A DNA stretch of 33,688 nt, taken from contig RECI01000149.1 in assembly GCA_007694095.1 (NCBI GenBank), positions 1 to 33,688 of the forward strand, given 5' to 3'. Positions 1 through 33,688 of this stretch are shown here, piece after piece. How positions within the stretch are numbered: position 1 is the first letter of the stretch; every line of letters starts with the position of its first letter. The position numbers and the translations under genes are program-made. Source of the stretch: Balneolaceae bacterium (GTDB lineage: Bacteria; Bacteroidota; Rhodothermia; Balneolales; Balneolaceae). The notes beneath the pieces are model-generated. The model was not told where the DNA came from, did no database searches, and saw only the letters and a program-made list of their open reading frames with translations.

Positions 1-1
1 A

Positions 2-949
2 GGAAGCACCTTCAGGGAAAGCCTGAGTGAGTACCATTATCACTGCGTACGAAGTCTTGACTACTCCTCAAATATAATAAAGCGCGCGAGGTTAAACAGT
101 AATATTTCATTTTTAGAAGCTGACATCATTGATTTTTCTTCCAATGGTGATACCTCAAAAGTTCATACCTCTGCCGGTGAATATCATGGGAACTGGATCT
201 TTCAAAGTGTGTTGCCTCCCCCCGGCTACCACCGTGCCAAAGTAGATATATCACTGCTTCAGCATTTTATCGGGTGGGAAATTGAAACTGAAAAACAGTC
301 TTTCGATCCCGATACCGCAACACTGATGGATTTTAATACCTCTCAAAAAAATGGCGTCACCTTCTTTTACGTACTTCCATTTACCAAAACAAAAGCACTC
401 ATTGAATACACGTTGTTCTCTGAAAAACTCCTGGAGACACATATTTACGAAGACGCACTTTCAGATTATATCAAAGATAGGTATGGGCTGCTCAAAGAAA
501 ACTATACAATCACAAGAGTTGAAAAAGGGGCAATTCCGATGGAAGACAGAAAGTACCCGCAATGGTATTGCAACAGGGTTATGAATACGGGAATGGCTGG
601 GGGGTATACAAAACCATCAACCGGCTATACATTTTCAAGATTGCATGATATGAGCAAGAAAATTGTCACTGCACTTGAAAAAGGAGTTAAAATACCAGAT
701 ATAAAGGCATCCGGTTACAGGTTTCGGGTTTATGATATGATGCTTTTATATCTGCTGAAAAACGAAACCGATATTTCCATTCAGATTTTCCGGGATCTTT
801 TCAAGAAGAATAAATTCGACCGTATTCTCCAATTTCTTGACGAAGAAACAAAATTCGTTCAGGAACTTCGCATTTTTTCAACTTTGCCTTATATGCCATT
901 TTTCAGGTCGATCTATAAAATGAAACACCGCATTTTTACGGGGGCCTAA
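2..949 (+). CDS. crtY: Lycopene beta-cyclase, C-terminal part (5' end outside window)
   Basis: The reading frame is open from the first bases of the window, so the gene begins upstream; an apparent start near 209 is internal. The protein resembles CrtY/CrtL lycopene cyclases, which close the ends of lycopene to give beta-carotene at the membrane. Visible family features are WIFQSVLPPP, then HFIGWEIET, FFYVLPF, ALIEYTLFS, EKGAIPM and the late GGYTKPSTGYTF segment, in the order seen in the flavoprotein cyclases. The N-terminal nucleotide-binding Rossmann motif would lie outside the window. The stop is one base from the GTG start of the beta-carotene oxygenase gene, so the two are almost certainly one operon: the product of this enzyme is the substrate of the next. 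Confidence 0.88.
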   Translation, partial: GSTFRESLSEYHYHCVRSLDYSSNIIKRARLNSNISFLEADIIDFSSNGDTSKVHTSAGEYHGNWIFQSVLPPPGYHRAKVDISLLQHFIGWEIETEKQSFDPDTATLMDFNTSQKNGVTFFYVLPFTKTKALIEYTLFSEKLLETHIYEDALSDYIKDRYGLLKENYTITRVEKGAIPMEDRKYPQWYCNRVMNTGMAGGYTKPSTGYTFSRLHDMSKKIVTALEKGVKIPDIKASGYRFRVYDMMLLYLLKNETDISIQIFRDLFKKNKFDRILQFLDEETKFVQELRIFSTLPYMPFFRSIYKMKHRIFTGA

Positions 950-950
950 C

Positions 951-1874
951 GTGTTCAGGTCCTCTTTCTCATTTTTAATCTTTGCGGGCATTATTTCCCT
1001 GATCTTTATGATTCCGGCCATCTTCACCCCGGAAATCCATGATGCAATTGCACCATATTTGGTTGTTGCTTCAGTATTTTTAATCGGAATACCACACGGT
1101 GCCATTGACCACATCATCTCGGCCGAACTTTTCAACACTGGCAGGAGCCTCAGGGGGCATTTTATTTTTTACAGCAGCTATTTGTTGATTATGCTTCTTG
1201 TAGGGTTATTGTGGGTATGGGCTCCAATCGCGGGGATGATATTATTTCTGATCATATCAGTTTACCATTTCGGACAGGCTGATATGGAAGATTTTTTATT
1301 GACTGATCGAAATAAATATGCAGCTTATGTGATACGCGGCATTTTTATTTTGGGACTGATCATCTTTTCTGATACTTCGGTAACACTGCCAATTATTGCT
1401 GAAGCAATGAACATAAATCTGGCCGAGACTGCTTTTGCCAGGGAATCATCTAATCTGGCTTTGTTTGGAATCCCTGCTTTATATCTGTTATTCTCAATAT
1501 TTCTTGCTGGAATTAGAGAAATTCGGAGGCCATTGATTTTTTTGAGTGATTTTGTCCTGTTGTTGTTTCTGTTCACGATTTGCGGTCCGTTGACCGGATT
1601 TGCCGTTTATTTCACTGTATGGCATTCGGCAGGGCATATTCATGAAATGCAGCGATTTTTCAATCAAAAAAATAAACAATTAACCATAACAGCTTTTTAC
1701 AAGCTTGCAATGCCTTTTACGCTCATTTCTGTTTTTGGCCTTTTCATATTGCTTCTGATAAATAATGTTACAGGTATGGAAGGTAAATTATTGACCCTTA
1801 TGTTTATTTTAATCAGTGTTCTAACACTTCCACACATGTTCATCGTTGACAAATTATATTCTACCCGGGCCTGA
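951..1874 (+). CDS. blh: Brp/Blh family beta-carotene 15,15'-dioxygenase
   Basis: Integral membrane oxygenase that splits beta-carotene into two retinal molecules, the chromophore of microbial rhodopsins. The 307-residue protein is very hydrophobic with about eight membrane segments. It carries the histidines expected to bind iron in this family: IPHGAIDH (H49, H54), YHFGQAD (H106), WHSAGHIHE (H225, H229, H231) and a late LPHMFIVD (about H297). The start is GTG, one base after the lycopene cyclase stop, with a G-rich stretch in the cyclase end acting as ribosome-binding site; no better ATG lies upstream. No rhodopsin gene lies downstream, so the opsin must be upstream or elsewhere in the genome. 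Family assignment is firm; the retinal role is inferred from the family and its neighbour. Confidence 0.9.
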   Translation: MFRSSFSFLIFAGIISLIFMIPAIFTPEIHDAIAPYLVVASVFLIGIPHGAIDHIISAELFNTGRSLRGHFIFYSSYLLIMLLVGLLWVWAPIAGMILFLIISVYHFGQADMEDFLLTDRNKYAAYVIRGIFILGLIIFSDTSVTLPIIAEAMNINLAETAFARESSNLALFGIPALYLLFSIFLAGIREIRRPLIFLSDFVLLLFLFTICGPLTGFAVYFTVWHSAGHIHEMQRFFNQKNKQLTITAFYKLAMPFTLISVFGLFILLLINNVTGMEGKLLTLMFILISVLTLPHMFIVDKLYSTRA

Positions 1875-2226
1875 TCAAATAATAATCATTTAGCTAGAAA
1901 TCATTAAATGGACTCTGCTGCAAGAGGCGTAAAAGAAAATATCCGGATTAAAATAAATGTTTCATAAGTAGAATATATTACTGTCATTAAACTTGATATT
2001 ATATTAATTTTTTATTCAATAACTAACTTCAATACATACATTTAAGTTTAACAGGTATTAAAGTAATATTTATATTGATTGAACAACAGAATCACAAACA
2101 TTTTTTAATTTTTAGTTTAAACTTGCAAAGTAATAATATATTTTAGTTATTATATGACTGTAGCGATTTACACGCTGACAGTCCAACAAGGTCAATCTGG
2201 TCAAAATACGTAAGGGGTAACATTGT
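1875..2226. other. AT-rich intergenic region with promoter space
   Basis: About 350 bases without a coding frame I can support. It is very AT-rich, has no recognisable terminator after blh, and ends with a hairpin just before the beta-helix gene (listed separately). It probably holds the promoter of that gene, but I cannot place it with confidence. Confidence 0.5.
2156..2183 (+). promoter_or_regulatory. Hairpin in the leader of the beta-helix gene
   Basis: GACTGTAGCG pairs with CGCT-G-ACAGTC around a 7-base loop: a 10-bp stem with one bulged G. It ends 43 bases before the ATG at 2227 in otherwise AT-rich DNA. No T-run follows on the plus strand, so it does not look like a terminator; it may be an operator or a leader-RNA stem. 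Function unknown. Confidence 0.3.
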
Positions 2227-3360
2227 ATGAAAAGATGGTTTATACATCTTTTAATACTTATTCTATTTATGGTAATTCATTCTGCGTGTGATAGTGCAAG
2301 CACCAATCAGATAGCTATTGAAGTAGGAGATAGTTTTCAAACAGCGAATGATATGTACCCGGAAGGCACCATCTTTTTGGTGAGAGCCGGAGTGCATCAA
2401 GGCCAACAAGTACGAAACCCGAAAACCGGAAATATCTGGATTGGAGAGAATGGAGCTGTAATGGACGGGCTTGATACAGTTCCCGAAGCTTTTACAGGAA
2501 TTGCTGTAAATATTACCATCCAGGGTATTGAAATCAGAAATTATGTTGATAACGGCATTTTCTTTAGAGGAGGCAACAATATAATCCTGAGGCGTCTTGT
2601 CATTAAAGATTCCGGATCCGGTGATGGTGAAAAGAATGCGGCTATTCGGTTAAATGATGTTGAAAATATTATCATCACAGACAATTTTATCACAAGGGTT
2701 ACTGCAGGAATTTTACCTACCGACTGTACAGGCCCGGTTCTTATAAGCGACAATACAGGGATTAATATCGGCAGAAATTTCGTCCAGCTGGACAAGTGCA
2801 GTGGCAGCAATATTGAAATCAGCTATAATGCAATGGAACGTGTAGGTGATTACCTGCGCGGTGAAACTGTTGATGTTGTTGACTGGATATCGATTTATCA
2901 ATCTTCCGGCACTCCAGAAAGTCCAATTCTAGTAAAAAACAACCGGGCTCGCGGACACGGTAATGACCCGTATGGTTCATTTATAATGTTGGGCGACGCG
3001 GGTGGCGCCAATCAACTTGCCACCGGAAACGTGGGCGTGAATCCCGGACAGGTGGGAATTGGAATAGCTGGTGGGCAGAATATCACCGTTAGTGATAATG
3101 CTATGTACAGCAGGGAGTGGGAATTTAGTAACGTGGCTTTTTATTCTGCCAATTTTAGTGAACCGAATCCATGTGATAATCATTTAGTAAGGGATAACAG
3201 GTCTTTCTGGATAAAAGGAAGCATCATGCAACAGAATAACATATGGACAGATACCATGTGTGATCCTGTCCTGTTTGAGCATAATTATTTTCCGGATTTC
3301 AGTTTAAATCAGGATATCTGGTATCAGGCAGGTGAGATATTTAATAACCGGGGAAATTAG
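2227..3360 (+). CDS. Exported right-handed parallel beta-helix protein
   Basis: A 377-residue protein with a hydrophobic N-terminal export signal (residues 1-20) ending in HSAC at about Cys20. This could be a lipoprotein site, although His at -3 is atypical of a lipobox. The rest has the rhythm of a parallel beta-helix (pectate-lyase fold): repeated rungs such as ITIQGIEIRNYV, NIILRRLVIKDS, NIIITDNFITRV, NIEISYNAMERV and NITVSDNAMYSR, each placing Asn near a turn. Proteins of this fold often bind or cut polysaccharides, but I see no definite catalytic set, so the substrate is unknown. A purine-rich AAGGGG stretch about 9 bases upstream supports the start. It converges on the deacetylase gene with only 8 bases between the stops. 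Confidence 0.75.
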   Translation: MKRWFIHLLILILFMVIHSACDSASTNQIAIEVGDSFQTANDMYPEGTIFLVRAGVHQGQQVRNPKTGNIWIGENGAVMDGLDTVPEAFTGIAVNITIQGIEIRNYVDNGIFFRGGNNIILRRLVIKDSGSGDGEKNAAIRLNDVENIIITDNFITRVTAGILPTDCTGPVLISDNTGINIGRNFVQLDKCSGSNIEISYNAMERVGDYLRGETVDVVDWISIYQSSGTPESPILVKNNRARGHGNDPYGSFIMLGDAGGANQLATGNVGVNPGQVGIGIAGGQNITVSDNAMYSREWEFSNVAFYSANFSEPNPCDNHLVRDNRSFWIKGSIMQQNNIWTDTMCDPVLFEHNYFPDFSLNQDIWYQAGEIFNNRGN

Positions 3361-3368
3361 CCACTTTA

Positions 3369-4073
3369 CTACAACCCATCGATTATTGATTTCAGCCGTG
3401 TTTTTAAATTTTCCCCGAAAATTTCGAAGGGTACCTCTTTTGTAACAATTTCTTTTACTTTACTGTCTTCTATAACTTCCTTATACGTTTCATAACAATC
3501 CAGAGCCCTTCTGAATGTTTCCATGTCTTCATCACTGCACTGCTCAATAAACCCTATGTCTTTCTCATCAGATACCTCCAGCCGGAATTTCCCTTTCAAA
3601 TCCACCTCTCCCCTTCTGGTAAAAAACGCAAGCCGTTTTGGAAACTCCTTTTTGTTTTTCTTCATCTGGCAAAAAACACGCTTTACAACCGCATGTGTTA
3701 CAAGATGATCATGAAATCCGCTGATTCCATGAACGGCATAAGTAATAAGAACATCTGGTTTAATTTTAAAAATGTGCTGAGAAATGATGTCCTCTATTTC
3801 AATAGGATCCATATGTTTAAGCTCATTGTCGGGAAGATCCAATACGGCCATTCCTGTTAAACCGAGTACTTTTTCCACACACAACATTTCCTTATATCGG
3901 ATCTCACCCATCTCTTCTTTGCTAACATTCAATTTAAAACGCTGCCTGGTTGCCTCGCCCCTGGTGAGTGTAAGCAGATATACTTCGAGTCCCTGTCTTA
4001 ACTGTGCTGATATAGCGGGTGCCGGCCCAAATGATTCATCATCCGGGTGAGGAAATATGTAGAGGATTTTCAT
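3369..4073 (-). CDS. PIG-L/LmbE family deacetylase (BshB2-like)
   Basis: A 234-residue zinc-dependent N-deacetylase of the LmbE/PIG-L family. The metal and catalytic motif PHPDDE sits at residues 8-13 and the second metal-binding stretch HDHLVTH at 121-127, both in the expected places, and the length is typical. The N-terminal MKILYIFPHPDDES and the region around FFTRRGEVD resemble the bacillithiol-pathway deacetylase BshB2, which removes acetate from GlcNAc-malate. Other members act on different amino sugars, so bacillithiol is only the leading guess; no bshA or bshC lies nearby. It lies about 120 bases downstream of nrdJ on the same strand, beyond the nrdJ terminator, so it probably has its own promoter. 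Confidence 0.8.
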   Translation of the reverse strand: MKILYIFPHPDDESFGPAPAISAQLRQGLEVYLLTLTRGEATRQRFKLNVSKEEMGEIRYKEMLCVEKVLGLTGMAVLDLPDNELKHMDPIEIEDIISQHIFKIKPDVLITYAVHGISGFHDHLVTHAVVKRVFCQMKKNKKEFPKRLAFFTRRGEVDLKGKFRLEVSDEKDIGFIEQCSDEDMETFRRALDCYETYKEVIEDSKVKEIVTKEVPFEIFGENLKTRLKSIIDGL

Positions 4074-4107
4074 TTTCCAGCCTAATCGCCTCTATCTGTT
4101 TTTTTTT

Positions 4108-4137
4108 AAAAAAACCCGCCGATGTATAACCGGCGGG
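4108..4137 (-). terminator. Rho-independent terminator of nrdJ
   Basis: CCCGCCG (4115-4121) pairs with CGGCGGG (4131-4137) around a 9-base loop. Read on the minus strand the stem is followed by seven T's (plus-strand A's at 4108-4114). It lies 55 bases past the nrdJ stop and separates nrdJ from the deacetylase gene. Confidence 0.85.
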
Positions 4138-4192
4138 CTTTTAACGGATATATCATGCCAATCATAACCCTGAACGGGTTTGCAGGCATGGA

Positions 4193-7100
4193 CTAAGAAC
4201 AGCCTGTCGTTGAACCGCAGGTCATGCATTTTAAGCATGTTCCGTTGCGTATCATCGTCATGCTGCCGCATTCGGGGCAAGAGTCGCCTGTGTATCCTAG
4301 TTGTTTGGCACGGTCATAATCCGTATCAGATTCTTTCTTAACTGCCTTGGTTACAGCCGCACCTTCAATCACTTTTATTGATTCTTTTACTATGGTTTTT
4401 TTTTCCACCTCATCGGCTAAATCCTGTTCCTCAGAAGGTTTTAATTTTCTAGTGAGAATATCTTCAGGAGCTACATGAGCGAGATCGTCCCTTTCAAGAT
4501 ATGTAACTGCAAGTTCCCTGAATATATAGTCGATGATCGAGGTGGTCATTTTCACGTGTGGGCTGCCATTGACCATACCGCTGGGTTCAAATTTCGTAAA
4601 CACAAATGCATCTACAAATTCCTCCAGGGGTACGCCATGTTGTAACCCGAGCGAAATAGCAATGGCAAAACAGTTCATCAGGCTTCTGAACGCAGCGCCT
4701 TCACGGTGCATATCGATAAAAATTTCACCAAGCTGGCCATTTTCGTACTCACCTGTTCTGAGGTATACACTTTGACCGCCAATTTTTACTTTTTGTGTAT
4801 AACCGCTGCGGCGAAACGGGAGTTTCTGACGCCTTGCCACATATTTATGGATGATTTTTTCAGCAGTTTTTACAATCATTTCCTGCGCTGCCAATGTTTC
4901 ATCATCTTCCTCGTCCAGCTCTTCAAGTACATCACTCATCGAATTCAGCGGCTGGCTGAGTTTGGATCCGTCCCTGTAGAGTGCGTTGGCTTTCAGCATT
5001 TTCTGCCATGAGATCATATAGGCATCTTTAAAATCTTCAACCGTGGCTTCATTCGGAAGGTTGATGGTTTTTGATATAGCCCCGGAAATAAACGGCTGGG
5101 CAGCTGCCATCATGTTGATATGGCCGGCCGCAGATATATACCTTGTTCCGATCCTGCCGCACCTATTGGCACAATCAAATACCGGAAGGTGTTCATCCTT
5201 GAGATGGGGGGCGCCTTCCACTGTCATAGTTCCGCAAATATAGTCGTTGGCGGCCTGAATCTGCTCCTTACTGAATCCAAGAAACTTCAGCATATCAAAA
5301 TTAAAATCTGATAATTGCTCTTCCGTGATATTCAGTACATCTTTGCAGAAATCTTCACCTAGCGTCCAATGATTAAAAGCAAATTTAATGTCAAAACTGC
5401 CGGGAAGTGCCGCTTCTATTGATTCCAGTTTTTCCTGTGTAAAACCTGCTTCACGCAAGCTGGTTTCATTGATATAGGGACAACCATTCAGCGAACCGGA
5501 ACCTTTTGCGTATCGAATTATCTCTTCTATCTCATTTTTAGCGTATCCGAGGTTTTTAAGTGCAAGTGGCACACATTGATTGATAATTTTGAAATAACCG
5601 CCCCCGGCAAGTTTTTTGAATTTTACAAGCGCAAAATCCGGTTCAATGCCGGTTGTATCACAATCCATAACCAAACCAATGGTCCCGGTCGGGGCAATAA
5701 CGGTAACCTGCGCGTTCCGGTATCCATACTTTTCACCAGCATCAACCGCATCGTCAGCATCCTTACGAGCTGCCTCCAACAGGTAATCAGGGCAAATTCC
5801 GGCGTCAATTCCAGTCGGCTTGATCGTCAGACCTTCATAATCGTTTTCAGCTGCGTTATAAGCAGCTCTGCGATGATTTCGCATTACCCTGAGCATGTGC
5901 GTTTTATTTCTTTCGTATGCTTCAAAAGGACCTAATTCTTTGGCAAGTTCGGCACTTGCAGCATAAGATTTCATGTGGAGAATGCAGGTAAGGGCGCCGG
6001 CAATAGCACTGCCTTTAACACTATCATAAGGTACACCCTGAACCATCAGAGCCGCACCAAGGTTGGCATAACCAAGTCCTAATGTCCGGAAGATGTACGA
6101 TAGTTCTGCTATCTCTTTGGATGGAAACTGCGCCATTAAAACAGAGATTTCCAGTACGGTTGTCCATAACCGTGAAGCGTGCCTGATCGAATCAACATTA
6201 AATTCCGTGCAGTTTTCGTCTTTAAAAAACTTCATCAGGTTAAGAGAAGCGAGGTTGCAGGCGGTGTTATCAAGAAACATGTATTCCGAGCAGGGATTAC
6301 TCGCCTTGATATCTCCATCTTCAGGGCAGGTATGCCATTCGTTAATCGTATCATGATACTGTGTTCCGGGATCGGCACACGACCATGCTGCAAAACTTAC
6401 CTGATCCCACAACTCCCTGGCTTTGAGTGTTTTCATGGGCTCGGGTTCCCTTCCTTCCTGTTTTGCCCTGCGTTTTTCAATTCTGCCGTAGAGATTCCAC
6501 ACACCGTCATCAAGAACGGCTTTCATGAAACTGTTGGGGATTCGAACTGAATTATTTGAGTTTTGACCGCTTACAGTCATATATGCTTCAGAGTTCCAGT
6601 CAGTATCGTAGGTATCGAACTCAATGTCAGAGAAACCTTGGGCTGCAAGCTGAATAACACGCTCAATATAGTTGAGGGGTACCTGGTCGCGCTTTGCTTC
6701 CCGTATGGCCATGCCAAGATCTTTATGTTTCACCGGGTCTCTGCTTACAGCGCCATTGAATGATTTTCCGTCAATCTGTACAGGCTGGTGGCAAAGCCTG
6801 ATGATTTTTTTCAGATGTTTTTGCGTGATTTTTGAACCCGTTACAATAGCTGCAACTTTTTGCTCCTCGCGAACTTTCCAGTTGATGTATTCCTCAATAT
6901 CGGGATGGTCGAGATCAAGGGTAACCATTTTTGCAGCTCTGCGGGTAGTGCCACCAGATTTGATTGCACCTGCTGCACGGTCACCTATTTTCAAAAAACT
7001 CATAAGGCCGGATGATTTTCCGCCTCCACTCAGGCGCTCACCTGAACCACGCAAATCCGAGAAGTTAGTCCCGGTTCCGGATCCATACTTAAACAAACGG

Positions 7101-7768
7101 GCTTCACGCACCCACAGGTCCATGATTCCACCCTCGTTTACAAGGTCGTCATCAATACTTTGAATGAAACATGCATGTGGCTGCGGATGTGTGTATGCAT
7201 CCTCTGATTTTTTTAATTTTCCGGTTTCCGGTTCAACATAATAATGGCCTTGAGCAGGACCATTAATTCCATAGGCCCAGTACAAGCCCGTATTGAACCA
7301 TTGAGGGCTGTTGGGAGCAGCCATCTGGGTAGCCAGCATATAGCACAGTTCATCATAGAAAATTTTTGCATCATCCTCTGAGTCAAAGTAGTCGTACTTC
7401 CATCCCCAGTAAGTCCAACACCCGGCAAGACGGTTAAATACCTGCCTGCTATCAATTTCGTGGGTATATCTTTTTTTCTTTTCAACCTTTCCAAGTTCTT
7501 TCTCGTCAGCAATGGAACGCTGAAGCCACCTGGGTACTCCTTTTTCAGCGACTTTTTTCAGGTTTACAGGTACTCCGGCTTTTCGGAAGTATTTTTGTGC
7601 AATAATATCCGTAGCTACCTGTGACCATCCAGAGGGTACAAATACATCAGCCATCTCGAAAATTTTTGAACCATCCGGATTTTTTATTTCTGATCTTCTT
7701 TTTTCAAATGTAATCGGATCGTATGGGGTTTTCCAATCCGGCTTGGTGTAAAAGCGGCTAAATTTCAT
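4193..7768 (-). CDS. nrdJ: Adenosylcobalamin-dependent (class II) ribonucleotide reductase
   Basis: Makes deoxyribonucleotides from ribonucleotides using a B12-generated thiyl radical, without needing oxygen or a second subunit. At 1191 residues it matches the long 'vitamin B12-dependent' form. Visible: THPQPHACF with the N-terminal redox Cys (about C200), [12 protein letters not shown], the active-site NPCSE at 491-495 (C493 and E495), the [20 protein letters not shown] loop of the barrel, and a C-terminal zinc-ribbon-like tail with CPECG, CLKC and CGSTTGC. The start is supported by AGGAG 8 bases upstream (7777-7781 on the plus strand). No cobalamin riboswitch is visible upstream; instead the upstream region holds a cluster of DnaA-box-like sites. 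It has its own terminator. Confidence 0.95.
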
Positions 7769-8428
7769 AGATGATTCTCCTGTTTAGTGGATAAAATTTG
7801 ATGTAAAATGTTAACGGTATGAACTGCGAGTAAGCTCAAAAAGCATATGTGGAAATATATTTGTGAGATCAACAGGCATCAAGAAAAATATCAATTACTT
7901 TTCCACAAAATCCTGAAGTTATCCACAATAAGGAATGAACGCGAATTACACCCACTTTGATGTCTCACGAAACATGTACACTTAAAATCCTAAATATGAT
8001 TAATTCATGTACAATAAAACAAAATTTATACTTAACCTTTTCCAGATGTGCATAATAACAGCCCAATAAAGGCTGATTGAGTATTAATTTCAATTATCCA
8101 CAATATCGAAAAGATATCCACATTTTTAATTGTTTATAATTTTCTATGATAATAAATATTTTATATATGTGTTAAAATATCTTACTTATTTACTTTAATA
8201 TTAATCTTTAAATATTTGAATATTTCATTTTAATATATTTTTAAATTATCCATGATAATCATTTTATAACAAACCGGTACCGGAATACCTTCATGCGTAA
8301 GTTGTTCGTTAGCGTCACCAGATTTGAATTACAACATTTATAACTTTCTATTTTGCAACCGGCCTTTTTGATTTCTACATTTTGTATTTAATTGCTGTAA
8401 TTGCTCCTATAAAACACCAGCCAGAAAA
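7769..8428. other. Gene-free region upstream of nrdJ
   Basis: About 660 bases with no supportable gene. It contains the nrdJ ribosome-binding site, five DnaA-box-like 9-mers (7899-8122), a very AT-rich stretch (about 8123-8270), two copies of CATGTACA (7973-7980 and 8006-8013), and a perfect palindrome CCGGTACCGG (8274-8283). Confidence 0.7.
7899..8270. other. DnaA-box cluster with AT-rich stretch: candidate replication origin or DnaA-controlled promoter
   Basis: Perfect TTATCCACA at 7919-7927 and 8094-8102 (plus), TTATGCACA at 8047-8055 (minus), and one-mismatch sites TTTTCCACA at 7899-7907 and ATATCCACA at 8114-8122 (plus). The cluster spans about 225 bases and is followed by about 150 bases of nearly pure A+T, the usual layout of boxes next to an unwinding element. 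It lies just upstream of nrdJ, so DnaA control of dNTP synthesis is the main alternative; in E. coli DnaA regulates nrdAB. Elsewhere in the window I found perfect boxes only singly, inside genes (about 18767 and 25658). Confidence 0.45.
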
Positions 8429-8708
8429 ATGAACTATAAATGTAATGTCCCATTTCGCGTCCGGTCTTATGAGGTAAACACCTCGGGATTCGTGCATACA
8501 GGGATTATGAACTGATAGACTCCAACGATAATGTACTGTAAACAGGAATATAAAAAGCCTTGATATCCAGTTTCTCCGGGAAGCAGAAGCGGGCGAAATG
8601 ATTTTGTTATCGGAAAAAAGAGATCCCGAAAAAAACCAAGTTTATCGTACACTGTTCCGCGAACGGGACGGTGAGCCGGTAGCAACGGCAGTCATTTCTT
8701 TTCAATAA
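8429..8708 (+). pseudogene. Remnant of a hot-dog fold acyl-CoA/acyl-ACP thioesterase
   Basis: Two pieces of one thioesterase-like protein survive. The first, 8429-8515, encodes 28 residues with VRSYEVNTSGFVHTGIMN, resembling the N-terminal 'VRxYEVDxxGhVnN' segment of hot-dog thioesterases, and ends in TGA TAG. The second, in another frame, is open from 8532 to the stop at 8706-8708 and contains SLDIQFLREAEAGE and then VYRTLFRERDGEPVATAVI, like the usual C-terminal half. About 50-60 residues of the middle are missing or scrambled, so this is a frameshifted, internally deleted gene. The minus-strand frame across 8467-8685 is its shadow. Its end overlaps the 3' end of a small membrane-protein gene on the other strand. 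Recognition rests on motif resemblance. Confidence 0.55.
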
Positions 8709-8850
8709 TTTCCGGATCATCTCCGCTGCTTCTGCGGTAATTTTGTGGATTTTCGTTCATCTCCCTGAACTCTTTGAATGTATAAATCAATCCAATCAGA
8801 AACAGAATCACAACAAATATGCCTGAGGTAAAAATATAAGGTACACTCAT
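8692..8850 (-). CDS. Small single-span membrane protein, second of a coupled pair
   Basis: A 52-residue reading frame beginning MSVPYIFTSGIF: one hydrophobic segment (about residues 5-23) followed by a charged tail (KEFREMNENPQNYRR, ending in EKK). Its ATG overlaps the TGA of the preceding small gene in an ATGA junction, which points to translational coupling and supports both frames as real. The sense of the membrane segment and the strongly charged tail look like a genuine small inner-membrane protein. No function recognised. Its 3' end overlaps the thioesterase remnant on the opposite strand by 17 bases. Confidence 0.6.
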   Translation of the reverse strand: MSVPYIFTSGIFVVILFLIGLIYTFKEFREMNENPQNYRRSSGDDPEIIEKK

Positions 8851-9023
8851 GACTTGCTCCTGTATTTTAATATTTTAAAATAGGCGCCAAACCCGAGAAT
8901 CGAAGGAACCCATATTCCGACAAAAAGCCCGGCATCCGGATCAACTCCAAACCAGAGATAAATTGACAGAACCATAGAAATCAGAGCAGCACTAAGGATA
9001 AAATAATCAGATTTTAGAAGCAT
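8847..9023 (-). CDS. Small two-span membrane protein, first of a coupled pair
   Basis: A 58-residue frame, MLLKSDYFILSAALISM..., with two hydrophobic stretches (about residues 8-25 and 32-50) around VDPDAG and a basic end (KILKYRSKS). It overlaps the next small gene by four bases (ATGA). The two together look like a minimal operon of membrane peptides, perhaps accessory subunits of a transporter or respiratory complex, but no large partner gene is next to them: downstream lie only the thioesterase remnant and the nrdJ upstream region. Function unknown. Confidence 0.6.
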   Translation of the reverse strand: MLLKSDYFILSAALISMVLSIYLWFGVDPDAGLFVGIWVPSILGFGAYFKILKYRSKS

Positions 9024-9504
9024 CTTCGTTTAGTTAAAATTCATGTGGCTAGTAACCACATATTCAATAATTTGCAAATAGGTTAAGGCTATCCATGTAA
9101 AAAACGTTCCTTCTTTTACAGTGCCTAATCTCAACTTCCGAAACAGTTTGGAAATCGTTTTTCATTGAACTTAATCGATGATAAACAGGTGCTAAAATTT
9201 ACGTATGCTTCACAGATGGAATAATCTGGCACTACTGCATGATGGTTGAGCCCACTTTTGGGGTGTCTTCAACCACATTAAGCTATAGACATATAAACAA
9301 CGATTTAGAATCGAATTCGGGTGAATAAAAAAATCGGTCATTCGGTTTATCGGTTCTTCGGTCTATCGCAAATCAATTAGAATCTATCCCGCACCCTGCA
9401 TTCCGGTAATACGGTGTGTATACCTTTACTATGGCTTTCCCTTACAAATCAACACAGCAAAAATTTGCAATTACAGATCATGAATGGATTCTTATGACCA
9501 GATA
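9024..9504. other. Intergenic region with an 8-bp tandem repeat
   Basis: About 480 bases without a convincing gene. It should hold the promoter of the small membrane-protein pair (reading left). The one organised element is a short degenerate tandem repeat at 9334-9365, listed separately. A 44-codon plus-strand frame from 9431 runs into the aldo/keto reductase gene on the other strand and was not accepted. Confidence 0.5.
9334..9365. repeat. Four-copy degenerate 8-bp tandem repeat
   Basis: Four successive 8-mers TCGGTCAT, TCGGTTTA, TCGGTTCT, TCGGTCTA share TCGGT and vary in the last three bases; a fifth partial TCG follows. No gene crosses it. It could be a simple-sequence tract or a set of binding sites. 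Confidence 0.6.
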
Positions 9505-10326
9505 TTACGAATTCCAGTCTGGCGCAAACGATGGATTTGACATTCTCCTTGATTTGTCAAGCTGATCAATTTGATCGAAGTGCTCATCTGATAATTCGAA
9601 ATCATAAAGTTCAATATTCTCTCTCAGATGATCAGATGATGTAGCTTTGGGTATTACGATTACATTCTCTTGTTCAATTAACCATCTCAATGCAATTTGT
9701 CCGGGGCTTTTCCCATATTCTGATGCAATTTCTATGAGAGTAGCATCATTAAAAACCTCGCCTTTGGCCAATGGACTGTATGCGGTTACAATAAAATCAT
9801 TTTCATACGACAGATCTAATAAATCAAACTGGCCAAGAAATGGATGGTACTCTACCTGATTGGTAAATATCGGAATTCTTAAATCTTCAATAACCTGTCT
9901 CGCCATTTCAAGTGGAAAATTACTAACACCTATATTTAATACTTTCCCCTGATCCCTTAGTGACAGCATCGCTTCAAGCGTTTGTTCGAGCGGATGTTGT
10001 TTATTTGGCCAATGAATCAATAAAAGGTCAATATATGGTGTTTTGAGTAACCTGAGGCTGTTTTCAGCAGATTGCAATACATCATCATGATCGAGGTTGG
10101 TGTACCAAACTTTTGTTGTCAGAAAAATATCTTCCCTTTCAACACCTGATATCTGTAATGCTTCACCTATTTCCTTCTCGTTTTGGTAAATTTGTGCAGT
10201 GTCGATGTGCCTGTAACCAATATAAAGAGCATTCAAAACTGTATTTTTACACTCTTTGCCAAGTAAAGTATAAGTACCGAGCCCAATCTCCGGTACATCT
10301 GCTCCCTGCGCTGTTTTAAAATGCAT
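9505..10326 (-). CDS. Aldo/keto reductase (2,5-diketogluconate reductase type)
   Basis: Cytosolic NADPH-dependent carbonyl reductase of 273 residues, typical for the DkgA/DkgB-like group of the AKR superfamily. The catalytic tetrad is visible: D42 and Y47 in IDTAQIYQNEKEIG, K72 in LTTKVW, H105 in LLIHWP. Also present are GVSNF, NQVEYHPF and the cofactor-phosphate region with IPKATSSDHLREN, ending SRRMSNPSFAPDW as in many family members. The physiological substrate cannot be told from sequence; detoxification of aldehydes or sugar-keto reduction are both possible. The start lies 34 bases from a 114-bp element (10361-10474) that is repeated upstream of the fucosidase gene in the same relative orientation, so its expression may be linked to that element. 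Confidence 0.92.
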   Translation of the reverse strand: MHFKTAQGADVPEIGLGTYTLLGKECKNTVLNALYIGYRHIDTAQIYQNEKEIGEALQISGVEREDIFLTTKVWYTNLDHDDVLQSAENSLRLLKTPYIDLLLIHWPNKQHPLEQTLEAMLSLRDQGKVLNIGVSNFPLEMARQVIEDLRIPIFTNQVEYHPFLGQFDLLDLSYENDFIVTAYSPLAKGEVFNDATLIEIASEYGKSPGQIALRWLIEQENVIVIPKATSSDHLRENIELYDFELSDEHFDQIDQLDKSRRMSNPSFAPDWNS

Positions 10327-10360
10327 ATGAACGTCTATAGAATAGTATGTTTTGAATTAA

Positions 10361-10474
10361 TGTCTATAAATTTAAATTCTGACCTAAAATGGCAGAAAAT
10401 TCCACAAAGTGATCCCTTCGGGGCAAATTCTCCCAACGGGACGCCTTTGGCGCAAGCACCAAATTTCAAACATT
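10361..10474 (-). repeat. 114-bp duplicated intergenic element, copy A (core 10399-10474)
   Basis: Matches 24475-24588 on the opposite strand over 114 bases without gaps; 76 bases (10399-10474) are identical. Read towards the aldo/keto reductase it holds three small hairpins in a row: CGCC-AAA-GGCG, TCCC-GTT-GGGA and CCC-GAA-GGG. It ends 34 bases before the aldo/keto reductase start. The strand given is its orientation relative to that gene. It could be a mobile miniature element, or a leader/regulatory element; see findings. Confidence 0.85.
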
Positions 10475-10626
10475 ATTTAAGCCACAATGTAGGTTTCGAT
10501 GTTCCGAATAAGTCAGATAAAAAATAATGCCAACATTTTGGAATTTCGTTAACACGCCTGTATCGATATTTTTGTCGGGGTTCAAAAAATGAGCTGGTTT
10601 GTCCGGGTTAGAATAGATAAAGCAAG

Positions 10627-13119
10627 TTACTTGATTAAGGTAATTTTTCTGGTCAGGATACGATTACCGGTTTCAAGCTGAACAATATATATGCCGCTTG
10701 GATTATTGGATGCATCCCATGTAACCGAATGCTCGCCAGCCTGCAGATTATCATCCACAAGCAATGCAACCTGCTGACCAACAATATTATAAATACCAAC
10801 ACGCACAGTACGATCTTCCGGCAAATAAAAAGTAATATTGGTAGATGGGTTAAACGGGTTCGGGTAGTTCTGTCTTAATTCAACGCTGCCCGGCCTTACC
10901 TCTTCAACAATTTCTTCAATAATCTCGAATGGTTTTAACTCAATGCTGAACCTGTTTCTGTCGGATACACTCGCCGCTGTAAGTGCAACAAAACGATCAT
11001 CTTGTTCCGGCTGGTGCTGAATAGCACTATACCTGAATCGATAACTGTTTTCCTCACGCATATTTATCATGAGACCTGTTTGGTTGTCTTTCAATTCAAT
11101 AATCCACTCATCAGGTATATCAGAGGGAATTCTCCATTCTAATAATGCGAGTCCCGAGGTTTGTTCAGGTGTGAGCTGGTAACCCAGTGCAACGCTGTAT
11201 TCCCCGTTGATATCATAAGGCAGATGAATAAACGAATTATTCGGCTCTGCTGATTCTGGCGAGGAAAGATACAGGAATGGCCTACCCATTAATCTGTTAG
11301 GCTGAGTTCGATAGGCAGGCATCAGTTTGGGTAAATCAAAGCGGATGGTTTCACCATTGACCGGCTGATGAAGAAAACCAAGAACAGCACGGTCTAACAG
11401 TTTTCGGCTGCTGCCCTCCCCATCAAATAAGGTAAACATGATATTTCTGGAAATATCATGTACTCCACTCCTGCCAGCAGAACCCCCGGCAGAATGAATA
11501 TCAATCTGCCCGGGAAGAATAATCGGAGTCCAGTCCAGGAGGTTAACGTTTCCCGTGTCCATTAAACGAAACGATTGCGCCCTTTCATCCCATGCCTTAA
11601 CCATTGGAGGCACCTGTAATCCGCTGTTTCTCAGTATCCTGTCAACACGATCTGTGGTGGGATATACTGATGCTGCCAGCCGTATCCCGTCAGCAAGCAC
11701 ATATTCTCTTAATGGTGATGTATTTGTGTTTCTGCGTTGAATTGCTTCCGAATAAATAATGACTGGTTCCCTGTCATTCTTGTAAATAAAGAATGGAATA
11801 CCAGGTTCAATCAAATCGGGTGTAATCGGCTCACCATATAGAGTATAATACTGTAATGAGGAATGGCGGCTTAACCTTGCATTGAGTTTGCCGGGTGGCG
11901 AAATCAGGTACCATCCCTCCTGTATAAGCGACCTTCTGTAAATCGGTAAGGTTCTGCCTGCAGAACCGGGTGATCCTGATAATTCAGGAAAAAAAGACTC
12001 TTCGGCCGGAATCAGGTGTGCAAGGCTCGTATAGCCGTCGTATGCATGAATCATTTCATTAAGCTGTAATGCCACACCACTTTCGGACGATTCGTAGGTT
12101 GCGGCAGCTAAAGTTGTGTTTTGCTGAATGATTTCGATGCGTCCGCCCGATTCGGGAATTAAACTGCCATGGTAATAATAACTGTACCGAATACCGTTTA
12201 TTCCCGAAACATCGACATTCGAAAGTACCATCATGCTATATGGCGGTACTGTAACATTCTGCTGGATGATATGGCTGCCAAGTGATGTTTTAATCTCAAC
12301 GCCCTTTAGCTGAACTTCTTCATTTACAGGATTATAAAGTTCAAGATATTCAAAATCGGTGCCGTCAACATTGCTCACCGGCATGATCTCGGTGATAATG
12401 AGTGATCCGCGTTCAAGTTTTGTAATTCTGCTTATTTCCGGAAAAACTTCAATTCTCTGCAGAAATACAGGAAGCTCTCCCCCATCTTCATCATCGAGAA
12501 CCCACATAAAATGGATCTGATCATCATTTCTCAGGTATATCTGATTAAGGTTGAGCTGTACGGAGACTGTACTGATTTCACGGCTTTCATCTCTCATCCT
12601 GTTTGAATTCAGGAGCCCGCTTTCGGCTCGTTGCCATTCGCCATCATTCACCCTGTATAAAAGCATCATCGTTCTGTTGGCAGGAACCTCCCGGGTTGGG
12701 GCAATAAAGTCGAAAGCAACCATCATGCCTCCAAAATCATAGGCACTCAAGTTTTTAAAGGATACCTTGAAAAGTGTGGGCTGAGACTGATCTGGTTGAA
12801 ACCTTCCAATTGAAACAAATTGCCTTTCATCCCGGATAAATGCGTTTGCAACATCCCCATGTTCCGGATCATACAATTTCCAATCGGAAAGGACTTCACC
12901 AAATTCAGGGCTTATGATTCTGTCTATCTCAGTAAGATTGACAACCTGCCTTGATGAAGTTGACTGAATTCCTGTTTCATCTGCAAATCGTATTTCGACA
13001 GGGTTGTCATCAGACAAAACGATTTGTGCGAGTGCAGTTGAACTACCCGCCCAAATTAAGATAGCAGCAGCTAACGAAATGATTGTATAAACAGGCCGTA
13101 ACACATTTTGCATAGGCAA
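10627..13119 (-). CDS. Exported lamin-tail-domain protein with type IX secretion sorting domain
   Basis: An 830-residue secreted protein. Residues about 10-31 form a signal peptide (AAAILIWAGSSTALAQ). Around residues 235-345 there is a lamin-tail-like domain, recognisable by SLIITEIMPVSN, FEYLELYNP and PPYSMMVLSN. The last 87 residues (744-830) are a type A sorting domain of the type IX secretion system: LRQNYPNPFNPST, VGIYNIVGQQV, and GIYIVQLETGN followed by a short basic end. It should therefore be carried across the outer membrane and released or anchored at the surface. Role unknown; lamin-tail domains in such proteins are usually read as binding modules. Two possible starts, M1 and M3, lie close together. 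It is 64 bases downstream of the TPR gene on the same strand. Confidence 0.85.
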   Translation of the reverse strand: MPMQNVLRPVYTIISLAAAILIWAGSSTALAQIVLSDDNPVEIRFADETGIQSTSSRQVVNLTEIDRIISPEFGEVLSDWKLYDPEHGDVANAFIRDERQFVSIGRFQPDQSQPTLFKVSFKNLSAYDFGGMMVAFDFIAPTREVPANRTMMLLYRVNDGEWQRAESGLLNSNRMRDESREISTVSVQLNLNQIYLRNDDQIHFMWVLDDEDGGELPVFLQRIEVFPEISRITKLERGSLIITEIMPVSNVDGTDFEYLELYNPVNEEVQLKGVEIKTSLGSHIIQQNVTVPPYSMMVLSNVDVSGINGIRYSYYYHGSLIPESGGRIEIIQQNTTLAAATYESSESGVALQLNEMIHAYDGYTSLAHLIPAEESFFPELSGSPGSAGRTLPIYRRSLIQEGWYLISPPGKLNARLSRHSSLQYYTLYGEPITPDLIEPGIPFFIYKNDREPVIIYSEAIQRRNTNTSPLREYVLADGIRLAASVYPTTDRVDRILRNSGLQVPPMVKAWDERAQSFRLMDTGNVNLLDWTPIILPGQIDIHSAGGSAGRSGVHDISRNIMFTLFDGEGSSRKLLDRAVLGFLHQPVNGETIRFDLPKLMPAYRTQPNRLMGRPFLYLSSPESAEPNNSFIHLPYDINGEYSVALGYQLTPEQTSGLALLEWRIPSDIPDEWIIELKDNQTGLMINMREENSYRFRYSAIQHQPEQDDRFVALTAASVSDRNRFSIELKPFEIIEEIVEEVRPGSVELRQNYPNPFNPSTNITFYLPEDRTVRVGIYNIVGQQVALLVDDNLQAGEHSVTWDASNNPSGIYIVQLETGNRILTRKITLIK

Positions 13120-13183
13120 TTATACAGTTTGAACAGGTTGTATAGTAGTTCTACTTAAAAATTACTATTTATTTAATTATATG

Positions 13184-14107
13184 CTACCTATTTAACGTAA
13201 TTTTTTCAATTTCTTTTAGTCTTTCAAAGCTTTTTTTTGTTATGCTTTGCAGGCAATTATTGTTTTTTCCAATGATTAATCTGTATACGTCGGCCGCATA
13301 GTGGTTATTGTTGAGTTTTTCATAAATTTCAGCCTTTTTATAAAGGAAAATCACATTTTCGGGTAACCCTTCGGTTAACAGTAATGCGTATTCCAGTGCT
13401 TCTTCGTATCGTCCCTCTTTATGATATAGGTACATAAGCATCATTTTAGCATCGTTCCGAATATAACTCTCGCTATTTGCAGCCTGTTTAAGTTCATAAA
13501 AACCATCTTCAATATCCGCCCTCAGCCCAACCATATTTGTTGCCCAGCGCATGCCACTCGGGATACTACCCACCATATAATAAAACATACCTCTGCCAAT
13601 CCGGGCATCTGGTCTGTCGGAATCCATGGAAAGAAGTTTTCTTGTATAATTAAATCCGGTCAGCCCGCTGCTTAATGCCACTCTGTGCCTGTTTTGACCT
13701 GCTGCTACAAGGCCCCTGTAACCATGCAGACCGCTTAGCATTAAAACCATTGTAGTATCATTTGGATGGCTGTTTAATTTTTTTTGACTGAGATCAACAG
13801 CTTTCTCTGAAAGATTAAGAAAATTATCTGCCAGTTCAGGCGACTGATCCACAAAGAAATACTCAAGAAAAGGCATCATAGACTCAAAGAAATATGGCCT
13901 TGGGTCATCCGGATAGATTTTTTTCAACTCACTGAAAATATCACGGGCGGCTACCCAGTCCGTTTGATAATATGCATCAATCCCCTTTACCAGTTTTATT
14001 TCAAATTCAATCGAACCGTTATCTGTGTCTGTTTCTGAATAATGGTTTGATCCTATAAAAACCGAGAGGCTTAAATAAAGCGGTATGGATAAAAAAATGT
14101 ACTTCAT
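13184..14107 (-). CDS. Secreted or periplasmic TPR-type protein
   Basis: A 307-residue protein with an N-terminal hydrophobic signal (MKYIFLSIPLYLSLSVFIG). The rest is helical and has tetratricopeptide-like pairs: GIDAYYQTDWVAARDIFSELKKIYPDDPRPYF near the N-terminus and YLYHKEGRYEEALEYALLL, then YKKAEIYEKLNNNHYAADVYR, near the end. The middle (GYRGLVAAGQNRH, GRGMFYYMVGSIPSG) is less regular. TPR proteins act as scaffolds; no specific partner can be named. It sits upstream of the T9SS-exported protein and may be co-transcribed with it. A perfect 8-bp inverted repeat lies 40-65 bases before the start. Confidence 0.7.
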   Translation of the reverse strand: MKYIFLSIPLYLSLSVFIGSNHYSETDTDNGSIEFEIKLVKGIDAYYQTDWVAARDIFSELKKIYPDDPRPYFFESMMPFLEYFFVDQSPELADNFLNLSEKAVDLSQKKLNSHPNDTTMVLMLSGLHGYRGLVAAGQNRHRVALSSGLTGFNYTRKLLSMDSDRPDARIGRGMFYYMVGSIPSGMRWATNMVGLRADIEDGFYELKQAANSESYIRNDAKMMLMYLYHKEGRYEEALEYALLLTEGLPENVIFLYKKAEIYEKLNNNHYAADVYRLIIGKNNNCLQSITKKSFERLKEIEKITLNR

Positions 14108-14146
14108 AAAAAATTACCGCGCTAATCTGTAGTGATATTACTTTTT

Positions 14147-14172
14147 AATGTGTTGCAATAGTTTAACACATT
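14147..14172 (-). promoter_or_regulatory. Inverted repeat upstream of the TPR gene
   Basis: AATGTGTT and AACACATT form a perfect 8-bp inverted repeat with a 10-base spacer, 40 bases upstream of the TPR gene start. No T-run follows in either direction as expected for a terminator, so an operator site is possible. Weak evidence. Confidence 0.3.
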
Positions 14173-14208
14173 AGACTTTAATCATTAATTTGATGAAAAA
14201 GTTTCAAT

Positions 14209-15516
14209 TCAATCATCTTCGTCAAAATGAAGCGGCCCGAGTTTGTTTTCGGTATACGCAACTGCAACAGATACTGCTGCATCCCCCGTCACATTCACAG
14301 CAGTTCTGGCCATATCGAGAATTCGGTCGACCCCAAGTATCAACGCTATTCCTTCGATTGGAACCTGTACAGATTGCAATACGATAACCAACATGATTAT
14401 TCCCGCACCAGGAACACCGGCTGCACCAATTGACGCTGCTGTTGCAGTTAAAACGATTGTTAACTGTTGTGCGATTGTAAGCTCCATCCCGAGTGCCTGT
14501 GCAATAAATACCGCCGCAATAGCCTGGTAAAGGCTCGTACCATCCATATTAATGGTTGCACCCACGGGCAAAACAAAACTTGATACCTCTTCGCTTACCC
14601 CGAGATTTTTTTCGACCCTTTCCATGGTTACCGGCAATGTGGCAAGGCTGGAGCTTGTACTAAACCCGAGCAGAATAGCCGGGCGAATTGCTTTGAAAAA
14701 ATCTCTCAGCCTCATCTTGCTGAACAGTTTAAACAAGCTCGAATAGACAATAAAAACATGCAGAATCAGCCCAACGAATACGGCAATACAATACCAACCC
14801 AATGCCCTTAGCAAAACAAGTGCTTGCCCAATGTCATCTCCGGTCAAATCTACAATTACAGCGGCCATGAGTGCAAAAACGCCGTAAGGTGCCGTCTTCA
14901 TGATAAGATCCACAATTTTGATGATCACATCATTCAGGGATTCAAAAAAATGAATAAGCGGTTCACCTTTTTGCGCAGGAATATTCACCAACCCTATCCC
15001 AAGTAATATGGCAACAAAAACGACTTGCAGCATATTGGAATTGTTGCTTGCCGACTGGAAGAAATTTTCCGGAACAATGTCAACAAAAAACTGCATGATA
15101 TTTCGTTGCTGCAATAATTCAGCATCAGCATCACGCCCCTCTACATTTTCGCTGTAACTTTCCATCAGCGAACGCCGGGTTTCATCGGGGAGTGTAGCGC
15201 CGGGTTGTAACACATTCACTACCGTTAACCCTATTGTAATAGCAAGCATGGTGGTAATCATATATATTCCAACCGTTTTGCCCCCCATTTTTGACAATCG
15301 CGTCATATCGTTCAGGCTTGATACACCAACAACTAATGATGCAAGTACCAATGGCACGGCAATAAGCTTCAGCAGGTCGATAAAAATCGTTCCAACCGGC
15401 CGGATGTAACCTGAAGTAAAGTCAGCCATGCCTATAAATCCGGAAAGCAATCCCCAAATTAAACCGAGAATGAGGCCGATGATGATTTGCCAGTGAAGCC
15501 GTTTATACCATTTCAT
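14209..15516 (-). CDS. Dicarboxylate/amino acid:cation symporter (DAACS family)
   Basis: Inner-membrane transporter that imports dicarboxylates or acidic amino acids with Na+ or H+. The chosen start (15516) gives 435 residues beginning MKWYKRLHWQ; the frame is open further upstream but that part runs into the preceding gene and is not hydrophobic. The family signatures are all present: the serine-rich loop GFSTSSSLATLPVT, NMDGT, VPGAG and DRILDMARTAVNVTGD, the last two lining the substrate and cation sites. Its ATG shares a base with the TGA of the DUF92 gene (TGATG), so translation is coupled and the two genes form an operon. Substrate (glutamate, aspartate, C4-acids) cannot be fixed by eye. 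Confidence 0.93.
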   Translation of the reverse strand: MKWYKRLHWQIIIGLILGLIWGLLSGFIGMADFTSGYIRPVGTIFIDLLKLIAVPLVLASLVVGVSSLNDMTRLSKMGGKTVGIYMITTMLAITIGLTVVNVLQPGATLPDETRRSLMESYSENVEGRDADAELLQQRNIMQFFVDIVPENFFQSASNNSNMLQVVFVAILLGIGLVNIPAQKGEPLIHFFESLNDVIIKIVDLIMKTAPYGVFALMAAVIVDLTGDDIGQALVLLRALGWYCIAVFVGLILHVFIVYSSLFKLFSKMRLRDFFKAIRPAILLGFSTSSSLATLPVTMERVEKNLGVSEEVSSFVLPVGATINMDGTSLYQAIAAVFIAQALGMELTIAQQLTIVLTATAASIGAAGVPGAGIIMLVIVLQSVQVPIEGIALILGVDRILDMARTAVNVTGDAAVSVAVAYTENKLGPLHFDEDD

Positions 15517-16361
15517 CAATAGAATATATATGTGATTATTATTGCAAGTATGCCGCTGGTTCCTGTAGATGCCCAATTGATAAGGCTATTTGTAAAACCG
15601 TCATTTCCTCCCTCGCTAAAATCTTTTGGGATGCTAAATTTCCAGTTTTTTTTACGATAAACAGCTCCCAAAACTGAATCGATAAAACATCCTGAGAGTC
15701 CAAAAATGAAAACCAAAAAAGCAGCATGTTTCGGAATTATATCTTCGCTGAATAAAAGAAATAAAGAGATAAAAGCGGCACCGGATATTGCCGCAATACT
15801 TCCTTTTAAGCTTATTCCTCCATCTTCGCCGGATTGAACAGGTATCAAAGTAAGTATACTTACCGTTTTTCCCGGTTTGTGCGTACCAATCTCCGTAGCC
15901 CATGTATCTGCTGTTGCGGTTGCTATGGTGGTAAATGCCGCTATTAAGAAACCGGCCGAACCGGTTAAAAACCATCCAAGGCAAAATATGGCCAGCCAAA
16001 AACCATTCGCCCAAACCTGGTAACCGTCTCTCCTTCCGTAATCACGGTAAACAGGTAGATATGTTACTTCCATTGATTCCCTGTAAACCTTGTTGCGCCC
16101 GGATAACAAACTTCCCGAAATAAAGAAGAATATAAGGGCAAATGCAGTATACCAGCCGCTGAAACCAAGTACGATTGTACCTAAGATAATGATACTCTTG
16201 ATCGCATCAAGTGTTATCCAATTCCAGAGAAATGCAGCAAATGCCACGATTGATGATAATATGAATGCGATAAAAATGAGATTATGATCACTCATTTTAG
16301 CTTCGAGAATGAAGAGATACAGAACCGCAAAAAGAAAAACGTAGTTGGTTAACCGGTACAC
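15516..16361 (-). CDS. DUF92 family membrane protein (VTE6/phytyl-phosphate kinase-like)
   Basis: An integral membrane protein of 281 residues with about seven membrane segments. The DUF92 signatures are visible: GRRDGYQVWANG, ATADTWATEIGT, EDGGISLKGS, GCFIDSVLGA and GGNDGFTNSLIN. The best-studied relatives, plant VTE6 and its cyanobacterial counterpart, phosphorylate phytyl phosphate with CTP to phytyl diphosphate. In a non-phototroph the substrate may be another prenyl phosphate or alcohol; that is inference. An alternative start at M23 (MSDHNLIF) is possible. It lies 6 bases after the DUF3098 gene and overlaps the symporter gene start, in a three-gene operon. Confidence 0.85.
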   Translation of the reverse strand: MYRLTNYVFLFAVLYLFILEAKMSDHNLIFIAFILSSIVAFAAFLWNWITLDAIKSIIILGTIVLGFSGWYTAFALIFFFISGSLLSGRNKVYRESMEVTYLPVYRDYGRRDGYQVWANGFWLAIFCLGWFLTGSAGFLIAAFTTIATATADTWATEIGTHKPGKTVSILTLIPVQSGEDGGISLKGSIAAISGAAFISLFLLFSEDIIPKHAAFLVFIFGLSGCFIDSVLGAVYRKKNWKFSIPKDFSEGGNDGFTNSLINWASTGTSGILAIIITYIFY

Positions 16362-16367
16362 GGCAGA

Positions 16368-16628
16368 TCAGTTTGATGGCTTTACTGTGGAATTCCCTGT
16401 TTTATGATCTTTTTTCAATATTGCAAAGATCACAACGATATACCCGGCAAGAATAATAACCGGAGCAATGTAGAGGGATATAAAACCGTATACCTCATTT
16501 TCGAGACGCATGATAGTAAAACCGGTTAAAACAAAAATCACTCCTAATCCCATTAATTTGTAGTTATAGGCTGTAAAAATGATCGGCTTATTTTCCTTCT
16601 TTTTCCTCTGTTTTTTCTTATCCGGCAT
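16368..16628 (-). CDS. DUF3098 family small membrane protein
   Basis: An 86-residue protein: a very basic N-terminus (MPDKKKQRKKKENK), then two membrane segments (about residues 27-42 and 48-70) and a polar tail. This layout and the YNYKLMGLGVIFVLTGFTIM segment fit the DUF3098 family found in Bacteroidota and relatives. Function unknown. First gene of the operon DUF3098 - DUF92 - symporter; it is divergent from maf across 113 bases that must hold both promoters. Confidence 0.75.
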   Translation of the reverse strand: MPDKKKQRKKKENKPIIFTAYNYKLMGLGVIFVLTGFTIMRLENEVYGFISLYIAPVIILAGYIVVIFAILKKDHKTGNSTVKPSN

Positions 16629-16741
16629 ATATGTTTCCTGGTTTTTGGAGTTGTTTACAGGTTTTAAGTGCTGTTGTGAATGCGTAAGTTATTCAATTAT
16701 TGGATAACTGAAAAAATCAAACCAATTACAGGACTATATTT

Positions 16742-17350
16742 ATGAAGGTAGTTCTTGCATCGGCAAGCGACAGGCGGGCAGCCCTGCTGAAACAGGTTGG
16801 GATCAGTTTTGAAATTGACCCTTCTGCTGTTCATGAAGAAATTAACACCAACCGCAGCCCAAAAAGTACTGTTCTTAAACTTGCTAAAGAAAAAGGAATG
16901 GATGTAGCCAGGCGCCATTCTCATTCCCTCATCATCTCCGCTGATACGATTGTGGTAATTGATGATAACATATTAGGCAAACCGGAAAATGTAACCGATG
17001 CCCGGAGAATGCTGCAGCTCTTAAGTGGTCGCACACACCAGGTTTACACAGGTGTTTATAGTGCCGAAATCGGAATTAACGGAACCATTGAAAAAGATTT
17101 TTCATTTGCCGAGAGAACAAATGTTACCTTTTCATCGTTGGATGAAACAGAAATTGATCTATATATTCAGGGCGGTAGCCCTTTTGATAAGGCAGGCTCT
17201 TACGGTATTCAGGACGATTCCGGGTCTTTATTCGTTAAAAAAATCAGCGGTGATTATTACAATGTTGTTGGGTTTCCCCTAAACAGTTTTTACCAGCATT
17301 TAAAAAAACATATGCCTCATATACATCAGAAATTATTCTTACAGCTTTGA
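16742..17350 (+). CDS. maf: Maf-type nucleoside triphosphate pyrophosphatase
   Basis: Cytosolic enzyme that hydrolyses dTTP/UTP or modified nucleotides to the monophosphate and pyrophosphate, a house-cleaning role also linked to septum control. Of 202 residues, typical length. Motifs: VLASASDRRAALL (residues 4-16, the phosphate-binding loop), ISADTIVVID, GKPENVTDARRML, LSGRTHQVYTGV, GGSPFDKAGSYGIQ and GDYYNVVGFP. The first motif has D where most Maf proteins have P (SASPRR). The stop overlaps or nearly touches the start of the TPR gene, so they are likely co-transcribed. Confidence 0.95.
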   Translation: MKVVLASASDRRAALLKQVGISFEIDPSAVHEEINTNRSPKSTVLKLAKEKGMDVARRHSHSLIISADTIVVIDDNILGKPENVTDARRMLQLLSGRTHQVYTGVYSAEIGINGTIEKDFSFAERTNVTFSSLDETEIDLYIQGGSPFDKAGSYGIQDDSGSLFVKKISGDYYNVVGFPLNSFYQHLKKHMPHIHQKLFLQL

Positions 17351-17361
17351 TCTACAAGAAT

Positions 17362-19323
17362 ATGAAATATTCCTTTCTCACACTACTCATCTCAGGGCTC
17401 CTGGTTTCAGTGTCTTATTCTCAAATTAACGAATACCAGCAAGCCAACCGTTTGATGCAGCAGCAAAAGTACGAAGAGGCGTTGCCAATTTTTGAAGAAC
17501 TTTACAGGAATAATCCCAGGTCATATGTTTTTTTCGATCATTACACCGAATGTCTCATCAATCTCAAAATGTTTGATGAGGCTGAACGGGTCACCCGTGA
17601 ACAGATTCGCGACAACCGTTACGGGCTTCAATCATCATTGCGCTTAGCCGAGATTTTTCACCTGAGGGGCGACAGAAACGAAGCTTATGAGTTATGGATG
17701 AGATTGATGAGAGAAAACCGCAGTAACATCCAGGCATATTACACGATCGGCTCTTCAATGCTGGAGAGGCAGGAATATGATGCCGCCATTGAACTCTACC
17801 GGTATGCACAGGAATTTTTCCGGGACGAAACCATGTTTCTCAATGAACTTGCGAACACATACATGCAGGCAGGCAGGTTTGAAGAATCGGTAAAGCAATA
17901 CTTCAGGCTTATCATCAACTCTCCAGACCAGATGAGCCTTGTTCAGCAACGATTCCTGAGAATGAGGGATAATAATCTTTACCAGGTCGCTGCGTTCGAA
18001 CTTGAAGACCAGTTAATAGACCTCGATATCAATCATAAAGCTTATCCGCCACTGTATCAGCTGCTTGCCTGGCTGCTCCTGGAAACCGAAGAGTTTCAAC
18101 GGGCGTTTGTTCTGGCAAGACAATACGAAAACAGAACAGGTTATACAATCTATTCGCTTTTTGCACTTGCAAACCAGTTTTTGTCAGCCAGGCAGTTTGA
18201 GCTTGCAATTCAGGCATATGAATATTACCTCGAAGACAACAGCGAATCGGTGCGCATCCGTGCCAGTGAAGAGCTTGCGGTGGTTTACACACAATGGGTA
18301 CAGTACCTCCAGCAAAACAATCTCGAGACTGAGCGCAGATACAATGAGCTAAAAACAAAGGCTTACAATTTAAATGAGCAGATCATAAAAACTGCTCCCA
18401 ATTATGATCGTATCGACAGAGTATTTTCTAGAATCATCGACCTCTCAATAGATTTTTATAAAGACATTGAGAAAGCTGAGTACTGGTTCCGTGAAATGAA
18501 AAACAGCCCCGGGCCAATTGAAGATGCGTTCGCCTATTATGCTGAAGGCAGGATCGCTATTTTCAAAAAAGATTTTGTAACCGCCCGGCAAACACTGACT
18601 CGGGCTGACAGATCAACGGATAATTCCAACCTTTCGGAAAGGGCCCGCTACTATCTGAGTTTGTCTGACTTTTTCGCCGGTGATTTCGAGTTTGCCGATA
18701 TACAACTTCGCAGCCTGGAGCGAAGACACACCTCTTTTTATGCAAATGATGCAATCAAACTCCGCATGTGGATAAAAAACGGAAAACGGGCTGACACAAC
18801 CGGAACTGTGCTCAGAAACATCAGTGAAAGTTTATATAACGTTCATACTGGCATGTATGAAAACGCCCTGGATAAACTTGAACCGATATTGGCCAATTCG
18901 CAGCATCCATTTGCTGATGATCTTTTAGTTGAATTGAATTCAGCATTACCATCCAAATATAACATGCTTTTACTCAGCCTTACTGACCGAATATTAGGTG
19001 CTCAACCTTACTCACCATTAAAAGAACGCATGATGTGGGATAAAGCTATTTTGATTGAAACTTACCTGATGGCAGAAGGTGAAATCCCTGTCGCCGATTA
19101 CAGTTACCGGTTTCTTGATACACCAGATCCTGTTGGTTATAACGAAAGTCAATACTCCGCAGAGGATCGGTTCTTCAGACGGTCGCCCCAACAGATATCA
19201 CACAGGTTATCGGTTGAATATCTCGCTGAACTTCTCGAAGACATTATTATAGAATTCCCCGATGGGTTTTATGCCCCTTTCGTCAGAGAAAAAATACAGT
19301 TTTATGAAATTTCATCCATTTAG
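17362..19323 (+). CDS. Large secreted TPR-repeat protein
   Basis: About 653 residues from the ATG at 17362, which begins a clean signal peptide (MKYSFLTLLISGLLVSVSYSQ); a TTG start at 17347 would overlap the maf stop but puts extra residues before the signal. The mature part has many TPR-like units: QANRLMQQQKYEEALPIFEEL, YTECLINLKMFDEAERVTR, LRLAEIFHLRGDRNEAYELW, YTIGSSMLERQEYDAAIELYR and LANTYMQAGRFEESVKQYFR in sequence near the N-terminus, then looser helical repeats to the end. Probably a periplasmic scaffold. It is sandwiched between maf and a conserved secreted protein 10 bases downstream; the pairing with the latter suggests a shared envelope job, not yet known. Confidence 0.82.
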   Translation: MKYSFLTLLISGLLVSVSYSQINEYQQANRLMQQQKYEEALPIFEELYRNNPRSYVFFDHYTECLINLKMFDEAERVTREQIRDNRYGLQSSLRLAEIFHLRGDRNEAYELWMRLMRENRSNIQAYYTIGSSMLERQEYDAAIELYRYAQEFFRDETMFLNELANTYMQAGRFEESVKQYFRLIINSPDQMSLVQQRFLRMRDNNLYQVAAFELEDQLIDLDINHKAYPPLYQLLAWLLLETEEFQRAFVLARQYENRTGYTIYSLFALANQFLSARQFELAIQAYEYYLEDNSESVRIRASEELAVVYTQWVQYLQQNNLETERRYNELKTKAYNLNEQIIKTAPNYDRIDRVFSRIIDLSIDFYKDIEKAEYWFREMKNSPGPIEDAFAYYAEGRIAIFKKDFVTARQTLTRADRSTDNSNLSERARYYLSLSDFFAGDFEFADIQLRSLERRHTSFYANDAIKLRMWIKNGKRADTTGTVLRNISESLYNVHTGMYENALDKLEPILANSQHPFADDLLVELNSALPSKYNMLLLSLTDRILGAQPYSPLKERMMWDKAILIETYLMAEGEIPVADYSYRFLDTPDPVGYNESQYSAEDRFFRRSPQQISHRLSVEYLAELLEDIIIEFPDGFYAPFVREKIQFYEISSI

Positions 19324-19333
19324 TTCAATTACC

Positions 19334-20599
19334 ATGAAATATCTTTACTCAGCCTTTTTGTTTTTCCTGATATCAGTTTGCTCGCTGCATGCGCAGGAAA
19401 GAGTACTCATTCCGATGGATGGCAGCCAGACAAATCACCTAAAGGCTTATGGAATCATATTCAACCATATTGCTGACGGGGATACCGGAATATGGCTGTT
19501 AAATTACAGGGGAGGCAGTTTTTTAACCACTAATCAAAATGAAATTGTCCGGAAGAGCCGTGTGAGGAATGTTCGCGTGGAAGTAATTTCAGAAGCAGAG
19601 GCCGCCGAAATCATCGGCTATGTAGAACAGCCAAATGTAAATATGGCAAGCATTAATCTCGAAGCAGCTCCAAAAATTGCGGTTTATTCACCCCCACAAT
19701 CCCTCCCATGGGATGATGCTGTAACGCTTGCTCTCGACTATGCCGAAATCCCATACGATACGATATATGACATTGAGATTTTGTCGGGCGTTTTAAGTGA
19801 TTACGACTGGCTTCACCTTCATCATGAAGACTTTACAGGGCAGTATGGCAAGTTCTGGGCAATGTACAGGAATGCTCCATGGTATATAACACGTGTAAGG
19901 CAGCTTGAAGCGATGGCTGCAGAACTCGGATTCGAAAAGGTAAGTCAACTTAAGCTGGCTGTTGTTCATGAAATCAGGGATTTTGTAGCTGCCGGAGGTT
20001 TTATGTTCGCCATGTGTTCCGCCACCGATACATTCGACATAGCCCTCGCCGCCGAAGGTCTCGATATTGTCCCAACTCCACTGGATGGTGATCCTGTTGA
20101 CCCAAACGTTAACGAACGCCTGAATTTCAATAACACATTTGCCTTCGAAAATTTTGAGGTAATCACAGATCCGTACATCTACGAACATGCCACCATTGAT
20201 ATTGAAGTAGACCTGAACCGCATCAGTGAAAGCCTCGACTATTTTACCCTTTTTGAATTTTCGGCAAAATGGGACCCCGTTCCTGCCATGCTTACCCAAA
20301 ACCATGTAAGCAGCATCCGCGGTTTTTATGGTCAGGCTACTGCATTTCAAAAAGATAAAATTAAGAATAACGTTGTAATTTTAGGTGAATCACCCGGTCG
20401 GGATCAGGCAAAATACATTCATGGAAACTACGGACAGGGAACATTCACCTTCTACGGGGGGCATGATCCGGAAGACTATACCCACCGCGTGGGTGATCCG
20501 CCAACTGATCTAAGCCTTCACACAAACAGCCCGGGTTACAGGTTGATCCTCAATAATGTTCTGTTCCCGGCAGCCGAAAAAAAGAAAAGACAGACCTGA
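19334..20599 (+). CDS. Conserved secreted protein, usually mislabelled asparagine synthetase B
   Basis: 421 residues from the ATG at 19334, giving a clear signal peptide (MKYLYSAFLFFLISVCSLHA/Q); the longer frame from 19262 lies inside the TPR gene. It belongs to a strongly conserved Bacteroidota family, recognisable by LIPMDGSQTNHLKAYG, WLLNYRGGSF, HLHHEDFTGQYGKF (161-174), GGFMFAMCSATDTFDIA (221-236), FEFSAKWDPVP, FTFYGGHDPEDYTHRVGDPP (371-390) and NSPGYRLILNNVLFP at the end. I see no ATP-binding PP-loop of asparagine synthetase and no N-terminal Cys amidotransferase. The MCSA segment (C228) and GGHDPED (H377) resemble the Cys/His layout of class I amidotransferase/ThuA-like folds; that is inference. 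Ten bases after the TPR gene, so same operon. Confidence 0.8.
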   Translation: MKYLYSAFLFFLISVCSLHAQERVLIPMDGSQTNHLKAYGIIFNHIADGDTGIWLLNYRGGSFLTTNQNEIVRKSRVRNVRVEVISEAEAAEIIGYVEQPNVNMASINLEAAPKIAVYSPPQSLPWDDAVTLALDYAEIPYDTIYDIEILSGVLSDYDWLHLHHEDFTGQYGKFWAMYRNAPWYITRVRQLEAMAAELGFEKVSQLKLAVVHEIRDFVAAGGFMFAMCSATDTFDIALAAEGLDIVPTPLDGDPVDPNVNERLNFNNTFAFENFEVITDPYIYEHATIDIEVDLNRISESLDYFTLFEFSAKWDPVPAMLTQNHVSSIRGFYGQATAFQKDKIKNNVVILGESPGRDQAKYIHGNYGQGTFTFYGGHDPEDYTHRVGDPPTDLSLHTNSPGYRLILNNVLFPAAEKKKRQT

Positions 20600-20728
20600 T
20601 TCTATAACACGGTCAGCCCGGCGGGACTATTGTTCAGTTATCATCTCCTGATATTAAAAAATCTTTGGGATTTGGCAGGTGTTATACGGAAATTTCAAAA
20701 CAACCCAAATACCTGAATACATTTTGAT

Positions 20729-21493
20729 ATGTTACCATCCCGAGAATTCGAAGATCTGGTTAAGCTCATTTCCATTCTTAGAAAAGAGTGTCCCTGGGAC
20801 CGCAAGCAAACCCATGATTCCATCAAAGATAACCTGATTGAAGAAGCTTACGAGGCTGTTGAAGCCATTGATGAAAAAAACTATGAAGAACTGTCAAAGG
20901 AACTGGGCGATTTGCTTCTGCACGTAATTTTCCATAGCAAAATGGCATCAGAAGAAGGGCAATTTAGTATTGATGATGTGATTTTCCGGCTTTCTGATAA
21001 GCTGATACGCAGACATCCCCATGTGTTTAACGATACGAAAGTAAAAGATTCTGCAGAGGTAGCCTCCAACTGGGAGTCTATAAAACTGACAGAGGGAAAA
21101 GATTCTATTTTGGATGGGATTCCAAAAAACATGCCGGGACTGATACGTGCCCAGCGGATGCAGGAAAAAGCGGCAAATGTTGGGTTCGACTGGGCAGAAT
21201 GGCAGCTTGCATGGGAAAAACTAAACGAAGAAATAGACGAATGGAGAGAATCGGTTGCATCCCAGGACTTTGAGAATCAGAGAGAAGAATTCGGCGATTT
21301 GTTATTCAGCCTGGTGAATGTTGGCCGTTTACTGAAACTGAACGCTGAGGATGCAATCCGGCTCGCTAACAAAAAATTTGAAGAACGATTCAAATACATC
21401 GAGAAAAAGCTTGGAGAGAACGGTAAAACCATCACTGATTCTAATCTGGAAGAAATGGATCAGTACTGGAATGAAGCCAAAAAGAAACAATAG
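20729..21493 (+). CDS. mazG: Nucleoside triphosphate pyrophosphohydrolase MazG
   Basis: Cytosolic Mg-dependent enzyme that hydrolyses (d)NTPs to monophosphates, clearing damaged nucleotides and lowering (p)ppGpp in some bacteria. 254 residues with the two MazG domains of the long form: the first with ECPWDRKQTHDSIKDNLIEEAYE and ELGDLLLHVIFHSKMA, the second with VGFDWAEWQLAWEKLNEEIDE and EFGDLLFSLVNVGRLL. The acidic EExxE...ExxD metal ligands are visible in both. Preceded by 129 bases after the secreted protein gene, so it probably has its own promoter. Confidence 0.95.
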   Translation: MLPSREFEDLVKLISILRKECPWDRKQTHDSIKDNLIEEAYEAVEAIDEKNYEELSKELGDLLLHVIFHSKMASEEGQFSIDDVIFRLSDKLIRRHPHVFNDTKVKDSAEVASNWESIKLTEGKDSILDGIPKNMPGLIRAQRMQEKAANVGFDWAEWQLAWEKLNEEIDEWRESVASQDFENQREEFGDLLFSLVNVGRLLKLNAEDAIRLANKKFEERFKYIEKKLGENGKTITDSNLEEMDQYWNEAKKKQ

Positions 21494-21740
21494 AGAATTT
21501 GCCCTATAAGGAATCTTTTACGGAGCATATCTGTTTCTATAGCTATAAAAGTACACCATTTAAAACAATGCAAAAGCACTTCTAAATTCACCGTCACTTT
21601 TGTATTTTAGTAAACTTATATAGATGCACTGAACGGCTAAAATTCAGGACCAGATCAGCTCCTTTGCAGCTGCGTTACAGAAAACCGGGAAACGGCGGAT
21701 ACCAGTGCAATAACCTGTAATAAATTAATTAGATTAAAAA
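21494..21740. other. Promoter region of citrate synthase
   Basis: About 250 bases with no gene or terminator I can support. It should hold the citrate synthase promoter; the AT-rich stretch around 21595-21625 is the likeliest place, without a firm match to a consensus. Confidence 0.35.
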
Positions 21741-22895
21741 ATGTCGGAGCACAACCTACAACATATTGATTTAAATGAATATCCACACATCAACAAGGGG
21801 TTAGATGGAATTGTGGCGTTCTCCACTACAAAAAGCAACATTAACGGCCAGACGGGTGAACTCATCTATTCGGGATATCATATTGATACGCTGGCAGAAA
21901 ACGCCACATTTGAAGAAGTTTGTTTCTTACTGTGGAACGACAGGCTGCCAAACAAATCAGAGTTGGATGAGCTTCATTTAAAATTACAGGCAAAACGAGA
22001 GTTACCTGAACCGATACTCACGTATATTAAAACCACAAATCCAAAAGCTGAACCTATGGCTGTGGTTCGCTCCGCTGTTTCCATGCTTGCAGATTTTGTT
22101 GATAGTACTGAAACGGACACGGAAAATGCAATTACGATGACAGCCCAGATGCCAACCATTATTGCAGCATTCGACCGGGTGCGAAATGGCAAGGACATAG
22201 TTGCCCCTCTTAAAGACGGCAGCACAGCTTTTAATTTTTTATATATGCTGAATGGCGAGAAACCGGGACAAGCCGCTGAACGTACAATGGATCTCTGCCT
22301 GGTTCTTCATGCAGAACATGGAATGAATGCCTCCACTTTTACATGCCGATCAATCTGTTCCACCGAATCCGACATGTTCTCAGCCGTTACCGGTGCAATC
22401 GGTTCACTGAAAGGCCCTCTTCATGGAGGCGCGAATACTGCCGTTATGAATACACTGCTTAAATTGAAAGAGCAGGATGAAAATGCAGATCCCGTTGCAT
22501 TTACAAAAGCCAAACTCGATCGCAAAGAAAAAATTATGGGCTTCGGACACAGAGTTTATAAAACGTTTGATCCAAGAGCATATCATCTCCGGAAAATGTC
22601 CAAAGAGCTTTCCGAAGAAACCGGGCACGTATATCTCTACGAGTGGTCGGAAGCTATGGTAAAAACCATGAAAGAGGAAAAAAACATTGATCCCAATGTA
22701 GACTTCTTTTCAGCCACAGTATATTACTCCTTAGGTATCCAGCCTGACCTCTACACCTGCATCTTTGCTATGAGCAGAATCTCTGGCTGGACAGCCCACT
22801 TCTTCGAGCAAAAAGCAAACAACCGGCTTATTCGCCCGAGGGCACTCTACATCGGTGAGAAAAACCTGCCCTGGGTACCAGTAGAAGAGCGTTGA
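21741..22895 (+). CDS. gltA: Citrate synthase
   Basis: Condenses acetyl-CoA and oxaloacetate to citrate, first step of the TCA cycle. 384 residues, the shorter Gram-positive/archaeal-like form rather than the ~430-residue hexameric form. Features: LVLHAEHGMNASTFTCR, LKGPLHGGANTAVM with the substrate His, IMGFGHRVYKTFDPRA with the second catalytic His, and NVDFFSATVYYSLGIQPDLYTCIFAMSRISGW with the catalytic Asp. 2-Methylcitrate synthases are close relatives, but no prp genes are nearby. It is followed by a strong terminator, so it is the last gene of its unit. Confidence 0.95.
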   Translation: MSEHNLQHIDLNEYPHINKGLDGIVAFSTTKSNINGQTGELIYSGYHIDTLAENATFEEVCFLLWNDRLPNKSELDELHLKLQAKRELPEPILTYIKTTNPKAEPMAVVRSAVSMLADFVDSTETDTENAITMTAQMPTIIAAFDRVRNGKDIVAPLKDGSTAFNFLYMLNGEKPGQAAERTMDLCLVLHAEHGMNASTFTCRSICSTESDMFSAVTGAIGSLKGPLHGGANTAVMNTLLKLKEQDENADPVAFTKAKLDRKEKIMGFGHRVYKTFDPRAYHLRKMSKELSEETGHVYLYEWSEAMVKTMKEEKNIDPNVDFFSATVYYSLGIQPDLYTCIFAMSRISGWTAHFFEQKANNRLIRPRALYIGEKNLPWVPVEER

Positions 22896-22918
22896 TAAAA
22901 CAAAATATGTTTTGACCT

Positions 22919-22956
22919 AAAAGCCCTGTCAAACTTTGTTCGACAGGGCTTTTTTG
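22919..22956 (+). terminator. Rho-independent terminator of citrate synthase
   Basis: AAGCCCTGTC (22921-22930) pairs with GACAGGGCTT (22942-22951) around an 11-base loop and is followed by more T's. It starts 24 bases after the stop codon. A's before the stem mean it may also work in the other direction. Confidence 0.9.
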
Positions 22957-23598
22957 TTTGTTGTAACATAACATTATTGGGCTTCTCTTCTGAAGAACCC
23001 GGGGTGAACGTATACCGCACAGTATAGCCACGGGTGTCGAGATGTAGAAAAACGACGATAAGGTTCGCAGGAACAAGATCATTGGTCAGTGCAGCGGTAC
23101 GGTGGTGTCACTGTGGCGGTGCGGGGTCAGAATCCCCTCGATTCAACTTGTCACCGATACGCAATGGACACTCGGGGACGGGGTCAGGGCTCGCTGTCCC
23201 CCGGGCTACATGGGGGAATCGCTACGCGGGTAAAAAGAGGAGCGCTTCGCGATTTCCCTCATTGCGACCGGGGCTATTCACGTTGCACCCGGGGTGGCTA
23301 TCCAGTATCACATTCTGTTATATCGGGTCATATTTCCTCAGCAATCCGATACCTGCTAAAAGAAATTAAGCTGAAAGCTGACTGCCCTGAGCTTTATCGT
23401 TGATAACCAAGACCATTCGTCACCCGCAACGTTACCTGTAACGCCACATTTTGAATTGATAAAATAATCAATCACATTTAATGAATGCGTGTAATTTAAC
23501 TGCCGGCCCGAATTAATTTGTTGCAGATTTTTTTGCACAAGATATTCATGCAGATAACCTCTTAGAGTATAGAATATCCAACATTCACAATTCCAACA
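22957..23598. other. Repeat-bearing intergenic region
   Basis: About 640 bases. It contains GC-rich repeat copy 1 (core 23120-23303, perhaps extending back to about 22990) and a more ordinary AT-rich stretch (23304-23598) before the next gene. Plus-strand frames over the repeat (23034-23369 and 23089-23403) give Arg/Gly-rich products typical of repeat DNA and are not believed to be genes. Confidence 0.6.
23120..23303 (+). repeat. GC-rich dispersed repeat, copy 1
   Basis: Aligns with 26267-26420 in the same orientation. Shared blocks include CCCCTCGATTCA, TCACCGATA, CTACATGGGGGAATCGCT, GCGATTTCCCTCATTGCG and CCGGGGTGGCTATCC. This copy has two inserts absent from the other: about 24 bases near 23227-23251 and about 11 bases near 23280-23291. 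Non-coding mobile or remnant element is likely. Confidence 0.75.
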
Positions 23599-24204
23599 AT
23601 GTTCAAAAGCAAAGAAATACGATGGTTTACAGAAAAACAGGACCGCATAATCCTGGATTGGTTCGAATCAAAAGGTTTGAATTTCGAGAATACAGAATCC
23701 AGGACCGATTTTTACCTGCCACTGGCGAAAGACGATCTGAACATCAAACTGCGTGAAGGGAATATCGAGGTAAAACACCGCATACGCCCGCCGGAAAAGG
23801 GCATACTAACGGCAAGCGCACATGGCATATATGAAGAGTGGATTAAATGGAGCTTCGTCGCTGATCAAACCGACCGGTTATCTCATGAAATTATCACTGA
23901 AAGAAAATACAGTTGGACTGAAACCGTGAAAACCCGTATCGGGGTCAAAATTAAAATCGATAACAATGCCAGTGGCAAATACGAAATTGTCTCTATCAAA
24001 GATTTCATCAGCAGCGGGTGCCAGGTTGAGTACACGAAAATACTGATTAACAAAAAAGTGTTCTATACCTTTGCATTCGAATGGTTTGGTGATCCTTTCC
24101 CGGACTTGAGTGAATCCTTTCTGGCACAAATCCCCGGTGACGCTGTTTTAAAACCGGAGGTTTCAATGGGATATGCCTGCTTCCTGAATACGTTGCGCCA
24201 TTGA
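23599..24204 (+). CDS. Hypothetical protein, possibly CYTH-like
   Basis: 201 residues, no signal peptide or membrane segment. The segment FYLPLAKDDLNIKLREGNIEVKHRI, with alternating charged residues (N-I-K-L-R, E-V-K-H-R), resembles the first strands of the CYTH/triphosphate-tunnel fold that binds polyphosphates with inward-facing Lys, Arg and Glu; WSFVADQTD, KTRIGVKIKIDN and QVEYTKILI could be further strands. The fold is my inference and the family was not recognised for sure. No good ribosome-binding site stands before the ATG. It stands alone between a repeat-rich stretch and the duplicated 114-bp element. Confidence 0.6.
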   Translation: MFKSKEIRWFTEKQDRIILDWFESKGLNFENTESRTDFYLPLAKDDLNIKLREGNIEVKHRIRPPEKGILTASAHGIYEEWIKWSFVADQTDRLSHEIITERKYSWTETVKTRIGVKIKIDNNASGKYEIVSIKDFISSGCQVEYTKILINKKVFYTFAFEWFGDPFPDLSESFLAQIPGDAVLKPEVSMGYACFLNTLRH

Positions 24205-24684
24205 AGAAAGATTAGATGACAGTATGTAAAAGTTTGGATATGTTCTGTCATTTCACTGCGTAATAATCGCTTCGCTCGGTGCATTTCGTGAGAATAGTTG
24301 CGCTCGGAGCGGCCTCTGATCTACCCGCAGGAATCTATAGCAATGTTAACACAACCCAGAAAAAACCGTCCATTTGGATAGATTATTTTTTTTATGGCCA
24401 GAATTCATGATTCATATCAAGAAATACAATTCAGGGCAGGGATAACGTAACGGGATCGAAATTTTTTTTAAGAAAATGTTTGAAATTTGGTGCTTGCGCC
24501 AAAGGCGTCCCGTTGGGAGAATTTGCCCCGAAGGGATCACTTTGTGGAATTTTTTTTCATTTTTGGTCAGAATATAAATTTATAGACACTAAAAATTTTA
24601 TGTGTAAATAGATAATTCTTTCAAGAGGTTTTTATTATCATGTATATATAAGGCTGATTTATCAACAAGAACTAACCTACTTTC
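24205..24684. other. Intergenic region upstream of the fucosidase gene
   Basis: 480 bases without a gene. It contains copy B of the duplicated element (24475-24588) and, after it, 96 AT-rich bases up to the fucosidase ATG that must include its promoter or leader. Bases 24205-24474 show nothing I can name. Confidence 0.6.
24475..24588 (+). repeat. 114-bp duplicated intergenic element, copy B (core 24475-24550)
   Basis: Inverted relative to copy A on the chromosome, but in the same orientation relative to its downstream gene: it ends 96 bases before the alpha-L-fucosidase start. Contains the same three consecutive hairpins CGCC-AAA-GGCG, TCCC-GTT-GGGA, CCC-GAA-GGG. The 76-base core is identical to 10399-10474; the remaining 38 bases differ at several positions. 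Confidence 0.85.
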
Positions 24685-26097
24685 ATGAAAAACGGGAATA
24701 CATTTTCATTTTCAGCATTAACCGTATTACTTCTTTTCCTTTTTTGCCTCCAAACTTCAATCCAGCCGGTTATGGCACAGACATGGAACCCAAATTGGGA
24801 TTCAATATTAAAGCATGAAACTCCTGAATGGTTCAGAGATGCAAAATTTGGCATTTTTATCCATTGGGGTGTCTATTCAGTTCCTGCCTGGGCACCGCGC
24901 GGAATGTATGCCGAATGGTACCCGAGATATATGTATCAAAAAGATCATCCGGTATACGAATATCACAGCAAAACCTGGGGTGAAGATTTCAACTACGAAG
25001 ATTTTATTCCTCTTTGGAGGGCCGAAAACTGGGATCCTGACGAATGGGCTGATCTCTTTAAACGGGCTGGTGCGAACTATGTAATACCGGTAGGTGAACA
25101 TCACGATGGATTTCCGCTTTGGGATTCCGGACTTACCCAATGGAACGCTGCTCAAATGGGCCCGGAAAGGGACCTTATTGCCGAATTAGGAGAATCTGTT
25201 CGGGCGCTCGGTATGAAATACGGGCCTTCTTACCACGGATTGCTCAACTATTATACCCCTGAATACTCTGGGCCGCATCCCGAATATATCAATGAGAACT
25301 ATATCGAGTTCATGCATGCTAAAATGCGTGAAATTATTGATCTTTTTGAACCCGATATCCTTTGGCTCGATGGAGACTGGGTGCAGCCGCTGGAGGTGTT
25401 TCGTACACGGGAAATAATCGCCTACTACTACAACCGTGCAGAGGAATGGGGCAAAGAGGTGGCTGTTAACGACCGCTGGGGCCAGGTTCGCGGGATTTTC
25501 GGTGATTTCTTTACCCAGGAGTATGAGTATGATGTGATAGACCAGCTTATCGATCACAAATGGGAAAATACCCGTGGCATGGGTCAGTCTTTCGGATATA
25601 ACAGCAATGAACCTGAAGAGGATTACATGACTGTAACCGAACTCATTCAGCTGCTTGTGGATAACGTCTCGAAAAATGCCAATTTATTGCTGAATGTAGG
25701 CCCTAAGGCAGACGGCAGCATACCGGAAATTCAAAAGAATCTGCTGCTCGGAATAGGTAAATGGCTTGAAGTGAACGGAGACGCAATTTATGGTACCCGG
25801 CCATGGTTTAAGGCTGAAGCGAAATCAACTCAAGGTGATGATATCCGCTTTACATGGAAAGATGGTACTCTTTATTTGATGTTGATGGATAAAGCAGAAA
25901 CTCAGAGTATTACCATACCATGGGTTCTCCCCGTTGAACATGCTCATATTGCGCTGCTTGCTTCAGGTGAAACATTGAACTGGACACTGAATGATAATAA
26001 CCTGACAATTGAGCTTCCCGATCAACTGCCGGGAGAACATGTTTATGTTCTCACAATTTCTGATGATCCGGGTTACCTGATGCAGCGCAACCGTTAA
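24685..26097 (+). CDS. Exported alpha-L-fucosidase, GH29
   Basis: Retaining glycoside hydrolase that releases terminal L-fucose from glycans, acting outside the cytoplasm: residues 1-31 are a signal peptide ending VMA/Q. The GH29 catalytic barrel follows: WFRDAKFGIFIHWGVYSVPAW (49-69), GEHHDGFPLWDS (137-148) and PDILWLDGDW (223-232) with the nucleophile at about D229. NANLLLNVGPKADGSIP marks the end of the barrel, and a short beta-rich C-terminal domain closes the protein. 470 residues is usual for the family. The acid/base residue is not reliably placed by eye in GH29. It converges with the GH32 gene and is preceded by the duplicated element; no SusC/SusD pair is visible, so this is not a classic complete utilisation locus. 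Confidence 0.93.
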   Translation: MKNGNTFSFSALTVLLLFLFCLQTSIQPVMAQTWNPNWDSILKHETPEWFRDAKFGIFIHWGVYSVPAWAPRGMYAEWYPRYMYQKDHPVYEYHSKTWGEDFNYEDFIPLWRAENWDPDEWADLFKRAGANYVIPVGEHHDGFPLWDSGLTQWNAAQMGPERDLIAELGESVRALGMKYGPSYHGLLNYYTPEYSGPHPEYINENYIEFMHAKMREIIDLFEPDILWLDGDWVQPLEVFRTREIIAYYYNRAEEWGKEVAVNDRWGQVRGIFGDFFTQEYEYDVIDQLIDHKWENTRGMGQSFGYNSNEPEEDYMTVTELIQLLVDNVSKNANLLLNVGPKADGSIPEIQKNLLLGIGKWLEVNGDAIYGTRPWFKAEAKSTQGDDIRFTWKDGTLYLMLMDKAETQSITIPWVLPVEHAHIALLASGETLNWTLNDNNLTIELPDQLPGEHVYVLTISDDPGYLMQRNR

Positions 26098-26154
26098 TGT
26101 TATTAACCTGAGTTAAATTCTAAATTGTCTATTGTATAACTAAGAGATCGGAAA

Positions 26155-26245
26155 AGACTTCCGAAGTCTGCCAACCCCTCATAAAATCTCCAATTGAATT
26201 TGAAGTAATAACACTCTGAAACAAACCGAAAGACTTCGGAAGTCT
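26155..26245. repeat. Pair of near-palindromic hairpins
   Basis: AGACTTC-C-GAAGTCT (26155-26169) and AGACTTC-G-GAAGTCT (26231-26245) are the same 7-bp stem with complementary single central bases, so each is the reverse complement of the other. They are 76 bases apart and lie between the fucosidase stop and the GC-rich repeat. They could bound a small mobile element or act as terminator stems. Confidence 0.7.
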
Positions 26246-26266
26246 TCTACGATTCCACTTATGCGT

Positions 26267-26420
26267 TGTGGGGTCAAAACCCCCTCGATTCAGCTTATCA
26301 CCGATATGGGATTGTCGCTCGGGGGCGGGGAGGTATGCTGCCTTTTACCCCGGACTACATGGGGGAATCGCTGTGCGATTTCCCTCATTGCGCCCGGGGC
26401 TAACTCCGGGGTGGCTATCC
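26267..26420 (+). repeat. GC-rich dispersed repeat, copy 2
   Basis: Shorter copy of the element at 23120-23303, same orientation, lacking its two inserts. Together the two copies bracket the CYTH-like and fucosidase genes as direct repeats about 3.1 kb apart. Confidence 0.75.
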
Positions 26421-26639
26421 CGGGTTAGAATAACCAGCTACAAAAATGAGATGGCTCATCTTGGCATCGTGTTTTATTGCATCATACATCCACCATTTAT
26501 ATCCATTTGATAATCAATATCTATCCCTTTTTTACAGAACCCAGGTTATCAGATTTACGAAGGTTATTTAAACCGGATTTTCCTATTATGGCTGATATTT
26601 TAACAGTACAAAACTGGTAATAAATCTAAAATTATATAC

Positions 26640-28274
26640 TTACTGCTGCTCCCAAACCGATGCCAGCTCCCAAAAATCAAGTTGATCCACAACCGCTTCT
26701 CCGCCTTTTGAATAAAGTACTATACCGGTGCTTTCAGGATCAGGGAAAATTCGTGTGGTCAGTACGGTTTTGCCATCATTTACGAACAATTCCACGGATG
26801 ACCAGTCAACGTATAGATGCAGCCGCAGTTTACCATCTTCAAGAGATACAGGGGCCTCATAGCTGCCGGGAAAATGTTCACTAAACCCGGTCTCTCCAGA
26901 CCGGGTTCTGTCCAGTTTTAGTATTTCGTTTTCATTGTCATACGTAATCACTGTTTCTTCGTTTTCACCTGTTCGAACTTTGAAGCCAAACGTTTCCGCA
27001 TCTGCCGGGTCCAATACCAGCAGAAGTTCATATGCCGCCCCACTTATTCCGTGTTCATCCATCGCAAGGCGGCTTTCGCCTGGTATGGTCAGGCCGCTCA
27101 GCTGCACATGATTACGCCTCAGGGTTTGTAATTCCTGAACGGGTCGCTGTACCAGGCGCACCTCGCCACCGATGTTTTCCAGGTGCAGTGATCTTGGTAT
27201 TGACTGCATACTTCTCCAGGGGTCTGTAGGGATTACATTGGCATAACTCCAATTGTTCGACCAGCCCACCCATAACCTGCGACCGTCTTCTTCAGGTATA
27301 TTGTTCCAGGTTATAGCCGCATAAAAATCGGTACCGTAATCCACCCACAGCGGCCCTTCCCCTTCAGCCGGGCTTTCAGGGATAAAATGTGAGCCGGTCC
27401 ATTCGCCAACGAAATACTGGGAGCCTGAGCCACCTGCAACCGAACCGGGGTTCAGGTCTACATGCAGCACCCATTTCTGGTTGTCCGGGTCACCGTTTAC
27501 CGGTAATTTAAACAGATCGGGGCACTCCCAGATGCCTCCGGTGGCGCCAGCCGGTCCAAAATCACTTAAAAATTCCCAGTCAATAAGGTTATCGGACGCG
27601 TAAAACTGAACTTTATGCTGTGTTGGAAGCGCAACTACCATAAGCCAGCGTCCCATTTCGTCAATCCAGGAAACATTGGGATCACGGAAATCGGGATCAT
27701 CAAACTCAAGTACCGGGTTACCGTCATATTTCGTAAACGTTGTGCCGCCATCAGTGCTGTAAGCCAGAGATTGCGCCTGCCATGTAGAACCGTCATTTCT
27801 TGTGTAGTGACTTGTATAAACGGCTACCAGGGGTGGAATGCTTCCATCTCCAAAACCGCTGGTGTTTTCATGATCCACCACGGCACTTCCCGAAAAAATT
27901 CCCTCCTCCTGCTCTTTCCCATAGGGAATTGCCACCGGCCGGTGTTCCCAGTGAAGCATGTCGGGGCTTACCGCATGCCCCCAGCTCATGTACCCCCATC
28001 GGCTGCCAAATGGGTTATATTGGTAAAAAAGATGGTATTCACCGTTAAAATAAACAAGGCCGTTAGGATCATTCATCCAATGAATACGCGGGGTAAAATG
28101 GTACTGCGGTCGGTACCTTTCCCTGTAATCCACATCTGCTTCAAGGTGCTGGTTAATCAGATCAGACCTGAACTCATACCCGGCCGGTTCATCAGCCCTG
28201 TCGCACCCGTTCAAAAAAAGAAAGTTAAAAATAAAGGCAACAGATATAACAAATATGATGGAAACTGGTTTCAT
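26640..28274 (-). CDS. GH32 fructan/sucrose hydrolase, lipoprotein
   Basis: 544-residue exported beta-fructosidase (levanase, inulinase or sucrase type). The signal peptide ends in a clean lipobox LNGC (C24), so the enzyme is lipid-anchored. All three catalytic motifs of the GH32 five-bladed propeller are present: WMNDPNG (66-72, nucleophile D69), FRDPN (196-200, transition-state D198) and WECPDLF (249-255, acid/base E250). The C-terminal part (from about 370) is the beta-sandwich module, with DWSSVELFVNDGKTVLTTRIFP. Which fructan it prefers is not visible. It faces the fucosidase gene across a repeat-bearing gap and is divergent from the helicase gene. Confidence 0.95.
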   Translation of the reverse strand: MKPVSIIFVISVAFIFNFLFLNGCDRADEPAGYEFRSDLINQHLEADVDYRERYRPQYHFTPRIHWMNDPNGLVYFNGEYHLFYQYNPFGSRWGYMSWGHAVSPDMLHWEHRPVAIPYGKEQEEGIFSGSAVVDHENTSGFGDGSIPPLVAVYTSHYTRNDGSTWQAQSLAYSTDGGTTFTKYDGNPVLEFDDPDFRDPNVSWIDEMGRWLMVVALPTQHKVQFYASDNLIDWEFLSDFGPAGATGGIWECPDLFKLPVNGDPDNQKWVLHVDLNPGSVAGGSGSQYFVGEWTGSHFIPESPAEGEGPLWVDYGTDFYAAITWNNIPEEDGRRLWVGWSNNWSYANVIPTDPWRSMQSIPRSLHLENIGGEVRLVQRPVQELQTLRRNHVQLSGLTIPGESRLAMDEHGISGAAYELLLVLDPADAETFGFKVRTGENEETVITYDNENEILKLDRTRSGETGFSEHFPGSYEAPVSLEDGKLRLHLYVDWSSVELFVNDGKTVLTTRIFPDPESTGIVLYSKGGEAVVDQLDFWELASVWEQQ

Positions 28275-28440
28275 AGATACAAATGTTTAAATCAGATTAA
28301 GTAACAGGAACTTGTAATTTCTAAAAATTTAATCCTATTCAAAAATCGAACTCAATCAAATTATAAAAATGAACCAATCAGTTCATAATTATTTGTAGTT
28401 TTAGGCAATTTCAGAAGTGCCACTAATTCAAACCTGATTA
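28275..28440. promoter_or_regulatory. Divergent promoter region
   Basis: 166 AT-rich bases between the outward-reading GH32 and helicase genes, so it must contain promoters for both. No confident box positions. Confidence 0.5.
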
Positions 28441-30723
28441 ATGCAGACATTTTCCCTTCAGCCCGATTCATCAAAACCTGTTTCGAATCCGAATTTTATC
28501 AAGGAACTCAATGAGCAGCAGCGAAAAGCCGCAACGCATGTAAACGGTCCCCTGCTCATCGTTGCGGGAGCCGGCAGCGGTAAAACCCGGGTTTTAACCT
28601 ATCGAATCGCCTACCTTCTCCAGCAGCATCATGCTCTGCCACATCAGATACTGGCCCTCACATTTACCAATAAAGCCGCCAGGGAAATGCAGGAGCGCAT
28701 CCAAAAACTTATTGGTGACCGGGCATCAGGACTTTGGATGGGAACTTTTCACTCCATCTTTTCCAAAATACTCCGGTTTGAAGCCGAAAAAATTGGGTTT
28801 TCATCCAATTATTCAATTTATGACACCAATGATTCGGAAAATGCCATTAAGCTGGTTTTGAAAGAGATCGGGCTCGATCCAAAAGAAATCAAACCGCGAA
28901 CCATTCAGCGGAAAATCAGTGATGCAAAAAACCAGCTCATACTGCCCGACGCTTACAAATCACGTTTCGTTTACAGCACACTGGATGATATCACGGCCCG
29001 GGTCTATGAAATTTACCAGGTACGCCTGGAACAGGCCAATGCCATGGATTTTGACGACCTGCTTATCAAGCCGGTTAAGCTTTTTACAGAGCATCCCGAT
29101 ATTTTGGAAAAATACCAGGAAAAATTCCGGTATTTACTGATCGATGAATACCAGGATACCAATCACGCACAGTACAAAGTTACCAGCATGCTGGCCGATA
29201 AATACCGTAACCTGTGCGTTGTGGGTGATGATGCCCAAAGCATTTATTCCTTCAGGGGAGCGGATATTACGAATATCCTGAACTTTAAATCTGATTATGA
29301 CAAGGCCGTAGAGATACCCCTGGAGCAGAATTATCGATCCACCAAGTTTATCCTGCAATGTGCCGATTCAGTTATCAAACAAAATCAAAAGCAGCTTCAT
29401 AAAACACTCTGGACCGACAATTCACAGGGTGAGACAATCACATTACTTGAAAATTTTGACGAGCGTGACGAGGCCAACCGGGTTGTTAATTATATCCAGG
29501 ATTTATCATTAAGATTCGGCTACCAGTATAATAATTTTGCCGTACTATACCGCACCAATTACCAGAGCAGGGTATTTGAGGAAGCGTTGCGAAGGAAAAA
29601 TGTACCTTACCAGCTTGTGGGCGGACTCTCTTTTTACCAGCGCAAAGAGGTAAAAGACGTACTTGCTTATTTAACCCTGCTGGTTAACCCGGAAGATGAA
29701 CAGGCACTGCTTCGAATTATAAACGAACCTGTAAGGGGCATCGGAAATAAAACACTCAATGAAATCCTGAAAAAATCAAGGAATGAAAAACGGAGCGTTT
29801 GGAGCATATTGAGAAATGTTGAATCAGCCGACATTTATAAACCGGCCAAAGCAAGAATCGGCGAATTTATTGATATGATCGATTCACTTCGCAGCCAGCT
29901 TCAAAGCGGTGCAAAAATAACCGTGATCACCAGGCAACTACTGGAACAGAGCGGATATGTGAAGGCTCTTGTTGAAGAAAACAGTGCCCAGTCGCTTACA
30001 CGGCGCGATAACGTCCTCGAACTGCAAAACGCAATAGCGTATTATGAGAAAAATACAAAAAATGCCAACCTCGCTTCTTTTTTGCAGGAGATCAGCCTAG
30101 TTACCGATGCAGATAAGTACGACGAAAACAAACCTGCCGTTACCCTGATGACCGTACACGGCTCCAAGGGGTTGGAGTTTCCCGTGGTATTTATCGTGGG
30201 ATTGGAAGAAAACCTTTTCCCGATGGGTGCGCGCGATGGTGAAAATTCAAATATCGAAGAAGAACGGAGACTTTTCTATGTTGCAATCACACGTGCTCAA
30301 AAACATCTTTTTTTCAGTTACAGTAAAATGAGGTTTAAGTTCGGAGAAGAGCAACGCCAGGCCCGCTCCCGTTTTCTGGACGAAGTAGACCCGGGTGTTG
30401 TGCGCACAGAAACCGGTGCCACAATCAGCCAAAATAACCGTGACAATGGCACCAGTGATAATAACGGAGATGACATAAACATAGAATATGACTGGCAAAG
30501 CCCCATCCAATCCAAAAAACCGGGCTCTACGGGCAATTCATTCACATATGAGTATGACGATGATCCATTTCTTGTGGGAACGGTAGTGCATCATCCCACC
30601 TTTGGTACCGGTAAAATAATTCAGAGAAGCGGAACAGGAAAAGACACTCGTGTTGTTGTATTTTTTAAAAACAGGGGGCAAAAAACACTTATGTTGCGTG
30701 CAGCCGGGCTCCAGGTAACTTAA
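28441..30723 (+). CDS. UvrD/PcrA-type ATP-dependent DNA helicase
   Basis: Superfamily 1A 3'-5' helicase working in excision repair and replication-fork maintenance. 760 residues. In order: Q-motif region LNEQQRKA, Walker A AGAGSGKT (42-49), TFTNKAAREM, GTFHSIFSKILR, the DEYQDT Walker B region near residue 235, VVGDDAQSIYSFRGAD, EQNYRST, TVHGSKGLEFPVVF and VAITRAQKHLFF. The last ~50 residues (VGTVVHHPTFGTGKII ... LMLRAAGL) are the Tudor-like RNA-polymerase-binding tail typical of PcrA/UvrD. Whether it is called uvrD or pcrA is a matter of convention. The outer-membrane protein gene starts 10 bases downstream, so they are probably co-transcribed. Confidence 0.95.
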   Translation: MQTFSLQPDSSKPVSNPNFIKELNEQQRKAATHVNGPLLIVAGAGSGKTRVLTYRIAYLLQQHHALPHQILALTFTNKAAREMQERIQKLIGDRASGLWMGTFHSIFSKILRFEAEKIGFSSNYSIYDTNDSENAIKLVLKEIGLDPKEIKPRTIQRKISDAKNQLILPDAYKSRFVYSTLDDITARVYEIYQVRLEQANAMDFDDLLIKPVKLFTEHPDILEKYQEKFRYLLIDEYQDTNHAQYKVTSMLADKYRNLCVVGDDAQSIYSFRGADITNILNFKSDYDKAVEIPLEQNYRSTKFILQCADSVIKQNQKQLHKTLWTDNSQGETITLLENFDERDEANRVVNYIQDLSLRFGYQYNNFAVLYRTNYQSRVFEEALRRKNVPYQLVGGLSFYQRKEVKDVLAYLTLLVNPEDEQALLRIINEPVRGIGNKTLNEILKKSRNEKRSVWSILRNVESADIYKPAKARIGEFIDMIDSLRSQLQSGAKITVITRQLLEQSGYVKALVEENSAQSLTRRDNVLELQNAIAYYEKNTKNANLASFLQEISLVTDADKYDENKPAVTLMTVHGSKGLEFPVVFIVGLEENLFPMGARDGENSNIEEERRLFYVAITRAQKHLFFSYSKMRFKFGEEQRQARSRFLDEVDPGVVRTETGATISQNNRDNGTSDNNGDDINIEYDWQSPIQSKKPGSTGNSFTYEYDDDPFLVGTVVHHPTFGTGKIIQRSGTGKDTRVVVFFKNRGQKTLMLRAAGLQVT

Positions 30724-30733
30724 AAGCCACAAA

Positions 30734-32272
30734 TTGAACAAAACAGATACATACCACAGAATTTTCCGGATTCTTATATTTTTTTTCTTCACGCTGCAAA
30801 ATCCGCTGGTTGCACAAATATCCATAAATTCTGTTAACACAGGGCTTGGCGGTGGTGGCACGGCCTATATTACCGGATTTGAAGCATTATTTGTGAACCC
30901 GGCGAATTTATACATACAGGATAAGAATTACTCTTTACAAATCAGTCTGCTTCAGGGCGGCTATTATTTTGATTCCCTGTTACCCATAACCGGATACAAT
31001 GACAGATTTAACCGTTACCGGGATGCGATCAATCATTATGACCCCGACTCGAATGCATTTCTACTCAATGATAACAGCAGAAACCAGGTACTTGAACGGA
31101 GTTTTAATGAAACAAGGTTAAACGGAGAATTTTCCACAATAACCGATTTTTACTGGCTTGGGATAAAATGGATAAGGCCAGAACGGAGTTACGCCCTTTC
31201 TTTTAGAACACGAATGGCAAGCCGTTATAAAATGGGCAGAGGATTTTTTACTTCATTACCGAACGAGAGAAATGGAAATTTTCTGTTGGACCAGTCTTTA
31301 AGGCAGCGTTATGAAGTTTTACATGAATTCTCATTCGGATTTGCTGAATCGTTTACGTTTCTCAATGGGCTGGATCCGAAACTTTCTGAATTTATCATAG
31401 GCGCTGCACCAAAAATAGTTTTGGCAGGTTCTCACATCGATGCTTCTTACACTAACCGGTATGAATTCAACGATGCCAACAATATGTGGAACCAAAATCT
31501 TGGTTATCGGCAAACTTCATCAGGCATGGTAAGTTACCGTGCTGAAGAAAAAATTGTTGAACCCGCACTGCAGCCAATACAGGCTACTTATTCACTAACC
31601 GATTTGCTGCAACCATCCGGTATTGGTGCCGGCCTCGACATTGGAATAACATATCTAATTACATTTGGCGATGATTTATCAATGTTTCGCAGGCAAAACG
31701 AACCTACAGAAAAATCTCTTCGTCTTTCTTTTTCTGTAACCGACCTGGGTGCTGTTTATCATTACAAAAATCCACTTACCATCGAAAGCGGAACCGTTGA
31801 GATTGACTCGAGCCGTATCGCACCTCCGGCTGACATTCTATACTTTGGGGCACCAAACGAGCATTTAAGTTTTTTAAACGGTTTGCACGATTTCCAATCG
31901 TTAACTCAAAACATCACCAGCCAAAAACGTTCCTATGATACACTGCTTCCCCTCGCTGTTAATACGGGAGGGCTGCTCCATTATAAGAGATTTAAATTAA
32001 TGGGTGATATCAGTTATTCGATTGTACAAAGTGCGTTCAGGTCATCAGGTTTTTCAAGTTACCTGGGTATTGAAGTGCGCCCTTTTCAATTTTTACCTAT
32101 TCGCGGCGGTACCCGGCTTGCACCTCACCTGCAGGGTTTTTATAGTTTAGGTACAGGTATCGAAACAAACTGGTTCGATCTGAATGCGTCTGTCCTATTG
32201 AAAACAAGAAATAACTCCCCAACATCCGAAATTCTTGGCGCCTCAGTAGTTGGCATCAAGTTTTACCTTTGA
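30734..32272 (+). CDS. Outer-membrane beta-barrel protein (DUF5723/PorV-like)
   Basis: 512 residues with an N-terminal signal peptide (RILIFFFFTLQNPLVAQ). The start is TTG at 30734; no ATG or GTG gives a better placed signal. The mature N-terminus SVNTGLGGGGTAYITGFEALFVNPANLY is the glycine-rich 'NPA' segment of Bacteroidota outer-membrane proteins of the PorV/DUF5723 kind, and the rest alternates short strands with aromatic ends, finishing with a hydrophobic strand (ASVVGIKFYL) ending in an apolar residue as barrels do. Role unknown: transport, secretion or surface attachment are possible. Confidence 0.72.
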   Translation: MNKTDTYHRIFRILIFFFFTLQNPLVAQISINSVNTGLGGGGTAYITGFEALFVNPANLYIQDKNYSLQISLLQGGYYFDSLLPITGYNDRFNRYRDAINHYDPDSNAFLLNDNSRNQVLERSFNETRLNGEFSTITDFYWLGIKWIRPERSYALSFRTRMASRYKMGRGFFTSLPNERNGNFLLDQSLRQRYEVLHEFSFGFAESFTFLNGLDPKLSEFIIGAAPKIVLAGSHIDASYTNRYEFNDANNMWNQNLGYRQTSSGMVSYRAEEKIVEPALQPIQATYSLTDLLQPSGIGAGLDIGITYLITFGDDLSMFRRQNEPTEKSLRLSFSVTDLGAVYHYKNPLTIESGTVEIDSSRIAPPADILYFGAPNEHLSFLNGLHDFQSLTQNITSQKRSYDTLLPLAVNTGGLLHYKRFKLMGDISYSIVQSAFRSSGFSSYLGIEVRPFQFLPIRGGTRLAPHLQGFYSLGTGIETNWFDLNASVLLKTRNNSPTSEILGASVVGIKFYL

Positions 32273-32407
32273 GTTTATACTGAAATTGTAACTGAGTACC
32301 ATCCATAAACAAAATCTAACTGCACAAAAATTATGACCAACTGTCAGAAACAATAGAACCAAAAACAAATTGGCAGAACCAATGTATTTATCCTGACTTT
32401 ATGGTAG

Positions 32408-32439
32408 CATCGGCTTATTTGGCTTTCATTTTGCCGATG
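32408..32439 (+). promoter_or_regulatory. Inverted repeat upstream of lon
   Basis: CATCGGC (32408-32414) and GCCGATG (32433-32439) form a perfect 7-bp inverted repeat with an 18-base spacer, 39 bases before the lon ATG. It is not a CIRCE element. It may be an operator, but only the geometry supports this. Confidence 0.3.
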
Positions 32440-32478
32440 AAGTTGAAAAATCAGAAATCATATAATTAATTACCCCAT

Positions 32479-33688
32479 ATGTTTGATCCGCGATTAAAAA
32501 TTCTAACTGCATTTGAAGATCAAAACGAAGGCTTTGACGATTTTGAACAGGCTATTCCACTTTTGTCTGAAGAGGAAGAGAGAAAACTCACTGAATCTGA
32601 AGTACCAGACAGCCTGCCAATTCTGCCTTTAAAAAACACGGTACTCTTTCCGGGTGTTGTTGTACCAATCACCGTAGGGCGCGACCGTTCGCTTGCGCTG
32701 GTAAAAGAAGCTTATGAATCCGATAAGATTATCGGTGTTGTAGCCCAAAAAGATGAAAGCGTTGAAGACCCCCATCCAAAGGACATCTATAAAATGGGTA
32801 CAGTTGCCCAGATTTTGAAACTCATCAAAATGCCTGATGGCAGCAAAAGTATTGTAATTCAGGGAAAAAGTGTATTTGAGATAGATGAAATTACCCAGGT
32901 TGATCCATACTTCAGGGCAAAAGTAAAAGGAATTCGCCAGGTGATGGATTTAACTGGTATTGAAATGGATGCATCCATGCGCTCCATTAAAGAAACAGCT
33001 ACAAAAATTGTAAATCTTTCTCCTAATATACCCTCTGAAGCGTCTATTGCCATAAATAATATATCGAGCCCGACATTTTTGCTCAATTTCATCTCCTCAA
33101 ATTTGCAGGTATCACTTTCTGACAAGCAGCAAATTCTGGAATTCATGCATTTCTCCAAACGGCTCGAAAAAGTGATGGAGTATCTTAACAAGGAACTCCA
33201 GGTATTGAATTTAAGTGAGGAAATCCGTTCAAAGGTTAAAACGGATATTGATGATCAGCAGCGCGATTTTTACCTGCGGCAGCAGATGAAAGCGATACAG
33301 GAAGCGCTTGGAGAAGATTCCGAACAACAGGATGTGGCCAAACTTCGTGAACGGCTGAATGCGAAAAAGAATGTTCCTGAATATGTAATTAAGGAAGCGG
33401 AAAAAGAGCTGCAGCGATTGGATATGACTCCAAGTGCATCCCCTAATTACGGAATAATCCACAGTTATGTTGAGTGGATTCTTGATCTCCCCTGGGGTGA
33501 TTATTCAGAAGATAAACTTGATTTGAAGAAAGCCCGAAAAGTTCTTGATGAAGACCATTATGGGCTGGAAAAAGTAAAGAAACGGATCATCGAATACCTT
33601 GCCGTATTGAAACTGAAAAAGGACATGAAAGCGCCAATACTCTGTTTTTATGGCCCTCCCGGTGTTGGTAAAACATCACTCGGAAAAT
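32479..33688 (+). CDS. lon: ATP-dependent protease Lon, N-terminal part (3' end outside window)
   Basis: First 403 codons of the AAA+ serine protease La, which degrades misfolded and regulatory proteins in the cytosol. The start MFDPRLKILTAFEDQNEG leads into a low-conservation acidic stretch, then the Lon N-terminal substrate-binding domain from about residue 45 (LPILPLKNTVLFPGVVVPI), the coiled helical linker (DDQQRDFYLRQQMKAIQEALG), DLPWGDYSED and finally the Walker A GPPGVGKTSLGK at the window edge. The Walker B, sensor and Ser-Lys protease domain would follow outside. Preceded by 206 bases with an inverted repeat. Confidence 0.95.
   Translation, partial: MFDPRLKILTAFEDQNEGFDDFEQAIPLLSEEEERKLTESEVPDSLPILPLKNTVLFPGVVVPITVGRDRSLALVKEAYESDKIIGVVAQKDESVEDPHPKDIYKMGTVAQILKLIKMPDGSKSIVIQGKSVFEIDEITQVDPYFRAKVKGIRQVMDLTGIEMDASMRSIKETATKIVNLSPNIPSEASIAINNISSPTFLLNFISSNLQVSLSDKQQILEFMHFSKRLEKVMEYLNKELQVLNLSEEIRSKVKTDIDDQQRDFYLRQQMKAIQEALGEDSEQQDVAKLRERLNAKKNVPEYVIKEAEKELQRLDMTPSASPNYGIIHSYVEWILDLPWGDYSEDKLDLKKARKVLDEDHYGLEKVKKRIIEYLAVLKLKKDMKAPILCFYGPPGVGKTSLGK

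Follow-up and report, generated by a model that had tools for sequence, protein, structure and literature searches.

The stretch of DNA analysed here, referred to below as the window, comprises the 33,688 nucleotides of contig RECI01000149.1 (assembly GCA_007694095.1) from a Balneolaceae bacterium, and carries nrdJ, the gene for a class II ribonucleotide reductase (RNR), which is the sole RNR match in this genome and its only identified class I/II large subunit. Upstream of nrdJ, an earlier note made from the sequence alone had described a non-coding gap containing five DnaA-box-like 9-mers, followed by a flank of nearly pure A+T, and had proposed that the region might be a replication origin or, alternatively, a site of DnaA control over the reductase. 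The description itself holds up well. No convincing coding ORF was identified in 7769-8690, all five 9-mers are present within 224 bp (7899-8122), four on the plus strand and one on the minus strand, and the window's most A+T-rich 148 bp start at position 8122, at the edge of the block listed in Table 1. Elsewhere in the window, the C-terminal part of a lycopene cyclase lies beside a Brp/Blh-type beta-carotene dioxygenase (209-1874), a pair indicative of retinal synthesis, and an alpha-L-fucosidase and a GH32 glycosidase (24685-28274) form a small polysaccharide-degradation group.

Table 1. The nrdJ gene and the elements identified upstream of it, in window coordinates.
Feature	Position	Strand	Remarks
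nrdJ, class II (adenosylcobalamin-dependent) ribonucleotide reductase	4193..7768	-	PF02867, E 3.8e-126; PF08471, E 7.9e-45
Predicted -10 element of the nrdJ promoter, TATATT	7854..7859	-	conserved at family loci
Predicted -35 element of the nrdJ promoter, TTGATG	7877..7882	-	16 bp from the proximal box
Proximal DnaA box 2, TTTTCCACA	7899..7907	+	centre at about -56; conserved at Balneolaceae nrdJ loci
Proximal DnaA box 1, perfect TTATCCACA	7919..7927	+	centre at about -76; conserved across family loci
Middle box, TTATGCACA, divergent orientation	8047..8055	-	position kept in many genomes of the genus
Distal DnaA box, perfect TTATCCACA	8094..8102	+	175 bp from proximal box 1
Second distal box, ATATCCACA	8114..8122	+	20 bp from its distal partner
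A+T-rich block, 89.2% A+T	8123..8270	.	abuts the distal boxes

The predicted nrdJ promoter is sigma70-like, with a TTG-type -35 element, a 17-bp spacer and TATATT, and has the proximal pair of boxes 16-17 bp upstream. Transcription is predicted to start near window position 7847, which places the centre of the gene-proximal box (reading TGTGGAAAA along the direction of nrdJ) at about -56. The two proximal boxes share the same orientation and are offset by 20 bp, or two helical turns. Box-like sites are not enriched across the window as a whole (45 observed versus 39.9 +/- 6.4 expected); what is unusual is their clustering, with five sites in 224 bp compared with at most three in 300 shuffles that preserve local composition. 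Across the genome, perfect TTATCCACA occurs 73 times in 4.56 Mb (36 + 37 by strand; reversed control 24 + 17), and two perfect boxes within 200 bp of one another are found only in the nrdJ region and upstream of dnaA; by our own calculation, about 0.2 such pairs would be expected by chance in the genome.

The conservation of the boxes in related genomes, which the earlier note had named as a test of the regulatory reading, was assessed in the nrdJ upstream regions of 68 Balneolaceae genomes with enough upstream sequence. The pair TTTTCCACA-N10..12-TTATCCACA is intact in 67 of these regions, with an N11 spacing in 66. At all 68 loci a gap of 16-17 bp separates the box from the TTG, followed by a spacer of 16-19 bp (exactly 17 bp in 54 cases) and by a -10 element that is TATATT or a close variant. 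Information content per position is 0.2-0.3 bits in the upstream flank and 0.36 in the 17-bp spacer, rising to 1.62 over the TTG of the -35 element and 1.73 over the -10 element; the boxes score 2.00 bits in the same profile because its rows were selected on the boxes. The boxes are invariant, while the DNA between and around them varies. The conserved boxes are present family-wide and hold a fixed register to an RNR promoter, the arrangement expected of an RNR promoter under DnaA control. A possible weak middle box within the 11-bp spacer was also considered: offset 10 scores above shuffled spacers, but only 8 of 61 sequences match there at 7 or more of the 9 positions.

A whole-genome pattern search recovered the box pair in 78 of 92 family genomes, nearly always only upstream of nrdJ, and the reversed pattern gave no match in the same 92 genomes. 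Furthermore, 2-6 boxes are present at every family locus for which 600 bp of upstream sequence is available, compared with a range of 0-3 and a mean of about 0.2 among 882 tiles of one relative. The rare copies of the pair away from nrdJ were found before a gyrB-like gene (L320, genome G084), on the glmS side (L318 and L323) and beside a Brp/Blh-like gene (L321 and L322); two of the extra copies belong to genomes without a full nrdJ (G089 and G090). In g2/g4-type genera (for example L112, L109 and L126), the nrdJ 5' leader contains, shortly after the -10 element, the conserved word CACTTCTTTAGGAG..CTCC; this word is absent from the genus of the window and possibly represents a hairpin or another form of leader control.

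The distal elements are more variable. At 46 of 67 loci, proximal box 1 has a perfect distal counterpart with the same orientation 160-199 bp away. Most other Balneolaceae genera possess one distal box only, whereas the genus of the window has a second pair, also 20 bp apart, located 175-195 bp further upstream, often with a divergent box between; the position of this middle box is kept in many genomes within the genus, and the second distal box is a perfect TTATCCACA in many close relatives. Averaged over the family, A+T content reaches its maximum, 80%, immediately past the distal box. It is 0.80 at loci with a distal box and 0.63 at those without (P ~1e-6, uncorrected for kinship), a difference to which a closer upstream gene may contribute. 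A fixed helical phase between the distal and proximal sets was considered and rejected: distances of 160-199 bp cover all helical phases, which gives no support to a rigid loop.

Outside the family, at least one box-like word was found in 30 of 32 nrdJ upstream regions from other families of the same order. The boxes are arranged differently there, including as pairs 2 bp apart, and the architecture has turned over across the order. At more distant nrdJ loci, mostly from Alphaproteobacteria together with nine from Ignavibacteria, a perfect box is present in 12 of 75, so that scattered use elsewhere is possible; the nine Ignavibacteria loci had no boxes upstream of nrdJ. No perfect box was found in the upstream regions of class I nrdA in six family genomes. 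A similar TTTTCCACA/TTATCCACA pair is seen at -198/-177 of a Nitrospinaceae nrdJ (L031), and may possibly represent independent DnaA control in another phylum.

A cluster of boxes with an A+T-rich flank inside a non-coding gap is also the arrangement that would be expected if the nrdJ region were the chromosomal replication origin, as the earlier note had put forward. Since the genome of the window (324 contigs) is too fragmented for a skew curve, GC skew was sampled in stretches of related genomes. In G003, a complete relative in a single contig, skew is negative from about 2.65 Mb through the contig start to 955 kb, beyond which it is mostly positive up to about 2.6 Mb. Contiguous sequence around this switch places the cumulative minimum of that stretch at 955-956 kb, in the gap between a dtd-like gene (a name assigned from sequence only) and the dinB/purM genes, where five box-like words are found (955360-955782; positions 360-790 of locus L188). 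By contrast, nrdJ of G003 lies at 3,337 kb, about 1.1 Mb from this minimum, with negative skew on both sides. A second single-contig relative, G041, shows a coarse skew switch between 112 and 500 kb with purM at 319 kb, which is compatible with the same origin.

Box density points the same way. Of 25 genomes, 23 have 5-12 boxes in the gap upstream of purM, and 24 conserve the cluster, the remaining one having no purM-side boxes within 1,500 bp. The idea that the nrdJ cluster would be the densest in the genome is thus at odds with up to 12 boxes at purM versus 2-6 at nrdJ, a comparison based on relatives, as the purM gap in the genome of the window has only 3 boxes with at most one mismatch (C237:1551, 1608 and 1892), along with several two-mismatch words. 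In this genome both the purM-side cluster and a cluster upstream of dnaA (C237:47233-47500) lie on a different contig from nrdJ. In addition, in one genus the nrdJ cluster lacks both the distal box and the A+T block. Given the position of the skew minimum and the purM-side cluster, the two kinds of observation that the earlier note had named as refuting an origin, the nrdJ region is not the origin in relatives, where this reading is already refuted, and the chance that it serves as one in the genome of the window is minimal.

The true Balneolaceae oriC likely lies between the dtd-like and dinB/purM genes (L247-L271) and not at dnaA. This predicted origin resembles the nrdJ region in combining DnaA boxes with A+T-rich DNA, but has more boxes, in both orientations, and sits at the GC-skew minimum. 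An origin at dnaA was considered and rejected: a set of boxes is conserved upstream of dnaA (L001, L153-L182), at about -317, -306, -155 and -58 from the start codon, but dnaA is about 347 kb from the skew minimum of G003. Because of this distance, the dnaA-upstream boxes probably serve autoregulation. They share with nrdJ the same 9-mers, mostly in the same orientation, and an organization into two sets about 160 bp apart, but differ in having a close pair only 2 bp apart.

If the region is regulatory, the protein that reads the boxes could in principle be NrdR or some other regulator with a DnaA-box-like site, and the N11 two-turn spacing, which is unlike the double-box spacing of E. coli, would fit such a protein. 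However, no NrdR (TIGR00244) was found in the genome of the window, and none scored above the cut-off in any of the 92 family genomes, the weak profile matches probably being ATP-cone domains of nrdA. Moreover, the sites have the canonical DnaA 9-mer, which is likewise conserved upstream of dnaA and at the purM-side origin of these genomes, and DnaA is present with the canonical box-reading motif GGRDHSTV. Control of nrdJ by another protein consequently appears very unlikely. An NrdR box over the -10 element was also rejected as a candidate: half-palindromes such as CACAAATATATT are seen there, but conservation is confined to TATATT, and no NrdR is present. A search of the nrdJ leader for a cobalamin riboswitch or any other Rfam family gave no match, even at a permissive threshold.

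The boxes could alternatively form a site for DnaA titration or nucleotide exchange, like datA or DARS of E. coli, that merely adjoins nrdJ. Several conserved boxes gathered in one region away from oriC would suit such a function, as would the position of nrdJ, which in two complete genomes is at a similar relative distance (about 0.64 of the replichore, by our own calculation) from the purM-side origin. A titration site would, however, have no reason to keep a register with a promoter, and the proximal pair maintains its 16-17 bp register in 68 of 68 loci; in other families, too, boxes accompany nrdJ despite their changed arrangement. We therefore regard this explanation as improbable.

The family-wide boxes in promoter register instead lend strong support to the other proposal of the earlier note, DnaA control of the adenosylcobalamin-dependent reductase. 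We infer, with a probability of about 0.83, that the nrdJ regulatory region is a DnaA-binding site through which the level or nucleotide state of DnaA sets nrdJ transcription and ties dNTP supply to replication initiation. In the mechanism we propose, DnaA would occupy the invariant proximal pair, immediately upstream of promoter-bound RNA polymerase at nrdJ, with two molecules sitting at about -56 and -76 on the same side of the helix, and would probably also bind the distal box or boxes some 160-200 bp further up, beside the A+T-rich block. Changes in DnaA level or nucleotide state would then alter nrdJ transcription, which would thereby couple dNTP supply to initiation. Positions around -56 and -76 upstream of the start are typical of activators. 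Since box centres there overlap neither the -35 nor the -10 element, activation at low or moderate DnaA occupancy seems the likelier sign of regulation, although the sequence is compatible with either activation or repression; high ATP-DnaA could possibly damp nrdJ via the distal sites. Points that weigh against this reading are the 11-bp gap, the occurrence of the weak middle site in only some genomes, the turnover of the architecture across the order and the lack of a distal box in one genus. More tentatively, and with odds somewhat short of even, DnaA may in Balneolaceae, where no NrdR was detected, be the main transcriptional regulator of the class II RNR (the sole class I/II enzyme in the genome of the window), with the two-turn pair and the distal box/A+T element wiring initiation to dNTP supply.

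To our knowledge, DnaA control of RNR has been studied in detail mainly for the class I nrdAB genes of E. coli. DnaA binds and regulates nrdAB, with low DnaA-ATP or DnaA-ADP activating and high DnaA-ATP repressing transcription (PMC8203912). As in nrdAB (class Ia), DnaA boxes in Balneolaceae lie upstream of an RNR promoter, and an upstream A+T-rich element is present, such a sequence being needed for cell-cycle regulation of E. coli nrd according to the title of Sun et al. 1994, cited in PMC8203912. The two systems differ in that the Balneolaceae boxes are 11 bp apart rather than 3 and serve a class II enzyme with proximal and distal sets and no NrdR detected, and in that their conservation extends over the family and, in changed form, over the order. 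In E. coli, DnaA ChIP-seq showed that boxes 2-3 bp apart are strongly preferred (PMC11317965). No such closely spaced double box is found at Balneolaceae nrdJ; with 11 bp between the boxes at 66 of 67 family loci, DnaA would have to bind there in a different way. DnaA also binds upstream of E. coli nrdD, a class III gene and thus another RNR class with a DnaA-bound upstream region (PMC11317965); there a double box was found by ChIP-seq, whereas in Balneolaceae it is the geometry upstream of a class II gene that is conserved in sequence.

In a survey of the open-access literature we came across no account of a class II reductase controlled by DnaA, nor of replication origins in Balneolaceae, which for a survey of that scope is weak evidence of novelty. 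A published review raises the question of how species without Hda coordinate dNTP synthesis with replication initiation (PMC11853086). For the family, the likely origin is placed beside purM, away from dnaA, and the nrdJ boxes offer a clean site at which to test the link between DnaA and RNR. The apparent conservation of this link with another class of enzyme, in a lineage that lacks the customary repressor NrdR, suggests an independent or very old solution.
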